From Thermaerobacter subterraneus DSM 13965 (GTDB lineage: Bacteria; Bacillota; Sulfobacillia; Thermaerobacterales; Thermaerobacteraceae), in the NCBI RefSeq assembly GCF_000183545.2, contig NZ_JH976536.1, positions 62,001 through 126,000 of the forward strand: a DNA stretch of 64,000 nt. The letters are read 5' to 3'. The notes under the pieces are model-generated. The model saw nothing but the letters and a program-made list of their open reading frames with translations. It had not been told where the DNA came from and did no database searches. Made by a program: the position numbers and the translations under genes. Positions 1-64,000 of the stretch are shown here, piece after piece; position 1 is the stretch's first letter, and the number at the start of each line of letters is the position of its first letter.

Positions 1-1
1 C

Positions 2-832
2 GCCGGCGGGCAGGACCTTCCCGTCACGGTGGTGCCCGTGGACCCCGGTCTCGGTACCACGGACCTCAAGGCCCTGGATGAGGTGCTGGCTGCGGGCGAC
101 AGCGCCTGCGTGCTCCTGCAGCAGCCCAACTTCTACGGGTGCCTGGAGCCCGCGCCCGAGATCGCGCGCCGGGCCAAGGCGGCAGGCGCCCTGGTGGTGG
201 TCAGCGCCGATCCCGTCAGCCTGGGGCTTCTCGAGGCACCCGGCCGCTACGGTGCCGACATCGTGGTCGGCGACGGCCAGAGCCTGGGCTTGCCCATGGC
301 CTACGGAGGACCCCACTTCGGGTATCTCGCCTGCCGGGGCGAGTACGTCCGGCGCCTGCCGGGGCGCATCGTCGGGCGGACCCTGGACCGCGACGGGCGG
401 GAAGGGTACGTGCTCACCCTCCAGACCCGCGAGCAGCACATCCGGCGGGACCGCGCCACGTCGAACATCTGCACGAACCACAGCCTGATGGCGTTGACCG
501 CCACGATCCACCTGGCGGCCCTGGGCCCGCGGGGCCTGCGGCGGCTGGCCGAGATCTGCCTGCACAAGGCCCACTACCTGGCGGAGCGGATCGAAGGACT
601 CCCCGGGTTCCGCCGCGTGTTCCAGGCCCCCTTCTTCAAGGAGTTCGCCGTGGCTTGTGAGCGGCCCGACTTCGACCCCGCCGCCGCCGCCCTGGCGGCC
701 GGCTACCTGGTGGGACCCGACCTGGGCCGCTGGGAGCCCGAGCGGCGGGGACAGCTGCTGGTGGCGGTCACGGAGCGCCGCACCCGCCAGGAGATGGACG
801 GCCTCCTGGCGGCCTGGGGGGTGAGGGAATGA
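2..832 (+). CDS. gcvPA: Glycine dehydrogenase (P-protein) subunit 1, 3' part
   Basis: The alpha half of the two-subunit glycine decarboxylase of the glycine cleavage system, which removes CO2 from glycine with PLP and passes the aminomethyl group to lipoyl-GcvH. The window opens inside the gene, so only the last 276 residues are present of a protein normally near 450. Typical P-protein stretches are visible, such as [12 protein letters not shown] and [18 protein letters not shown]. The stop codon overlaps the ATG of gcvPB (ATGA), which indicates coupled translation of the two subunits. gcvT and gcvH would be expected upstream, outside the window. The identity is safe; the true start cannot be seen. 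Confidence 0.95.
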
Positions 833-2502
833 TGGACCACGACCAGCCGCAGCGTCCTGGCGGACCCCAGGCGGCCGCCGGGGTGCCCGCGGGTGCCCAG
901 GCGGCGGAGGGCGTGCCGGCCGGGCCCCAGAACCGGGGACCGGTGGCGGACCGGGGCTCGCCGGCGCCGGCCGCCATGGCGGCCGGAACGGCGCCCGGGC
1001 AGGCCGAACCCGCCCCCGTGGGGGCCGAGCCGGAGCCGCTGATCTTCAGCTACAGCCGGCCCGGCCGCGGGGGCATGGTCTGGCCCGAGCCCGACGTCCC
1101 GGTGCGGCCTGTGGAGGAACGGGTGCCGGCCGAACTGCTGCGCCAGGAGGCCCCCGCCCTGCCGGAGGTGGCCGAGGTCGACCTGGTCCGGCACTATACC
1201 CGCCTGAGCCAGATGAACCACGCCGTGGACACCGGGTTCTACCCGCTGGGCTCGTGCACCATGAAGTACAACCCCAAGGTGAACGAGCGGGTGGCGGCCT
1301 TGCCCGGCTTTGCCGGCCTGCACCCGTACGTGCCCGACGAGCTGGCTCAAGGGGCGCTTCGGCTCATGTGGGAGCTGGAACGGGCGCTCTGCGAGATGGG
1401 CGGCATGACCCGGGCCACCTTGCAGCCGGCGGCCGGCGCCCACGGGGAACTGACGGGCATCCTGCTGATCCGGGCGTATCACCGCGCCCGGGGCCAGGGC
1501 CACCGCCACAAGGTCATCGTGCCCGACTCCGCCCACGGGACCAACCCGGCCACGGCCGCCATGGCCGGCTACCGGGTGGTGGAGGTGCCCTCCGACGCCC
1601 GGGGCGGGGTCGACCTCGGCGCCCTGGAGGCCGCGCTGGACGACGACGTGGCCGCCCTCATGCTGACCAACCCCAACACCCTGGGGCTCTTCGACGAGAA
1701 CATCCACCGCATCGCGGAGATGGTCCACGCCGCGGGCGGGCTTCTCTACTACGACGGCGCCAACGCCAACGCCATCCTGGGCATCTCGCGCCCGGGGGAC
1801 ATGGGCTTCGACGTGGTCCACTTCAACCTGCACAAGACCTTCTCCACGCCCCACGGCGGCGGCGGGCCCGGGTCGGGCCCGGTCGGCGTGAAGGAGGAGC
1901 TGGTGCCCTTCCTGCCGGCGCCCCTGGTGGAGCGGGACCCGGCCACGGGCCGGTTCTACCTGGACTACGAGCGGCCCCAGGCCATCGGGCGGATGCGTTC
2001 CTTCTACGGCAACTTTGCGATCCTGGTCCGGGCCTACACCTACATCCGGGCGCTGGGGGCCGAAGGGCTGCGCCGGGTCAGCGAGGACGCGGTGCTCAAT
2101 GCCAACTACGTCATGCGGCAGCTGGCCGGCCTGTTCCGGCTGCCCTACGACCGCACCTGCATGCACGAGTTCGTCCTCTCGGCCGCCAACCTCAAGGAGC
2201 GCACGGGGGTACGGGCCCTGGACGTGGCCAAGCGGCTGCTGGACTTCGGGATCCACCCGCCGACCATCTACTTCCCGCTCATCGTGGAAGAGGCGCTGAT
2301 GATCGAGCCCACGGAGACCGAGAGCAAGGAGACCCTCGACCGCTTCGTGGCCGTCATGCGCCGGATCGTACGGGAGGCCCAGGAGGAACCCGAGGTGGTC
2401 CGGCAGGCGCCCCACACCACGCCGGTCAGCCGCCTGGACGAGGCCCTGGCGGCGCGGCGGCCCGTGTTGCGCTGGCGGCCTGAAGGGGAGGACGCGCGAT
2501 GA
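829..2502 (+). CDS. gcvPB: Glycine dehydrogenase (P-protein) subunit 2
   Basis: The PLP-binding beta half of the glycine cleavage P-protein. The cofactor lysine is K336, in the motif [16 protein letters not shown]; the preceding [10 protein letters not shown] and YDGANANAI stretches are also family hallmarks. At 557 residues it is longer than the usual 480-490 because of a Pro/Ala/Gly-rich N-terminal extension of roughly 65 residues before the conserved part begins (near [10 protein letters not shown]). The start overlaps the gcvPA stop. The stop overlaps the start of apt (ATGA), so the three genes form one translationally coupled unit. The extension looks like low-complexity sequence typical of this genome rather than a domain. 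Confidence 0.96.
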
Positions 2503-3149
2503 GCCGCGGGGAGGAACGGGTGCCGGGCGCCCATGACCGCGCCGGCGAGGCCGGTCAGGGAGTCCGGGAGGGAGAGGCCCGCCGCCCTGCGCCCGGACCC
2601 GAGCCCGGCTCGCGTCCGGGCGGCGGTGCGGTGGAGGCGTCGTTGCGGGCGCGGATCCGGCAAGTGCCCGGCTATCCGGTCCCGGGGGTGACCTTCCTTG
2701 ACATCACCCCGCTCCTGGCCGACGGGGCGGCCCTGGGCCAGGCGGTGGAGGCCCTGGCCGCGGCCGTGGCGGGGATCGAATTCGACCGGGTGCTGGGTAT
2801 CGAGGCCCGCGGGTTCATCCTGGGGGCACCGCTGGCGGTGCGCCTGGGCAAGGGCTTCATCCCCGCCCGCAAGCCGGGCAAGCTGCCCCTGGAGGTGGCC
2901 CGCCAGGAATACCAGCTGGAGTATGGCCAGGCGGCCATCGAAGTCCACCAGGACGCCATCCGGCCCGGCGACCGGATCCTGATCGTCGACGACGTCCTGG
3001 CCACCGGAGGAACCAGCGCCGCTGCCGCCGCCCTGGTGGAACAGCTGGGCGGCCGGGTGGCCGGATTCGCCTACCTCATCGAGATCGTTGCCCTGGGGGG
3101 CCGCCGGCGCCTGGGAGATCGCCCGGTGCGGGTCGTCCTGCCCTCCTGA
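2499..3149 (+). CDS. apt: Adenine phosphoribosyltransferase
   Basis: Purine-salvage enzyme that makes AMP from adenine and PRPP in the cytoplasm. The PRPP loop [16 protein letters not shown] and the RGF segment ([12 protein letters not shown]) are clear. The conserved enzyme starts near residue 45 and would alone be about 170 residues, the usual size. Residues 1-45 are a Gly/Pro/Arg-rich extension. The start at 2499 is chosen because GGGGAGG lies just upstream and the ATG overlaps the gcvPB stop. A GTG at 2631 would give a normal-length protein but has no clear ribosome site. Its place behind gcvPB may link glycine-derived one-carbon units with purines, but that is inference. Confidence 0.93.
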
Positions 3150-3181
3150 GGAGCGGATCGGCCGGGCGGGCACGGGCCCGC

Positions 3182-3209
3182 GGCCCGGCCCCGGCCCGGG
3201 GGCCGGGCC
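3182..3209. other. GC hairpin after apt
   Basis: A perfect 11-bp inverted repeat (3182-3192 with 3199-3209) around a 6-base loop follows the apt stop. No T-run follows, so it is not a classical intrinsic terminator. It could slow polymerase, protect the 3' end of the upstream message, or simply reflect base composition. The 10-base word ATTCCATGCC occurs twice just after it (3210 and 3240), the second copy close to the ribosome site of the next gene. Confidence 0.4.
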
Positions 3210-3263
3210 ATTCCATGCCCCCGGGCCAGGGGCCGGAGGATTCCATGCCAGGGGAGGCGAAGG

Positions 3264-4385
3264 ATGATGGCCTTGACGGTGCCCGCCGATCGCGCAACCC
3301 AGACGGCCCAGCGCCTGGCACGGCTGCGGGAGCGGATGGCGGCAGAGGGACTGGAAGCGGTCTGGATCGGCAGCCCGGCCAACCGCCGTTACCTGAGCGG
3401 CTTTTCGGGCAGCTCGGGGTGGCTGCTCATCACCGCCACCGGCGCCCAGCTGTGGACGGACTTCCGCTACCTGGAGCAGGCGGCCCAGGAGGCCCCGGGC
3501 TATGAGGTGGTGCGCCACGAGGCGCAGGTGTACGCCCACCTGGCCCGGCACCTGCAGGAGGTGGGGGTCCGCCGGCTCGGCTTCGAGGCCGAGCACGTGC
3601 GCTACGGCGACTGGCAGCGCCTGCGGGCGGCCCTGCCGGAAGAGGTCGAGCTGGTGGGCATCAGCGGCTGGGTCGAGCAACTGCGCCGGGTGAAGGATGA
3701 GGTGGAACTGGCCCTCATTCGCGAGGCCGCGCGCCTGGCCGACGAGGCGCTCCTGGAGGTCCTGGCGGGGCTGCGGCCGGGGGTCACGGAGCGCCAGCTG
3801 GCGCTGGAGCTGGAGTTCGCCATGCGCCGGCGCGGGGCGACGGCGGCGGCCTTCGACCTGATCGTGGTCTCGGGCCCGCGCTCGGCCCTGCCCCACGGGC
3901 AGCCGGGGGATCATGCCATCGAAGCCGGCCAGTTCGTCACCCTGGATTATGGGGCCGTGGTGGGCGGGTACTGTTCCGACTGCACCCGTACGGTGGTGGC
4001 CGGACGGGCCACGCCCCGGCACAGGGAAATCTACCAGGTGGTGCTGGAGGCCCAGCGCCGCGCCGTGGCCGCCATCCGGCCCGGGGTCAGCGGGGCGGAG
4101 GTGGACCGGGCCGCCCGCCAGGTGATCGAAGAGGCCGGCTACGGCGACCGGTTCGGCCATGCCACGGGCCACGGCGTGGGCTTGGAGGTCCACGAGGGTC
4201 CCCGCCTCTCGGCCCTGGCCGAGGAGGACCGGCTGGAACCGGGCATGGTGGTGACGGTGGAGCCCGGCATCTACATTCCGGGGTGGGGCGGCGTGCGCAT
4301 CGAGGACCTGGTGGTCGTCACCGCCGACGGCGGCGAGATCCTGACCCGGGTCAGCAAGGAGCTGCTGGAGGTGGGCGTGGCCTGA
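3264..4385 (+). CDS. Xaa-Pro aminopeptidase (M24B family)
   Basis: Metallopeptidase that removes an N-terminal residue preceding proline; cytoplasmic, peptide turnover. It has the creatinase-like N-terminal domain ([20 protein letters not shown]) and the pita-bread C-terminal domain. Metal ligands are visible in [17 protein letters not shown] (two Asp), [14 protein letters not shown] (His), VTVEPGIY (Glu) and [10 protein letters not shown] (Glu). The length of 373 fits the short YqhT/PepQ-type enzymes found directly before efp in many Firmicutes. GGGGAGG sits 7 bases before the ATG; a second ATG at 3267 is equally possible. The exact substrate preference cannot be read from sequence. Confidence 0.92.
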
Positions 4386-4430
4386 AGGCAGGCCGGGGCC
4401 TGCAGGCGTGCCCGGAAGGAGGCTGGAGGC

Positions 4431-4991
4431 ATGATCCAGGCAGGGGATTTCAAGAACGGGATGACCGTGATCATCGACGGCCAGGTGCACCAGGTGCTGG
4501 AGTTCCAGCATGTCAAGCCCGGTCGCGGCCAGGCCTTCGTGCGGGCCAAGATCCGCAACCTGGAGACGGGGGCCACGGTGAACCGCACCTTCCGGCCGGA
4601 CGAGCGCTTCCCGCCGGCGCCCGTCGAGAAGCGGGAGATGCAATACCTGTACGATGCCGACGGCCAGTACTTCTTCATGGACACGGAAACCTACGACCAG
4701 GTGGGCCTGAGCGCCGCCCAGCTGGGGGACGCGGTCAACTTCCTCAAGGAAGGCATGGTGGTGAAGGTCCTGCAGACGGGGGAGAAGACCCTGGGCGTGG
4801 AGCTGCCCACGGCCGTCGACCTCAAGGTGGTGGAGACGGAACCCGGGGTCCGGGGCGATACCGCCCAGGGCGGGTCCAAGCCGGCCCGGCTGGAGACCGG
4901 AGCCGTCGTGCAGGTCCCCCTCTTCGTCAACGCCGGTGACGTGATCCGGGTGGACACCCGGACGGGCGAGTACGTGGAACGGGTTTCCTGA
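4431..4991 (+). CDS. efp: Elongation factor P
   Basis: Translation factor that binds between the P and E sites and rescues ribosomes stalled at polyproline. It would be important here because so many proteins carry proline-rich stretches. All three EF-P domains are present in a normal 186 residues, including the C-terminal signature region ETEPGVRGDTAQGG. The loop that reaches the peptidyl-transferase centre reads KPGRGQA, putting arginine (R32) where most bacteria have a modified lysine. No modification gene (epmA/epmB, earP, ymfI) is seen nearby. It follows the M24 peptidase by 45 bases, and the transcript ends at the hairpin and T-run that follow. Confidence 0.97.
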   Translation: MIQAGDFKNGMTVIIDGQVHQVLEFQHVKPGRGQAFVRAKIRNLETGATVNRTFRPDERFPPAPVEKREMQYLYDADGQYFFMDTETYDQVGLSAAQLGDAVNFLKEGMVVKVLQTGEKTLGVELPTAVDLKVVETEPGVRGDTAQGGSKPARLETGAVVQVPLFVNAGDVIRVDTRTGEYVERVS

Positions 4992-5018
4992 GAGCCGCCC
5001 GCTTCCCCCTCGGCCAGA

Positions 5019-5066
5019 CCCGGCAGGAGGCGCGACTATGGCGCCCGCCTGCCGGGCACATTTTTT
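5019..5066 (+). terminator. Intrinsic terminator after efp
   Basis: The arms CCCGGCAGG (5019-5027) and CCTGCCGGG (5048-5056) pair perfectly, with an inner GGCGC/GCGCC stem. Four bases later comes TTTTTT (5061-5066). Stem plus U-tract just behind the efp stop is a classical rho-independent terminator. It separates the gcvP-apt-M24-efp block from the gene that starts at 5087. Confidence 0.88.
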
Positions 5067-5086
5067 ATGAGAAGGGGGGCGACGCC

Positions 5087-5863
5087 ATGGCCCGCTTGCG
5101 CCAGCGGGTAGCCTACCTGAACGGGCTGGCCGCGGGACTGAACCTGTCCACCCAGTCGGCCGAAGGCCGGGTGCTGGCCGGCATCATCGAGGTCCTGGAT
5201 GCCATGGCCGAGGAAATGGAACGGCTCGACGGGCGGTTGGGCGAGCTGGCGGAATACCTGGGCGAGCTGGACCAGGACCTGTTCGACCTGGAAGAGGCTG
5301 TTAGCGGCGAAGGGACGGGCGACGGCGACCTGTGGGACGAAGAGGACCTTCCGGAGGCGGCGGACGGCGAGGCCGGCGACCAGGACGAAGAGGCGGCCCC
5401 GGGGGACTTTGAGGGGGCCCTGGTCTTTGACGCCGGCATCCCCACCCGCCACCGCGAGGACGGCACCGGGCCCGGACGAACGCAGCAGGAGGACGGGCAG
5501 CTGGTGGACGGGCTTTTGCTGGAATGTCCCCACTGCGGCACGCAGTATGCCGTCGCCATGGACGATCTGGAGTTCGACCGGGAGCCGGAAGAAGACGAGA
5601 ACGAGTTCGAATGGGTCTGCCCCCACTGCGGGGAGGTGGTCCACGACTTTCTGCCCGACGCCGACCCCGACGACAGCGACGACCCGCTGGAGGCGGGAGC
5701 CCGCCAGACCGCAGCCATGGAGCGGCCTGCGGGCGACGGCGCCGCCGCCGGGGTCCCGCCCGGGCGCCGGGAATCCGGGACGAGCGCGGCCCCGGTGGCG
5801 CCAGCCGGTGCCGGCACGGCGGCCGCCCCCGCCGGTGGCGCCACGCCGGTGGCCCCCTTCTAG
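5087..5863 (+). CDS. CD1247-like protein with C-terminal zinc ribbon
   Basis: Acidic protein of unknown function. Residues 1-80 are helical and leucine/heptad-rich (AEYLGELDQDLFDLEEAV) and match the small family known from clostridia as CD1247, commonly found next to efp. A linker of Asp/Glu/Gly leads to a zinc-ribbon: CPHCGTQYAV near residue 147 and CPHCGEVVHDF near 179, four cysteines in two CxxC pairs. The C-terminal 60 residues are Ala/Pro/Gly-rich. AAGGGGGG before the ATG is a good ribosome site. The gene lies between two strong terminators, so it is probably transcribed alone. A regulatory or scaffold role is plausible but unproved. Confidence 0.75.
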   Translation: MARLRQRVAYLNGLAAGLNLSTQSAEGRVLAGIIEVLDAMAEEMERLDGRLGELAEYLGELDQDLFDLEEAVSGEGTGDGDLWDEEDLPEAADGEAGDQDEEAAPGDFEGALVFDAGIPTRHREDGTGPGRTQQEDGQLVDGLLLECPHCGTQYAVAMDDLEFDREPEEDENEFEWVCPHCGEVVHDFLPDADPDDSDDPLEAGARQTAAMERPAGDGAAAGVPPGRRESGTSAAPVAPAGAGTAAAPAGGATPVAPF

Positions 5864-5908
5864 CCCGGCCATCCGCTTCCCCTCGATGCCGATCCCGTTC
5901 CCCTGGCC

Positions 5909-5939
5909 GCAGCCCGGAGGTGCTCCGGGCTGCGTTTTT
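5909..5939 (+). terminator. Intrinsic terminator after the zinc-ribbon gene
   Basis: A perfect 11-bp stem, GCAGCCCGGAG (5909-5919) with CTCCGGGCTGC (5923-5933), has a 3-base loop and is followed by GTTTTTC. This is a strong intrinsic terminator placed 45 bases behind the stop codon. It isolates the spoIIIA operon from read-through. Confidence 0.92.
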
Positions 5940-5959
5940 CTGCTGCTCCCCGGCGGCCT

Positions 5960-5989
5960 GTGTTAAAGGGGTCAAGCCCCTCATATACC
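5960..5989 (+). promoter_or_regulatory. Possible sigma-E promoter of spoIIIA
   Basis: Immediately after the terminator the sequence turns AT-richer. CATATACC at 5982-5989 resembles the sigma-E -10 element (CATACAAT). A TTAAA-containing block at 5960-5967 sits 14 bases upstream, where a sigma-E -35 element would be. In Bacillus the spoIIIA operon is sigma-E driven. The match is partial and I offer it as the best candidate only. A small inverted repeat GGGG/CCCC (5968-5980) lies between the two elements. Confidence 0.4.
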
Positions 5990-6020
5990 TGGGAACGAGG
6001 TTGGACAGGGAGGCAAGCCC

Positions 6021-7232
6021 ATGGCCACGGACCGGCACGCCACGGCCTGGCGGCCAACCTTCGCCACCCGGAGCCGGCCGGGTGCGGAAGCAGCGAGCGC
6101 GGCGGTCGGGGCTCCTCGGGAAGGAAGGGGAGCGGGCGCCGCCGGCGGCCCCGGCGGGATTCCGGGCGGCCCCGGCGCCGCTTCGGGCGCAAGAGCCACC
6201 GCCGCTCCGGGCGGGAGAGCCGCCCCCGGTCCGGATGCCGCCTCCCCGGGGGCGGAAGCCACGTGGGCGTCGCTGCTCGAGTCCCTGGCGCCCGCCCTGG
6301 CGGAGCGGCTCCGGCGAGTGCCGCCCCAGGTCCACCGGCAGGTCGACGAGGTGCGGGTGGTGGCCGGGTCCCCCGTCTGGCTGCTGCTGGCCGGGGGCGA
6401 GGGTTTCGTGGACGCTGCCGGGCGGCTGGTCCCCGTCCCCGGCCAGGCCCCGGCGGTGACCCCGGCGGAGGTGGCGGAATGCCTGGAACGCATGACGGCC
6501 AGTTCCTGGTACGCGGTGCAGGAACAGGCCCGGCAGGGGTTTCTCACCCTTCCCGGCGGGCACCGGGTGGGGCTGGCCGGAGAGGTCCAGGTGGAAGGGG
6601 GCCGGGTGGAGCGGTTCCGCCGGGTGCGCGGCCTGGTCATTCGCCGGGCGCGCCCGGTCAGCGGGTGCGCGACCCCCCTGCTCCCCTACCTGGTCGAACC
6701 CGCCCGCCCGGGCCCGTGCCTGGCCAGCACCCTGCTGATCGGCGCGCCCGCCAGCGGCAAGACCACCCTGCTGCGGGATCTGGCCCGGCTGGCCAGCGCG
6801 GGCGTGCCCGGGACCCTGGCGGGCCGGCGGGTGGCGGTGGTGGACGAGCGGGGAGAGCTGGCCGCCGGCGGTGCCTTCGACCTGGGACCCCGGACGGCGG
6901 TCCTCGAGCACTGCCCCAAGGAGGCCGGCATCCCGCTGGCCCTGCGCGCCCTCTCCCCGGAGGTGCTGGTCACCGACGAGCTGGGGGGACCCCACGATGC
7001 CGCAGCCGTGGCGGAAGCGGTCCACGCCGGGGTCACGGTGGTGGCCACGGCCCACGCGGGCAGTGTGGCCGACCTGGAGGCCCGGCGGCAGCTGCGGGCC
7101 CTGGAAGCAACCGGCGCCTTCCGCCGTCTGGTCCAGCTGACCCGCCACCCCCGGCCCGGGACGGTGGAAGCCGTCTACGCCCGGGGTCCGGGCGGACGCT
7201 GGATCGCCCTGACATCCGGCGGGAGGGGGTGA
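6021..7232 (+). CDS. spoIIIAA: Stage III sporulation protein AA (ATPase)
   Basis: Secretion-type ATPase of the SpoIIIA-SpoIIQ channel, acting on the mother-cell face of the forespore membrane. The Walker A motif GAPASGKT is at residues 241-248 and the Walker B-like EVLVTDELGG follows at about 310. The recognisable protein begins near residue 80. The first 80 residues are Ala/Gly/Pro/Arg-rich, making it 403 residues against about 310 in Bacillus. GGGAGG lies 7 bases before the ATG at 6021. It is the first of eight consecutive spoIIIA genes, with its stop 5 bases before the start of spoIIIAB. Confidence 0.95.
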   Translation: MATDRHATAWRPTFATRSRPGAEAASAAVGAPREGRGAGAAGGPGGIPGGPGAASGARATAAPGGRAAPGPDAASPGAEATWASLLESLAPALAERLRRVPPQVHRQVDEVRVVAGSPVWLLLAGGEGFVDAAGRLVPVPGQAPAVTPAEVAECLERMTASSWYAVQEQARQGFLTLPGGHRVGLAGEVQVEGGRVERFRRVRGLVIRRARPVSGCATPLLPYLVEPARPGPCLASTLLIGAPASGKTTLLRDLARLASAGVPGTLAGRRVAVVDERGELAAGGAFDLGPRTAVLEHCPKEAGIPLALRALSPEVLVTDELGGPHDAAAVAEAVHAGVTVVATAHAGSVADLEARRQLRALEATGAFRRLVQLTRHPRPGTVEAVYARGPGGRWIALTSGGRG

Positions 7233-7237
7233 CGGGC

Positions 7238-7753
7238 ATGGGGTGGCTGGGTTTTGCCCTGGTGCTGCTGGCCTGTTCGGCCTGGGGGTGGCAGCGGGCA
7301 GCCGAGCTGGCCCGGCGACCCGGGGAGCTGAGGATCCTGCGCAGCGCCCTGCAGGCCCTTGAAAGCGAGATTGCCTTCGGGGTGACGCCGCTGCCCGAGG
7401 CCTTCGGGCGCATCGCCCGGCTCTACCCCGAACCGGCCGCGACCTTGTTCCGGCAGGCGGCCGCCCTGCTGGCGCCGCCCCGGTCCCAGACCGCGGCGGC
7501 TGTCTGGGAGGAGGCGGTGGACGCCCTGGCCCGCACGAGCGCCCTGACCCGCGAGGATGGTGGCATCCTCCGGGCCCTGGCCCCCTACCTGGGGGCCACG
7601 GGCCGGGACGACCAGGTCCGTCACCTGCGGCTGGCCATGGCCCGGCTGGAGGCAGCCGAGACCCTGGCCCGGGACCTGGACCAGCGGTGGGGGCGGCTGT
7701 ACCGCTACGGCGGCGTGCTGGCGGGGGCCTTCATCGGGCTGCTTCTGCTGTAG
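7238..7753 (+). CDS. spoIIIAB: Stage III sporulation protein AB
   Basis: Membrane component of the SpoIIIA channel, related to GspF-like platform proteins of type II secretion. It has 171 residues, the family length. One membrane helix at the N-terminus (GFALVLLACSAWGW) and one at the very C-terminus (YGGVLAGAFIGLLLL) frame a helical soluble part with the conserved RILRSALQALESEI. The ATG at 7238 is preceded by GGGAGGGGG. It is in operon with spoIIIAA and spoIIIAC. Confidence 0.94.
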   Translation: MGWLGFALVLLACSAWGWQRAAELARRPGELRILRSALQALESEIAFGVTPLPEAFGRIARLYPEPAATLFRQAAALLAPPRSQTAAAVWEEAVDALARTSALTREDGGILRALAPYLGATGRDDQVRHLRLAMARLEAAETLARDLDQRWGRLYRYGGVLAGAFIGLLLL

Positions 7754-7778
7754 CGGCGCGAGGGGAGGAGGCGCGGCG

Positions 7779-7979
7779 GTGATCGACCCCAACCTGATCC
7801 TGCGGCTGGCCGGCATCGGCATCATCGTCACCGTGGTCTACACCTTGCTGAAGACCGCGGGACGGGAGGAGTACGCCTTCACCGTCCTGCTGGCGGGACT
7901 GGCGGTGGTGCTCTGGATGACGGTCCAGGTCATCGTCGAGCTGTTCGAGACCATCCAGAACCTCTTCGATCTGGGCTGA
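7779..7979 (+). CDS. spoIIIAC: Stage III sporulation protein AC
   Basis: Small double-membrane-span protein of 66 residues, the normal size of SpoIIIAC, with two hydrophobic helices (LAGIGIIVTVVYTLL and AFTVLLAGLAVVLWM). The start is GTG at 7779, following AGGGGAGGAGG with good spacing. It has been likened to a component of the secretion-type basal platform. It lies 25 bases behind spoIIIAB and 5 bases ahead of spoIIIAD. Confidence 0.92.
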   Translation: MIDPNLILRLAGIGIIVTVVYTLLKTAGREEYAFTVLLAGLAVVLWMTVQVIVELFETIQNLFDLG

Positions 7980-7984
7980 GAGCC

Positions 7985-8374
7985 ATGACCGTCGCCCAGG
8001 TGGTCGGCATCGCCCTGGTGGCCAGCGTTCTGCTGGTGCTGCTGCGGCAGGCGCGGCCGGAGTGGGCGCTGCTGCTGAGCATCGTCACCGCCGTGGCCGT
8101 GTTCCTCCTGCTGGTGGACGACATCGCAGCGGTGATCCGCGTCCTCCAGCAGGTGGCGGACCGGGCCGATCTGGACGCCCGCTACACCGCCACCCTGCTG
8201 AAGATCGTCGGCGTGGCCTACCTGGCCGAGTTCGGCGCCCAGCTTTGCCGGGACGCCGGCGAATCGGCCCTGGCCGCCAAGGTCGAACTGGCGGGCAAGG
8301 TCGTGATCCTGCTGCTGGCCGTGCCCATTCTCATGGCGGTGCTGGAGCTCCTGGTCGGCCTTCTGCCGGCCTGA
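7985..8374 (+). CDS. spoIIIAD: Stage III sporulation protein AD
   Basis: A 129-residue membrane protein with three to four hydrophobic segments, matching SpoIIIAD in length and in conserved parts such as ARYTATLLKIVGVAYLAEFG and the following CRDAGESALAAKVELAGK. It is part of the mother-cell/forespore channel. It starts 5 bases after the spoIIIAC stop, and no strong ribosome site is visible, so translation is probably coupled. Confidence 0.94.
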   Translation: MTVAQVVGIALVASVLLVLLRQARPEWALLLSIVTAVAVFLLLVDDIAAVIRVLQQVADRADLDARYTATLLKIVGVAYLAEFGAQLCRDAGESALAAKVELAGKVVILLLAVPILMAVLELLVGLLPA

Positions 8375-8401
8375 CGCGGGCCAGAGGGGAGGTGGCGGAC
8401 C

Positions 8402-9988
8402 GTGGCAGCAGTGGCGCGGGGGCAAGGGCTGCAGGTGAAGGCCGGGAGGCCGGCGGTGCACCGGCGCCGGGGCTTGCGGCCTCCATCCCGGGGATGGCCG
8501 GCCGCATCCCGGACCGGCAGCGGACCCGCCGCCGGCCCGGTCCTGGGCCTCTGGGCCCGCGGTGCCCTAGCCCTCCTCGTGCTGCTGGTGCTGCCCTTCC
8601 TACCCGGGACGGCCCTGCTGGCCGGGGCCGCCGCCCCGGCCCCGGGTGCCGGCCCGAGCCCGGCCGATGAGGGCGCGCCGGCGGGGGCGGGACAGGGAGC
8701 GGGGCGACCCCTCCCCTGGACCGCCGGCCTGGCGGCCGGTGCCGTGCCGGTCCAAAGCCCCCGGGCCGGTACCCTGCCGGCCGCACCGGCGGGGAGTGGA
8801 GGCCCGGGGTCCGGGGGGATCGCGGCCAGCCCTTCCGGAGGGACCGCGGCCATCCCCGGACCGGCGGCGGCCGCCCCGCCCGCTTTCGTTGACGTGGAGC
8901 AGCTGGCCCGGGAGCAGTGGGAGGAGACCGAAGGCGCCACCGGTTTCCTGGAGGCCCTGGACCGGGTGCGCCAGCAGGTGGGGGAGGCCATCCCCGGCCT
9001 GGACTGGGAGCACACCCTGGACGCCCTGCGGCGCGGCGAGCTGCCCTGGAGCGCCGGCGACCTGCTGGGGGCCCTGCTCCGGGCTCTGGCCGGCGAGGTG
9101 CTGACCAACGGGGGCCTGCTGCTGCGCCTGCTGGTGCTGGCGGTGCTCCTGGCGGTCCTGCAGGCCATCGAGAACGCCTTCGACAACGAGGCGGTGGCCC
9201 GGGCCGCGTATGCGGTGACCTATCTGGCGCTCATCGCCCTGGCCCTGGTCAGCTTTCGCGATGCCCTCACCATCAGCCAGCAGGCCATCCGCGGCCTGGT
9301 GGACTTCCTCCTGGCCAGCCTGCCGGTGCTGCTGACCCTCATGGCGAGCACCGGTGCCCTGGCCACGGCCGGGATCCTCCACCCGCTGGTGGTGGCCACC
9401 GCCCACACGGTGAGCGTCATCGTGGGCCAGTGGGTCCTGCCCCTGATCTTCCTGGCGGCGGTGGTGGACATCGCAGGGCACTTCCCGGTAGGAAACTCCC
9501 TCTCCGGCCTGTCCCGGCTGCTGCGCCAGGCGGCGCTGGTGATCCTCGGCCTGGCCGGCACGGTGTTCCTGACGGTGGTGGCCATCCAGGGCGCTGCCGG
9601 CAGCGTGGCCGACGGCATCGCCCTCCGGACGGCCAAGTACCTGGTGGGGACGTTCATCCCGGTGGTGGGCGGCATGCTGTCGGACTCGGTGGAACTGGTG
9701 GTGACGTCCTCCCTGCTGCTGAAGAACGCCGTCAACCTGCTGGGCATGCTGGCGGTCTTCGCCCTGGTGGCCTGGCCCCTGCTCAAGCTGGTGGCCCTGG
9801 TCTTCGTCTACCGCCTGGTGGCGGCGGCGATCCAGCCCGTGGGGCCGGGGCACGTCGCCGGGGCCCTGCAGTCCATGGGCGACCACCTGGTGCTGGTGGG
9901 GGCGGCCACGGCCGTGGTGGGGCTGATGTTCTTCATCGTCATGGCGGTCATGCTGGCGGCGGGCAACGCCGCCGTGATGATGCGCTAG
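8402..9988 (+). CDS. spoIIIAE: Stage III sporulation protein AE
   Basis: Polytopic membrane protein of the SpoIIIA channel. After a signal-like hydrophobic segment at residues 50-75 (LALLVLLVLPFLPG) comes an Ala/Pro/Gly-rich spacer of about 90 residues. The conserved domain starts near FVDVEQLAREQWEE (about residue 160). Seven or so membrane helices follow, ending at VMLAAGNAAVMMR. Total length is 528 against about 400 in Bacillus, and the excess is the low-complexity N-terminal region. The start is GTG at 8402, behind AGGGGAGG. Confidence 0.94.
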   Translation: MAAVARGQGLQVKAGRPAVHRRRGLRPPSRGWPAASRTGSGPAAGPVLGLWARGALALLVLLVLPFLPGTALLAGAAAPAPGAGPSPADEGAPAGAGQGAGRPLPWTAGLAAGAVPVQSPRAGTLPAAPAGSGGPGSGGIAASPSGGTAAIPGPAAAAPPAFVDVEQLAREQWEETEGATGFLEALDRVRQQVGEAIPGLDWEHTLDALRRGELPWSAGDLLGALLRALAGEVLTNGGLLLRLLVLAVLLAVLQAIENAFDNEAVARAAYAVTYLALIALALVSFRDALTISQQAIRGLVDFLLASLPVLLTLMASTGALATAGILHPLVVATAHTVSVIVGQWVLPLIFLAAVVDIAGHFPVGNSLSGLSRLLRQAALVILGLAGTVFLTVVAIQGAAGSVADGIALRTAKYLVGTFIPVVGGMLSDSVELVVTSSLLLKNAVNLLGMLAVFALVAWPLLKLVALVFVYRLVAAAIQPVGPGHVAGALQSMGDHLVLVGAATAVVGLMFFIVMAVMLAAGNAAVMMR

Positions 9989-9998
9989 GAGGGCCGGC

Positions 9999-10853
9999 AT
10001 GGGGGCGCTCAGCGACTGGGTTCGCCAGGTGGTCATGGTCCTCGTCCTCACCGGGGTGGTGGAGCTGGCGCTGCCCACCGGGGCCCTGCGCCGGTACGTC
10101 CAGGTGGTGCTGGGGCTGCTGGTGCTGCTGGCCATCGTGCGTCCGGTGCTGGCCTGGCTGGGCAGCGAGCCGGCGACCCTGGTGCCGGCGTGGCAACAGG
10201 TCTTAGAGGGCATGAGCGCCGGGCCGGGCCGGGCAGGCGGCCCGGCGGGGACCGTGGGTCCCCAAGACCTCCAGGCGGCCCGGGACCGGACCCGCAGCCT
10301 GGCCCTGGACCTGCACCGGCAGCGGCTGGTGGCGCTGATCCGGGATGAGGTCCGGGCGGTGGTGGGCACGGAGCCCCTGGCCATCGACCTGGACCTGGTC
10401 ACCGACCCCGGTTCGCCCCGCTGGGGAGCGGTGACCGGCCTGACCGTCCACCTGCCCGCCCGCCGGCCGGCGCCCGCGCCGGGGGGCTTCCCGCCCGGTG
10501 CTTCCCCGGACCCGTCCAGCGGCCCGGCCGCCCCCGGCGATTCCGCACCGGACCAGGGTCCTCCCGGGCCGGGTAGCGCCGTCCGCCCGGTGGAACCCGT
10601 CCGCATCCCGCCGGTGGTTCCGTCAGGGAGCAGCGGGCCGCCTGCCCCGGGCGGCGCGCCGCAGGGTCGGGGAGGGCTGCCGGCGGGTCCTGACCTCGCG
10701 TCCGGCGGCGGGCCGCTCCCCGCAGCGGAGCGCCGGGCGCTGGCCCAGCGCCTCCAGCAGGCCCTGGCCTCACGCCTCGGCCTGGATCCGGCGGCCGTGG
10801 GGGTGGTGTGGGTGGAAGCCGTGGAGGGAGGTGATGGCGGTGGCCCAGGGTGA
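9999..10853 (+). CDS. spoIIIAF: Stage III sporulation protein AF
   Basis: Two N-terminal membrane helices (VVMVLVLTGVVELALP and VVLGLLVLLAIVRPVL) are followed by a soluble domain with the ring-building-motif-like region LALDLHRQRLVALIRDEV. From about residue 150 to 245 the sequence is Pro/Gly/Ser-rich and probably disordered, so the protein is 284 residues rather than about 206. The C-terminal QRLQQALASRLGLDP resumes family-like sequence. The ATG follows GGAGGG. The 3' end overlaps spoIIIAG by about 20 bases. Confidence 0.92.
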   Translation: MGALSDWVRQVVMVLVLTGVVELALPTGALRRYVQVVLGLLVLLAIVRPVLAWLGSEPATLVPAWQQVLEGMSAGPGRAGGPAGTVGPQDLQAARDRTRSLALDLHRQRLVALIRDEVRAVVGTEPLAIDLDLVTDPGSPRWGAVTGLTVHLPARRPAPAPGGFPPGASPDPSSGPAAPGDSAPDQGPPGPGSAVRPVEPVRIPPVVPSGSSGPPAPGGAPQGRGGLPAGPDLASGGGPLPAAERRALAQRLQQALASRLGLDPAAVGVVWVEAVEGGDGGGPG

Positions 10854-11457
10854 CGGCCGGCGCCCCGCCCTGGCGCTGGCCCTGGACTGGCGGGATCCCC
10901 GCCGGCGACAGCAACTGCTGCTCGCCGCCGCCCTGATGGTGGGCGTGGGCCTTCTGGTGGCAGGCCAGTGGCGCCAGGGGGGTGCGGGCCCGGCGCCGGC
11001 GGTGGCACCGGCTGGGACCGGGACCGCTTCCGCCCCCGCTGCGACGACGGACCCGCTTCAGCCCATGGCCGCGGATCTGGCGGCGCGGCTGGAGGCGATC
11101 CTCTCCGGCGTCCAGGGGGCGGGCCGGGTCCAGGTGGAGGTGCACCTGGCCCGGGGACCTCGCTACGAATATGCGGCCAACCAGGTGGCCACCGAACGCC
11201 GGATCGAGGAACAGGATTCCGGCGGGGGCCGCCGGACGACCACCGAGCAGCGCGACGAGCGCCAGCTCTTGAGAGGAGGGGGGGACGAAAGGGCACTGAT
11301 CAGCGAGGTGGACGCGGTGGAGATCGCAGGGGTCCTGGTGGTCGCCGAAGGCGCCGCCGACCCCGATGTCCGCGCCGCCCTGACCCAGGCGGTGGCGACG
11401 TATCTGCACCTGCCCCTGCACCGGGTGATGGTGCTGGCAGGGCAACCCAGCCTATGA
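10834..11457 (+). CDS. spoIIIAG: Stage III sporulation protein AG
   Basis: Forms the large periplasmic ring of the SpoIIIA channel. A membrane helix at residues 30-47 (LLLAAALMVGVGLLVAG) is followed by a linker, then the ring-building domain (AARLEAILSGVQGAGRVQVEVHL) and the typical C-terminal ALTQAVATYLHLPLHRVMVL. It has 207 residues from ATG 10834. GGAGGGAGG ends only three bases before this ATG, whereas GTG 10840 is spaced about 8 bases, so the real start may be two codons later. It overlaps the end of spoIIIAF. Confidence 0.92.
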   Translation: MAVAQGDGRRPALALALDWRDPRRRQQLLLAAALMVGVGLLVAGQWRQGGAGPAPAVAPAGTGTASAPAATTDPLQPMAADLAARLEAILSGVQGAGRVQVEVHLARGPRYEYAANQVATERRIEEQDSGGGRRTTTEQRDERQLLRGGGDERALISEVDAVEIAGVLVVAEGAADPDVRAALTQAVATYLHLPLHRVMVLAGQPSL

Positions 11458-11470
11458 GGAGGGAACGGGC

Positions 11471-12100
11471 ATGACCAAGGCTCAGGCGGCATCGCCGGCA
11501 CGGTTTCTCGTCTTCCTGGTGGTGGTGGCAGTGGTCTTTGCCTACATCGCCGCCAAGTGGGACGACTTCAACCACCAGAGCGCCCTGTACGACGGCAGCT
11601 CGGGTGTGGCCAGCTGGGATCAGCAGGGTACGGGGACCGCGGATCTGAGCGGCGGCCCCTCCGGTGAACCCGGTTCCACCGGGTTGCCGGGCGGCGAGGC
11701 GGGTGCGGGGGCCACCGGGAGCCAGGCCGGTGCCGTGCCCGACGTGGAGGCGGGCAGCTTCGCTGAGCTGCGGGTCCAGCGCACGGCGATCTATGACCGG
11801 CAGATCGAGCAGCTGCAGGCCATCGCCGGCGACCCCAACGCCAGCGCCAGCGCCCGCGAGCAGGCCCAGCAGGCCCTGGTGCAGCTCACCCAGCGCCAGG
11901 GGGTCGAGCAGCAGATCGAGCAGCTGATCAAGAGCAAGGGCTATGAGGACGCGGTGGTATTCGTCTACGACCAGGCCGCCATCGTGGTGGTCAAGGCCGA
12001 CCGGTTCGCCCAGGCGGACGCCGCCCGCATCGCCGACATCGTCCGCCAGGTCACGGGCATCGGGTATGAGGGCATCCGCATCGTCACGCGGAACAGCTGA
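11471..12100 (+). CDS. spoIIIAH: Stage III sporulation protein AH
   Basis: Partner of forespore SpoIIQ; the two interact across the intermembrane space and anchor the channel. There is one N-terminal membrane helix (FLVFLVVVAVVFAYIA) and a Gly/Ser-rich linker. A helical region (RQIEQLQAIAGDPNASASAREQ) leads to the ring-building-motif domain (DAVVFVYDQAAIVVVKAD ending ITRV-like GYEGIRIVTRNS). The 209 residues match the family. GAGGAGGG precedes the ATG. It is the last gene of the spoIIIA operon. Confidence 0.94.
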   Translation: MTKAQAASPARFLVFLVVVAVVFAYIAAKWDDFNHQSALYDGSSGVASWDQQGTGTADLSGGPSGEPGSTGLPGGEAGAGATGSQAGAVPDVEAGSFAELRVQRTAIYDRQIEQLQAIAGDPNASASAREQAQQALVQLTQRQGVEQQIEQLIKSKGYEDAVVFVYDQAAIVVVKADRFAQADAARIADIVRQVTGIGYEGIRIVTRNS

Positions 12101-12200
12101 GAAGGGCCGGCATGCTGCCGCGCGGGCCGCCCTTCCGGGCCGGACCCGGCGCTGGCGGGGCGGCGCCCCGCCCCGGGGCCGCCGCCCCGGGCGTGCGCGG

Positions 12201-12234
12201 CCGCGGCAACCGCGGCTGGCCGCGGTTGCCGCGG
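12201..12234. repeat. Perfect 15-bp inverted repeat between spoIIIAH and the Asp23 gene
   Basis: CCGCGGCAACCGCGG (12201-12215) and its exact reverse complement (12220-12234) are separated by CTGG. Each arm itself contains CCGCGG twice around CAA. There is no T-run, and the TATAAT of the next promoter begins 7 bases later. It could be a U-less terminator for spoIIIA or an operator for the Asp23 promoter. Confidence 0.8.
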
Positions 12235-12240
12235 CCGCTG

Positions 12241-12246
12241 TATAAT
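12241..12246 (+). promoter_or_regulatory. Sigma-A -10 box (TATAAT) before the Asp23 gene
   Basis: A consensus TATAAT in very GC-rich surroundings, 56 bases before the Asp23 start. No good -35 is visible at 16-18 bases because the inverted repeat fills that space, so the promoter may depend on an activator or be masked by a protein binding the repeat. Confidence 0.55.
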
Positions 12247-12301
12247 GACAGCGCTGCGGCGGTTCCGGGAGCCGGCCCCCGGGGCGCGGGAGGTGGCGCG
12301 G

Positions 12302-12709
12302 ATGGAGGAGCAGGGCGAATTTCTTCCCCTTCCGGGCGAGGATGAGGGAGGCCACGTTCGCATCGCCAGCGAGGTGGTCAGCGTCATCGCCGGGATCGCC
12401 GCCATGGAGATCGACGGCGTCGCGGGGATGGCCAGCGGCGGCCTGGTGGGCGGCCTGTCGGAGATGCTGGGTTGGAAGAACCTCGGCAAGGGCGTCAAGG
12501 TCGAGGTGGGCGAGCGGGAGTGCACCATCGACCTGTTCATGATCGTCCACTACGGGGTGCGCATCCCGCAGGTGGCCGAGCGGGTGCAGGATAACGTCAA
12601 GCGGGCCGTCGAAACCATGACCGGGCTGCGGGTGCGCGGCGTCAACATTCATATTCAGGGTGTGGCCTTTCCGGAGGCCCAGCGGGAGCAGGAGGCCCGG
12701 GCCAGGTAG
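12302..12709 (+). CDS. Asp23/Gls24 family envelope stress protein
   Basis: Cytoplasmic alkaline-shock-type protein that in Staphylococcus is held at the membrane by AmaP. Here amaP and a DUF2273 gene follow directly, completing that trio. The family core is obvious: VRIASEVVSVIAGIAAMEIDG, the GKGVKVEVGE segment and VHYGVRIPQVAERVQ. The ATG at 12302 is chosen for the GGGAGG 8 bases upstream; an upstream ATG at 12245 has no such site and would begin inside the -10 box. It has 135 residues. Position after spoIIIA and before nusB resembles the yqhY arrangement of Bacillus. Confidence 0.92.
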   Translation: MEEQGEFLPLPGEDEGGHVRIASEVVSVIAGIAAMEIDGVAGMASGGLVGGLSEMLGWKNLGKGVKVEVGERECTIDLFMIVHYGVRIPQVAERVQDNVKRAVETMTGLRVRGVNIHIQGVAFPEAQREQEARAR

Positions 12710-12718
12710 GGCCTGCCA

Positions 12719-12749
12719 GGCCGGGGGCCTGCGGCTGCGGCCCCCGGCC
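12719..12749. other. GC hairpin between the Asp23 gene and amaP
   Basis: An 11-bp perfect stem (12719-12729 with 12739-12749) with a 9-base loop begins 10 bases after the Asp23 stop. There is no T-run. It may attenuate transcription into amaP or stabilise the abundant Asp23 message. Confidence 0.45.
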
Positions 12750-12924
12750 GGCGCCGGCAGGGGCAGGATCCCGGACCGGCCCCCAAGCCCCTGGGGCTGG
12801 GATGAACCCCGTGACCTCCCGGTTCCGGGTCTTCCCCGCCGCGGCAGCGGTGGACAGGCCCTGCGGCCCGTTCGGCCGTGCCCTGCCGGGACGGCGGGGT
12901 CCCACACCCGGAGGGGGGCAGCCG

Positions 12925-13467
12925 ATGGCCCCGTGGAACGCAGCACTGGCGGTAGTGAACTCCCTGCTCCTGGCAGGCGTGGGCGGGGTCTTGCTGGCGG
13001 CTGGCCTGGCGGGCTGGCTGCCTCCGGGCACCCTGCCGCCCGCCTGGTTGCCCGGACCGCCCGCACCCGGCGGGTGGCTGGTCGCTATCGTGGGCTTGGC
13101 GTTCGTCCTCAGCGGGCTGCATGTGACCTACCACGCCTTGCGGCCCCGCCGCCGGGACGCGGTGTCGGCGGCTACGGAGCTGGGGGAGATCCGCACCGCC
13201 CTGGCGGCGGTGGAGGAGCTGGCCCGCCGCACCGGGCTGCAGGTCCCCGGGGTGCGGGACATCCGACCGCGGGTCCAGGCCGGACGGGATGGCATCCGGC
13301 TCCGGGTCCGGGCGGAGGTCCTGCCGGATCATCCCATTCCCGATGTGGCACCGCAGCTTCAGGCGCGGCTGCGGGAGGCGGTGGAGACCATCGTGGGTGC
13401 CCGGGTCGCGGAGGTCCGCGTGGTGGTCGAGCGGATCGCTGCAGAACGGCGCCGCCGGGCCGAGTGA
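12925..13467 (+). CDS. amaP: Alkaline shock response membrane anchor AmaP
   Basis: Two N-terminal membrane helices (AALAVVNSLLLAGVGGVLLA and WLVAIVGLAFVLSGL) are followed by a cytoplasmic domain that resembles Asp23 itself (RPRVQAGRDGIRLRVRAEVL and VAPQLQARLREAVETIVG). This is the AmaP layout, which tethers Asp23-family protein to the membrane. The ATG at 12925 has GGAGGGGGG 8 bases upstream; an ORF extension to 12802 lacks a site and adds unlike sequence. It has 180 residues and is followed by the third member of the trio. Confidence 0.85.
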   Translation: MAPWNAALAVVNSLLLAGVGGVLLAAGLAGWLPPGTLPPAWLPGPPAPGGWLVAIVGLAFVLSGLHVTYHALRPRRRDAVSAATELGEIRTALAAVEELARRTGLQVPGVRDIRPRVQAGRDGIRLRVRAEVLPDHPIPDVAPQLQARLREAVETIVGARVAEVRVVVERIAAERRRRAE

Positions 13468-13534
13468 AGCCGGCGCTCCGGGTGGCGCCTTGCCGGCGTT
13501 GAGGGGACCCGGCGGGCCGGAAGGCGGTGGGGAT

Positions 13535-13762
13535 GTGGAGGACGACCGGGGGTTCTGGCAGCGCCATGCCGGCAAGATGGCCGGGGCGGCAGCGGGCTTC
13601 CTCGTCGCCCTGCTGGTCAAGTGGATCGGCCTCGGATGGACCCTGCTCGGCTTGGCCCTGGCCTGGCTGGGCCTCCAGGTGGGCAGCCGCATCGACGAGG
13701 GCGACTGGGAATGGCCCGAGGCCTGGGAGCGGCTCTGGAACCGGTGGAGCAAGCGGGCTTGA
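13535..13762 (+). CDS. DUF2273 small membrane protein
   Basis: A 75-residue protein with a hydrophobic hairpin (MAGAAAGFLVALLVKWIG and TLLGLALAWLGLQVG), matching DUF2273 proteins that sit beside Asp23 and AmaP. The start GTG at 13535 is 10 bases behind GGAAGG; a TTG at 13499 would add about 12 residues. The acidic, tryptophan-rich C-terminus (GDWEWPEAWERLW) is characteristic of the neighbourhood but of unknown role. Confidence 0.75.
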   Translation: MEDDRGFWQRHAGKMAGAAAGFLVALLVKWIGLGWTLLGLALAWLGLQVGSRIDEGDWEWPEAWERLWNRWSKRA

Positions 13763-13809
13763 AAGGCGGTTCCTCCGGTCCCGGAATGGGCCGGGGCGGG
13801 GGGCCGCCG

Positions 13810-13817
13810 GGAGGTGA
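13810..13817 (+). promoter_or_regulatory. Ribosome binding site that decides the nusB start
   Basis: GGAGGTGA is a full match to the anti-Shine-Dalgarno sequence. It overlaps the GTG at 13814, which therefore cannot be the start it serves. TTG at 13826 lies 8 bases downstream at ideal distance and in frame with NusB. Confidence 0.75.
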
Positions 13818-13825
13818 GGGCATCT

Positions 13826-14470
13826 TTGGCGGCGGGAAGCGGTGGACCGGCCGGCGGGCCCCGGCGGAGAGGGCGTGAAATCGCCCTGCAGGTGCTGTTC
13901 CAGTGGGAGGCGGCGGGCCACCCCCTGGAGGCCGGCCTGCAATGGGCGGCCGGCGAGTACAACCCGGGGGAGGAGGTCCTGGCCTTTGCCGCGGACCTGG
14001 CCGGCGGTGTCACCCGCCACCGGCTGGATATCGACGGGCTCATCGCCCGCTACGCCCGCGACTGGGACCTGGAGCGCCTGGCCCGGGTCGATCGGAACAT
14101 CCTGCGTCTGGGGATCTACGAGCTGCTCTATGCCGGCCGTCCCGACGTCCCGCCGCCGGTCGCCATCAACGAAGCGGTGGAACTGGCGAAGCGGTACAGC
14201 AGCGAGGACGCCGCCCGCTTCATCAACGGGATCCTGGGCCAGCTGGCCCGGGACCGGGGACTGGCGGGTGAGGGCCGGCCCGCAGCGCCGGCCGCCGCGG
14301 GACAGGGTGAGTCGGCAGGCGGGGCGCCCGCCGGTGAGGGCGGGAGCGGGGCGGCACCTTCTGCCCCGATGACCGCCGGCGCACGCCCCGCCCCGGCCCC
14401 AGGTACCGTGCCGGGCTCGGGCCAGCTGGGCGGTTTAATCCGGCAACCGGGGGAGGGAACCGGGGGTTGA
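13826..14470 (+). CDS. nusB: Transcription antitermination factor NusB
   Basis: RNA-binding partner of NusE in the rRNA antitermination complex. The helical core is complete: [43 protein letters not shown] and [15 protein letters not shown]. The start is taken as TTG 13826 because the strong Shine-Dalgarno overlaps the alternative GTG 13814. The conserved protein ends near residue 145; about 70 Gly/Ala/Pro residues follow, giving 214 in all. The stop overlaps the TTG start of folD. Confidence 0.94.
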
Positions 14471-15375
14471 CGGCGGGACATCTTTGGGACGGCCGGCCTG
14501 TCGCGGCGAGGGTGCGGGCGGAGGTGGCCGCCCGCGCCGCTGCTTTCCGCAGGCAGGCCGGCCGCCCGCCGGGGCTGGCCGCCATCCTGGTGGGGGATGA
14601 CCCGGCCTCCCGGCTGTATGTGGCCAACAAGGCCCGGGCCTGCCGGGAGGCGGGACTTTACTCCGAGGTTCACCACCTGCCCGCGGGAACGCCGCAAGCC
14701 CAGCTGGTGGACCTGGTCCGGTGGCTCAACGGGCGCCCGGACATCGACGGCATCCTGGTTCAGTGGCCCGTGCCCGCCGGGATCGATTACGAGGCCGTGC
14801 TGGCGGAGATCGATCCCGGCCGGGACGTGGACGGGTTCCACCCGGTGAACACCGGCGCCCTCTGGCGGGGCCGGCCCCGGCTGGTGCCCTGTACCCCCCT
14901 GGGCATCCTGCTGCTCCTCCGCGCCTACGGGATCTCTCCCCGCGGCCGGCGGGCGGTCATCGCCGGCCGCAGCCCCATCGTGGGCCGCCCCCTGGCGGGC
15001 CTGCTTTTGATGGAAGACGCCACGGTCACCATCTGCCACTCGCGCACGCCCCAGCTGGAAGAGGCCACGCGGGCGGCGGACATCCTGGTGGTGGCGGTGG
15101 GCCGGCCCGGACTGATCGGGGCCGGGCACGTGCGGCCGGGGGCGGCGGTGATCGATGTGGGGATCAACCGGGTCGACGGCCGGGTGACCGGCGACGTGCG
15201 CACCGCGGAGGTGGCCCGGGTGGCGGCGGGCGTCACCCCGGTACCCGGCGGCGTCGGGCCCATGACGGTGGCCATGTTGCTGGCGAACACGGTGGAGGCT
15301 GCCCGGGCGCGGGCGGAAGGGCGCCCGCCCGACAGCCTGGCCGCTTGGGGCCGGCTGGGGGAGGCCTGGTCATGA
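14467..15375 (+). CDS. folD: Methylenetetrahydrofolate dehydrogenase/cyclohydrolase
   Basis: Bifunctional enzyme interconverting 5,10-methylene- and 10-formyl-tetrahydrofolate with NADP. The active-site Tyr and Lys lie in [32 protein letters not shown] and the C-terminal signature [13 protein letters not shown] are present. The 302 residues are normal. The start is TTG 14467 overlapping the nusB stop, behind GGGGGAGGG. The stop overlaps the xseA start. In this cell it would use one-carbon units that the glycine cleavage system supplies. Confidence 0.96.
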
Positions 15376-16817
15376 GGAGCCCTGAACCCCGGCCCCTGGC
15401 CTGGCGCCGCCCGGCTCCGGGGAGCGAACCGGCTGCCGCAGCCCGGCCCCTGGCCTCCGGGGGAGCGGGCTGGCCGGTGTGGGAGCCGGATGCCGGTGTC
15501 CCGGGGGGCGTCCGGCCTGCAGACCCGCCGGCGCCCTGGCCGGGAGGCGCCCTGGTTTCAGGCGGGGTACCGGCCGGGGTCCTGACGGTATCGGAGCTCA
15601 CGGCCCGCATCCGCCTGCGGTTGGAGTCCGACGCCCGGCTGCGGCAGGTCTGGGTGCGGGGCGAGCTAAGCAGCTGCAAGCGCCACTCCTCGGGGCACCT
15701 GTACTTCTCCCTGCAGGATGAAGGGGCCACCCTGCGCTGTGTCATGTTCCGCAGTGCCGCCCGGCACCTGGGCTTCACGCCCGAGGACGGGATGGAGGTG
15801 CTGGCCCTGGGCCGGGTGGGGGTGTACGAGCCCGCCGGCACCTACCAGCTCTACGTGGAGACGCTGGAACCGGCCGGTCTGGGCGCCCTGTACCTGGCCC
15901 TGGAGCAGCGCCGGCAGCGGCTGGCCCGGGAGGGGCTGTTCGACCCCGCCCGCAAGCGGCCCCTGCCGGCCTGGCCGCGGTGCATCGGCGTCATCACCTC
16001 GGCCGACGGCGCCGCCCTGCGGGACATCCTGAAGGTGGCCCTCCGGCGGAATCCCCGCCTCCAGGTGGTGGTGGCTCCCGTGCCCGTACAGGGGGAAGGC
16101 GCGGCCCAGGCCATCGCCGAGGCGATCCGGCGCTTCAACCGCTGGGGCCGGGCCGACGTGCTGATCGTCGGGCGGGGAGGCGGCGCCCGGGAAGACCTGT
16201 GGGCCTTCAACGAGGAAGAGGTGGTCCGGGCCGTTGCCGCCAGCCGGATTCCCGTCGTTTCCGCCGTGGGCCACGAGGTCGACGTCACCCTGTGCGATCT
16301 GGCGGCGGACGTGCGGGCGCCCACGCCCTCGGCGGCCGCGGAGGTGGTGGCGCCCGAGCTGGCGCCCATGGAGCGGCGGCTGGCCGAGCTCTCGGGCCGC
16401 CTGGAGGGCGGCGTCCGGCGCCGGCTGGAGCGGGCTCGCCGGCGCCTGGAGGAACTGGCCGGCCGTCCCGGCCTGCGCCACCCGGCCCAGCAGGTGGCCG
16501 CGTGGCGCCAGCGCCTGGAGCGGCTCCGGCAGGATCTGGCCCGGGCCGCCGGCTGGCGGGTGGCCGGGGGGCGCCAGCGCCTGGCGAGCGCCACGGGCCG
16601 GCTGGAAGCGCTGAGCCCGCTGTCGGTCCTGGGCCGGGGCTACAGCATCACCCGGACCCGGGACGGGCGCGTGGTCACCCGGGCGGGGCAGGTACGGCCC
16701 GGCGACCGGGTGGAAGTGCTCCTGGCCCGGGGCCGGCTGGATGCCCAGGTGCTGGCCAGCTGGCCCGGTGAAGGGACCCCTTTGCCCGGCGGTGATGGGG
16801 GCGAGGAGGAACGGTGA
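15372..16817 (+). CDS. xseA: Exodeoxyribonuclease VII large subunit
   Basis: Single-strand-specific nuclease subunit. After a Pro/Gly/Ala-rich leader of about 70 residues come the OB-fold domain ([21 protein letters not shown]) and the catalytic domain ([60 protein letters not shown]-type segment). A coiled-coil region and the terminal LGRGYSITR follow. It has 481 residues. GGGGGAGG precedes the ATG, which overlaps the folD stop. It is paired with xseB, and the stop overlaps its start. Confidence 0.95.
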
Positions 16818-17362
16818 TGCCTCGTCGGAGGAACATCAACGAAAGCCGGGATCGCGGCTCGCAGCAGGCCGGGCCGGCGTCCGGCCCGGAACCGGTGATT
16901 CTGGCGGGCGACGCGGTGTCCCCGGGTTCGACGGAGGCGCCGGCCGGTGCGCCCGCAGGGGACCCGCCGGCGGTGGGGAACCCGCCGGCTGCGGGGGCCG
17001 GCGGGCCCTCGGCGGCGGCACGGGCCGGAACCCGGACGGTCGAGCCCGCCGGCAGGCCCGGGGACCAGGGAGCCGGGGCCTCCGCGGCCCCGGACGGCGG
17101 GGCCTCCCCTGGTGAAGCCTCGTTTGAAGAAATGCTGGCCGAGCTCGAGGCGATCGTGACGCGGCTCGAGTCCGGCGACGAGCCCCTGGACCGGGCGCTG
17201 GCGCTGTTCCAGCGGGGCATCGGCCTGGTTCGCCGGTGCAACCAGCTCCTCGATGCCATGGAACGCAAGATCCAGTGGCTGCTGGAAGACGCGGCGGGGA
17301 CCGTCGTGACCCGCGAGGCCCCGGAGCTGGAGCCGGCAGCCGCAGAAGGCGAGGGCCACTGA
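16814..17362 (+). CDS. xseB: Exodeoxyribonuclease VII small subunit
   Basis: The XseB helical hairpin occupies only residues 100-160 (SFEEMLAELEAIVTRLESG and LDRALALFQRGIGLVRRCN). It is preceded by about 95 residues of Ala/Pro/Gly-rich sequence, so the protein is 182 residues where 70-80 is usual. Start GTG 16814 is immediately followed by ATG 16817; AGGAGG upstream fits either, the ATG slightly better. If the whole reading frame is translated this would be an unusually long XseB, but a start inside the frame cannot be excluded. Confidence 0.85.
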   Translation: MMPRRRNINESRDRGSQQAGPASGPEPVILAGDAVSPGSTEAPAGAPAGDPPAVGNPPAAGAGGPSAAARAGTRTVEPAGRPGDQGAGASAAPDGGASPGEASFEEMLAELEAIVTRLESGDEPLDRALALFQRGIGLVRRCNQLLDAMERKIQWLLEDAAGTVVTREAPELEPAAAEGEGH

Positions 17363-18348
17363 TGGCGGAAGGACATGAAGAACGCCGCGCAGCTCTACCG
17401 CCCGTGCAGAGCGCCGCCCGGGAGCCGGCTGGCGCGCTGCCGGGCGCGGCGTCCTGGCGCCGGGAAGTGGACCAGCTGGTGCTGCGCGCGCGCCGTGCCC
17501 TGGACCAGGTGCTCCCCCCGGTCACCGCGCCGCCGTCGCGCATCCACGAGGCCATGCGCTACAGCACGCTGGCGGGCGGCAAGGCCCTGCGCCCCGTCCT
17601 GCTGATGGCCGCCGCGCGCTGCGTGGGCGGTCCCCAGGTCGTCACCCCGGCGGTGGAACGGGCGGCGGCCGCCGTGGAGCTGGTCCACACCTACTCGCTG
17701 ATCCACGATGACCTGCCGGCCATGGACGATGACGACATGCGCCGGGGCCAGCCGGCCAACCATGTGGTCTTCGGCGAGGCCATGGCCATCCTGGCGGGGG
17801 ACGCCCTGCTGACCCTGGCCTTCGAGGTGCTGGCCGGCTTGCCCCGCTGGGGCGCCGATCCGGCGGTCGCCCTGGCGGTGGTGGAGGAACTGGCCGTGGC
17901 GGCAGGGACGGCCGGGCTGATCGGCGGCCAGGTGGACGACCTGGCCGCTACCACGGCGGCGGGCCTGGATCTCGCGGGACTGCAGTCCATCCACCGCCGG
18001 AAGACGGGCGCCCTGTTCCGTGCCTGCGTGCGCATGGGCGCCCGCCTGGCCGGCGCAACGGCTACGGAACTGGAGGCCCTGACCGCGTTCGCCACCGCCT
18101 TCGGCGAAGCCTTCCAGATCGTGGACGACATCCTGGACGTCACCGGCGACGAGGCGGAGCTGGGCAAGCCCGTGGGAAGCGACGCGCGCCAGGGCAAGGT
18201 CACGGTGCCCGGCCTGGTGGGTCTGGAGGCGGCCCGGCGGCTGGCGGCGGCGGCGACGGAGCGCGCCGTGGCCAGCCTCGAGCCCCTGGGCGACCGCGCC
18301 GGCCTGCTGGCCTGGCTGGCCCGGGACCTGCTGGAGCGCCGGCGCTGA
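17362..18348 (+). CDS. ispA: Geranylgeranyl/farnesyl diphosphate synthase
   Basis: Trans-prenyltransferase joining isopentenyl diphosphate units. The first aspartate-rich motif lies in SLIHDDLPAMDDDDMRRG and the second in QIVDDILDVTGD; GGKALRP binds IPP. It has 328 residues. Start ATG 17362 overlaps the xseB stop. The preceding 35 residues before EVDQLVLRARR are variable. In OLE-bearing Firmicutes this gene stands upstream of OLE RNA, oapA and dxs, exactly as here. The chain length of the product (C15 or C20) cannot be told from sequence alone. Confidence 0.94.
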   Translation: MAEGHEERRAALPPVQSAAREPAGALPGAASWRREVDQLVLRARRALDQVLPPVTAPPSRIHEAMRYSTLAGGKALRPVLLMAAARCVGGPQVVTPAVERAAAAVELVHTYSLIHDDLPAMDDDDMRRGQPANHVVFGEAMAILAGDALLTLAFEVLAGLPRWGADPAVALAVVEELAVAAGTAGLIGGQVDDLAATTAAGLDLAGLQSIHRRKTGALFRACVRMGARLAGATATELEALTAFATAFGEAFQIVDDILDVTGDEAELGKPVGSDARQGKVTVPGLVGLEAARRLAAAATERAVASLEPLGDRAGLLAWLARDLLERRR

Positions 18349-18378
18349 CGGCAGGCGCCGGCGTGGACACTGCGAGGT

Positions 18379-18408
18379 CCCCGGTGCGGCGCGGCCGCCG
18401 CACCGGGG
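18379..18408. other. GC hairpin after ispA
   Basis: A perfect 12-bp stem, CCCCGGTGCGGC (18379-18390) with 18397-18408, and a 6-base loop lie 30 bases after the ispA stop. No T-run follows. It may terminate or attenuate transcription, or be the 3' boundary of the upstream message where OLE RNA is processed from a longer transcript. Confidence 0.5.
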
Positions 18409-18580
18409 AAGCACGGACCGCCGCACCTGGAAGGGAATGGTGTCGCCGGCGGCGAAAGGTCCTTGCGGCGGCGGCGCGGCCATGATATCGTAAGCGACCT
18501 GCGGCGCGGCGCGGCGTGATCGGGCGCGGCGCGGGGCATCGCCCCCGGACGGGACCGGTGGCCGTCGGCGGTGATTGCGA

Positions 18581-18641
18581 TACAATAGGCTTTGAACAGG
18601 CCTTGCACTGCAAAACAGGCCGGCACGACCAGGTTTTGCAG
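18581..18641 (+). promoter_or_regulatory. Possible OLE leader: TACAAT box and 9-bp hairpin
   Basis: TACAAT at 18581-18586 is a decent -10 in this genome, though no matching -35 is seen. It is followed by a perfect inverted repeat, CTGCAAAAC (18608-18616) with GTTTTGCAG (18633-18641), around 16 bases. The AT-content here is far above the surrounding genes. This could be the promoter and leader of OLE RNA or a processing site. Confidence 0.35.
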
Positions 18642-18654
18642 GATTCATCTTTGA

Positions 18655-19310
18655 CAACTTTTGTCTGCGGGTGGCGCAGTATCCTAGTCGGCACCCGTGC
18701 TTCTGAAGGCGGGCCTAAAAATCCGCCATACGGGCACATCGATGAAGTTCCTGGTGGCGGCTGCCGACGCCCAGTCGGGGGTCGCTGCTGGGAGTTAAGG
18801 GGCCGGGGCGATCTGCAATGGCATGCAGGCGTTGACCCTGACCCCGCGGAGGCCCATGGCCGTGGCCGGTTCGACTTGCACGCGCCGCTACGGCATGGGG
18901 TATGAACCTGCATGCGGGATGACCGTGTGCAGCGTAGCCCGCCCTGCGTGGGCCGGGTGGAGGAAGCAGGACGGCCTCCGGTTCCGGAGGGCCCCCGGGC
19001 CGGGAGGCTTGCTCTGAAACCCGGCCTGCTAAACGGGCTAGGAAGCACCGGGGAGCCGCCGGGGAAAACCCCTAGGCTGTTTCCCGCACGGGAAGGCACG
19101 CTGGGGATTACAGTGCGCGCTAAGTGGCAATCTAGCCCTGCCGGCGGCGACGCGGCAGGCTGGCCGCGCAAAGGGAAACCGCCGGGCCGGCGACGGCCCG
19201 GTCGGCCAGTGGGAAAACCTGCTAGACCTCAAGCCGCAACGTTTACTCAGCGTGCTGCCACCCGCAGTGCTTTTGGCCTCGTGGCCAGCGCAGCCTTTCT
19301 GGCCCAGTGG
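18655..19310 (+). ncRNA. ole: OLE RNA (ornate large extremophilic RNA)
   Basis: About 650 bases without a credible protein, lying between ispA and a small membrane-protein gene followed by dxs. That is the known locus of OLE RNA, a very large structured RNA of extremophilic Firmicutes that binds the membrane protein OapA. The sequence is packed with short helices: 18668-18673 with 18692-18697; 18708-18712 with 18723-18727; 18764-18768 with 18774-18778; 18998-19004 with 19020-19026; a GGGGAAAACCCC loop at 19061-19072; and 19081-19085 with 19090-19094. Further helices are 19137-19143 with 19153-19159, and 19160-19166 with 19203-19209. The last encloses an 8-bp helix capped by a GCGA tetraloop (19182-19201). 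Unpaired A-rich joints occur throughout. The identification rests on gene order, size and structure; I could not run the family covariance model. Ends are approximate. Confidence 0.78.
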
Positions 19311-19335
19311 ATGCGATCCGCCTGGGCCGTTTGTT

Positions 19336-19359
19336 TCTATGTGCTCCTCTATGTGCTCC
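19336..19359. repeat. 12-bp tandem repeat between OLE RNA and oapA
   Basis: TCTATGTGCTCC occurs twice in direct succession (19336-19347 and 19348-19359) in a T-rich patch just past the structured RNA. It is followed by short C/G-rich half-repeats (GCTTCGCGCC, GCTTCCGGCG) before the oapA ribosome site. Function unknown. Confidence 0.75.
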
Positions 19360-19437
19360 ATGGGAGCGTCGCTTCGCGCCGCTTCCGGCGCTTCCGGTGC
19401 GGGCCGGACGGGAACGGGTTGATGGAGGGATGGCCGG

Positions 19438-20106
19438 TTGGCGCGCGGTCAGGCCTCACGCTACACCCCGGGATGGAAGCGGGGCGTGGGGCTCGGTCTG
19501 CTCACCTTTGTGATCGCCCTCGTGACCTCACCCTTGTCGGAGTCGGCGGTTCGGGCCCTCAACCTGCCGCTGGCCGTCCTCATCGTGGTGGTGATTGTCG
19601 CCCTGGGCGTGGTGTTCGATATCATCGGCGTGGCGGCCACCGCCGCAGGCGAGGCCCCCTTCCACGCCATGGCGGCCAAGCGCAGGCCGGGTGCCCGGGC
19701 GGCGCTGGGTCTGGTGCGGCACGCCGACCGGGTCGCGGCCTTTGCCAACGACGTGGTGGGCGACGTGGCGGGGACCCTGTCGGGTGCCGCCGGTGCCGCG
19801 GTGGCGCTGCGGCTGGGCCAGTGGCTGGACGGCCTGGGGACGCACCTGGTGGTGGGGCCGCTGGTGCTGGCTCTGGTGGCAGGGATCATGGTGGGAAGCA
19901 AGGCGGCCGGCAAGGGCTTTGCCCTGCGCGAGCACCAGCGGATCCTGCTGACCCTGGGAACCCTGCTGGAGGGCATCGAGCGGCTGGCCGGGATCCGGTT
20001 GTATCCGGCCCCCCGCCGCACGCGCCGGCGGGCGCGGGAAGCGGCCGGGCCGCGGAGGAAGCGAAAGGGTGGCCGGTCGCTGGCCACCGCGCAGGAGAAG
20101 GGGTGA
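19438..20106 (+). CDS. oapA: OLE-associated protein A (DUF21/CNNM-like membrane protein)
   Basis: Integral membrane protein that in Bacillus halodurans binds OLE RNA and holds it at the membrane; the complex affects tolerance of alcohol, cold and magnesium. Here 222 residues include helices at about 20-36 (GLLTFVIALVTSP), 45-65 (AVLIVVVIVALGVVFDIIGV) and 140-158 (LVVGPLVLALVAGIMVG). The central APFHAMAAKRRPGARAALG and NDVVGDVAGTLSG blocks recall the CNNM/DUF21 fold. A very basic tail (PRRTRRRAREAAGPRRKRKG) could touch RNA. The start is TTG 19438 behind GGAGGG. It lies directly 5' of dxs and 3' of the RNA, which is the main reason for the name. Confidence 0.8.
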   Translation: MARGQASRYTPGWKRGVGLGLLTFVIALVTSPLSESAVRALNLPLAVLIVVVIVALGVVFDIIGVAATAAGEAPFHAMAAKRRPGARAALGLVRHADRVAAFANDVVGDVAGTLSGAAGAAVALRLGQWLDGLGTHLVVGPLVLALVAGIMVGSKAAGKGFALREHQRILLTLGTLLEGIERLAGIRLYPAPRRTRRRAREAAGPRRKRKGGRSLATAQEKG

Positions 20107-20112
20107 GCCACG

Positions 20113-22020
20113 CTGGCCGAGATCCTCCCGCGGCTGCAAGGGCCGCAGGACCTCAAGGCGATGGATGAGGCCCAGCTCACGCAACTGGCGGCGGAGATCC
20201 GGCGGGTCATCATCGACACCGTGGCCCGGCAGGGCGGCCATCTGGGGGCCAGCCTGGGCGTGGTGGAGCTCACCCTGGCCCTGCACCGGGTCTTCGACAG
20301 CCCGAAGGACCGGATCATCTGGGACACCGGCCACCAGGCCTATCCCCACAAGCTGGTGACCGGCCGGTTCCACCGGTTTGCCACCCTGCGCCAGACCGGC
20401 GGTCTCAGCGGCTTCCTGAAACGGGACGAGAGCCCCCACGACATCGTCGAGGCAGGCCATGCGGGCACCTCCATCTCCCACGCCGTGGGCCTGGCCCGGG
20501 CCCGGGACCTGCGCGGGGAGAAGCATCACGTGGTGGCGGTCATCGGCGACGGCGCGCTGACCGCCGGCATGGCCTTCGAGGCGCTGAACCATGCCGGGCA
20601 CCTGGGCACCGACCTGCTCATCGTCCTCAACGACAACTCCATGTCCATCGCCCCCAACGTGGGAGGCCTGGCCCGCTACCTCACCCAGATTCGCACCGAT
20701 CCCGCCTACGAGCGCATGCGCGCGGAACTGGAACGGGTGCTGGAGCAACTGCCCCGGGTCGGCAGCCAGGCGGTGCGCTGGCTCCAGCGCTTCAAGGACA
20801 GCCTCAAGTACCTGGTGGTACCCGGCATGCTCTTCGAGGCGCTGGGCTTCCGCTACATCGGCCCGGTGGACGGCTACCGGCTGCGGGATCTCATCCGGGT
20901 CCTGGAAAGCACGCGGTCCATGCGGGGGCCCGTCCTGGTCCACGTCATCACCCAGAAGGGCAAGGGCTACGCGCCGGCGGAGGGCGATCCGTGGACGTGG
21001 CACGGGCCGAGGCCCTTCAACCCCGCCACCGGCAAGATGGAGCCGGCCCGGCCGGGCGAGCCGCCCTCGTACACCAGCGTCTTCGCCCGGACCCTGGTGG
21101 AACTGGCCCGGAACGAGCCGCGCCTGGTGGCCATCACCGCCGCCATGCCCGACGGGACGGGGGTCGCCACCTTTGCCCGGGCCTTTCCGGAACGTGCCTT
21201 TGACGTGGGCATCGCCGAGCAGCACGCGGTGACCTTTGCGGCCGGGCTTGCCCTGGGCGGGCTCCGGCCGGTGGTGGCCATCTACTCCACCTTCTTGCAG
21301 CGGGCCTTCGACCAGGTGGTCCATGACGTGGGGCTGCAGCGCCTGCCGGTGATCTTCGCCATCGACCGGGCGGGCATCGTGGGCGCCGACGGCGAGACCC
21401 ACCAGGGGCTTTACGACATCGCCTACCTGCGCCCGCTGCCCGGGTTCGTGCTCATGGCGCCCCGGGACGAGAACGAGCTGCAGCACATGCTCAAGACCGC
21501 CGTGGCCTACGAGGCCGGTCCGGTGGCGATCCGCTGGCCACGGGGCAGCGGGGTGGGCGTCCCGCTGGAGGAGCCGCGGGTTCTTCCCATCGGTCGGGCG
21601 GAACTGCTGCGCTCCGGCCGGGACGTGGCCCTCATCGCCTATGGACCCCTGGCCCATGCCGCCCTGAAGGCCGCCGGCCAGCTGGCCCAGGAGGGAATCC
21701 AGGCAGCGGTGGTCAACGCGCGGTTTGCCAAGCCCCTGGACGAGGCGTTGCTCTGCGACCTGCTGGCCACGACCCGCTGCGCCGTCACCATCGAGGAGCA
21801 CGTGCTGGCCGGCGGGTTCGGCAGCGCCGTCCTGGAGATGGCGGCCCGGCACGGCCTGGATGCACGCATCCGGTGCCTGGGCGTGCCGGACCGGGTGGTC
21901 GAACACGGCGACCCGGCGCACTTCCGCACCCTCTTCGGCCTTACGCCAGAGGGCATTGCCAGGGCCGCCCGGGAGCTGGTGGGCGCCGCCGCCCCCAGGC
22001 GGCGCCGGGCCGGCGGATGA
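20113..22020 (+). CDS. dxs: 1-deoxy-D-xylulose-5-phosphate synthase, non-ATG start
   Basis: Thiamine-diphosphate enzyme for the first step of the MEP isoprenoid pathway (pyruvate plus glyceraldehyde 3-phosphate). Visible are [13 protein letters not shown], the ThDP motif [20 protein letters not shown] with [11 protein letters not shown], and the transketolase half with [13 protein letters not shown] and [14 protein letters not shown]. The first in-frame ATG is 20161, but homologous N-terminal sequence ([15 protein letters not shown]) begins before it. In that stretch only CTG 20113 or ACG 20110 can start, after an in-frame stop at 20104. A GGAGAAGGGGTGA ribosome site ends 6 bases before the CTG, so I place the start there (635 residues). 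The gene begins 6 bases after oapA. Confidence 0.93.
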
Positions 22021-22060
22021 CCGCGGGCCGGGACCACCGCGCCAGGGGAGGCCGGCCGGG

Positions 22061-22987
22061 GTGAGCCCGCGAGGGATACGGCTCGATCAGCTCCTGGTGG
22101 AACGCGGTTACTTTCCGACCCGGAACCGGGCTCGGGCCGCCATCCTGGCCGGGCGCGTGCGGGTCGAGGGCCAGGTGGTGGACAAGGCGGGGGCGGCGGT
22201 GTCGCCCGATGCCCGGATCGAGGTGGCGGGCGATCCCATCCCCTACGTCAGCCGGGGCGGGCTCAAGCTGGAGCATGCCCTGCGCGCCTTCGACCTGGAG
22301 GCGGCGGTGGCAGGGGTGGTGGCCGCCGACATCGGCGCCTCGACCGGGGGGTTCACCGATTGCTTGCTCCAGCATGGCGCCCGCCGGGTCTACGCCATCG
22401 ACGTGGGGTACGGCCAGCTGGCCTGGCGGTTGCGCCAGGATCCCCGCGTGGTGGTGATGGAGCGGGTCAATGCCCGCTACCTGTCGCCCGGCGCCCTGCC
22501 GGAGCTCGTGGACCTGGTCACCGCGGACGTGTCCTTCATCTCCTTGCGCCTGATCCTGCCCGCCGTCCGGGGCATTCTGGTGCCGGGGGGCGGGGTGATC
22601 GCCCTCGTCAAGCCCCAGTTCGAGGCAGGCCCCGGCGACGTGGGCAAGGGCGGGATCGTCCGGGACCCGGCGGTCCACCGGCGGGTCCTGGCGGAGGTTG
22701 CCGCGGCGGCCGACCAGCTCGGGTTCACCCTGCTGGGTCTTGCCGCCTCGCCCATCCTGGGAGCAGACGGCAACCGCGAGTTTTTGGCCCTGTGGCGGGC
22801 CCCCGCGGGCAGTGATGCGGCGCCGCAAGCCGTCGTGCCCCCGGACGGCCCGGCCGCCGCTGCGGGGGTGAGGGTCGCCGGCCCGGTCCCCCGGGAGCCC
22901 GGCTCGGCGCTGGTCAGGGCGCTGGCCGGACGTGCCGAGCTGGCCGGGGAAGCCCGCCGCCGGCGCATCGGCGAGCTGGCCCCGTGA
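22061..22987 (+). CDS. tlyA: TlyA family rRNA (cytidine-2'-O)-methyltransferase
   Basis: S4 RNA-binding domain at the N-terminus ([20 protein letters not shown]) followed by an FtsJ-type methyltransferase domain. The SAM-binding [15 protein letters not shown] and the KPQFEAG motif are clear. Members methylate 2'-O of cytidines in 16S and/or 23S rRNA. The start is GTG 22061, with GGGGAGG 9 bases ahead. It has 308 residues, of which the last 40 are variable. Neighbours dxs, nadK, argR and recN are the standard Firmicute context of this gene. Confidence 0.94.
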
Positions 22988-23009
22988 GCCCGCCCGGCGA
23001 ACCGGCGGG

Positions 23010-23054
23010 CCGACAGGGACGGGCGGACCCGGCGGACCGACAGGGACGGGAGGA
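23010..23054. repeat. 27-bp-spaced direct repeat between tlyA and dapA
   Basis: The 18-base unit beginning CCGACAGGGACGGG occurs at 23010 and 23037, differing at one base, with a degraded third copy near 23057. The surrounding 237 bases between tlyA and dapA contain no convincing gene. Confidence 0.55.
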
Positions 23055-23224
23055 CTCGACAGGGAAGACATATGCGCGACGGCGCGGCCTGGCGCCCGCA
23101 CGCCCGGCCGCCGGGGCCGCCGGGCCACGGCCTCCGGGGATGGCGCCGGGGCTCGGTCCCCGGCCGCCGCGAGGCAGCGGGCCGCCGGAGCCGCCCCAAG
23201 CGCCAGGGGCAGGAGGTGGGGAGG

Positions 23225-24121
23225 GTGGCGCTGGAGCTTGACGGCATCTGGGCTCCGCTGGTGACCCCCTTCGCGGAGGATGAGGCGCTGGACCTGGAGG
23301 CGCTGGCGTTCAACGTGCAGCTCTACGGCCAGACGCCCCTGCGGGGCTACGTGGCCCTGGGTACCACGGGCGAGTTCGTCCACCTGAGCGACGAGGAGCG
23401 GGGCCAGGTGATCGAGACGGTGGTGCGGGCCGCGCGGGCCGATGGCCGGCCGGTGATCGCGGGGGTGGGCGGCCACGCCACCCGGGTGGCCATCGAGCAG
23501 GCGCGACGGGCAGCCGACGCCGGGGCCGCAGCCCTGCTGGTCTGGCCGCCGTTCTACTACAAGGCCCGGATGCAGGCCGAGGCCTTGATCGACTACTTCG
23601 CCGCCGTGGCCGACGCCTCGCCGGTGCCGGTCATCCTCTACCACATCCCGCAGAACACCGGGGTCAACCTGTCGCCGGCGGTGGTCGGCGAGCTGGCGGC
23701 CCATCCCAACATCGCGGGCATCAAGGACAGCAGTGGCCAGCCCGCCCAGACCATCGCCTTCCTGCGCGAGGGCGGGCCCCGCTTCCGGGTGTTCGTGGGG
23801 TCGACCACGGCCCTCCTGGCCGGCCTGGCCGCCGGGGCTGCCGGCGGCATCCTGGCGGCCGCCAACCTGGCTCCCTATGAATGCTGTGAGGTGTACGACC
23901 ACGCCCGGGCGGGTCGCTGGGCCGAAGCGGCGGAGATCTACCGCCGGGTGGCGGCCGTGGACGAGATGGTGGCCGGCATGGGATTGGGTGCCCTGAAGGC
24001 GGTGCTGGACATGCTGGGTTATCGGGGCGGCCATCCCCGCCGCCCGCTGGTGCGTCCCGATGAGCCCCAGCTGGACCCGCTGCGCCTGCTCTTGCGGGAG
24101 CAGCGGCTTCTGGGATGCTGA
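23225..24121 (+). CDS. dapA: 4-hydroxy-tetrahydrodipicolinate synthase family aldolase
   Basis: TIM-barrel Schiff-base aldolase of the DapA/NanA family, 298 residues. The substrate loop GTTGEFVHLSDEER, the tyrosine segment LYHIPQNTGVNL and the Schiff-base lysine in IAGIKDSSG are present. In a spore former DapA serves both lysine/peptidoglycan and dipicolinate synthesis. No other lysine-pathway gene is nearby, however, so a related activity (for example an oxo-acid aldolase) is possible. GTG 23225 follows AGGAGGTGGGGAGG. A longer reading frame from 23072 has an Arg/Pro-rich lead without a ribosome site. Confidence 0.85.
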   Translation: MALELDGIWAPLVTPFAEDEALDLEALAFNVQLYGQTPLRGYVALGTTGEFVHLSDEERGQVIETVVRAARADGRPVIAGVGGHATRVAIEQARRAADAGAAALLVWPPFYYKARMQAEALIDYFAAVADASPVPVILYHIPQNTGVNLSPAVVGELAAHPNIAGIKDSSGQPAQTIAFLREGGPRFRVFVGSTTALLAGLAAGAAGGILAAANLAPYECCEVYDHARAGRWAEAAEIYRRVAAVDEMVAGMGLGALKAVLDMLGYRGGHPRRPLVRPDEPQLDPLRLLLREQRLLGC

Positions 24122-24182
24122 GGCCGGGGGGCAGCGCGACGGAACGCTGGCCGCCGGCAAGGAAAGCGTGGAGGCAGGCAAG

Positions 24183-25664
24183 GTGAACGGAGAACCAGCG
24201 GGTGGAGCAAGGGGCTCCGGGCAAGGGCCTGGTGCCGGGTACGGGCAGGGCGGCAGCGGGCGCACGTCCGGCGGGCCGGCGCCGCGGGCCGGGGGCGGTG
24301 CGGCGTCTGTCCCCGGGCCGGCGGCCGGTCCGGGCCGGTACAAGCCCGGGGCCGGCGCCGCCGGGCCGGCTCCGGCCGTGGCCCGGCTGGCAGCCCGCCT
24401 GGCTCGCCTCACCGAGGAGGCGCGCCCGGCCATGGAGGAGCTGCTGGCGGACCTGGTGAACCACGACTCCCCCAGTGACCATAAGCCCCTGCTGGACCGG
24501 CTGGCCGGCCGGCTCCAGGAGGAACTGACCCGCAGGGGAGCCCGGGTGCGGCGGATCCGCCAGGAACAGGCCGGCGACCACCTGGTGGCCCGGCTCTTCC
24601 CGGACGCCGGGACCCGCGGAGCCGCCGGGCCAGGAGGGGAGGCGGCCATGGCGGCCGGTTCGCCCGGCCCGGGGAGCCACCGCCGGAGGGGCGTCCTGCT
24701 CCTGGCCCACTACGATACCGTATGGCCCCCGGGGGAAGCGGCGCGGCGGCCCTTCCGCCGGGAGGGCGGGCGGGGCTACGGGCCCGGTGTCTTCGACATG
24801 AAGGCCGGGATCGTCATCGGCCTGGCCGCCCTGGAGGCGCTGGCGGCGCTCTGCGGGGCAGCAGGTGCGGATGGGGCCTTGGAGCCCCCGCCCGTGACCT
24901 TCCTCCTCACTTCCGACGAGGAGACGGGGAGCCGCACCTCCCGGACACTGATCGAGGAACTGGCCCGGCAGCACCAGGCGGTGCTGGTGCTGGAGCCGGC
25001 CGCGGCGGGGCGGCTGAAGACGGCCCGCAAGGGAGTGGGCGATTTCCGGCTGGTGGTGGAGGGCCGGGAAGCTCACGCAGGCAACGATCCGGACCGAGGC
25101 GTCAGCGCCGTGGAGGAACTGGCCCGGCAGATCCTGCGCCTGCACGCCTTGACCGATCCGGGCCGGGGCACCACGGTCAACGTGGGCGTGGTGCGCGGCG
25201 GCCTGCGCCCCAACGTGGTGGCCGGCTGCGCCGAAGCGGCCGTCGACGTGCGGGTTGCCACCCTGGACGAAGCCCGGCGCATTGAGGATCTCTTCCGCCG
25301 GTGGGAGGCGGTTCTCCCGGGAGCGCGGGTGCAGTTGCTAGGCGCTTTCGAGCGGCCGCCCATGGAGTTCACGCCGGGCAACCAGGCCCTGTTCCGGCGG
25401 GCCCAAGCGGTGGGGCACCGGCTGGGGATGGACGTGGAAGGCACCGCCGTGGGCGGCGCCAGCGACGGCAACTTCACTTCCGCCCTGGGCGTACCCACTC
25501 TGGACGGGCTCGGTGCCACGGGCGACGGCGCCCACTCCCCGGATGAGCACGTGGATCTGGACGCGATGCCGCGGCGCGCGGCGCTGGTGGCGGGCCTGAT
25601 CCTGGACCTGGGGGAGCGCCCCTTGGACGCCGGCGCCGGTTCAGGGCAGGACGGGACCCGATGA
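24183..25664 (+). CDS. M20 family metallopeptidase (CPG2-like)
   Basis: Zinc carboxypeptidase/deacylase of the ArgE/DapE/carboxypeptidase G2 superfamily. Metal ligands can be assigned: His in LLAHYDTVWPPGE, Asp in GVFDMKAGIVIG, the Glu pair in TSDEETGSRTS, Glu in LVLEPAAAG and the last His in DGAHSPDEHVD. The dimerisation domain starts near VGDFRLVVEGREAHAG. About 75 low-complexity residues precede the enzyme, giving 493 in all. GTG 24183 has GGAGG 8 bases upstream and is preferred to GTG 24168. Substrate unknown; adjacency to dapA makes a diaminopimelate-type substrate conceivable but unproved. Confidence 0.88.
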   Translation: MNGEPAGGARGSGQGPGAGYGQGGSGRTSGGPAPRAGGGAASVPGPAAGPGRYKPGAGAAGPAPAVARLAARLARLTEEARPAMEELLADLVNHDSPSDHKPLLDRLAGRLQEELTRRGARVRRIRQEQAGDHLVARLFPDAGTRGAAGPGGEAAMAAGSPGPGSHRRRGVLLLAHYDTVWPPGEAARRPFRREGGRGYGPGVFDMKAGIVIGLAALEALAALCGAAGADGALEPPPVTFLLTSDEETGSRTSRTLIEELARQHQAVLVLEPAAAGRLKTARKGVGDFRLVVEGREAHAGNDPDRGVSAVEELARQILRLHALTDPGRGTTVNVGVVRGGLRPNVVAGCAEAAVDVRVATLDEARRIEDLFRRWEAVLPGARVQLLGAFERPPMEFTPGNQALFRRAQAVGHRLGMDVEGTAVGGASDGNFTSALGVPTLDGLGATGDGAHSPDEHVDLDAMPRRAALVAGLILDLGERPLDAGAGSGQDGTR

Positions 25665-26521
25665 CGATGGAATATACTGGATCTCGCGGGCCACTGCGCT
25701 GGGTGGGACTGTTCGCGACGAAACCGGCCGGTCAGGAAATGGCTGCCCGGCTCGCCCCCTGGCTTGACCGCCGCGGCGTGGCGGTGGTGCATCTGCCGGC
25801 GGCGGGGGTCGACGGGCCGCGGGAAACCCGGGGGTGGCCGGCAGAGGCGGGCGTGGTCGTCTCGTTGGGAGGCGACGGCACCTTGTTGCGGGCGGCGCGG
25901 GTGGTGCCGGCGGCGGTGCCGCTGCTGGGCGTCAACCTGGGCCGGGTGGGCTTTCTGGCCGAGGTGTCGCCCGCCGAGGTCTGGGACATGCTGCCCGCGG
26001 TGCTGGAGGGCCGGTTCGTCCTGGACGAGCGCCGCCTCCTGGAGGGGACGGCGGGCGGCCAGGACCTCTGGGCGGTGAACGACCTGGTGGTGCGCAGCGG
26101 GGCCACCGCGCGCCTCCTGCGCCTGCGCCTGACGGTGGACGGCCAGCTGGCGGCGGAGATGGCCGGTGACGGCGTGGTGCTGGCGACCGCCACCGGGTCG
26201 ACGGCCTACGGGCTGGCGGCGGGCGGCCCGGCGGTGCCGCCGGACCTGGAATGCCTGGTGGTGGTGCCCCTCAATTCCTTCAGCCTGGGGGTGCGGCCGT
26301 TTCTGGTGGCCCCGCAACGGGCGGTGACGGTGGAACTGGTGGAAGGCGATGCGCTGGTGACGGCCGACGGCCAGGAGAGCCGCCCGCTGGCCGCCGGGCA
26401 GCAGCTCGTGGCCCGGCTGGGCCGCCGCACCCTGCGACTGGTACGGCGGAGCCCGTGGCCTTTCTATGAGGTCCTGCGGGCCAAGCTCTTTACCACGCCC
26501 GAAGGAGGGGGGCGCCGGTGA
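25661..26521 (+). CDS. nadK: NAD kinase
   Basis: Makes NADP from NAD and ATP (or polyphosphate). The GGDGT motif is in VVSLGGDGTLLRAA, followed by LGVNLGRVGFLAE, AVNDLVVRSG and the TATGSTAYGLAAGGP signature. It has 286 residues. The ATG overlaps the stop of the M20 gene; a second ATG at 25667 is possible. Its stop overlaps argR. The tlyA-nadK-argR-recN order is the usual Firmicute one. Confidence 0.95.
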   Translation: MTMEYTGSRGPLRWVGLFATKPAGQEMAARLAPWLDRRGVAVVHLPAAGVDGPRETRGWPAEAGVVVSLGGDGTLLRAARVVPAAVPLLGVNLGRVGFLAEVSPAEVWDMLPAVLEGRFVLDERRLLEGTAGGQDLWAVNDLVVRSGATARLLRLRLTVDGQLAAEMAGDGVVLATATGSTAYGLAAGGPAVPPDLECLVVVPLNSFSLGVRPFLVAPQRAVTVELVEGDALVTADGQESRPLAAGQQLVARLGRRTLRLVRRSPWPFYEVLRAKLFTTPEGGGRR

Positions 26522-26964
26522 AGTCCAGGCGCCAGCGCCTGATCCTGGAGATCATCCAGACCATGCCCATCGAAACCCAGGAAGAACTGGTCCGGGAACT
26601 GGAACGGCGGGGATTCCCGGCTACCCAGGCCACCGTCTCCCGCGACATCAAGGAGCTGGGGCTGGTCAAGTCGCCCACGGGCGACGGCCGCTACTGTTAC
26701 GCTTTGCCGGAGGCGGCACCCGGCGGGCGCGAGCGCCTGCGGCGGCTCTTCCGCGAGTCGCTGCTGGACATCGACGTCAGCGAGAACCTGGTGGTGGTGA
26801 AGACCCTTCGCGGCACCGCCGCCGCGGCGGGCGAGGCCATTGACCAGCTGGGCTGGACCGAGATCGTGGGCACGGTGGCCGGAGACAATACGGTGCTGGT
26901 GGTGGTCCGCTCGCGGGAACTGGCGCCGGCGGTGGCCGAGCGGTTCCGGGAGCTGGCCCGGTAG
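26518..26964 (+). CDS. argR: Arginine repressor ArgR
   Basis: Hexameric DNA-binding regulator of arginine biosynthesis and catabolism. The winged helix carries ATQATVSRDIKELGLVK; the C-terminal arginine-binding domain has GTVAGDNTVLVVVRS. It has 148 residues, the normal size. GTG start at 26518 follows GAAGGAGGGG. No arginine gene is in the window, so its targets lie elsewhere. Confidence 0.95.
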   Translation: MKSRRQRLILEIIQTMPIETQEELVRELERRGFPATQATVSRDIKELGLVKSPTGDGRYCYALPEAAPGGRERLRRLFRESLLDIDVSENLVVVKTLRGTAAAAGEAIDQLGWTEIVGTVAGDNTVLVVVRSRELAPAVAERFRELAR

Positions 26965-27009
26965 GGCGGAGCCGCCGAGAGCCGCCGGGCGTCGACGGGA
27001 GGGAGCCGG

Positions 27010-28740
27010 GTGCTGGCGGAGCTGGTGATCGAGAACATCGCGTTGATCGATACCGCCCACGTGGAATTCGGTCCCGGCCTCAACCTCTTGACCGGCGAGA
27101 CGGGGGCGGGCAAGTCCATCCTGATCGACGCCCTGGGCCTCGCCCTGGGGGACCGGGCCAGCCCCGACCGGGTCCGCGAGGGTGCGGAATCCGGCCGGGT
27201 GGACGCCGTCTTTCACATCGGACGGGCCCCGGGCCCCCGGCTGGCGGCGGTCCTGGAGGAGGCGGGACTGCAGCCCGACGAGGACGGCCGGCTGATCCTG
27301 ACGCGGGAGGTCAGCCGGGCCGGGCGCAGCACGGCGCGCATCAACGGCCGGCCGGTCACCACAGCCCTGCTGCGCCAGGTGGGAGCGCTGCTGGTGGAGG
27401 TTCACGGCCAGGGCGACAACCAGGCCCTGCTGGATCCCGACCAGCAGCTGGAGTGGCTGGATGCCCTGGCGGGCGGCGAAGTGGCGGCCCTGCGCGCGCA
27501 GCTGGCCGACAGGGTCGCGCGGCTGCGGGAACTGGCCGCCCGCCTGCGGCACCTGGCCGCGGACCCGCGGGAGCGGGAGCGCGAGCTCGACCTGCTGCGC
27601 TTTCAGCGCGACGAGATCGACGCCGCCCAGCTGGTGCCCGGCGAGGAGGACGAGCTGGCGGCCCGCCGGCGGCTGCTGGCTGGGGCGGAGCGGCTGGCCC
27701 GCCACCTGGGCGAGGCCTACGAGGCCCTGTACGCCGCCGGCTCCTCCGCCGCCGACCGGCTGGGCGAAGCAGCCCGGGCCCTGGAGGAAGCCAGCGCCAT
27801 CGATCCCGCCCTGGCCGGCCTGGCCCAGCGGGTGCGGGGTCTGGAGTACGAGGTGGAAGAGGCGGCCCGGGACGTCCGGTCAAGGGCGGCGGCCGTCGAG
27901 TATGATCCCGACGCTCTGGCCCAGGTGGAGGAACGCCTGGCCCGCCTTCAGGACCTCAAGCGCAAGTACGGCGATTCCATCGAGGAGATCCTGGCCTACC
28001 GGCGCCAGGTGGCGGAGCGCATCGCCGAGCTGGAGGGCGCGGCCGAGCGGGTGGCCATGCTGGAAGCGGAACGGCAGCGGATCCTGGCCGAGGCGGCCGG
28101 CCTGGCGCGCCAGCTCCACCAGGCGCGCCGGGAGGCGGCCGGCCGGCTGAGCCGCCAGCTGCGGCCCATCCTGGCCGCCCTGGGCATGCCGGGAGCCGGC
28201 TTGTCGGTCGCCTTCCAGACGGTCCCCGACCCGGCTGGTGTCCCCTGGGAGGGCGGCACGGTCCGCCTGACCGAAAGGGGCGTCGACCGGGTGGAGTTTT
28301 TGCTGGCGCCCAACCCGGGCGAGCCGCCCAGGCCCCTGGCGCGCGCCGCTTCCGGCGGCGAGCGGTCGCGGGTGATGCTGGCCTTGCGCAGCCTGCACGT
28401 GACAGCCGGAGAGGTGCCTACGGTGATCTTCGACGAGGTCGACACCGGCGTGGGCGGCGAGACGGCGTGGGCCGTGGGCCAGCGCCTGGCGGCCCTGGCG
28501 CGGGCTCGCCAGGTCCTCTGCGTCACCCACCTGGCACCCATCACCGCCCTTGCCGACCGGCACCTGGCGGTCCGCAAGGAGACCCGCGGCGGGCGGACCC
28601 GCACCACGATCCGCACCCTTGCAGGAGAAGAGCGGCTGCAAGAGCTGGCCCGCATGCTGGGCACGGGTTCGGGTCAGGAGGGAACCGGGGCGGCGCGCCT
28701 GCTGCTGGAGCGCGCCCGGAAGCTTCGCCAGGCTGGATGA
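27010..28740 (+). CDS. recN: DNA repair protein RecN
   Basis: SMC-like ATPase acting early in double-strand-break repair. The Walker A motif is in LLTGETGAGKSILIDAL (about residues 28-44), the ABC signature in ARAASGGERSRVMLAL and Walker B in VIFDEVDTGVGGE. The middle is a long coiled coil. It has 576 residues. Start GTG 27010 is preceded by GGGAGGG. With Ku and its ligase 33 kb downstream, the window carries both homologous and end-joining repair factors. Confidence 0.95.
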   Translation: MLAELVIENIALIDTAHVEFGPGLNLLTGETGAGKSILIDALGLALGDRASPDRVREGAESGRVDAVFHIGRAPGPRLAAVLEEAGLQPDEDGRLILTREVSRAGRSTARINGRPVTTALLRQVGALLVEVHGQGDNQALLDPDQQLEWLDALAGGEVAALRAQLADRVARLRELAARLRHLAADPRERERELDLLRFQRDEIDAAQLVPGEEDELAARRRLLAGAERLARHLGEAYEALYAAGSSAADRLGEAARALEEASAIDPALAGLAQRVRGLEYEVEEAARDVRSRAAAVEYDPDALAQVEERLARLQDLKRKYGDSIEEILAYRRQVAERIAELEGAAERVAMLEAERQRILAEAAGLARQLHQARREAAGRLSRQLRPILAALGMPGAGLSVAFQTVPDPAGVPWEGGTVRLTERGVDRVEFLLAPNPGEPPRPLARAASGGERSRVMLALRSLHVTAGEVPTVIFDEVDTGVGGETAWAVGQRLAALARARQVLCVTHLAPITALADRHLAVRKETRGGRTRTTIRTLAGEERLQELARMLGTGSGQEGTGAARLLLERARKLRQAG

Positions 28741-29446
28741 GCCGCCGGCCGGGGTCCGGCGCGGCGCGACCCTGCGCGGCGGGAACGGTCCCGCGCGGCG
28801 CGGACCCGCGCCCTCAACGCCGCGCCCGGGCCTGCCCCAGGGGTGCCCGACAAGGCGCCCGGCCCGGACGGCCCGGCCACCCGGCTTCCGGCTCCCCCGC
28901 CACGGCCCCCGCCGCGCCCGCCCCTTCACGCCGGCGCAAGCCCTTTGATCCCCAAGCGGGCCGCCCAGAGCGCCCGCGCGCGAAACGAAGGCGCGCCCGC
29001 GCGTCCAACGAAGGCCTGCGCGCAGGGTGCCGGGCACGTTCTGCCCTGTGCACCGGCCGGGACGTCGAGGCCAGGGCTTCCCGGGCGTCGTGCCGCGAGC
29101 CGTGCCGCCCCCGTGCCGCCCCGCCCCACGCCGGCCCTCGCCCAGATCCGGCCGCGGTGGCGGCCCGGCCTGGGGGTGGTAGCCCGGGGCGCCGGCTTCC
29201 ACCCCTTGCAACCTTTCCGTAACATCCGCCCGTGCCCTTCGCCCGACACTACCCCTGGGCGGCGTCCTGCTCCTTGGGGAGCGCTGCAGCCGCCGGCCGT
29301 TCCTTGACAAGCGGAACAACCGGCCGTTTCCTGCGTCGCCCGCTCTTTCCCCCGGGCGTAGCAGGATGCAGCGAAGGTCCCGGCAGGAGGCCACGGGGCA
29401 CGACCCGGCCGCGCGCGGGGACGGGGTCCCTCCAGAAAAGGAGGGG
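28741..29446. other. Long non-coding stretch recN-spoIVB
   Basis: About 700 bases without a credible gene; reading frames here are Arg/Pro/Ala-rich and show no known fold. Toward spoIVB the sequence becomes less GC-rich. CCGGCCGTTCC-type words flank a TTGACA (29304-29309) in a partial inverted repeat, but no -10 is seen at the right distance. It probably holds the spoIVB promoter; spoIVB is forespore-expressed in Bacillus, but I cannot assign sigma-F/G elements. Confidence 0.4.
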
Positions 29447-31132
29447 ATGCCCTTGCGCCCAGCGCGAGTCCGGAGGGCCGGGGTGTGGGGCGCGGCGGCG
29501 GCCGCGTTCCTCCTGGTACTGCTGGCCCGCTGGCAGGTGGCGATTCCCGGTCACGTCCGGCTCACGCCGGATTCGGTGCAGAAGCTCGGGCCTGGCCTTC
29601 CCATCCCCATCTCGGTGCGGGCCGAACCGCCAGGTGTGCTGGACGTGGGCGGGGGAACCGGCGGCACCACCCGCCTTCCCCTGTCGCTGGCGGCCCAGCG
29701 GCCCGGCGTGGCCCGCCTGGAGATGAGCCTCTTCGGGTGGATGCCCCTGCGGCCCGTCACCGTGGAGGTGGTACCCCGGGTCGAGGTGGTTCCGGGGGGC
29801 CAGGCGGTGGGCGTGATGGTGCAGGCCCGTGGCGTGCTGGTGGTGGACTACGCGCCGGTGCCCCTGGACGGTGGCGGCACGGCGGAGCCGGCGCGGCAGG
29901 CCGGGCTGAAACCGGGGGATCTGATCACCCGCATCAACGGCGAACCGGTGGACAGCGATGCCGAAGCCGTCCGGCTGATCGACCGGGCGGGCCGGCAGGG
30001 CGAACCGGTGGAGGTGGAGGTGCGGCGCGGGGACCAGGTGCTTACCCGCCGCATCGAGCCGCTTTACAACCGGGACCAGCAACGCTTTGCCATCGGCATC
30101 TGGGTGCGCGACCGGGTGGCCGGGGTGGGGACCCTGACTTTCTACCATCCGGGCACCGGTCGTTACGCCGCCCTGGGTCACGTGGTGGCGGACCCGGAAA
30201 CCCAGGTTCCCCTGCCCGTGGGTGACGGCCAGATCCTGCCCGCCCGGATCACGGCCATCGAGCCGTCACGGCGGGGCGATCCAGGGGAGAAGATCGGCGT
30301 GGTGCCGCCCGGGGCCACGGCCCTGGGAACCATCGACCGCAACACGCCCGTCGGCATCGCCGGCCGGCTGCTGGCCGAACCGCGCCCGGGACCCGTCCGC
30401 CACCCGGTCCCGGTGGCCACGGCCGGCGAGGTCCATCCCGGGCCCGCCCAGATCTTGACCGTCCTGGACGGGGAGGAGCCGCGGGCCTTCCAGGTGGAGA
30501 TCCAGCGGGTCACCGGCGCCGGGGACGGCCGCGACCTGGTGATCCGGGTGACCGATCCCGAACTGCTGGCCCGGACGGGGGGCATCGTCCAGGGCATGAG
30601 CGGCAGCCCCATTCTCCAGGATGGCCGCCTGGTGGGGGCGGTGACCCATGTCTTCGTCAACGATGCCACCCGCGGCTACGGGGTGCTGGCGGAGCGAATG
30701 CTGGAGCCGGCCGGCCTGGCAGGGCCGGCTGCAGCCCCCACCGCCCAGGGCGGCCTGCCGGCACCGGACGGCGCGCAGGCGGTATCCGCGGGGGCGCGCT
30801 GGGGACCGGCAGCGGGCGAGGTGCCCGCGGCCATGGCGGTGGAGGAACCGGCACGGAACGGCCTGGTGATCACGCCGGGGCCGGGGTCCCTAAGGGGTCC
30901 CGGCTTCCCGGCTTTTCACCCCACCCGGCGTCCGGGCCGGGGCCGCCGGCTTGGGGGGAAGCAGGCCCTGGCCCCACAAACTCCCGGGACCCGGCGAAGG
31001 TTATCCGTAACGCATGCTTTAAGTCGAACCGGCGCGGCGTCATGTCGGATTTCGTCGACAAGTTTTGTTGTCATTCCGGCAGGAGTTGCCAGGGCGGCTG
31101 ACAAACACGATGAAGGACCCCGGGGATCCTGA
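29447..31132 (+). CDS. spoIVB: SpoIVB signalling protease (S55)
   Basis: Forespore-secreted serine protease that triggers pro-SigmaK processing. It has an N-terminal membrane helix ([16 protein letters not shown]), a PDZ domain ([19 protein letters not shown]) and the S55 catalytic domain with His in [13 protein letters not shown] and Ser in [15 protein letters not shown], ending [11 protein letters not shown]. Family members stop about there. This frame continues for some 135 residues of Gly/Pro/Arg-rich sequence to 31132, through the spo0A control region. AAAGGAGG lies 2 bases before ATG 29447 and 8 bases before TTG 29453, so the true start may be the TTG. An ATG at 29366 has only a weak site. 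Confidence 0.92.
31022..31060 (+). promoter_or_regulatory. Cluster of 0A-box-like sites before spo0A
   Basis: Three near matches (each 6 of 7) to the Spo0A box TGTCGAA lie within 39 bases: AGTCGAA (31022-31028), TGTCGGA (31043-31049) and, in reverse orientation, GTCGACA (31054-31060). They lie 90-128 bases before the spo0A ATG, which would suit autoregulation by Spo0A~P. They also fall inside the 3' end of the spoIVB frame. Confidence 0.5.
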
Positions 31133-31149
31133 AGGAGGCAGACGGAGGC

Positions 31150-31962
31150 ATGGTGCAGGCCGCAACCGCTATGGCACAGCCGGCGCCCGCCCTGCCGGCG
31201 GAGCCGATTCGCGTCCTGATCGCCGATGACAACCGGGAATTTTGCGAGCTCCTGGCCACCTACCTGGAACAGCAGCCGGACATGGAACTGGTGGGCATCG
31301 CCCACGATGGCCAGGACGTGGTGGAGCGGATCCAGTCCTCCGCACCCGATGTGGTCCTGCTGGACGTCATCATGCCCCACCTGGACGGCATCGGGGTTCT
31401 GGAGACCCTGGCGGCCATGGAGCTGCCACGCCGTCCCCAGGTCGTGATGCTGACGGCCTTCGGGCAGGAGTCCGTCAGCCGGCGGGTGGCGGAGCTGGGT
31501 GCCAGCTACTTTGTTTTGAAGCCCTTCGACCTGGACGTCCTGGCGGACCGCATCCGCCAGGTCGCGGGAGCCGGGCGGCAGCCTGCACGCCGGGCGCCTG
31601 CGCCGGCCCGGGACCGCAACCTGGAAGTCGAAGTGACGAACCTGCTCCACCAGATCGGGATCCCGGCCCACATCAAGGGGTATCTTTACCTCCGGGAGGC
31701 CATCCTGCGCGTGGTCCACCGGGTCGAGCTGCTTGGTGCCGTGACCAAGGAGCTCTATCCCTCCATTGCCGTCAAGTACGACACCACGCCCAGCCGGGTC
31801 GAGCGGGCGATCCGGCATGCCATCGAAGTGGCGTGGAACCGCGGCAACATGGACGTGGTGAACCGGCTCTTCGGCCATACGGTGCACGCCGACCGGGGCA
31901 AGCCGACCAATTCGGAGTTCATCGCCATGGTGGCGGACCGCCTGCGGATGAACATGAAGTAG
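31150..31962 (+). CDS. spo0A: Sporulation master regulator Spo0A
   Basis: Response regulator that commits the cell to sporulation. The receiver domain has the acidic pair in [10 protein letters not shown], phospho-acceptor D72 in [12 protein letters not shown], Thr in [11 protein letters not shown] and Lys in [11 protein letters not shown]. The C-terminal DNA-binding domain is typical: [20 protein letters not shown] and the recognition-helix segment [17 protein letters not shown]. It has 270 residues, including a 15-residue Ala/Pro lead. AAGGAGG and CGGAGG lie before the ATG. A tandem repeat and a strong terminator follow, so the transcript ends here. Confidence 0.97.
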
Positions 31963-31964
31963 CC

Positions 31965-32003
31965 CGCCAGAGCACAGCGCCAGAGCACAGCGCCAGAGCA
32001 CGG
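31965..32003. repeat. Three tandem 13-bp repeats after spo0A
   Basis: CGCCAGAGCACAG occurs at 31965 and 31978 exactly and at 31991 with one change, starting three bases after the spo0A stop codon. It lies in the 3' untranslated part of the spo0A message just before the terminator. Confidence 0.85.
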
Positions 32004-32016
32004 CCGGCCAAGGAAA

Positions 32017-32058
32017 GGCAGGGCACCCCCGCCCGGCGGGGGCCCTGCCCTTTTATTT
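32017..32058 (+). terminator. Intrinsic terminator after spo0A
   Basis: GGCAGGG (32017-32023) pairs with CCCTGCC (32043-32049), and inside it CCCCCGC pairs with GCGGGGG. The tail reads CTTTTATTT. This is a clear rho-independent terminator that separates spo0A from the steA operon. Confidence 0.92.
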
Positions 32059-32149
32059 CCCTCCTCGTACCCGGCACCCCCAGGCCTGCGATAACCGCCG
32101 GTGGATTTGGAAATATTCAGTGGCGGAACCGGTACGGGGAGGGCATCCC

Positions 32150-33271
32150 ATGCGGGTGACCGGTCCGGCGCGGGTCGACCGGCGGACCAAGCGGCTGGTG
32201 CGGCGCCTCCGCCCGGGCGACATCGCCGTAGTGGCCCACCGGGACATGGACGAGGTGGCCGCCCGCTCGCTGGTGGACGCCGGTGTCCGTGCCGTCCTCA
32301 ACGCCGAAGAAACCCTGACGGGCCGGTACCCCGCCACCGGGGCCGCCGTCCTGCTGGCGGCCGGCATTCCGGTCCTGGACGGCCTGGGGGAGGCCCTTTT
32401 GAACAGCATCCGCGACGGCGACCCCCTGCGGGTGGAGGAGGCCACCGTCTGGTGCGGCGACCGGTACCTGGGCCGCGGCACACCTCTGACGCGCCGGTAC
32501 GTGGAGGAACGCATGGCCCGGGCCCGGGCCAACCTGGACCTGGAGCTGGCGCGGTTCCTGGAAAACACCCTGGAGCGGGCGCGCCGCGAGCGGGACCTGG
32601 TGCTGGAGCGCTGGGAACTGCCGCCGCTGCGCACCCGGCTCGAGGGGCGGCAGGTGCTGCTGGTGGCGCGGGGGCCAGCCTACCGGGAAGACCTGGCCGC
32701 CATCCGGCCCTACATCGAAGAGGTGCGGCCGGTGCTGATCGGCATCGACGGCGGCGCCGACGCCCTGCTGGCGGAAGGCTACCGCCCGGACCTGATCATC
32801 GGCGACATGGACAGCGTCTCCGACCGGGCCCTCTGCTGCGGGGCGGAGCTGGTGGTCCACGCCTACCCCGACGGGCGGGCCCCGGGAGCGGAGCGGCTTC
32901 GTTCCCTGGGGCTCCCTGCCGTGCGCTTCGCCGCGCCCGGAACCAGCGAGGACGCGGCCATGCTGCTGGCCTACCAGGCGGGGGCCGACCTGATGGTGGC
33001 GGTGGGCACCCACACCAACCTGGTGGACTTCCTGGACAAGGGGCGGGAGGGAATGGCCAGCACCCTGCTCGTGCGGCTGAAGGTGGGGACCCACCTGGTG
33101 GATGCCAAGGGCGTCAGCCGGATCTACCGCTCGCGGCTGACCGGCCGGCACCTGGCCCACCTGGTGGTGGCGGCCCTGGTTCCCGTCGCGGCCATGGTGG
33201 CCGTCTCCCCCTGGCTGCGCACCTGGCTGGAACTGGTCTGGCTGCAGGCGCGGGTGGCCCTGGGGTGGTGA
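32150..33271 (+). CDS. steA: SteA-like cytokinetic ring protein (thiamine pyrophosphokinase-like)
   Basis: Similar to SteA, a divisome protein of actinobacteria found next to SteB/MctB and recN, and present in many spore formers behind spo0A. The core resembles the thiamine-pyrophosphokinase catalytic domain (VLIGIDGGADALLAEGYRPD, IIGDMDSVSD). A C-terminal membrane segment (HLVVAALVPVAAMVAVSPWL) suggests attachment to the membrane. ATG 32150 is chosen because GGGGAGGG sits 7 bases upstream; a GTG at 32120 would add ten residues. It has 373 residues. Whether it has enzyme activity is unknown. Confidence 0.85.
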   Translation: MRVTGPARVDRRTKRLVRRLRPGDIAVVAHRDMDEVAARSLVDAGVRAVLNAEETLTGRYPATGAAVLLAAGIPVLDGLGEALLNSIRDGDPLRVEEATVWCGDRYLGRGTPLTRRYVEERMARARANLDLELARFLENTLERARRERDLVLERWELPPLRTRLEGRQVLLVARGPAYREDLAAIRPYIEEVRPVLIGIDGGADALLAEGYRPDLIIGDMDSVSDRALCCGAELVVHAYPDGRAPGAERLRSLGLPAVRFAAPGTSEDAAMLLAYQAGADLMVAVGTHTNLVDFLDKGREGMASTLLVRLKVGTHLVDAKGVSRIYRSRLTGRHLAHLVVAALVPVAAMVAVSPWLRTWLELVWLQARVALGW

Positions 33272-33363
33272 GGGGCCACAAGCCCCCAAGGGACGGGGCC
33301 CCGGCCCGCATCTGGCGCCGGCATGGCGCGTCGACCGCCGCGTTGACCAAGGGAGGAAGCGTC

Positions 33364-34233
33364 GTGGGACGACCGGGTCCCCTGGGACTGCGATATCACC
33401 TGCTCACGTTGATGGCCGTGTTCCTCGCCCTGGGCGTGGGAATCTTCATCGGCGCGGGGATGCTGGACGACCGGACCCTGCTGGAGCGCCAGCAGGCCCT
33501 CATCCGTTCCCTGGAAGAGGACTTCGCCGCCCTGCGCCGGGACACCGCCCTCCTGCGCAGCGAGAACCGGCGCCTGAGCAGCGAGCTGGCCCGCTACGGC
33601 CAGGCCGAGCAGGCCCTGGCCTCCCTGGCGGTGGAGGGCCGGCTCACGGGCCGGAGGATCGCCCTGGTGGTGCTGGGCGAGGCCGAGGCGCCCCTGGCCC
33701 AGGAGGCGGCCCAACTGCTCCAGGCTGCAGCGGCCCGCCCGGGTGCCCGGCTGGTGGTCGACCCCGGCCTGGCGCAGCTGGTCGGCCGCTGGCCCGAGGT
33801 GGCGGCGGCCGCCCTGGGTACCCCGGGGGCGGGCCGGCAGCACCTGGTCCAGGGCGTCGCCGGGGCCCTGGCGGAAGCCCTGGTCCAGGGTCCGAAGGCC
33901 GAGCCTCCTGCAGGGGTGGCCGGGCTGGCGGCCGTGGGCGGCCTGACCTGGCAACCGGCCCCCGGCGACGGACCGGCCCGGCCGGACGGGGTGGTCATCG
34001 TGCACGCGGCGGGCCACGAACCGGAAGCCATCCTGGGGCCCTTGCTGGAAGCCCTGCAAGGGGAAGGGCTCACCGTGGCCGGCCTGGCGGCCCCCGGCGG
34101 CCAGCGGGCCGCCGTGTACGCTGGTGCCGGGGTCCCGCTGGTGGAAGCCGGCTCGGCCGCAGCCCGGGTCACGCTGATCCTCACCCTGGCCGGCCAGCAG
34201 GACCGGCTGGAGGGTCTGGGGGTGGGCCGGTGA
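33364..34233 (+). CDS. MctB/SteB-like protein (copper transporter family)
   Basis: Matches the family called copper transporter MctB in mycobacteria and SteB in corynebacteria. It has an N-terminal membrane helix (YHLLTLMAVFLALGVGIFIG), a coiled coil (QQALIRSLEEDFAALRRDTA) and a Rossmann-like extracytoplasmic domain. It has 289 residues. GTG 33364 follows GGGAGGA. Pairing with SteA implies a role at the division site or envelope rather than copper transport. The stop overlaps the glycosyltransferase start. Confidence 0.8.
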   Translation: MGRPGPLGLRYHLLTLMAVFLALGVGIFIGAGMLDDRTLLERQQALIRSLEEDFAALRRDTALLRSENRRLSSELARYGQAEQALASLAVEGRLTGRRIALVVLGEAEAPLAQEAAQLLQAAAARPGARLVVDPGLAQLVGRWPEVAAAALGTPGAGRQHLVQGVAGALAEALVQGPKAEPPAGVAGLAAVGGLTWQPAPGDGPARPDGVVIVHAAGHEPEAILGPLLEALQGEGLTVAGLAAPGGQRAAVYAGAGVPLVEAGSAAARVTLILTLAGQQDRLEGLGVGR

Positions 34234-34970
34234 GTACGGCCCGCCCGGAGCTGGCGCGCCAGGAGCCGGCGGTGGAAGCGGTGGTGCCCGCCTACAACGA
34301 AGAAACCACGGTGGCGGAGACGGTTCAGGCCCTGGCCCGCTGTCCTGCCGTGGGTACCGTCTGGGTGGTGGACGACGGCTCCACCGACTCCACGGTCGCC
34401 CGGGCCGCGGCGGCGGGCGCCCGGGTCCTCCGGCTCGGGCGCCGCCGGGGCAAGGCCCAGGCCCTGCTGGCCGGAGCCGCCCGCACCCGGGCGCCGTGGC
34501 TGCTGTTTGCCGACGCCGACCTGGGCCCCTCGGCTGCTCGCCTGGCCGTGCTGGTGGAACGGGCCCTGGCGGGCCAGGCCGACATGCTCATCGCCGCCCC
34601 GCCGCGGCGGCCCGGACGCCACGGCCTGGGGGCTGCCGTAGGCCTGGCCCGCTGGGGGCTGGCCCGTCTGGGCGGCCGGGTGCTGGAGGCCCCCCTGTCG
34701 GGCCAGCGCATCCTGCGCCGCACCCTCCTCGAGCTGGTCCAGCCCCTCCCTCGGGGCTGGGGCATCGAGGTGGCCCTCACCCTGGCGGCGCTGCGGGCCG
34801 GCCTCTCGGTGGTCGAGGTGCCCGTCCCCATCGCCCACCGGGTCACCCGCATGGACCTGGCCGGCTTCCTGCACCGTGGCCACCAGCTGGTGCACATCGC
34901 CTGGACCCTGGCGGCTTGCGCCTGGCAGCACCCGGCAGCCCGGCGCCGGGGAGGGGTGGCGGCCCCGTGA
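34230..34970 (+). CDS. Family 2 glycosyltransferase
   Basis: GT-A fold transferase using a nucleotide-sugar. Signature parts are AVVPAYNEETTVAETVQAL, VWVVDDGSTDST, the DxD in LFADADLG and the acceptor-side SGQRILRR. It has 246 residues and resembles the short DPM1/GT81-like enzymes with no membrane helices. The GTG start overlaps the MctB-like stop and the gene runs into the next. Substrate unknown; with the MraY-like neighbour, a polyprenyl-phosphate-linked envelope glycan is plausible. Confidence 0.85.
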   Translation: MSTARPELARQEPAVEAVVPAYNEETTVAETVQALARCPAVGTVWVVDDGSTDSTVARAAAAGARVLRLGRRRGKAQALLAGAARTRAPWLLFADADLGPSAARLAVLVERALAGQADMLIAAPPRRPGRHGLGAAVGLARWGLARLGGRVLEAPLSGQRILRRTLLELVQPLPRGWGIEVALTLAALRAGLSVVEVPVPIAHRVTRMDLAGFLHRGHQLVHIAWTLAACAWQHPAARRRGGVAAP

Positions 34971-36034
34971 TGACCCCCGCCGAGCTGGGCTGGATCCTGG
35001 CCGTACCGGCGGCTGCGGCGGGGACCGCGGTGCTGGCCCTGGCCCTCCTGGAGCGCCTGGCCCGGGCCGGGCTGGTTCGTCCCAACTATCGTGGCCGGCC
35101 GGTGGTAACGGGGCTGGGGGTAGCCCTGGTGGCTGGTCCCCTGGCTGCGCTGGCCGTGGCCGCGGCCGTCACCGCGTGGGCGGCGACGCCCGGTTCCCGG
35201 CCCGGCCCGGACCTGCCCGCCTCCGCATCCCTGCCGGCCGCCTCGGTAGGAGTTCCTGCGCCCGGCGGCATCCCCTCGTCCCCTGGTCCCGCTGGCCCGG
35301 AACGGCGGGGCGAGGCCGCCGCCGGCGGCAGTGCGCCCGCCGCCGCCCCCGGGGAGATGGCGGCGGATCCCGCCGGCCCCCTGGCCCTCCTCCTGGCATC
35401 GGGTCCCTCCCTGCTGGGCCTGGTCGCCGCCACCGCCCTGGTCGGCCTGGTGGACGACCTGCTGGATGAGCCGGTGCGCGGCTGGCGAGGACACCTGGGC
35501 GCCGGCAAAGCCCTGACGGGAGGGCGCCTCAAACTGCTGATCCTCCCCCTGCTGGCCTGGACCCTGCTGCCCCCGGCCCCGGACCTGCCCGGGCGCGCGC
35601 TGGCGGCGGCCCTGGTGGCGGCCAGCGCCAACGGGATGAACCTGCTGGACCGGCGCCCGGGGCGGGCCCTCAAGGCCTTCTTTGCAGCCTGGCTGGCCCT
35701 GGCCGCTTCCCTGCCTGCCGCCGCCCTCGTCCTGTTGCCCGTGGCCGTGGCGGCCCTGGTTCTCCTTCCCCTGGACCTGGGCGAGCGGGCCATGCTGGGC
35801 GACGCCGGCAGCAACGCCCTGGGGGCTGCCCTGGGCTGGGCGCTGGCCGCCCTCGCGCCGGCCGGCACCCAGGCCGGGATGCTGGTGGGGCTGGCGGCTC
35901 TGCATCTGGCCGGTGAATTCCATTCCCTCAGCCGCCTGATCGACGCCCTGCCGCCCCTGCGCTGGGCCGACCGGCTGGGCACCCAGTCCCTTTCCTCCCC
36001 AACCCCACAAGGATCTTCCTGGCCGAAAGAGTAA
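34970..36034 (+). CDS. MraY/WecA-like phosphosugar transferase homologue
   Basis: Polytopic membrane protein of the polyprenyl-phosphate sugar-1-phosphate transferase superfamily. Aspartate pair in LVGLVDDLLDEPV, the catalytic-loop counterpart NGMNLLDRRPGRALKAF and GERAMLGDAGSNALGA are recognisable. The usual NxxNxxDGxDGL signature is altered after the first Asp. About 75 Pro/Gly/Ala-rich residues are inserted between helix 2 and helix 3. It has 354 residues. The start is ATG 34970 (or GTG 34967) overlapping the previous stop. It may be an active transferase for a minor envelope polymer or a divergent non-catalytic relative. Confidence 0.78.
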   Translation: MTPAELGWILAVPAAAAGTAVLALALLERLARAGLVRPNYRGRPVVTGLGVALVAGPLAALAVAAAVTAWAATPGSRPGPDLPASASLPAASVGVPAPGGIPSSPGPAGPERRGEAAAGGSAPAAAPGEMAADPAGPLALLLASGPSLLGLVAATALVGLVDDLLDEPVRGWRGHLGAGKALTGGRLKLLILPLLAWTLLPPAPDLPGRALAAALVAASANGMNLLDRRPGRALKAFFAAWLALAASLPAAALVLLPVAVAALVLLPLDLGERAMLGDAGSNALGAALGWALAALAPAGTQAGMLVGLAALHLAGEFHSLSRLIDALPPLRWADRLGTQSLSSPTPQGSSWPKE

Positions 36035-36273
36035 TCTTGCTGGGGATACGGTACGCGCCGCTTGACGAAAGGGGTCGGAGGCCTGGAGGCCGTCCCGAAC
36101 CGCGAGCCCGGCGCCGCTGGACGGCGGCGGGTACCCGTCCCGGGACGGCCCTTCCTTGTGCCCGCCGTGCCCGCCGCCTGCCGCGGCGGCAGCCCGGGAC
36201 CGCGGGTCACCGGCCCAGGATGCCGGCCCATATGCTGGGAGGGAACCACTCAGGGGGATGACGTCACGGGGGG

Positions 36274-37401
36274 ATGCGCGTGTCCGTCTTCGAGGCCATG
36301 GCGGCCGGCGGCCACCGGCAACTGGTCTTCTGTTATGACCCGGCGGCCGGGTTGCGGGCGATCATGGCCGTCCACGATACCACGCTGGGCCCCGGCCTCG
36401 GCGGCTGCCGCATGTGGCCCTATGCCGGCGAGGAGGAGGCGATGGAGGACGCCCTGCGCCTGAGCCAGGGGATGACCGCCAAATCCGCCCTGGCCGGGGT
36501 GAACTACGGCGGCGCCAAGGTGGTCATCTGGGGCGACCCGGGACGGGACAAGAGCGAGGCCCTGTTCCGGGCGCTGGGCCGGTTCGTCCAGACCCTGGGC
36601 GGGCTGGTGATCACCGGCACCGACGCCGGCACGAACCCCGAAGACTTCGTCGCCGCTCGCTGGGAAACCCCGTACCTGGTCGGCCTGCCGCCTGCCTACG
36701 GAGGAAGCGGGGACAGCTCGGAGACCACCGCCTACGGGGTGTTCGTGGGCATCCGGGCCTGCCTGGAAGAGGTATACGGTGACGGCGATCTGAGGGGGCG
36801 TCGTGTCGCGGTCCAGGGCTGCGGCAAGGTCGGCGGCAAGCTGGTGCGCCGGCTGGCCGAGGCGGGGGCGGAGGTCACCGTCACCGACGTCGACGGGGAG
36901 CGGGCCCGGGCGGTGGCGCGGCGGCATGGTGCCCGGGTGGTGGAACCCGGCGCCATCTACGACGTGCCTTGCGACGTCTTCGCACCTTGCGCCCTGGGCG
37001 GGGTGATCAACGACCAGACCATCCCCCGCCTTCGCTGCCGGGTGGTGGCGGGGGCGGCCAACAACCAGCTGGCCGAGCCGCGCCATGCGGCGGCCCTGCA
37101 GGACCGGCAGATCCTCTACGCGCCGGATTACGTGATCAACGCGGGCGGCCTGATCCAGGTGGCCGACGAGCTGGACGGTTACGACCGGGACCGGGTCATG
37201 CGCAAGACCGCTGCCATCGGCCCCATGCTGCGGGCCATCTTCCGGATCGCCCGGGAACGCTCCATCACCACCCTGGAGGCCGCGGAATGGATGGTCCGGC
37301 GGCGGCTGGCGGGGGCCGCTGCCCTGCGCACGTTCTACCGGCCGGGGGACGGCCCGGAGCCCGGCGGCCCGCCGCCGGCGGGCGGCGAGGCGCCCCGCTG
37401 A
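36274..37401 (+). CDS. Leucine dehydrogenase-like amino acid dehydrogenase, divergent copy
   Basis: Glu/Leu/Phe/Val dehydrogenase family, NAD-dependent deamination of a branched or aromatic amino acid. The lysines of the active site survive in GMTAKSALAGVNYGGAK and the Asp in ITGTDAGTNPED. The nucleotide domain has RVAVQGCGKVGGKL, then CDVFAPCALGGVINDQT. Compared with its downstream twin it has GGAK for GGGK, TGTDAG for TAEDVG and SSETTAYG for PSPATAYG, suggesting a different substrate. It has 375 residues; the last 25 are Pro/Gly-rich. The ribosome site is poor (a G-run abutting the ATG; GTG 36280 is an alternative). Confidence 0.88.
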   Translation: MRVSVFEAMAAGGHRQLVFCYDPAAGLRAIMAVHDTTLGPGLGGCRMWPYAGEEEAMEDALRLSQGMTAKSALAGVNYGGAKVVIWGDPGRDKSEALFRALGRFVQTLGGLVITGTDAGTNPEDFVAARWETPYLVGLPPAYGGSGDSSETTAYGVFVGIRACLEEVYGDGDLRGRRVAVQGCGKVGGKLVRRLAEAGAEVTVTDVDGERARAVARRHGARVVEPGAIYDVPCDVFAPCALGGVINDQTIPRLRCRVVAGAANNQLAEPRHAAALQDRQILYAPDYVINAGGLIQVADELDGYDRDRVMRKTAAIGPMLRAIFRIARERSITTLEAAEWMVRRRLAGAAALRTFYRPGDGPEPGGPPPAGGEAPR

Positions 37402-37426
37402 GTCCGGCCGGAAAGGAGCGAGAGCC

Positions 37427-38503
37427 TTGGTGTTCGACAAGCTGGAAACCATGGGCCACGAGCAGGTGGTGTTCTGCTACGACCGGGCCACGGGGCTCAA
37501 GGCGATCATCGCCATCCACGACACCACCTTGGGTCCCGCCCTGGGCGGCTGCCGCATGTGGCCCTACGCCAGCGAGGAGGAGGCCATCGTCGACGCCCTG
37601 CGCCTGGCCCGCGGCATGACCTACAAGAACGCGGCCATGGGGCTCAACTTCGGCGGCGGCAAGAGCGTCGTCATCGGCGATCCCCGGCGGGACAAGTCGG
37701 AGATGCTGTTCCGCGCCTTCGGCCAGTTCGTCGAGTCCCTGGGCGGCCGGTACATCACCGCGGAAGACGTGGGCACGGGCACCGAGGACATGGCCTACGT
37801 GGCCATGGAGACGCGGCACGTGGTGGGCCTGCCCGGCCGTTCGGGCGACCCCTCGCCGGCCACCGCCTACGGGGTCTTCCGGGGCATGAAGGCCTGCCTG
37901 GGAGAGGCCTTCGGCGACGAATCCTTCCAGGGCCGGGTGGTGGCGATCCAGGGAATGGGCCACGTGGGCTACCACCTGGCCCGGCTTCTCCATGAGGCCG
38001 GCGCCCGGCTCGTGGTCACGGACATCGATCCCCAGCGCGCCCAGCAGGCCGCCCGCGAATTCGGCGCCGAGGTGGTGGAACCCGACGCCATCTACGGCGT
38101 GGAGTGCGACGTCTTCGCCCCCTGCGCCCTGGGCGCCATCCTCAACGACCAGACCATCCCCCGCTTGCGCTGCCGGATCGTGGCCGGGTCCGCCAACAAC
38201 CAGCTGGCGGAACCCCGTCACGGGGAAGAGCTGGCCCGGCGAGGCATCCTCTACGCGCCCGATTACGTGATCAACGGCGGCGGCGTGATCCACGTGGCCG
38301 ACGAGTACACCCCCGGCGGCTACGACCGGGACCGGGCCTACGCCCGGGTGGCGACCATCTACGACAAGGTGAAGGCGATCCTCACCATGGCCCGGGAACA
38401 GGGCATCACCACGGCGGAAGCCGCCGACCGGCTGGCGGAGCAGCGCATCCACGCCATCGCCCGGCTGCGCCGGCTGCACATGCCCGGTCGCGGGCCGCGC
38501 TGA
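37427..38503 (+). CDS. Leucine dehydrogenase
   Basis: Close to Bacillus leucine dehydrogenase along its whole length: GMTYKNAAMGLNFGGGKSV (both active-site lysines), RYITAEDVGTGTEDM, PSPATAYGVFRGMKA, VVAIQGMGHVGYHLARLLHE, VECDVFAPCALGA and the APDYVINGGGVIHVADE segment. It has 358 residues. The start is TTG 37427, 8 bases after AAAGGAG, directly followed by GTG. It deaminates leucine, isoleucine or valine to 2-oxo acids for energy or branched fatty acids. It stands 25 bases behind a divergent paralogue, an evident tandem duplication. Confidence 0.93.
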   Translation: MVFDKLETMGHEQVVFCYDRATGLKAIIAIHDTTLGPALGGCRMWPYASEEEAIVDALRLARGMTYKNAAMGLNFGGGKSVVIGDPRRDKSEMLFRAFGQFVESLGGRYITAEDVGTGTEDMAYVAMETRHVVGLPGRSGDPSPATAYGVFRGMKACLGEAFGDESFQGRVVAIQGMGHVGYHLARLLHEAGARLVVTDIDPQRAQQAAREFGAEVVEPDAIYGVECDVFAPCALGAILNDQTIPRLRCRIVAGSANNQLAEPRHGEELARRGILYAPDYVINGGGVIHVADEYTPGGYDRDRAYARVATIYDKVKAILTMAREQGITTAEAADRLAEQRIHAIARLRRLHMPGRGPR

Positions 38504-38644
38504 GCCGGGCTCCGGCCGCCTTGACGGGGCCGGCTGCCGGGAAGGCACCGGGCAGGCCCCGGCCTGCGACTCCGGAGGGGCTGGCTCCGGCGGGAGGAAC
38601 GCGGCACCGCCCCGGCGAAAGCGACGGGGACCCAGGGAGGAGAC

Positions 38645-39715
38645 GTGGGGATGGCAGCAGAGCCACCATCGCGCGGCGGAACCCGGGCGGCCGGCGGCCG
38701 GCCCGGGCCGGCCGGCCGGGTCGGGCGGGGGCCGGCGATCCGCCCGGCGGTCCGCCGCTCCGACATTGAAGACCTGCTCTCGCGCCTGCCGGGCGTCCTG
38801 GCGGTCCGCCTCTCGGTGAACGATTGGGGCGCCATCCAGACCGTCCACGTGCTGGCCACGGTGGACCGGGGCGCCAAGCAGATCGTTCGCGACATCGAAA
38901 GCGCCTTGCAGGCCCGGTTCGGCCTGCGGCTCGACCACAAGAAGGTCAGCGTGGCCCAGGTGCGTGGCCTGGGGCCGCTGCGGGAGCCCGTGCGGCCCGA
39001 GCTGGCCGGGTTCGTCACCCAGTCCGATGCGGTGACGGGCAAGACCCGCATCGAGGTCACCTTCCGCGATCCCCGGGATGAAACGGCCCGCTGGGACGGC
39101 GCCGCCACGGGCGGGTCGCGGCGCAAGCAACAGGCGCACACCGCCTTGCTGGCGGTGCTGGACGCCTTGCGCCCGCTGCTGCTGGCCGCCGAGCGGGATC
39201 TGGAACTGGTCGACTGCGAGCTGGTGACCCTGGCTGGCCAGGAACTGCTGGTGGGCCTGTATGCCCTGCCCAATGCCCGGACGGGCGAGGCGACCCACCT
39301 GGCGGGGGCGGCCCCCCTGGCGGGCGGCGTGGTGGAGGCCGCGGCGCGGGTCTTCCTTGAGGTGTACGAGCAGTTGCTGGAGATGCGGGACCGGCGGGTA
39401 CGCCAGTCGCCGGTCTACCGCCTGCTGGAGCTGGGGCGCCAGATGCGGGCCCAGATGGCCGCAGAACGGGCAGCGGCCCGGGGGACCGCAGCTGGGGAGC
39501 CCGGCGGCGAGGGAGAAGCGCCCGCCGGGTATGCGGCGGACCAGGGGACCCCGGGGCAGGCCGCTCCCCCGTTCCCGGCGGCCGGGGAAGGGGACGATGA
39601 ACCCCTGAACCTGGAGGCCACCGCCGAGGCGGCGGTCACAGCGGACGCGGACGACGGCGACCCCGAGCTGCATCTGGAACAGGGCGGGGAGGAAGAGCAA
39701 GGGGAGGACCGCTAG
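38645..39715 (+). CDS. Conserved protein of unknown function
   Basis: I do not recognise a named family. Residues 35-110 resemble a short alpha/beta repeat seen in uncharacterised Firmicute and actinobacterial proteins (IEDLLSRLPGVLAVRLSVND, IQTVHVLATVDRGAKQIVRD). Residues 150-245 are another alpha/beta domain (AHTALLAVLDALRPLLLAAE, ELVTLAGQELLVGLYAL). The rest is an acidic, Ala/Gly/Glu-rich tail of about 100 residues. No signal peptide or membrane helix. GTG 38645 follows GGGAGGAG; ATG 38651 is an alternative. It is possibly cotranscribed with the leucine dehydrogenases. Confidence 0.7.
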   Translation: MGMAAEPPSRGGTRAAGGRPGPAGRVGRGPAIRPAVRRSDIEDLLSRLPGVLAVRLSVNDWGAIQTVHVLATVDRGAKQIVRDIESALQARFGLRLDHKKVSVAQVRGLGPLREPVRPELAGFVTQSDAVTGKTRIEVTFRDPRDETARWDGAATGGSRRKQQAHTALLAVLDALRPLLLAAERDLELVDCELVTLAGQELLVGLYALPNARTGEATHLAGAAPLAGGVVEAAARVFLEVYEQLLEMRDRRVRQSPVYRLLELGRQMRAQMAAERAAARGTAAGEPGGEGEAPAGYAADQGTPGQAAPPFPAAGEGDDEPLNLEATAEAAVTADADDGDPELHLEQGGEEEQGEDR

Positions 39716-39984
39716 CCGGATGGCGGCTCCGGCTGGCCGGCCCCGGGCCGGGGCCGGGAGGCGCCCCGCCGTGGTGGCACCTGGCCTGGGGCGCCACGGG
39801 CGGCCGGCACGAGGCGCGACCTGGAGTCAAGAGCCCCTCCCGGCCTTCCGGTGCCCGCCACGGTCCGGCCCCTGCACCAGGCGCGGGCCGGAGCCCGCCA
39901 CCTCGCCGGTCTCTCGCACCCGGCTCCGGGACCCCTCCCGGGGCCGTGTCTTTGGGCGGGACGGGGAGGAAGGGAGCGGCGCCC

Positions 39985-41124
39985 TTGCTGCACACCCTCT
40001 GGGGTACGGTGGAACGGGTACTGGCCTCCACGCCCAGGCGCCAGGAGCTCCTGGTGCGGGCCGGCGAGGAATGGCGGCGGGCCATCGCCTTCCCCGACCT
40101 GGTCGGCAAGGCCGAGCCCGGCGACCGGGTCTGGCTCAACACCACCGCGGTGGACCTGGGACTGGGCACGGGCGGCTACGACCTGGTCATCGCCATTCCC
40201 GGGCGGCGCCCTCCGCCCGGCACGGGCGAGGCCATGAAACTGCGATACACCCCCCTGCAGGTGCGGGTGGAGGCCGCGGAAGAGCGGCTGGGCCCCCTTC
40301 CCGGCGGCCTGGGTGGCTTGCCCGTGGTGGCCGCGGAGTTGCACAGCCAGCTGCCGGCCGTGCTGGCGGGATGGCGGTGGGCGGGAGGACAGGGCGGCGC
40401 GGTCTACGTCATGACCGACGGCGGTGCCCTGCCGGCGGCTTTCAGCCGGCTGCTGGAGGATTTGCGGGAGCGGCGGTGGCTGGCGCGGGTGGTCACCGCC
40501 GGACAGGCCTTCGGCGGGGACGACGAGGCCGTGCACCTGGCCTCCGCCCTGCTGGTGGCCCGGGCACGGGGAGCCGCCCTGGTGGTGGCGGGGATGGGGC
40601 CGGGCATCCTGGGGACGGGGGAGACCCTGGGCCATTCGGGGCTGGACCAGGCCTGGATCCTGGGTCTGGCCGCCGCCCTGGGCGGCCAACCGGTTCTGGT
40701 CCCGCGGCTCAGCCAGGCCGACCGCCGGCCGCGGCACCGGGGCCTCAGCCACCACACGGCGGGCGTTTTGGGGGTCCTGGCGGCTCCGGCCTGGCTTGCC
40801 CTCCCGCGGCCTCTGCCACGGGAGGCCGCCCGCCGGCTGGGGCAGCTGGCGGCCGGGGCCGCCGTGACACCGGTCGAGGTCTTCACCGCGCCGGCCGCCG
40901 CCTGGTGGCGGGCTCAGGGCGCCAGCGTCACCAGCATGGGCCGGGGTCCCGGCCAGGACCCCGCCTTCTTCCACGCCGGGCTGGCGGCCGGGATCCTGGC
41001 CGCCTGGCTGGCACGGCAGCGAGAGGGCGGCGGTCCGGCCCGGCCCGCCCACCACCCAGGAGAGGAGGCGGCCTGTGGAGACACCCCTGGAGACGGAAAC
41101 CGTCTGGAACGGCAGGATCTTTGA
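39985..41124 (+). CDS. DUF3866 family protein
   Basis: Matches DUF3866 in length and conserved parts: GDRVWLNTTAVDLGLGTGGYD, MKLRYTPLQVRV, the VYVMTDGGALPAAFSRL stretch, GMGPGILGTGETLGHSG and RHRGLSHHTAGVLG. Function unknown; cytoplasmic. TTG 39985 is chosen for AAGGGAG 8 bases upstream; a GTG at 39946 would add 13 residues. It has 379 residues; the last 25 are read through the start of the following Nudix gene, a 50-base overlap. In several Firmicutes it neighbours the Nudix/spoIIM pair as here. Confidence 0.82.
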   Translation: MLHTLWGTVERVLASTPRRQELLVRAGEEWRRAIAFPDLVGKAEPGDRVWLNTTAVDLGLGTGGYDLVIAIPGRRPPPGTGEAMKLRYTPLQVRVEAAEERLGPLPGGLGGLPVVAAELHSQLPAVLAGWRWAGGQGGAVYVMTDGGALPAAFSRLLEDLRERRWLARVVTAGQAFGGDDEAVHLASALLVARARGAALVVAGMGPGILGTGETLGHSGLDQAWILGLAAALGGQPVLVPRLSQADRRPRHRGLSHHTAGVLGVLAAPAWLALPRPLPREAARRLGQLAAGAAVTPVEVFTAPAAAWWRAQGASVTSMGRGPGQDPAFFHAGLAAGILAAWLARQREGGGPARPAHHPGEEAACGDTPGDGNRLERQDL

Positions 41125-41626
41125 GGTGCGGCGCAGCCGGGTCCGCCTGGAAGGCGGCCAGGAGGCCCTTCGGGACTGGATCGACCATCCGGGCAGCGTG
41201 GTGGTGGCAGCCGTGACGGCGCGCCGGGAGGTCCTCCTGGTGCGGCAGTACCGCCTGCCCGCCGGGCAGGAACTCTGGGAGCTGCCGGCCGGCCGCCGGG
41301 AACCCGGGGAAGACCCCCTGGCGGGAGCCCGGCGGGAGCTGGAAGAGGAGACGGGCCTCCGCGCCCGGACCTGGCGCCTGCTGGCCCGGTTCTACGCCTC
41401 GCCGGGGTACAGCAGCGAGTACAAGTGGCTGTTTCTGGCCCAGGACCTGGAGCCGGGCCACCGCCACCCCGATCCCGACGAGGAGATTGCGGTCCGGGCG
41501 GTGCCTCTGGCCGAGGCCCTCGCCATGGCAGAGCGCGGGGAGATCGCCGATGCCAAGACCTTGATCGGCCTGCTGCTCCTGGAGCGGGGCGGCCTTCTGG
41601 CCGAATCCGCCCCGGAGCAGCCGTGA
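41075..41626 (+). CDS. Nudix hydrolase (ADP-ribose pyrophosphatase type)
   Basis: The Nudix box is complete: GRREPGEDPLAGARRELEEE followed by TGL. Preceding residues VLLVRQYRLPAG are typical of ADP-ribose pyrophosphatases (NudF), as is SPGYSSEYKWLFLAQDL. It has 183 residues and hydrolyses ADP-ribose to AMP and ribose 5-phosphate. The GTG start at 41075 follows AGGAGG and lies inside the 3' end of the DUF3866 gene. Confidence 0.92.
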   Translation: METPLETETVWNGRIFEVRRSRVRLEGGQEALRDWIDHPGSVVVAAVTARREVLLVRQYRLPAGQELWELPAGRREPGEDPLAGARRELEEETGLRARTWRLLARFYASPGYSSEYKWLFLAQDLEPGHRHPDPDEEIAVRAVPLAEALAMAERGEIADAKTLIGLLLLERGGLLAESAPEQP

Positions 41627-41842
41627 GGGCCGAAATGGGCGGGAGCGGCCGTTCCGGCGCGGGACGGCCCGGCGTGGCCGGCCAGGTCCCGGGGGCCGTC
41701 GAGGCTACGGGCCGGTCCGGCCCCCCGCCCCCCGCCAGCCGGGCCCTCCCGCCTGCCAGACCGGGTCACATGGACAGGACGCCCGGCGCATAGGGTGATA
41801 GGGACCGGCCGGGGACGTCCGGCTGTGGGAGGGCGGCATCCC

Positions 41843-42550
41843 ATGCTGCAGTACCTGCCCCGAGCTCTGGCCCTCACCCTGCGGCAGCACCAGGCGGCAC
41901 TGGTCCTGGCGGCGCTGATCCTGGTGGTGGGCATCGTCACCGGTGCCCTGCACGTGGCCCAGCTGGACGCGGGGCAGCAGGCCCAGGTAGGCCAGTACCT
42001 GGACTACCTGCTGGCGACGGCGGCCGCAGGCCCCGCGGACGGAGGGTCGGGGGCCGGCGCCGCCCCCGGCCCTGCCGGGCCGGGAGGGGGCAGCCCGACC
42101 GCCAGGGCCTGGCCGGGTTCCTCCCTGCCGTGGCAGGCGGCGGGCAGCAACCTGCGCCAGGTGGTCCTGGCCTGGGGGGCGGGCTGCCTGGTGCTCGGCC
42201 TGCCCGTGACCCTGGGCATGCTCTTCCTGCACGGGTACAGCCTGGGCTTTGCCGTCGGGGCCCTGGCCGCCCACTGGCAATGGCGGGGCCTGGTCATCGC
42301 CCTGGCCGGCATCTTCCCACCCAACCTGTTGCAGGTCCCTGCTCTCCTGGTGGTGGCCGCCGCCGCCACCCGCCTGGCGGTGCAGGTGGCCGCCAGCCGC
42401 TGGCGCCGGGCCCTGCCGGCCCTGGATTCCCCCTGGTCGCCCTATGTGGCCCTTGGCCTGGTGGCGGTCGTCCTGGCCACCGGCTCCGGGCTCGTGGAAG
42501 CTTACCTGGCCCCCCGCCTGCTGGCCTTGGCCCAGCGCCTGGCCTTCTGA
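41843..42550 (+). CDS. spoIIM: Stage II sporulation protein M
   Basis: Membrane protein that with SpoIID and SpoIIP degrades septal peptidoglycan during engulfment. Five or so membrane helices are visible, the first at LVLAALILVVGIVTGALHV. The conserved FLHGYSLGFAVGALAAHW and GIFPPNLLQVPALLVV are typical. A Gly/Ala/Pro insertion follows the first extracellular segment. It has 235 residues. GGGAGGG precedes the ATG at 41843; an upstream ATG at 41795 lacks a site. Confidence 0.93.
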   Translation: MLQYLPRALALTLRQHQAALVLAALILVVGIVTGALHVAQLDAGQQAQVGQYLDYLLATAAAGPADGGSGAGAAPGPAGPGGGSPTARAWPGSSLPWQAAGSNLRQVVLAWGAGCLVLGLPVTLGMLFLHGYSLGFAVGALAAHWQWRGLVIALAGIFPPNLLQVPALLVVAAAATRLAVQVAASRWRRALPALDSPWSPYVALGLVAVVLATGSGLVEAYLAPRLLALAQRLAF

Positions 42551-42774
42551 CCCCGTCGTCCGGCCTCGCGACCCGCCCAAGCGGCCCGCAGGCCGGCCTC
42601 CCGGCCCTGCCGCGCCCCCTGGCCACCCGCGGAGAGGGGCCCCTGCCCGGCGGGCGGGTCAGGGGAAGACGCCGGCTGCACCCTGGCCCGGTCCGGCCGG
42701 GCAAGCGGCCACCCCTTCACCGCCCGGTATCGCCCGGGTGGACCTCACCCCGCCGCAGGCGGGCCGGGTCCGCC

Positions 42775-42817
42775 TGCCGGCCTTTACCTTGCCGGCAGCA
42801 CCTGGCTGTGCTACCAT
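42775..42817 (+). promoter_or_regulatory. Sigma-A promoter of ald with overlapping inverted repeat
   Basis: TTGCCG (42789-42794), 17 bases, then TACCAT (42812-42817) preceded by TG one base upstream: a good extended -10 promoter. The inverted repeat TGCCGGC/GCCGGCA (42775-42781 and 42791-42797) overlaps the -35 box, where a repressor or activator could act. The 220 bases between spoIIM and this point show nothing recognisable. Confidence 0.65.
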
Positions 42818-43028
42818 CGCGTCGCAGTCAGGCCGTGGACGGGCCTGACCGCCCGGCCGCGGGATCACCGGCGCTGGGGGCAGGGTCCCGGGGCAGGGTC
42901 CTGGCCGGGTCCGGCGGCTTCCCTGCCGGGTGGGCCGGGTTCGTCCGCAGGTCAAAGGCGGGTTCCTGCCGCCGCCCGGACAGGGGCGCGGCGGGCCGGA
43001 AACCCGGTCCAGCGGGAGGCGCAGCAGC

Positions 43029-44183
43029 ATGCCCGTCGTGATTGGCGTACCGCGGGAAATCAAGAGCAACGAGAACCGGGTGGCCCTGACGCCGGCCGGC
43101 GTCCACGCCCTGGTCCGGGAGGGCCACACGGTCTGGGTGGAACGGGGTGCGGGCGAGGGCAGCGGCTTCTCCGACGACGACTACGCCCGCGCCGGAGCCC
43201 GGCTGGCCCCCGAGCCCGAAGCGGTTTGGGAGAATGCAAGCCTGATCCTCAAGGTCAAGGAGCCCCTGCCCGAGGAATACCGGTTCTTCCGGCCCGGACT
43301 GACCCTCTTCACCTACCTGCACCTGGCGGCGGACGAGCCCCTGACCCGGGCCCTGCTGGACCGCGGCGTGACGGCCATCGCGTACGAGACGGTGCAGCGG
43401 CCCGACGGCTCGCTGCCGCTTTTGACCCCCATGAGCGAGGTGGCCGGCCGCATGGCACCGCAGGTGGGGGCCCACTTCCTCGAGAAGGTGCACGGCGGCC
43501 GGGGCGTGTTGCTGGGCGGGGTGCCCGGCGTGCCGCCGGCCGACGTGGTGATCATCGGCGGCGGCACCGTGGGGCGCAACGCCGCCCGCATCGCCCTGGG
43601 GCTGGGAGCCCGGGTCACCGTGCTGGACGTCCGGGCGGAGGTGCTGCGCTGGTTTGACGACATCTACGGCGGCCGCATCACCACCCTGATGTCCAACGAG
43701 TACAACGTGGCCCAGGCCGTGCGGCGGGCCGACCTGCTGATCGGGGCCGTGCTGATCCCGGGGGCCCGGGCACCGCGCCTGGTTTCGGAGGAAATGGTCC
43801 GGTCCATGAAGCCGGGGTCGGTGATCATCGACGTGGCCGTCGACCAGGGCGGTTCCATCGCCACCATCGACCGGGTCACCACCCACGACCACCCCACGTA
43901 CGAAAAGTTCGGGGTCGTCCACTACGCCGTGGCCAACATGCCCGGGGCGGTGCCCCGGACGTCTACCCTGGCGCTGACCAACGTCACCCTGCCTTACGTC
44001 CTGGACCTGGCCCGGCTGGGGGTGGAGGAGGCCGTACGCCGGGATCCTGCCCTGGCCCGCGGGGTGAACACCTACCGGGGGCACCTCACCTACCGGGCGG
44101 TGGCGGAGGCCCACCAGCTGCCCTACACCCCCCTGGCCGAAGCCGGCCTGGAACCTGCAGCAGGCGCCGCGGGCACGCGGTGA
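43029..44183 (+). CDS. ald: Alanine dehydrogenase
   Basis: NAD-dependent oxidative deamination of L-alanine, needed for efficient sporulation in Bacillus. Features are [20 protein letters not shown], the active-site lysine in [11 protein letters not shown] and histidine in FTYLHLAAD. The nucleotide fold is in [19 protein letters not shown], and [11 protein letters not shown] follows. It has 384 residues, slightly above the usual 370 through a short tail. GGGAGG lies 9 bases before the ATG. It has its own promoter, so it starts a new transcript that may continue into xerD and selA. Confidence 0.96.
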
Positions 44184-44245
44184 GCCGGCGCCCGGTGCCT
44201 CGGGGTGGCGCCGCCCGCACCGGGACCTGGGGGGAGGCCACTGGC

Positions 44246-45211
44246 ATGCCGGCACAGGAGGACAGCGCCGCGACCCGGGCCTGGCAGGAAGCGACGGCCG
44301 ACTACCTGGAGATCCTGCGGGTCGAACGCGGCCTGGCCGCCCACACCCTGGCAGCATACCGCCGGGACCTGGCCGACTTCGCCGCCTTCGCCGCCGCCCG
44401 GCAGGTGGAGCCTGCGGGCGTCACCCGCCCGCTGATCCTGGCCTACCTGCACCAGCTCGAGCGGGCCGGGCGGTCCCGGGCCACGGCGGCCCGCCGGCTG
44501 GCGGCCCTGCGCGGCTTCTTCCGCTACCTGGCCAGCGAGGGGAAGGTGGAGCACGATCCCGCCGAGGGCATGGCCACGCCCCGCGGCGGCCGCCCCCTGC
44601 CCCGGGTCCTGGCGGTGGACGAGGTGGAACGGGTGCTGGAGCTGCCGCAACCGGCTTCTCCGGCGGGCCTGCGGGACCGGGCGGTGCTCGAGCTGCTCTA
44701 TGCCACCGGCCTGCGGGTCTCGGAACTGGTCGGCCTCGATCTGGACGACCTGCTTCTGGATCACGGCCTCCTGCGCTGCCGGGGGAAGGGGGGCAAGGAG
44801 CGGGTGGTTCCCGTGGCCGCGCCGGCGGTGGAAGCCACCCGCCAGTACCTGGCACGGGGGCGGCCCGCCCTGGCCCGCCGGCCGGGCCAGCGGGCGCTGT
44901 TCCTCAACCAGCGGGGCGGGCGCCTCAGCCGGCAGTGGGTCTGGCACCTCTTGCGCCGGGCGGCCCGGCGGGCGGGTGTGCCCCGGGCCGTGAGCCCCCA
45001 CACCCTGCGCCACTCCTTCGCGACCCATCTGCTGGCGGGCGGTGCCGACCTGCGGGCCGTGCAGGAACTGCTGGGCCACGCGGACATCTCCACCACCCAG
45101 ATCTACACCCATCTGACACGGCACCACCTGCTGGAAGCCTATCTCCGGGCCCACCCCCGGATGGCGCCGGGCGGCGGCCGTCCCGGGTCCGGAGCAGGGG
45201 GAAGGACGTGA
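44246..45211 (+). CDS. xerD: Site-specific tyrosine recombinase XerD
   Basis: Resolves chromosome dimers at dif together with XerC. N-terminal SAM-like domain (YLEILRVERGLAAHTLAAYR) and catalytic domain with Arg in ATGLRVSELVGL, Lys in GKGGKERVVPV, His-x-x-Arg in HTLRHSFATHLLAGG, His in LGHADISTTQ and Tyr in IYTHLTR. It has 321 residues. ATG 44246 has GGGGGGAGG ahead; the longer frame from GTG 44180 has none. Bacillus has xerD near drm, dacF and spoIIA, and the same neighbourhood is seen here. Confidence 0.93.
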   Translation: MPAQEDSAATRAWQEATADYLEILRVERGLAAHTLAAYRRDLADFAAFAAARQVEPAGVTRPLILAYLHQLERAGRSRATAARRLAALRGFFRYLASEGKVEHDPAEGMATPRGGRPLPRVLAVDEVERVLELPQPASPAGLRDRAVLELLYATGLRVSELVGLDLDDLLLDHGLLRCRGKGGKERVVPVAAPAVEATRQYLARGRPALARRPGQRALFLNQRGGRLSRQWVWHLLRRAARRAGVPRAVSPHTLRHSFATHLLAGGADLRAVQELLGHADISTTQIYTHLTRHHLLEAYLRAHPRMAPGGGRPGSGAGGRT

Positions 45212-46641
45212 TGGAATCCGGACGGTCCGGTCCGGCGGAGGGCCTGCGCGGCCTCCCGGCGGTGCACCGCCTGCTGGGGCACCCGGCCGTGCGGGCGGCC
45301 GCCGCGGGTCCTGCCGCAGGCTGGGCGACGGCCGTCGTCCGGGAGGTGCTCGAGGACGAGCGCCGGCGCCGCTGGCAGGGAGAGGAACCCCGCACGGCGG
45401 ACGAGCTGGCGGCCCTTGCCGCCCGGCAGCTGCAAGCCTTGACGCGCCCCTCGCTGCGGCCCGTCATCAACGCCACCGGAGTGGTCCTGCACACCAACCT
45501 GGGCCGGGCCCCCCTGGCCCGGGAGGCGGTGGAGGCCGCGGCCGCCGTGGCCGCCGGCTACTCCACCCTGGAATACGATACCGGGTCGGGAGGCCGCGGC
45601 TCGCGGCTCGAGCACGTGCGCCACCTGCTGCGGCGGCTGACCGGCGCAGAAGACGCCCTGGTGGTCAACAACAACGCCGCGGCCGTGTTCCTGGTGCTGG
45701 CGGCCCTCGCCTCCGGCCGGGAGGTGGTGGTGTCCCGCGGCCAGCTGGTGGAGATCGGCGGTTCCTTCCGCATCCCCGAGATTTTGGCCGCCAGCGGTGC
45801 CCGGCTGGTGGAGGTGGGGACCACCAACAAGACCCGCCTGTCGGACTACGAGGCCGCCATCGGTCCCGACACGGCGCTGCTCCTGCGGGTCCACACCAGC
45901 AACTACCGCATCATCGGCTTCACCGCCAGCGTCCCCCTGTCCGACCTGGTGGCCCTGGGCCGGCGGCACGCCCTGCCGGTGGTGGACGATTTGGGCAGCG
46001 GCCTTTTGCTCCCGCCCGCCGGGCCGGAGGCAGCAGGGCTGGCCAGCGAGCCGGCCGTTCGGGACAGCGTGGCCCAAGGAGCCGATCTGGTGACCTTCAG
46101 CGGCGACAAGCTGCTGGGAGGCCCCCAGGCGGGCATCATCGCCGGCCGGGCCGACCTGATCGCCCGCCTGCGCCGGCACCCGCTGATGCGGGCCCTGCGG
46201 TGCGACAAGCTGGTGCTGGCCGCCCTCGAAGCCACCCTGCGCCTTTACCTCGATCCCGAAGCGGCCCGCCGCCAGGTGCCGGTGCTGGCCATGCTGTCCC
46301 GGTCGCCGGAGGAACTGGCCCGAGCGGCCCGGCGGCTGGCGACCCGCCTGCGCCGTGCCCTGGGCCCCCGGGCCCGCATCCGGCTGGCCGCCGGCGAGTC
46401 CCAGGCCGGTGGGGGGAGCCTGCCCGAGGTCCCCTGGCCCACCACCCTGGTAGGCATCGAAGCGCCCGGTCTTCCCGCGGCCGCCCTGGCGGCGGCGCTG
46501 CGCCAGGGGGAGCCGCCGGTGGTTGCGCGGGTCCAGGACCAGGTCCTGTGGTTCGACCCGCGCACCCTGCTCCCCGGGGACGAGCGGGTGCTCGTCGACA
46601 CCGTAGTCGCTGCCCTGGATCGCCTGGGGCCGGGCGCATAG
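45211..46641 (+). CDS. selA: L-seryl-tRNA(Sec) selenium transferase
   Basis: PLP enzyme converting Ser-tRNA(Sec) to Sec-tRNA(Sec). The N-terminal domain (LPAVHRLLGHPAVRAAAAG) and PLP core (INATGVVLHTNLGRAPL, NNNAAAVFLVLAALA, the lysine K300 in TFSGDKLLGGPQAG) are complete. It has 476 residues. Start ATG 45211 overlaps the xerD stop, behind GGGGGAAGG. selB and selC, often adjacent, are not in the window. No in-frame TGA suggestive of a selenoprotein was noticed in neighbouring genes. Confidence 0.93.
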   Translation: MESGRSGPAEGLRGLPAVHRLLGHPAVRAAAAGPAAGWATAVVREVLEDERRRRWQGEEPRTADELAALAARQLQALTRPSLRPVINATGVVLHTNLGRAPLAREAVEAAAAVAAGYSTLEYDTGSGGRGSRLEHVRHLLRRLTGAEDALVVNNNAAAVFLVLAALASGREVVVSRGQLVEIGGSFRIPEILAASGARLVEVGTTNKTRLSDYEAAIGPDTALLLRVHTSNYRIIGFTASVPLSDLVALGRRHALPVVDDLGSGLLLPPAGPEAAGLASEPAVRDSVAQGADLVTFSGDKLLGGPQAGIIAGRADLIARLRRHPLMRALRCDKLVLAALEATLRLYLDPEAARRQVPVLAMLSRSPEELARAARRLATRLRRALGPRARIRLAAGESQAGGGSLPEVPWPTTLVGIEAPGLPAAALAAALRQGEPPVVARVQDQVLWFDPRTLLPGDERVLVDTVVAALDRLGPGA

Positions 46642-46703
46642 GGGGCCTGCCCCGGGAAAACCTACCTCCGAGCGAAGGCGTGATCCGCGAGGAGGGATGT
46701 GGG

Positions 46704-48017
46704 GTGCCCGAGCCGCGTCGGCGGCCCGGCGGGGGCCGGTCCGGGGGGCAGCGACGGCCGGAGCGACGGCCAGAAGGGCTTGCAGGGTGGAAGCGCGGCA
46801 TCGCCGCCCTGGCGGTGACGGCGGTGGTGATCGGCAGCGTGTTGGCCATCGCCCCGGCCGCCCCGGTGGCGGCGGCCCCGGCCCCCGGGCCGGGCGAGCG
46901 GCCACCGGCGGGGAATGCCGGGGAGGCAGGAGGTCCCGGCTTCCCGGCCCGGTCCGCCGCCCTGCTGGTCATGGACCCCGCCAGCGGCCAGATCCTCTGG
47001 GAGAAGAACGGCGACGAGCCCCGCCATCCGGCCAGCATCAGCAAGCTCATGACCCTCCTGCTCACCCTGGAGGCCATCGATGCCGGCCAGATCCGCCTGC
47101 AGGACCAGGTGACGGTGAGCCCCCGCGCCCAGGGCACGCCGGGGAGCACGGCCTTTCTGGAGGCCGGCGAGCGGATCACCGTCGAAGACCTGATCAAGGC
47201 CGTGGCCGTCGCTTCCGCCAACGACGCCTGCGTGGCGCTGGCGGAGTACATCAGCGGCGACGTGGACCGGTTCGTCCAGCGGATGAACCAGCGGGCGGCC
47301 GAACTGGGCCTGACCCGCACCCGCTTCGTGGACCCCCACGGCCTGACCGACCAGCCGGGCAACCGCATGAGCGCCCGGGACGTGGCCCTCCTGAGCCGCT
47401 ACCTGATCAACCATCACCCGGAGATCCTGCACTACACCTCCATCTGGGAGGACTGGCTGCGCAAGGGGACCGACCGGGAGTTCTGGCTGACCAACACCAA
47501 CAAGCTGGTGGCCTGGTACGAGGGCGTCGACGGCCTGAAGACCGGCCTGACCGACGAGTCGGGGCCGTCGGTGGTGGTCACGGCCCGCAAGGGCGACGAC
47601 CGCTTCATCGTGGTGGTGCTGGGCGCGCCGGACAGCAACACCCGCTGGCGCGAAGCCAGCCGCCTTCTGGACTGGGCCTTTGCCTCCTTCGATTCGGTGC
47701 CCGTCGCCCGGCCCGGCCAGCCCCTGCGGGCGGTACGGGTGGCCGAAGGCCGCCGGTTGCAGGTGCCCGTGACGGTGGAAGAGGTCTTTGGTGTGACGGT
47801 CCCCCGGGGTGAGGGGGGCCGGGTCCGCTGGGACCTGGAGGTGACGGAGCCCGTCCCGGCCCCGGTGGCACCGGGGCAGCGCGTCGGGCGCATCGTCGCC
47901 CGGGACGGCCAGCGGGAGCTGGCCTCGGCCCCCGTGGTGGCCGCCCAGGCGGTGGAACGGGCCGGCCCGCCCACCTTGCTGGCCCGCCTCTTCGGCTGGA
48001 TCTGGCCTATGCGCTAG
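46704..48017 (+). CDS. dacF: D-alanyl-D-alanine carboxypeptidase DacF
   Basis: Low-molecular-weight penicillin-binding protein that trims peptide stems; in Bacillus dacF is cotranscribed with spoIIA, as the order here implies. A signal sequence (GIAALAVTAVVIGSVLAIAP) is followed by the SxxK motif SISK (Ser 111), SAN and KTG (in VDGLKTGLTDESG). The C-terminal beta domain and an amphipathic end (PTLLARLFGWIWPMR) anchor it to the membrane. It has 437 residues. GTG 46704 has GGAGGG 7 bases ahead. Confidence 0.94.
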   Translation: MPEPRRRPGGGRSGGQRRPERRPEGLAGWKRGIAALAVTAVVIGSVLAIAPAAPVAAAPAPGPGERPPAGNAGEAGGPGFPARSAALLVMDPASGQILWEKNGDEPRHPASISKLMTLLLTLEAIDAGQIRLQDQVTVSPRAQGTPGSTAFLEAGERITVEDLIKAVAVASANDACVALAEYISGDVDRFVQRMNQRAAELGLTRTRFVDPHGLTDQPGNRMSARDVALLSRYLINHHPEILHYTSIWEDWLRKGTDREFWLTNTNKLVAWYEGVDGLKTGLTDESGPSVVVTARKGDDRFIVVVLGAPDSNTRWREASRLLDWAFASFDSVPVARPGQPLRAVRVAEGRRLQVPVTVEEVFGVTVPRGEGGRVRWDLEVTEPVPAPVAPGQRVGRIVARDGQRELASAPVVAAQAVERAGPPTLLARLFGWIWPMR

Positions 48018-48133
48018 GACCGCCGCCTGCCATCCGTCGTCCCCGGCAAGCCGCCGTCGGCAGGGATCCCCGGGCCGGCGGCGAACTGCTGTCCGGGGAG
48101 ATCGGGGAGAGAGGGCGATAGGAGGCGTTGGCG

Positions 48134-48487
48134 TTGCAGGTCCAGCTGGACTGGACGGGACGCACCCTCGTCGCCCGGCTGGCGGGAGACTTCGACGAGC
48201 ATGGGGCCGAGGTCTTCCGCCTGGAGATCGAGCGCGCCGTCCGCCGGCGCGCCTACGACCATCTGGTGGTGAACCTCCAGAAGGTCCACTTCATCGACAG
48301 CTCCGGCCTGGGCGCCCTGCTGGGCCGGTACCGGCGGGCCCGGGAAGACGGCGCCCGGGTGAGCATGGTCAGCGCACCGCCCCACGTGCGGGCGGTGCTG
48401 CAGATGGCGGGGATCCTGCAGTGGATTCCCCTTTACGACGACGAGCCCACCGCGCTGGGTGCGGGCCGGGGGGTGGTTCAGGGATGA
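48134..48487 (+). CDS. spoIIAA: Anti-sigma-F factor antagonist SpoIIAA
   Basis: STAS-domain protein that, when dephosphorylated, binds SpoIIAB and frees sigma-F in the forespore. The phosphorylated serine is in FIDSSGLGALLGRYRRA (Ser 56 with this start). It has 117 residues, as in Bacillus. TTG 48134 is chosen because ATAGGAGG ends 8 bases upstream; the TTG at 48128 is too close to it. Its stop codon overlaps an ATG that could be a longer spoIIAB start. Confidence 0.95.
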   Translation: MQVQLDWTGRTLVARLAGDFDEHGAEVFRLEIERAVRRRAYDHLVVNLQKVHFIDSSGLGALLGRYRRAREDGARVSMVSAPPHVRAVLQMAGILQWIPLYDDEPTALGAGRGVVQG

Positions 48488-48558
48488 GCCGCCGTGCCGA
48501 GCCCGTGCATGCCTTGCCTCGTGCCGCCGCACCCCAGCCTGGGAAGGAGGGCCGGGCC

Positions 48559-49146
48559 ATGTCCCGCCGCGCCACCGCACCTCGCTGGCTGGAGCTGCGC
48601 CTGTCCAGCCAGGCGGAAAACGTGGGGGTGGCGCGGGTGGCCGTGGCCGCCTTCGCCGCCCAGCTGCCCTTCACCTTGAGCGAGCTCGAAGAGATCAAGG
48701 TGGCCGTCTCCGAAGCGGTGACCAATGCCGTCGTCCACGGTTACGGCCACGACCATGGCGTGGTGACCGTCCGCGCCGGGCACGACGGCCGCCGCCTCTG
48801 GGTCGAGGTGGCCGACAGCGGCCGCGGCATTGCGGACATCGAGCAGGCGCGCCAGCCCGCCTTCTCCACCGACCCCGAGCGCATGGGCATGGGCTTCGCG
48901 TTCATGGAGGCCTTCATGGACCAGGTGGACGTGGAGTCGGTGCCCGGCGCCGGAACCACGGTCCGCATGTACAAGCGGCCCCGGCCCCAGGAGGGCAGCG
49001 GGACGCCCGGAGAGCCGGCCCGCCCGGCCGTCGCCGGGCCCCACCCCGCAGCCCTGCCATCCACCGGAGCGCCGCCGTCCCAGGCGGAAGCGGCCGCAGG
49101 CCGGGTGGAGGAACCCGGACCTGCAGGCCCCGCTGGCGGCCGCTAG
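48559..49146 (+). CDS. spoIIAB: Anti-sigma-F factor / serine kinase SpoIIAB
   Basis: GHKL-type ATPase that holds sigma-F inactive and phosphorylates SpoIIAA. N-box EEIKVAVSEAVTNAVVHGY, G1 VADSGRGIADIEQA and G2 MGMGFAFMEAFMD are present. The conserved protein spans about residues 5-140; the last 50 are Pro/Ala/Gly-rich, so 195 residues against 146 in Bacillus. AAGGAGG 8 bases before ATG 48559 favours this start. ATG 48484, overlapping the spoIIAA stop, would add 25 residues and is also possible. Confidence 0.94.
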   Translation: MSRRATAPRWLELRLSSQAENVGVARVAVAAFAAQLPFTLSELEEIKVAVSEAVTNAVVHGYGHDHGVVTVRAGHDGRRLWVEVADSGRGIADIEQARQPAFSTDPERMGMGFAFMEAFMDQVDVESVPGAGTTVRMYKRPRPQEGSGTPGEPARPAVAGPHPAALPSTGAPPSQAEAAAGRVEEPGPAGPAGGR

Positions 49147-49158
49147 GGGGCGGGGGCC

Positions 49159-49914
49159 GTGGAGGATCGGTTATGGGAGCGGGCGCGCCAGGGCGACGGG
49201 GAGGCCCGGGAGCGGCTGGTGGCCCTGCACATGCCCCTGGTACGCCATGTGGCCCGCCGTTTCGCCAGCTTCGGCCACGACCTGGACGACCTGATCCAGG
49301 CCGGGACCATCGGCCTGCTGCAGGCCATCGACGGCTTTGACCCGTCCCGCGGTTACCAGTTCTCCACCTACGCAGTGCCCGTGATCCTGGGGGAGATCCG
49401 CCGCTGGCTGCGGGCCAGCGACCCGGCGGGGTTGAGCCGCGCCATGCGCGCGCGGGTCGCCGAGATCCGCAGGGTGGCGGACGCCATGGAGCAGGAGCTG
49501 GGACGGCGGCCGCCGGCGGCCGCCGTCGCCCAGCGGCTGGCTTGCGACGTGGCCGACGTGACCTTCGCCCTGGAAGCGGCCCAGAGCCCCGTGTCCCTGG
49601 ACGAGCCCCTGTCCGCCGAACCCGACGCCGCCTGCCGCGGCGACCGGCTGCCGGCCCCGGGAGATCCGGACTGGAGCGACACCGTGGCCGTACGAGCCGC
49701 CCTGGCCCAGTTGCCTCCGCGACTGCGCACCATCATCGCGCTGCGCTTCTTCCGCGACCTGACCCAGGCCGAGGTCGCTGCGGCGGTGGGCCTTTCCCAG
49801 CCCCAGGTGTCGCGGCTGGAGAAGATGGCCCTGGCCCGGTTGCGCAGCCTGCTGGCGGGTGAGGGGGTGGCCGCCGCCGCCACGGGTGACGCCGTGCGGG
49901 GCGGGCCTTGCTGA
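49159..49914 (+). CDS. sigF: RNA polymerase sigma factor SigF
   Basis: First forespore-specific sigma factor. Region 2 (LVRHVARRFASFGHDLDDLI, QAGTIGLLQAIDGFDPSRGY, QFSTYAVPVILGEIRRWLR), region 3 and region 4 (LPPRLRTIIALRFFRDLTQ, EVAAAVGLSQPQVSRLEK) are all present. It has 251 residues. GTG 49159 begins 12 bases after spoIIAB, behind a G-rich site. It is the last gene of dacF-spoIIAA-spoIIAB-sigF, which in Bacillus is driven by Spo0A and sigma-H (spoIIA) and sigma-G (with dacF). Confidence 0.96.
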   Translation: MEDRLWERARQGDGEARERLVALHMPLVRHVARRFASFGHDLDDLIQAGTIGLLQAIDGFDPSRGYQFSTYAVPVILGEIRRWLRASDPAGLSRAMRARVAEIRRVADAMEQELGRRPPAAAVAQRLACDVADVTFALEAAQSPVSLDEPLSAEPDAACRGDRLPAPGDPDWSDTVAVRAALAQLPPRLRTIIALRFFRDLTQAEVAAAVGLSQPQVSRLEKMALARLRSLLAGEGVAAAATGDAVRGGPC

Positions 49915-49993
49915 CGCCCGGGCCCGCAGGTCCTGGGGGAGCGTGGCGCCAATCCGCAGGTCCTCCGGGGAAAGCGAAGGACCGGGCCGCCGC

Positions 49994-50082
49994 CGGGGCG
50001 GGCGCCGGACCGCGCCCAGCATGCCGCAGGCGGGGCGCCGGACCCCGCTAGGCATGCCGCAGGCGGGGCGCCGGACCCCACC
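49994..50082. repeat. 33-bp tandem repeat between sigF and the dodecin gene
   Basis: Unit CGGGGCGCCGGACCCC...CATGCCGCAGG: a 37-base variant at 49994-50030, a 33-base copy at 50031-50063 and the first 19 bases again at 50064-50082. The 486 bases between sigF and 50401 carry no credible gene. They contain this repeat, a somewhat AT-richer stretch (50130-50180) and the hairpin that follows. Confidence 0.7.
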
Positions 50083-50185
50083 AGGGGCGTGACGGTGCAC
50101 CGCGCCACCGGTGCAGCGTGCTGGGGCTACGGGCCTTGATCGTGGGGCCTTTGTCGATCTTTCGGTCTTGCTGGATGTGTGCAGG

Positions 50186-50217
50186 CAGGGGGCCTCCCTT
50201 GAGGCCCCCTGTCGTTT
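50186..50217 (+). terminator. Hairpin terminator-like element before the dodecin/spoVA operon
   Basis: A perfect 11-bp stem, CAGGGGGCCTC (50186-50196) with GAGGCCCCCTG (50201-50211), has a 4-base loop. The tail TCGTTTG is only weakly T-rich. It probably ends the spoIIA/sigF transcript or a short leader. Confidence 0.6.
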
Positions 50218-50400
50218 GGGCGCCGGGTGCTGCGAGGCGGTGTACCCTGGGGCGCCGGGCGGGCGCAGCATAGGGCTCCGGGGGGCCGGGAAGGCTAGCA
50301 GCGGAACGCTCCAAGGCCTATACCGGCCGGGCCGCGCCCGGCGGCCGGGTTCGTCCGGCTCGCGGCGCTTCCCGGCGACCCACGTGGAGGAGGGTGCGCC

Positions 50401-50622
50401 GTGCCTGACGTGGTGAAGGTCATCGAGCTGGTCGGCGAGTCCACCAAGGACTGGACCGATGCCGTTAGCAACGCGGTGGCGGAAGCCTGCAAGACCATCG
50501 ACAACGTCTCCGGCGTGGAGGTCGCCAACCTGACGGCGAACGTGGACAACGGCCGGATTGTCGAGTGGAAGGCCAACGTCAAGGTGGCCTTCAAGGTCGA
50601 CAACAGCCGGCGCGGCGTCTGA
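50401..50622 (+). CDS. Dodecin-like protein
   Basis: A 73-residue member of the dodecin family of dodecameric small proteins that store flavins in archaea and some bacteria. The start VVKVIELVGESTKDWTDAV and the end VKVAFKVDN are typical. The tryptophan that stacks on flavin in classical dodecins (VVWAEV in Halobacterium) is replaced here (VSGVEV), so flavin storage is doubtful. GTG 50401 follows GGAGGAGGGTG. It stands 32 bases upstream of spoVAC and is probably expressed with it, implying a spore role; that part is inference. Confidence 0.85.
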   Translation: MPDVVKVIELVGESTKDWTDAVSNAVAEACKTIDNVSGVEVANLTANVDNGRIVEWKANVKVAFKVDNSRRGV

Positions 50623-50654
50623 GGGCGCCGCGCCGGTCGTCGCGGGGAACGTCC

Positions 50655-51131
50655 ATGGCAAGGGCAAGCAAGGAGCAGACCCAGGCGTACCAGAAGGCGG
50701 TCCAGCGCATCCTGCCCCCCAAGCCCATCGCCCGCAACGCGTTGATGGCCTTTCTTGTCGGCGGCAGCATCTGCACGGCCGGGCAGGTGGTCCTCAACCT
50801 GCTGAAGAACGCCGGCCTGCCGGCCACCGACGCCGCTTCCTGGACCGCGGCGGCCTTCATCCTGATCGGGCTTTTCCTGACGGGGCTGGGGGTGTACGAC
50901 GACCTGGGCCGGGTGGGTGGCATGGGGGCCTTCCTGCCCATCACGGGCTTTGCGAACTCCATCGGCTCGGCGGCCATGGAGTTCAAGCGCGAGGGCTGGG
51001 TGCTGGGGCTGGGGGCCCGCATGTTCCAGATCGCCGGCCCGGTCATCGTCTACGGCGTCGCCGCCGCCACGGTGATGGCGGGCTTGCTGACCCTGCTGGG
51101 CGGCACCCGGGCCGCCCTGGGCGGGCCCTGA
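50655..51131 (+). CDS. spoVAC: Stage V sporulation protein AC
   Basis: Inner-spore-membrane protein of the SpoVA complex, acting in uptake of Ca-dipicolinate and as a mechanosensitive channel in germination. It has 158 residues with about four membrane helices: ARNALMAFLVGGSICTAGQV, AAFILIGLFLTGLGVYDDLG, GPVIVYGVAAATVMAGLLTL among them. Conserved GAFLPITGFANSIGSAAMEF is present. The ATG at 50655 has only a weak site (GGGGAA). Confidence 0.95.
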   Translation: MARASKEQTQAYQKAVQRILPPKPIARNALMAFLVGGSICTAGQVVLNLLKNAGLPATDAASWTAAAFILIGLFLTGLGVYDDLGRVGGMGAFLPITGFANSIGSAAMEFKREGWVLGLGARMFQIAGPVIVYGVAAATVMAGLLTLLGGTRAALGGP

Positions 51132-51180
51132 CGCGGCGAGGCGGCGTCCGGTACCTTGCGCGTCCGTTACCTGGCGCCCG

Positions 51181-51234
51181 GCACCCGGTGGGGGCGACGG
51201 CAGCCCCGCACCCGGTGGGGGCGACGGCAGCCCC
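51181..51234. repeat. Perfect 27-bp tandem duplication between spoVAC and spoVAD
   Basis: The 27-base unit beginning GCACCCGGTGGGGGCGACGG is repeated exactly at 51181-51207 and 51208-51234, 50 bases after the spoVAC stop. An identical duplication is either recent or maintained. It lies upstream of the spoVAD ribosome site. Confidence 0.9.
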
Positions 51235-51302
51235 GCGGTGATCGGGCAGCCTCCAGGCACCAAGGCGACAGGATCGAGGATCGAGGTGGGGTCAGGGGGG
51301 GG

Positions 51303-52673
51303 ATGGGGGTGGCTTCGCTGACGGCTATTGCGAGCTTGCTGGAAAAGGGGCGGAGCGCGCACCTGGGCCCGGCCCGGCGGCAGGGCCAGGGCCGCCGGGC
51401 CGGCCAGCAGACCCTGGTGTTCCACAACCGCCCGCGCATCGCCGCCGCTGCTGCCGTGGCCGGGCCCAAGGAAGCGGAAGGTCCCCTGGGCGCCTACTGG
51501 GACCGCACCTACCCCGACCGGCTGCTGGGGCAGCGGTCCTGGGAGCGGGCGGAGCGGCGGATGTCCCTCGACGCGGCGGTGCTGGCCCTGGAAAAGGCCG
51601 GGCTGGAGCCGGCGGACATCGATCTCCACCTGGCCGGGGATCTGATGAACCAGCTGACGTGTGCCAGCTTCACGGCAGCCGAGCTGGATATCCCCTATCT
51701 GGGCCTGTTTGCCGCCTGCGCCACCTGGGCCGCCGCCCTGGGCCTGGGGGCCCTGCTGACCGACGCGGGGTATGCCTCCCGGGTCCTCTGCACCACCTCC
51801 AGTCACCACGACACTGCGGAACGCCAGTACCGGTTCCCCACGGAGCTGGGCAACCAGCGGCCGGCCACGGCCCAATGGACGGCCACGGGGGCGGCAGCGG
51901 CCGTGCTGGTGGGGGAGGCCCGCCCCCTGCCGGAGGGATGGACCGCCGGGGAGAATCCCTCGGAGGCACGAGGCACGTCACCCCCTGACGCCGGCCGCGC
52001 CACCGGCGGTGCCGGGGAACCCGGCCCACGGAACCGGGTCGGGGCGGGTGCGGGGGCGGACCGGCCGGCCGGAGGCGCGGCGGCAAGGGGCGCGGGCCAC
52101 GGCCGGCCCGGCGGCGGCCTGCCCGTGGTGATCACCCACGCCACCTTTGGCCGGGTCATCGACATGGGGCTTACGGACCCCTTCGACATGGGCTCGGCCA
52201 TGGCGCCGGCGGCGGCCGACACCATCCGCCAGCACCTGCAGGACACGGGGCGGCGTCCTGGTGATTACGACCTGATCGTGACGGGCGATCTGGCGCGCTA
52301 CGGCCACCGGCTGCTGGTGGAACTGCTGCGCGAGCAGGGGTATGACGCCGAAGGGGTGCTGGCCGACTGCGGCCTGATGCTGTACGACGCCTCCCAGGGA
52401 GTCTACGCCGGCGGCAGCGGCACCGCCTGTTCGGGCATGGTCAGCGCCGGCTACCTTTTGCGGCGCATGGAGCAGGGCGATCTTGACCGGATCCTCCTGG
52501 TGTGCACCGGCTGCCTGCACAGCACCACCACCTACAAGCAGGGCGACAGCCTGCCCACGGTGGCCCACGCCGTGGCCCTGGAGGTGGACCGCGTCCCGCC
52601 GGGCACCAGCCCGCAGGACGGTCCCCGCGGCGGGACCGGCGGGGGCACAGGCGGCGGGAGGGACGGGCGATGA
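51303..52673 (+). CDS. spoVAD: Stage V sporulation protein AD
   Basis: Thiolase-fold protein of the SpoVA complex that binds dipicolinic acid. Conserved parts are TLVFHNRPRIAAAAAVAGP, GDLMNQLTCASFTAAELDIP, the FAACATWAAALGLGALL stretch, FGRVIDMGLTDPFDMGSAMA and SGTACSGMVSAGYLL. About 68 Gly/Ala/Pro-rich residues (roughly 203-270) interrupt it, so 456 residues against about 338 in Bacillus. The ATG at 51303 abuts a G-run; GTG 51309 is an alternative. The stop overlaps spoVAE. Confidence 0.94.
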   Translation: MGVASLTAIASLLEKGRSAHLGPARRQGQGRRAGQQTLVFHNRPRIAAAAAVAGPKEAEGPLGAYWDRTYPDRLLGQRSWERAERRMSLDAAVLALEKAGLEPADIDLHLAGDLMNQLTCASFTAAELDIPYLGLFAACATWAAALGLGALLTDAGYASRVLCTTSSHHDTAERQYRFPTELGNQRPATAQWTATGAAAAVLVGEARPLPEGWTAGENPSEARGTSPPDAGRATGGAGEPGPRNRVGAGAGADRPAGGAAARGAGHGRPGGGLPVVITHATFGRVIDMGLTDPFDMGSAMAPAAADTIRQHLQDTGRRPGDYDLIVTGDLARYGHRLLVELLREQGYDAEGVLADCGLMLYDASQGVYAGGSGTACSGMVSAGYLLRRMEQGDLDRILLVCTGCLHSTTTYKQGDSLPTVAHAVALEVDRVPPGTSPQDGPRGGTGGGTGGGRDGR

Positions 52674-53023
52674 GCTACTTCTGGGCCTTCGTGGTGGGCG
52701 GGGCCCTTTGCACCCTGGCCCAGCTGGTCCTGGACCTGACCCCGCCCCGCTTCACCCAGGGGCATGTGATGGTCCTCTTCGTGGTGCTGGGCGCCATCGC
52801 CGGCGGTTTGGGCCTGTACCGGCCCCTGGTCGAGCTGGCGGGAGCCGGCGCCACCATCCCTCTGCCGGGTTTCGGCTTCGCCCTGGTGGAAGGTGCCCTC
52901 AAGGGCGCGGGGCAGGGTCTGGCCGGGATCCTGGCCGGCGGCCTGGCGGCGACGGCCCTGGGCCTGACGGTGGCGGTGCTGGGCGGCCTGCTCACGGCCC
53001 TGCTGTTCAATCCCAAGGGTTGA
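52670..53023 (+). CDS. spoVAE: Stage V sporulation protein AE (AEb type)
   Basis: A 117-residue membrane protein with three to four helices (FVVGGALCTLAQLVLDL, MVLFVVLGAIAGGLGLY, AATALGLTVAVLGGLLTALL) matching SpoVAEb. GGGAGGG precedes the ATG, which overlaps the spoVAD stop. AC, AD and AEb form the minimal SpoVA set of clostridia-type spore formers; spoVAA and spoVAB are absent here. Confidence 0.94.
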   Translation: MSYFWAFVVGGALCTLAQLVLDLTPPRFTQGHVMVLFVVLGAIAGGLGLYRPLVELAGAGATIPLPGFGFALVEGALKGAGQGLAGILAGGLAATALGLTVAVLGGLLTALLFNPKG

Positions 53024-53231
53024 TCGACCAAGGGGGTGTGCGCCCGGTGGCAGGGGCTTGGCGCCTGCCGGAAGGCGAGGTCCGGCGCCCGGCGGCGAGC
53101 GCCCTTCAGGGCGCCCTTTGAGACCATCGCGCCGCCGGGATCGAGAGGCCCCAGGCCGCCGGGACACCCGCGCCAGGTCGCCGCACGGGGGCGGCATCAC
53201 CACCGGCCGGCGCGGAAGGGAGGGCGGTGCC

Positions 53232-54818
53232 ATGACGCAGCGGGCGGGTTCGCCCGGACGGGGTGCCGGCCAGACGGCGGCATCCATCACCCGGGCCGTC
53301 CACCACCAGGAGCAGAAGCACCGCATCCGGCGAGAGCTGGAAGCCAACCTGGAGTACATCCGCCGGACCCTGGGAGCGGGCGAGACCTTTGACGTCTTGA
53401 TCAAGCCCTCCCGTTTCGCAGGGCGCGACGCCGTGCTGGTGGGCATCGACGGCCTGGTCAAGACCGACGTGCTGCTGCGCATCATGCAGGCCCTGGCCGT
53501 CTTCGAGCCCGACGAACCGGCCCAGGAGGACGAGCGCCTCTGGTTCACCCAGGTCTTCGTGGAAGGCATCGGCTTCATCGAGGTCGACCCGGCGGAAACC
53601 CTGGACGACGTGATCGACAAGGTGCTGATGGGGCCCGTGGCCCTGCTGGTGGACGGCCTGGACCACGCCTTCATCATCGACGTCCGGACCTACCCCGGGC
53701 GGGGGATCGCCGAGCCGGCCCTGGAGAAAGTGCTGCGCGGGCCCCATGACGGGTTCACCGAGACCCTGGTCCACAACACGGCCCTGATCCGCCGGCGCCT
53801 GCGGGACCCCCAGTTCCGGGCGGAGGTCCTGCGCATCGGGCGGCGCTCCAAGACCGACGTGGCCATGGTCTACCTGAAGGACGTGGCCAATCCGGAGCTG
53901 GTGAAGCTGGTTCGGGAGCGCCTTAAGGCCATCGAGACGGACGCCATCCCCATGGCCGAGTCGGCGGTGGTGGAGCACCTGGCGGGACCGCGCCGGTGGT
54001 GGAACCCCTTCCCCCTGGTGCGGTTCACCGAGCGGCCTGACGTGGCCGCGGTCCACCTGATCGAGGGCCACGTTCTCATCCTGGTGGACACGAGCCCCTC
54101 GGCCATCATCCTGCCGACCACCCTGTTCCACCACCTGCAGCATGCCGAGGAGTTCCACGAGAACGCCACCGCCGGCACATGGGCCCGGCTGATCCGGTAC
54201 GCGGGGGTGCTCCTCTCGTGGCTGGGGCCGCCCCTCTGGGTGGCCCTGGTGCTGGACAAGGGCCAGTTGCAGGGCCTGCCCGACCAGCTGGTCTCCATCC
54301 TGGGCCCCCGCAAACCGGCCGGTATCGGGCTGGAGTGGCAATTCATCCTGGGCGAGGTGGGCATCGAGCTGATCCGGCTGGCGCTGATCCATACCCCGGA
54401 GGCCCTGTCCACGTCCCTGGGCATCATCGGCGCCGTCCTCATCGGCCAGCTGGCGGTGGAGGTGGGCATGTTCACCAACGAGGCCATCCTGTACATCGCC
54501 CTGGCGGCCCTGGGGACCTTCGCGACGCCCAGCGTGGAGCTGGCCCAGGCCTTCCGGCTGCTGCGGGTCGGCCTGCTGGTCCTGGCCGGCGCCCTGGGCA
54601 TCCCGGGCTTCCTGATCGGCCTGCTGCTGTCCCTGGTGCTGCTGCTCGGCACGCGTTCCTTCGGGGTGCCCTACCTGTGGCCGCTGGTCCCCTTCGACGG
54701 CCGGGTCCTGGCCCGCATGCTGCTGAGACAGCCCATGACGGTCCGGGTGGCCCGGGACCGAACCTTCCCCCGGCCCGCCGGGGAGGCGGAAGAAGCCGGC
54801 GGGCCGCAGCCGGCCTGA
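53232..54818 (+). CDS. spoVAF: Spore germination protein SpoVAF (GerA-A family)
   Basis: Homologue of germinant-receptor A subunits located at the end of spoVA operons. An N-terminal soluble domain (ETFDVLIKPSRFAGRDAVLV, GFIEVDPAETLDDVIDKVL) is followed by the conserved RRRLRDPQFRAEVLRIGRRS segment. A membrane domain with about five helices from residue 310 on comes last (LGIIGAVLIGQLAVEVGMFT). It has 528 residues. ATG 53232 has GGGAGGG ahead; upstream in-frame codons to 53058 are Arg/Pro-rich and unlikely. It probably joins an assembly that speeds germination. Confidence 0.93.
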   Translation: MTQRAGSPGRGAGQTAASITRAVHHQEQKHRIRRELEANLEYIRRTLGAGETFDVLIKPSRFAGRDAVLVGIDGLVKTDVLLRIMQALAVFEPDEPAQEDERLWFTQVFVEGIGFIEVDPAETLDDVIDKVLMGPVALLVDGLDHAFIIDVRTYPGRGIAEPALEKVLRGPHDGFTETLVHNTALIRRRLRDPQFRAEVLRIGRRSKTDVAMVYLKDVANPELVKLVRERLKAIETDAIPMAESAVVEHLAGPRRWWNPFPLVRFTERPDVAAVHLIEGHVLILVDTSPSAIILPTTLFHHLQHAEEFHENATAGTWARLIRYAGVLLSWLGPPLWVALVLDKGQLQGLPDQLVSILGPRKPAGIGLEWQFILGEVGIELIRLALIHTPEALSTSLGIIGAVLIGQLAVEVGMFTNEAILYIALAALGTFATPSVELAQAFRLLRVGLLVLAGALGIPGFLIGLLLSLVLLLGTRSFGVPYLWPLVPFDGRVLARMLLRQPMTVRVARDRTFPRPAGEAEEAGGPQPA

Positions 54819-55660
54819 ACGGGTGGGCCGCCGGTGCGGTGAAGATGCCGCCGCCCGGTCCGGCCGCCCCAGCACCCCGCGCCGCCGCGGCCCCCTCCTG
54901 GCCGGCCGCCCCCGCTGGGCGCCGGCCTCTTGTGCCAGTTCAATAACAGGACCCGCCGGTCCACCTAGAACCAAGCCCCTGCGCCCTAAAACCAGCCCCT
55001 GCGCCGCCTCCACGCCAGCCCGGCAACCTGGGGCGGCGGCCCCGCCCCTCAGGCCGTTCCTCGCCGGTGCCGGAGCAGCCGCCGCAGGTTGTCCCGGCCG
55101 GGGCGGCCGCCGGTTCGGGTCCCGCGCCGCAGGCGGCGCGCCGTGAGGGGGAGCCGCCTGCGGGTGGGCCGGCCGATCCGGACACCGTGTCGCAACACCG
55201 CGACTAGCAACGCTTCCAGGACCACCGATGCAATCCGGCACCAGCAGTCGCCGCCGGTTCCGGTCTGGGCCTGGAGCACCGGTCCACCTCCCCTGCCGCC
55301 TGGATGGGACCGCCGCCCAAAGGCGTTCCCTTCCGGCCCGGTGGGACGCGTCGGTCCCCGGCCTCCCCCTGCCGTGCCGCCAGGGGAGGGGTCCCGGCAT
55401 GTCCATGGTGAGCCCCAGGAGGCGGAACACGCCGTGCCCGCCACGCACCGGCGTGAGCTCGGACCGGACGGTACGGGCCGGCCGGCAGGGGGCAGGGGAA
55501 GCGGGGCCCGGGGACAGGGCGGCCAAACGCGTCGCCGTGTACTGCCCATCGGGGGGCCGCGCCTCCAACCAGCTCCGACCCGGCCCGCCATGCCACGGGA
55601 CCGGCCGGCGCTGACGGCCTTCCTGCGGGCCGGCTGCCGCGGCGGCGCCGGTTCCACCCC
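54819..55660. other. Long non-coding stretch spoVAF-M50 protease
   Basis: About 840 bases with no convincing gene. The longest minus-strand frame (55049-55750) is Arg/Pro/Gly-rich and lacks a ribosome site or family resemblance. A 17-base word containing CCAGCCCCTGCGCC occurs twice (54969 and 54989) in a less GC-rich patch. No terminator with a T-run is apparent after spoVAF. Confidence 0.4.
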
Positions 55661-55668
55661 CCCCGTCC

Positions 55669-55698
55669 TTGACCCGGCGGGCGCCCCTTGGCTAGACT
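55669..55698 (+). promoter_or_regulatory. Probable sigma-A promoter of the M50-scpAB genes
   Basis: TTGACC (55669-55674), an 18-base spacer, then TAGACT (55693-55698). Both boxes are 4-5 of 6 matches in a region otherwise lacking such motifs, 160 bases before the M50 gene. Confidence 0.55.
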
Positions 55699-55857
55699 CG
55701 AGCCAGATTGCCGGGCTGGCATGCCGGATCTGGCAGATTCCGGCGGACACCCGACCAGCCGGGGAGGGCGGTAGCGGGCGTCCCGGGGCCTTGCCCCGCC
55801 GGGCAGCGGGCGCCGCCGCGAACCGCCGGCGCCGGCCCGCTGCAAGGAGCGTTGCCC

Positions 55858-56478
55858 GTGCCGGGGCTCTTCGACCCGATCGGAATGCTGGTGGCGGCGC
55901 CGGGGCTTTTGCTGGCGCTGGTCCTGCACGAATACGCCCATGCCCGGGTGGCCCACCAGCTGGGCGATCCCACGCCGCGGGCCATGGGCCGCCTGACCCT
56001 GGATCCTCTGGCCCACCTGGACCCGGTGGGCACCCTGTTGCTGGTGGTCTTCGGCTTCGGGTGGGCGCGACCCGTCCCCGTCAACCCGTGGCACTTCCGC
56101 AACCCGCTGGCCGGCATGGCCCTGGTGGCGGCCGCGGGCCCGCTGACCAACCTGGTCCTGGCCTACCTCACCCTGGTGGCCTGGTATCTCTGGCAGCCTG
56201 CGGGACTGGTGGGGGAAGCCGTGACCCACATCGCCGTGATCAACGTCTACCTGGCGGTGTTCAACCTCATCCCCATCCCGCCGCTGGACGGGTCCCGGGT
56301 CCTGCGGGCCGTGCTCGGCCGCGGCGGGCACTGGCTGGACGCCCTGGAGTCCTACGGGTGGCTGCTGGTGATCCTGCTGGTGGCCACCGGCGTGCTGGGC
56401 GCCGTGCTCCATCCGGCCGCCACCGTAGTGCTGGCGGGGCTATCCCAGGCCGCCGGCACCATCACAGGGGCCCGTTGA
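55858..56478 (+). CDS. M50 family site-2 zinc metalloprotease
   Basis: Small rhomboid-like-sized membrane protease of the YwhC/SpoIVFB-related S2P class. The zinc site is in LVLHEYAHARVAHQLGD with a third ligand in NLIPIPPLDGSRVL. Five to six membrane helices; 206 residues, the usual length. GTG 55858 has AAGGAG 8 bases ahead; TTG 55852 is too close. It stands before scpA and scpB, as in many Firmicutes. Substrate unknown. Confidence 0.92.
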   Translation: MPGLFDPIGMLVAAPGLLLALVLHEYAHARVAHQLGDPTPRAMGRLTLDPLAHLDPVGTLLLVVFGFGWARPVPVNPWHFRNPLAGMALVAAAGPLTNLVLAYLTLVAWYLWQPAGLVGEAVTHIAVINVYLAVFNLIPIPPLDGSRVLRAVLGRGGHWLDALESYGWLLVILLVATGVLGAVLHPAATVVLAGLSQAAGTITGAR

Positions 56479-56685
56479 GATGCCCGGAGCCGGCCGCCCC
56501 CCAGGTCCGGCCCCGGACCGGCAGGGACCGGGCCGGGCGCGGTCCGCGGGCAGGACGTCCCGCGGGTGAGCGGAACCGCGGGCGGGTGGTAGATTCCCTT
56601 GCCCGGCCGCTGGACGATCCCGCGGCCGGGCGCCTCTTCCAGGCGGTGCCGCCTGGCGGCCTGTTCGTCCCGGGAGGATCCATCC

Positions 56686-57498
56686 ATGGCTTATACGGTG
56701 CGGCTTGACCAGTTCGAGGGGCCGCTGGACCTGTTGCTTCAGCTCATCGAAAAACAGGAGATCGACATCCACGACATCCCCATCGCCCGGATCACAGAGC
56801 AGTACCTGGCCCACCTGGACGCCATGCGCCAGCTGGACCTGGAGGTCACCAGCGAGTTCGTGGTGCTGGCCGCCCAGCTCATCGACATCAAGGCGCGCAT
56901 GCTGCTGCCGCCGGAGCCGCGGGACGGGGACGGCGAGGAGGCCGTCGAGGAAGACCCCCGGGAAGAACTGGTCCGGCGCTTGCTGGAGTACCGCCGGTAC
57001 AAGGAAGCGGCCCAATACCTGAGCCAGCTGGCCGAAAGCTACGGGGGCCGCTACCCGCGCCTGGCGGAGGCCGTGGCTCCCCTGGCGGGGGACCTGCAGG
57101 GTCTGGAAGGGGTGACCCTGGACGACCTGGTCCAGGCCTTCGCCCGCATCCTGGCGTCCATCCGCGAATCGCCCGAGGTGCTGGTGGAGCGGGAGGAGGT
57201 CACGGTGGCCCAGCAGATGGAGGCGATCATGGAACTGGTCGCAGCCACCGCGGGTCCCGTGACCTTCCGGGCCTGCTTTTCCGGCCGCGCCCGCCGCATC
57301 GAGGTGGTGGTCACCTTCCTGGCCCTGCTGGAGCTCATTCGCCTCGGCCGGGTCCGGGTCCGCCAGGACCGGGCCTTCGGCGAGATCGTCCTGTACCCCG
57401 GGCCGGCCGCCGGCCAGCCCCTTGATCCGGAACGGGAGCCTGCGGCGCCGGGCACCAACCCGGCCCATGGCGCCGCGCCGGGGGGGACGCCGGTATGA
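56686..57498 (+). CDS. scpA: Segregation and condensation protein A
   Basis: Kleisin that bridges the two heads of the SMC dimer in chromosome condensation. N-terminal FEGPLDLLLQLIEKQEIDIH, then EFVVLAAQLIDIKARMLLP, an acidic linker, and the C-terminal winged helix TFLALLELIRLGRVRVRQD. It has 270 residues. ATG 56686 has GGGAGGA 8 bases upstream. The stop overlaps scpB, as usual. Confidence 0.96.
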   Translation: MAYTVRLDQFEGPLDLLLQLIEKQEIDIHDIPIARITEQYLAHLDAMRQLDLEVTSEFVVLAAQLIDIKARMLLPPEPRDGDGEEAVEEDPREELVRRLLEYRRYKEAAQYLSQLAESYGGRYPRLAEAVAPLAGDLQGLEGVTLDDLVQAFARILASIRESPEVLVEREEVTVAQQMEAIMELVAATAGPVTFRACFSGRARRIEVVVTFLALLELIRLGRVRVRQDRAFGEIVLYPGPAAGQPLDPEREPAAPGTNPAHGAAPGGTPV

Positions 57499-58127
57499 GC
57501 ACCGGTCCGGTCCGGGGAGCGGTGGAGGCCCTGCTCTTCGTGGCGGGGGAACCGCTCCCTGCCAGCCGCATGGCCCGCATCCTGGGCGTCAGCGAAGCCG
57601 TGGTACGGGAGGCCCTGGAAGAACTGGCCCAGGCCTGCCGCGCGCCCGGGCGGGGCATCGAGCTGGTGGAGGTGGCGGGCGGCTGGCAGCTGGTGACCCG
57701 GCCCGAGTACAGCCGCGCCGTGGAGGAGCTGCTGCAGCCGCGGCGCCAAGCCCTTTCCCGGGCCGCCCTGGAGACCCTGGCCATCATCGCCTACCGCCAG
57801 CCCGTCACCCGGGCGGAAATCGAGGCCATTCGCGGTGTCCAGTCCGATGCCGGCCTGCGCGCCCTGCTGGAACGGGGGCTGGTGCGTGAGGTGGGGCGCA
57901 AGGAGGCCCCCGGCCGGCCCATCCTCTACGGCACCACGCCGCTGTTCCTCCAGCAGTTTGGCCTGCGCGACCTGAGCGAGCTGCCGCCGCCCGGCACCTT
58001 CGCAGCGGGCGCCAGCCCGGAGCCGGAGCAGCCCGCCGGCGGCGGGCACGTGGCCACGCTTTCCGGCTCCCCACCGGATGCCGAGCCCCAGCCGGATACG
58101 CCACCGGCTCCCCGGGCGGCTTCCTAG
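57495..58127 (+). CDS. scpB: Segregation and condensation protein B
   Basis: Dimeric winged-helix partner of ScpA in the SMC complex. Conserved parts are VEALLFVAGEPLPASRMARI, RAALETLAIIAYRQPVTRAE, IRGVQSDAGLRALLERGLV and GRPILYGTTPLFLQQFGL. The conserved protein ends near residue 165; a Pro/Ala/Gly tail brings it to 210. It overlaps scpA by four bases. Confidence 0.96.
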   Translation: MSTGPVRGAVEALLFVAGEPLPASRMARILGVSEAVVREALEELAQACRAPGRGIELVEVAGGWQLVTRPEYSRAVEELLQPRRQALSRAALETLAIIAYRQPVTRAEIEAIRGVQSDAGLRALLERGLVREVGRKEAPGRPILYGTTPLFLQQFGLRDLSELPPPGTFAAGASPEPEQPAGGGHVATLSGSPPDAEPQPDTPPAPRAAS

Positions 58128-58449
58128 GCGGCCCGCGCCTTCCCCGGAAACAGCCGCCTCCTGGCGGGGCCGGCGAGGCCGCGGCCGCCACCGCCAGCGG
58201 CGGCCGCGGCCGGCGCCTGGCGGTGCCCGCCCTGCCGGCACCGGGGCGGCAAGGCCGCCGGTGTCCGGTGGCGGGGCCGCGGGCCGCCCGGTGGCGCGGC
58301 CCGTGGTCGCCACGGCGGGCGGGTTGCCAGGTGCAGCGCCCGCGGCCCCGGCCTGTGGCCGGCCCGCGGGTTCCGGCCGGACACCGCCCGTTGCCGGACC
58401 CTGGTTGCCCATCCGGGATCCGGGCACCCTAGGGGCGGAGGTGCGTCCC

Positions 58450-59502
58450 GTGCCCCCGCTGGGCAGCTGCCCGCCGTGCCCACCGGCGCCTGGATCCGGC
58501 ACACCGTATCCGGGGCGGTCCCTGCCGCCCCCTGCCAGCCCTTTCGCCCCCGCTCCCCGGCCCGCCCCGCGGCGGAGGAACCCGGCTGCCCCCGTGCTTC
58601 TGCTGGCGCACGCAGCCGGCGGCGCGGCGGCGGCCGGGACCGGCTGGCTGCCCGGGCCTGCCCGCGCGCCCGCCGTTCCGGACGGGCTCCACGGGCGACT
58701 GCTGGTGACCCTGGCCGGGCTGGCGCTGGCGGCCAGCCTTCTGGTCATGCTGTTGCGCCGCCCGGTCCTGCCCGTCCGCCTGCGGGGGCGCTGGCATGGT
58801 GGCCGCCTCACCCTGACCCTCCAGGTGGGCTGGTCATGGCTTGCCTTCCGCTATCACCTGGCCTGGAGGCCACCCGGCCCCCTTCAGCTCCGCCGGTCCC
58901 TGCGCCTGCCGCCGGTGCTGCCCCGCCGCCGGGTGGTGCTGTACCGGCGCCGCCTCATGCCCCGGCCCGCGTGGCCCTGGCCTTTGCCGGAGGCGACGCC
59001 GGCCCGCCAGTTCGTGCGGCTCGTCACGGCGGGCCGGTGGCAGCTGCGGCGCCTGATGGTCAAGGCCCGGGCCGGCCTGGCCGATGCGGCCCAAACGGCC
59101 TGGCTGGCCGGAACCCTGTGGGTCCTGGCAGCGGCCGCCTCCGCCGCGGCGGCAGGGGTGGCCCCCCGGCGCGCGCCCTCCGCTCCCGACATCCGGGTGG
59201 AACCCGCCTTCGGCAGGCCCGAGTGGGCTGTGGATCTGGACTGCATAGCCCTGGTCGCCCCATGGGAGGCTATGAGCGCCGCCCGCGCCCTCCTGGGGGC
59301 GCGGCGCCGGGCCCGCACCGCGGGACCGGGCGCCGGAGCGGCCGGACCGGGCGGCGCTGGTGCGGCCCGGTGCGCTGAGGGCCCGGGACCTGGGACGCCA
59401 CCGGTCCCGCCGCGCCCTGGGGGCGCGGCGGGACCGGCCCAGGCCGGATCATCCGCAGCCCGGGGCGCTCGGGCCATCCTGCCGGGGCCCCTGGGGCGAT
59501 GA
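58450..59502 (+). CDS. DUF2953 domain protein
   Basis: Uncharacterised protein that in sporulating Firmicutes stands between scpB and ytfJ, as here. The DUF2953 region lies around residues 100-275, including RWHGGRLTLTLQVGWSWLAF and PEWAVDLDCIALVAPWEAM; two hydrophobic segments (LLVTLAGLALAASLLVMLL, LWVLAAAASAAAAGV) suggest membrane attachment. Both ends are Pro/Ala/Gly-rich. GTG 58450 is chosen for GGAGGTG 6 bases upstream; the frame is open back to 58078. It has 350 residues. A spore-related role is inferred only from neighbours. Confidence 0.75.
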   Translation: MPPLGSCPPCPPAPGSGTPYPGRSLPPPASPFAPAPRPAPRRRNPAAPVLLLAHAAGGAAAAGTGWLPGPARAPAVPDGLHGRLLVTLAGLALAASLLVMLLRRPVLPVRLRGRWHGGRLTLTLQVGWSWLAFRYHLAWRPPGPLQLRRSLRLPPVLPRRRVVLYRRRLMPRPAWPWPLPEATPARQFVRLVTAGRWQLRRLMVKARAGLADAAQTAWLAGTLWVLAAAASAAAAGVAPRRAPSAPDIRVEPAFGRPEWAVDLDCIALVAPWEAMSAARALLGARRRARTAGPGAGAAGPGGAGAARCAEGPGPGTPPVPPRPGGAAGPAQAGSSAARGARAILPGPLGR

Positions 59503-59517
59503 GGGAGGAACGGCGGA

Positions 59518-60135
59518 GTGAGCCAGCATCCCATCCAGGGCTTGATGCAGACGGCCATGGAAAGCCTCAAGCAGATGGTCGACGTCAACACCGTGGTGGG
59601 CGATGCCGTGGAGGCCAAGGACGGCACGGTGATCGTGCCCGTGTCCCGGGTCTCGGTCGGGTTCGTGGCGGGCGGCGGCGAGTACGGCCGCGAACCCCGG
59701 CGCACCGAGGCCGGCGGCGCCGCCTGGCCCTTCGCGGGCGGCAGCGGGGCGGGCGTGAGCGTCCAGCCCGTGGGCTTCCTGGTGGTGGGGCAGGGCCGGG
59801 TGCGACTGCTGCCCGTGGCCGAGGGGGCCTTCCTGGACCGCATCATCGACGCGGCGCCCGAGGTGCTGGAGCGGGTGCGCCGGTTCTGGGCGGCCCGGGA
59901 CGGCATGGCCGGCGGGGCGGTGGGGCAGGCCGGTGCCGCCGGGCGGCCCCGGACCGCTGCTGGCGGCGTTGGCACCTGGGGGAACGGCGGGGCCGCGGGG
60001 CAGCCGGGGGTGACGGGAACGGCGGGAGCCGCCGGCACGGGAGGGCCCGGCACCGCCACAGGTGGGACCGGAGCCGCCAGCCGGTCCCCGTGGTCCGCCG
60101 ATGCCATCGGCGACGAGACCGGGGTGCTGGACTAG
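59518..60135 (+). CDS. ytfJ: Sporulation protein YtfJ/GerW
   Basis: Spore protein needed in Bacillus for normal germination. The conserved domain fills residues 1-120: QTAMESLKQMVDVNTVVGDA, GTVIVPVSRVSVGFVAGGGE, GVSVQPVGFLVVGQGRVRLL. The last 80 residues are Gly/Ala-rich. It has 205 residues against about 150 in Bacillus. GTG 59518 follows GAGGGAGGAA. Confidence 0.93.
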   Translation: MSQHPIQGLMQTAMESLKQMVDVNTVVGDAVEAKDGTVIVPVSRVSVGFVAGGGEYGREPRRTEAGGAAWPFAGGSGAGVSVQPVGFLVVGQGRVRLLPVAEGAFLDRIIDAAPEVLERVRRFWAARDGMAGGAVGQAGAAGRPRTAAGGVGTWGNGGAAGQPGVTGTAGAAGTGGPGTATGGTGAASRSPWSADAIGDETGVLD

Positions 60136-60183
60136 CCCGCCGCCCGGCGCCGCCAGCGCCCACCAGGAAGGGAGGGACGGCCG

Positions 60184-61356
60184 GTGCGCAGCCTCTGGCG
60201 GGGCGTGATCAGCTTCGGCCTGGTCAACATCCCCGTGCGCATGTACCTGGCGGTGGAGGAACGGGCCGTCCACTTCCGCCAGCTGCACCGCCGCTGCGGG
60301 ACCCCCATCCGCTACCGCCGCTGGTGCCCGCGCTGCGACGTGGAGGTGCAGCCGGAGGAGCTGGCCAGGGGCTACGAGTACGCCCCCGACCGGTTCGTCC
60401 TGATCACCGACGAGGACCTGGCGGGCCTGCCCTTGCCGACGGCGCGGGCCGTGGAGATCCTGGATTTCGTCCACGGCGAGGACATCGACCCCATCTACTT
60501 CCAGCGGACGTACTACCTGGAGCCTGCGGAGGGCGGCGAGAAGGCCTACCGCCTTCTCCGGCGGGCCATGGACCTGCGCCGCTGCGTGGCGGTGGCGCGG
60601 GTCGCCCTGCGCAACAAGGAAACCCTGGCCTGCCTGCGCACCTACCGCCACCAGGCTCTGGCCCTGGTGGCCATGGCCTACCCCGACGAGATCCGGCCTC
60701 TGGAGGCGCTGCCGGCCTTCGCGGCCCTGGGCGCTCCGGAGCCGCTGGCCGCGGGGGGCGATGGCCAGTGGGCGGGGACGGGCCGCCCGGTGACCGGCGG
60801 CGGGCCGGTTCACGGCCGTGCGGGCAACAGCCTGCCTCGGGCGTACGGGGACGGCGCCGCCCTGGCCCTGCCCGGTTCCCCGGACGGAGCCGCCGGTGCC
60901 GGAACCCCGGGTGACGGCACCCGGCCGGCGGGAGAGCCGGTGGCGGACCGGGAGCTGGAGCTGGCCCTCCACCTGATCGACCGCTTGACGGCCCCCTTCG
61001 ACCCGGGGCGATACCGCGACCGCTACCGCGAGGCCCTCCTGGCCGTGGTCGAGCGCAAGCTGGCCGGCCGGGAAGAGGTGGTGGCACCGCCCGAACCGGC
61101 GCCCGTCCTCGATCTGATGGAAGCCCTGCGGGCCAGCCTGGCGCAGGTGGAAGCCCGGGGTGGCGGAAACGGCCGGGAGGACCGGCCTGACCCGCTCCGG
61201 GGCGCTCCCGCTGGTGAACCGGCCTTGCCGGGCGGCGACGGCAGCCCCGGCGGCCCCGGTGCCGTGGCCGCCGCCGGCCGCTCCCGCGGCCCGGTACCGT
61301 GGCCCGGCTACGGGCCGGGGGATGCCGGGGCGAAAGATGCCGGGTCCGGCCGTTGA
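60184..61356 (+). CDS. ku: Non-homologous end-joining protein Ku
   Basis: Homodimeric ring that threads broken DNA ends and recruits the NHEJ ligase. N-terminal signature RSLWRGVISFGLVNIPVRMY, the CGTPIRYRRWCPRCDVEV segment with three cysteines, YEYAPDRFVLITDEDLAGL and the AYRLLRRAMDLRRCVAVARV region are present. About 70 low-complexity residues (near 180-255) interrupt the core before LELALHLIDRLTAPFDPGRY. The C-terminal 80 are Gly/Pro-rich. It has 390 residues. GTG 60184 has GGGAGGG ahead. First of three NHEJ genes in a row. Confidence 0.95.
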   Translation: MRSLWRGVISFGLVNIPVRMYLAVEERAVHFRQLHRRCGTPIRYRRWCPRCDVEVQPEELARGYEYAPDRFVLITDEDLAGLPLPTARAVEILDFVHGEDIDPIYFQRTYYLEPAEGGEKAYRLLRRAMDLRRCVAVARVALRNKETLACLRTYRHQALALVAMAYPDEIRPLEALPAFAALGAPEPLAAGGDGQWAGTGRPVTGGGPVHGRAGNSLPRAYGDGAALALPGSPDGAAGAGTPGDGTRPAGEPVADRELELALHLIDRLTAPFDPGRYRDRYREALLAVVERKLAGREEVVAPPEPAPVLDLMEALRASLAQVEARGGGNGREDRPDPLRGAPAGEPALPGGDGSPGGPGAVAAAGRSRGPVPWPGYGPGDAGAKDAGSGR

Positions 61357-61379
61357 TCGCCGCGGAGGAGGGAGTGCGG

Positions 61380-62666
61380 GTGGCGGCGGGACCGCCCATT
61401 CCCCGCAGCTGGGACGAGCTGTGGCAGCCCGGCCGCATCGCGCCCATGCTGGCCCGCCGGGCACCCGGACCCTTCTCCTCGCCCGCCTTCCGGTTCGAGA
61501 TCAAGTGGGATGGCTACCGGTGCCTGGTGTTTGCCGATCCGCGGTCCGGCACCACCTTCCTGCAGTCCCGTCACGGCTACGACCTGACGCCCTTCTTTCC
61601 CGAGCTGGCCGGGCTGCACCGGCTGCTGGCCGCCCCTGCCGTGCTGGACGGCGAGATCGTGGCCCTGGCCGGCGGCCTGCCGTCCTTCGCCGCGCTGCAA
61701 CGGCGCCTGGGCCGCCCGGCCGGCAGCCGGCGGCCGCCGGGTCCCCTGCCCGCCCTGCTGGTGGCCTTCGACCTCTTGGGGGACGGCGGCCAGGTCCGGC
61801 TGCGGGAGCCCCTGGCCGAGCGGCTCCTGCGGCTGGCCCGGCTCGTTCCCGGCGGTGCCGCCCCGGGCCTGGTGCTCTCCCAGGGCGTGGACGAGGCGGG
61901 CGAGGCATTCTTCGCCCGGGTGCGGGCCCAGGGCCTGGAGGGGGTGGTGGCCAAGCGGCTGGACAGCCCGTATTTGCCGGGATGGCGCACCGCCTACTGG
62001 CAGAAGATCAAGGCCGAGCGGGAGCTGGAGGCGGTGGTGGGGGGCGTGGTCCCCGGCGGCCGCGCCGCCGGGGTCGGCACGCTGCTGCTGGGCCTGTTCG
62101 GCCCCGGCGACGCGCTGCATTACGTGGGCCATGTCAGCACGGGTCTCGGCAGCGGGGAGGCCCGATGGCTTCTGGCCCGCCTGCGACCCCGGGCGACCTG
62201 CCCCTTCGCCCGCATCCCCGAGCGGACCCGGGGCCAGCCGGTGGTCTGGGTCGAACCGGCCCTGGTCTGCCAGGTGGGCTACCTGGAGTGGACCCCCCAG
62301 GGCCACCTGCGGCACCCCGTCTTCCGGCGCTGGCGGGACGACGTGCCCGCCTCCCGGTGCCGCCTCCCCGGCACCCACCCCGCCCGGATGGCCGCCGGGC
62401 CCGAGCACGTGCCGGCGGCCGCCGCAGGCCCCGGCCCTGCCGGCGGGGGCGGTCAGGGCGAAGCCGGCGGCCCCGGAGTGGGGGAGGGCGGCGCTCCCCC
62501 GGTGCCGGGCTCCCGGCCACGGGATGGGAACCGGCCCCGGCACGGGAACCGGTCACGGGCTGGAGACTGGCCAGGCCAGGGCGCGGATCGCCAAACGGCC
62601 GGGCCATGCGCCACAGCCGGTGCGGCCGGCGCCCCCGGCGGGGACGAGGGGCCCCGGCCGGGTTGA
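61380..62666 (+). CDS. ATP-dependent DNA ligase of NHEJ (LigD ligase domain, stand-alone)
   Basis: Seals breaks held by Ku. The adenylated lysine is in FEIKWDGYRCLVF; other nucleotidyltransferase motifs are VLDGEIVALAGGLPSF, GLEGVVAKRLDSPYLPG and the AYWQKIKAERELEAVV stretch, followed by the OB domain. The enzyme ends near residue 320; about 100 low-complexity residues follow. It has 428 residues from GTG 61380, which lies 8 bases after AGGAGG (GTG 61374 is too near). The polymerase domain usually fused to it is encoded by the next gene. Confidence 0.92.
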   Translation: MAAGPPIPRSWDELWQPGRIAPMLARRAPGPFSSPAFRFEIKWDGYRCLVFADPRSGTTFLQSRHGYDLTPFFPELAGLHRLLAAPAVLDGEIVALAGGLPSFAALQRRLGRPAGSRRPPGPLPALLVAFDLLGDGGQVRLREPLAERLLRLARLVPGGAAPGLVLSQGVDEAGEAFFARVRAQGLEGVVAKRLDSPYLPGWRTAYWQKIKAERELEAVVGGVVPGGRAAGVGTLLLGLFGPGDALHYVGHVSTGLGSGEARWLLARLRPRATCPFARIPERTRGQPVVWVEPALVCQVGYLEWTPQGHLRHPVFRRWRDDVPASRCRLPGTHPARMAAGPEHVPAAAAGPGPAGGGGQGEAGGPGVGEGGAPPVPGSRPRDGNRPRHGNRSRAGDWPGQGADRQTAGPCATAGAAGAPGGDEGPRPG

Positions 62667-62677
62667 GCGGAGGAGGG

Positions 62678-63694
62678 ATGGGGTTGCCCGGCGAGCGCCC
62701 GCGGGCTGAGGAGCGGCTCCGGGTCCGGGTGGCGGGCCGGGAGCTGGAACTGTCCCATCTGGACCGGCTGCTCTGGCCCGAGGACGGGCTGACCAAGGCG
62801 GACCTGATTGCCTACCTGGTGCAGGTGGCACCGCACCTGCTGCCCCACCTGCGGGACCGCCCGCTGGTCTGCACCCGCTACCCGGACGGCGCGGCGGGGG
62901 CGGGGTTCTATCAGAAGGACGCCCCGCCCGGTACACCGTCCTGGGTGCGCACCTGGCCCTACCGGACGCGGGAAGGCCGGGTCATCCGGTTCCTCCTGGT
63001 GGACGAACCGGCGACCCTGGCCTGGCTCGGCCAGCAGGCGGCCATCGAGATCCACCCCTGGCTGTCCACCATCCGCCATCCCGACCGCCCCGACTGGGTG
63101 GTGTTCGACCTGGATCCCGGGCCCCAAGCCTCCTTCGACCTGGCGGTGGAGGTGGCCTTCTGGGTGCGCCGGGTGCTGGAGGCGCTCGACCTGGAGGGCT
63201 TTCCCAAAACCTCGGGTGCCACCGGGCTGCACGTGTTCGTCCCCATCCTTCCGGAGCATCCTTATCCCGTGGTGACGGAGTTCGCCCGGCGGGTGGCGGT
63301 CCTGGTGGAGCGGATGCGGCCCGACCGGGTCACCACCGTCCGCGCCGTGGCGAGCCGGCCGCCGGCGGCGGTGTATCTGGACTTCCTGCAGAACGGCCTG
63401 GGCAAGACCCTGGTGACGGTCTACGGGCCCCGGCCACGGCCCGGGGCCCCGGTGTCCGTGCCGGTGACCTGGGCGGAGCTGGAGCGGGGGGTCGATCCGG
63501 CGGCGTGGAACGTCCGCACGACCCCCGCCCGCCTGGCCCGGGTGGGCGACCTGTGGGCGGCCGCGGCGGCCCGCCGGCGGTCGCTGGCCGCCGCCTGCCG
63601 GCGGCTGGGCATGGGCGAAGCGGGAGGCCGCCCCGTACGGGATCCCGGCCCCGTACCGGATCCCGTGGGTCCCGTGGGCACCAGGCCCAGGTAA
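62678..63694 (+). CDS. NHEJ polymerase (LigD polymerase/primase domain, stand-alone)
   Basis: Archaeo-eukaryotic-primase-type polymerase that fills gaps during end joining. Family marks are LSHLDRLLWPEDGLTKADLI, FYQKDAPPGTPSW, IEIHPWLSTIRHPDRPDW, the catalytic aspartates in VVFDLDPGPQ, PKTSGATGLHVFVPI and the third Asp in VYLDFLQNGLGKT. It has 338 residues. AGGAGGG abuts ATG 62678; TTG 62684, two codons on, is better spaced. No phosphoesterase domain is attached or adjacent. Confidence 0.93.
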   Translation: MGLPGERPRAEERLRVRVAGRELELSHLDRLLWPEDGLTKADLIAYLVQVAPHLLPHLRDRPLVCTRYPDGAAGAGFYQKDAPPGTPSWVRTWPYRTREGRVIRFLLVDEPATLAWLGQQAAIEIHPWLSTIRHPDRPDWVVFDLDPGPQASFDLAVEVAFWVRRVLEALDLEGFPKTSGATGLHVFVPILPEHPYPVVTEFARRVAVLVERMRPDRVTTVRAVASRPPAAVYLDFLQNGLGKTLVTVYGPRPRPGAPVSVPVTWAELERGVDPAAWNVRTTPARLARVGDLWAAAAARRRSLAAACRRLGMGEAGGRPVRDPGPVPDPVGPVGTRPR

Positions 63695-63734
63695 ACCCCC
63701 GGCCCGGTGAAGCCCCCGGAAGGAGGTGACGGCC

Positions 63735-64000
63735 TTGGCCCTGCGATGCTGGCCCGAGCTGCGCCGGTTGTGGGAGCGGAAGGGTGTCCACTACCTGGGT
63801 TACCAGGTGGAAGCCGCCCGGCGCGTGGTGGAAGACCTCCAGGGGCGCGCCATCCTGGCCGACGAGGTCGGCCTGGGCAAGACCGTCGAGGCCGGTCTGG
63901 TGACCCGGGAGCTGATGGCCCGCCACGGCGTCCGGACCGTGCTGGTGCTGGTCCCGACCCCGCTGGTCAGCCAGTGGGCCGCCGAGTTCCGGGACAAGTT
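63735..64000 (+). CDS. SNF2/HepA-type helicase, 5' part
   Basis: The window ends inside this gene; 88 residues are visible. TTG 63735 follows AAGGAGGTGA, a complete ribosome site, by 5 bases. The protein begins LALRCWPELRRLWERKG, then YLGYQVEAARRVVEDL and the Walker A region ILADEVGLGKTVEAGLVTRE, followed by VLVLVPTPLVSQWAAEF (motif Ia). This is the start of a SNF2-family ATPase similar to RapA/HepA-like bacterial helicases, which remodel nucleic-acid complexes. Adjacency to the NHEJ genes suggests a repair role, but only as inference. Confidence 0.88.
   Translation, partial: MALRCWPELRRLWERKGVHYLGYQVEAARRVVEDLQGRAILADEVGLGKTVEAGLVTRELMARHGVRTVLVLVPTPLVSQWAAEFRDK

Follow-up and report, generated by a model that had tools for sequence, protein, structure and literature searches.

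OLE is a large, membrane-associated, structured RNA of Gram-positive bacteria. It is among the largest conserved bacterial RNAs, and its biochemical action is yet to be worked out. A published survey found OLE across most classes of Bacillota with a few matches elsewhere (PMC11332333), a spread wider than that given by the initial annotation of this locus, whose statement that OLE is confined to extremophilic or anaerobic Firmicutes was too strict. Besides the full-length type, variant types with short P7, P8 and P9 have been described (PMC11332333). Published models already name the outer stems P1, P2 and P3, and P3 has been proposed to cross the membrane (PMC12265935). Several other parts of the RNA have been assigned contacts: the kink-turn motif is bound by OapC (PMC9723947), the P4 loop (L4) is a dimer contact (PMC12286853, PMC12265935), L5.1 and L6.1 are kissing partners between the two monomers (PMC12265935), and the P9 tip is a self-kissing loop (PMC12286853). 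bS21 is reported to be a further component of the OLE particle (PMC12054373). Across lineages, OLE and the exporter MpfA are anticorrelated and usually mutually exclusive, and MpfA has been proposed as a stand-in for OLE in lineages without it (PMC11332333). OapA is distantly related to the CNNM domain of MpfA and other CNNM-CBS-CorC exporters (PMC11332333), but unlike these it has neither a CBS nor a CorC domain and acts together with an RNA. Our literature search for OLE RNA together with Thermaerobacter or with Symbiobacterium found no papers.

A full-length OLE RNA in Thermaerobacter subterraneus

When the window, the whole stretch of 64,000 nucleotides of T. subterraneus DNA analysed here, was scanned with Rfam, the sole match was RF01071 (OLE) at 18655-19277 on the + strand, with 448.2 bits (E = 2.6e-128) against a gathering score of 50 bits. 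The alignment spans model positions 1-616 of 616, end to end, and 149 of its 157 aligned model pairs are canonical. OLE had been named from the letters alone, with the covariance-model search proposed as a check, and the search confirmed the name over the full model. The genome (2.89 Mb, two contigs) holds a single copy and no second one, and no OLE match was obtained in any of 14 control genomes. It is virtually certain that 18655-19277 (+) encodes OLE RNA. Since the OLE system has already been described, the identification is in itself of modest interest; the RNA family is well described, and the locus makes a textbook example of it, not a novel find.

The RF01071 alignment includes P7, P8 and the long P9 arm, which rules out variant 1 or 2, where these elements are shortened or missing. 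The window copy has the core and the neighbouring oapA in common with the variant types but is full length, whereas two further families of its class have variant-like copies. With the full-length type of RF01071 it shares model coverage, conserved motifs, the order ispA-OLE-oapA-dxs and the genes for OapA, OapB and OapC, and it stands out by its very G+C-rich stems (67% G+C), which is no difference of kind.

The extent of the RNA was assessed by comparison with three congeners, among which OLE is better conserved than its flanks. Identity rose from 0.16-0.38 in the bin that starts at 18600 to 0.74-1.00 in the next one, where the RNA begins (from 18650), was high only over about 18650-19275, and dropped to 0.08-0.76 from 19300 on. 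Because identity falls outside these points, the most likely extent of the RNA is about 18650-19275. Of the ends put forward earlier (18655-19310), the 5' end therefore stands, while the 3' end was about 33 bases too long and is better placed near 19277 by both Rfam and congener conservation. The spacer, described as about 1 kb without coding potential, measures about 1.09 kb (18349-19437) and holds no homologous protein genes, although mechanical open reading frames do cross it, among them 18912-20168 on the + strand and 18200-19171 on the - strand.

Helices supported by covariation

The three helices singled out in the initial annotation were all found in the sequence at the coordinates given. 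The 8-bp stem CCGGGCCG-GCGA-CGGCCCGG (19182-19201) is nested within a 7-bp closing helix, CTGGCCG/CGGCCAG, at 19160-19166/19203-19209 (+), and the hairpin GGGGAAAACCCC occupies 19061-19072 (+), its last base, 19072, also pairing in P2. Both the hairpin and the closing helix are backed by sequence and covariation.

For the covariation analysis, 55 loci were compared, namely the window RNA and 54 OLE loci from relatives and other genome records, including named species and metagenome-assembled genomes (MAGs). The whole RNAs were aligned with MAFFT, and the Rfam helices, projected from the window sequence, were scored together with three outer helices. Over 180 pairs in the 55 loci, standard pairs filled 86.4% of cells, compared with 72.3% when the 3' letters were shuffled and 40.6-47.4% when the partners were slid, so covariation, put forward earlier as a check, stood far above both controls. 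Pairing was weak in the distal P9 arm (48%) and in columns 862-865/904-907 (50%), which most likely reflects the difficulty of aligning variable arms.

The three outer helices, P1, P2 and P3, are unpaired in the Rfam OLE alignment. In the 55 loci, 90.4% of their cells were paired against 74.6% for shuffled letters and 38.4-51.3% for slid partners, a slid control that somewhat favours these helices, as their structure was derived from the window sequence. Two-sided changes were seen at 17 of their 23 pairs. P1 closes the RNA with 10 bp between 18665-18674 and 19258-19267 (both +), with two-sided changes at 9/10 pairs and 87% of cells paired. P2 joins CCUAG at 18683-18687 to CUAGG at 19072-19076 (+); all of its cells (100%) are paired, four of the five pairs being invariant and one changing on both sides. 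P3, between 18697-18704 and 19041-19048 (+), shows two-sided changes at seven of eight pairs. Matched by position, these helices appear to be the published P1, P2 and P3, and since those stems already have names in publications, adding them completes the Rfam picture and is no discovery.

Kink-turn and contact loops

The elements reported to bind OapC or to hold the dimer together were placed by correspondence with the published structures. The kink-turn core is present as a 5' strand UCGAUGAAG at 18739-18747 (+), identical as a 9-mer in 44/55 loci, and a 3' strand GAGUUAAGG at 18792-18800 (+), in which the C-G pair beside the 3-nt bulge is kept in 52/55 loci; both were positioned by correspondence with PMC9723947. 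The A-rich L4, CCUAAAAAUCC (18714-18724, +), is an identical 11-mer in 42 of the 55 loci. The P5.1 loop ACGCCCAGU (18767-18775, +) carries GCCC in all 55, and the P6.1 loop GCAAUGGCAUGC (18815-18826, +) carries GGCA in all variants listed. At the P9 tip (18987-18996, +) lies a self-complementary GGCC, and a GGCC or GCGC palindrome is found there in 52/55 loci. At the sequence level, L4, L5.1, L6.1 and L9 are thus all represented, and the kink-turn and dimer-contact loops appear intact.

Neighbouring genes and partner proteins

Open reading frames and homology bore out the gene order ispA-RNA-oapA-dxs, which places the RNA in the isoprenoid operon region. Upstream lies ispA (17362-18348, +), encoding farnesyl diphosphate synthase, its start probably falling inside a reading frame that opens at 17236. 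Downstream, oapA (19438-20106, +) starts at a TTG codon that follows GGAGGG at a distance of about 7 bases, and it encodes 222 amino acids. Since this product gave no Pfam or NCBIfam match, a family alignment was used instead, together with a local profile built from it. It is 35-50% identical to the products of 20 genes that immediately follow OLE in other genomes, with 15 invariant columns, and by this alignment the gene adjacent to the RNA is classed as a true OapA. The small OapA-type protein expected beside the RNA is therefore confirmed as to family, although with 222 residues it is not very small. Next comes dxs (20161-22020, +, by homology). Its homology seems to start before the first ATG (window 20107-20161), which suggests a non-ATG start codon upstream, possibly CTG at 20113 or ACG at 20110. 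In one congener (G003; L024, reverse complement, 2066-3616), unlike the window, a tlyA-like gene directly follows oapA, with no dxs in between.

The genome also encodes the other described partners. An OapB gene, matching PDB 7k9b (OLE-associated protein B; E = 1.3e-13), lies between map and infA by reading-frame order; a KOW family search did not pick it up, and it was found by reading the map-infA gap. A YbxF-type L7Ae protein, OapC, matches 3v7e (E = 2.7e-15), and bS21 is encoded as well. Because a gene for a true OapA adjoins the RNA and those for OapB, OapC and bS21 are present elsewhere in the genome, a complete OLE ribonucleoprotein would be expected.

By analogy with Halalkalibacterium halodurans and with clostridial OLE RNAs seen by cryo-EM, two copies of the RNA would pair via L4, L5.1-L6.1 and L9, and OapA would anchor the dimer in the membrane beside P3. 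OapB would bind the P13 region and OapC the kink-turn, the particle then acting as a membrane-bound regulator that aids adaptation to Mg2+, alcohol, cold and energy stress. We consider this regulatory mechanism somewhat more probable than not. Since the action of OLE is yet to be worked out, an intact, G+C-rich copy with all of its partners may offer a stable subject for structural work, with domain 2 (P1, P2 and P10-P15), which has no high-resolution view in published structures, as a special target.

Transcription signals

A promoter scan found no strong sigma-70-like promoter at the OLE locus. TTGACA at 18651-18656 was rejected as a promoter part since it has no partner at the proper distance, and TACAAT at 18581-18586 since it has no good -35. 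Across 71 OLE loci, TATAAT occurs within 100 bases upstream in 36 (in 29 as TGnTATAAT) versus 5.7 in shuffles, which suggests from sequence that OLE often has its own promoter. A perfect 9-bp inverted repeat, CTGCAAAAC/GTTTTGCAG, lies at 18608-18641, between the TACAAT and the 5' end of OLE; it is kept with a change in one congener and was not seen in the other two.

Alternative explanations

A G+C content of 67% favours chance hairpins, so the region might be an ordinary GC-rich spacer, or else a 5' leader regulating oapA and dxs rather than a separate RNA. The minimum free energy of the + strand, with z = -5.3, speaks for more than chance; the - strand, too, is more stable than its shuffles (z = -2.9). 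The RNA precedes oapA on the same strand, and a search for intrinsic terminators on the + strand gave none between them, so co-transcription with oapA is possible. However, the covariance match and the covariation exclude chance, and conservation ends near 19275, leaving about 160 bases to the start of oapA, so that this explanation is very unlikely and the least credible of those considered. Scarcely more credible is the idea that the RNA is a remnant of OLE, decayed or without function, retained beside oapA. In its favour, the genome has three MpfA-type genes, the proposed stand-ins for OLE (PMC11332333), but the full-length 448-bit match with its canonical model pairs, the conservation above the flanks among congeners, the intact OapA reading frame and the presence of the OapB and OapC genes all argue against decay. 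Overall, the best explanation, to which we assign a probability of about 95%, is an intact OLE RNA of the full-length type with its partners encoded in the genome; it would probably work as in H. halodurans.

OLE and MpfA genes in the class

Of 154 genomes in the class, 100 have OLE. With 80 bits as the minimum for a CNNM match, a threshold that leaves out the weak oapA matches, an MpfA-like gene is present in 25/100 OLE-positive but 44/54 OLE-negative genomes (Fisher's test, 1e-11, with independence overstated because the genomes cluster by family), in line with the anticorrelation described in the literature (PMC11332333).

The T. subterraneus genome is the only one of the 100 OLE-positive genomes with three MpfA-type Mg2+-exporter genes, two in tandem (C1:765521-767448) and one single (C1:1653718-1654269), all with CNNM, CBS and CorC_HlyC domains. 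Its congeners have none or one each; the tandem pair is absent from all three, and by CNNM score two of them carry a candidate counterpart of the single gene. Three such genes beside an intact OLE ribonucleoprotein are mildly unexpected, and they make a concrete case for asking whether MpfA can replace OLE. That MpfA has begun taking over the role of OLE in this lineage seems to us unlikely; if true, the genome would be a natural test of the proposed replacement.

A MAG labelled Thermaerobacter marianensis also has OLE. Two further families of the class have OLE RNAs that are short and low-scoring (271-310 bits); the three that were aligned have a cut P9 arm and an altered P7/P8 and kink-turn region. 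The loci L092-L095 from these families retain an oapA-like gene, and most such genomes carry one or two MpfA-like genes.
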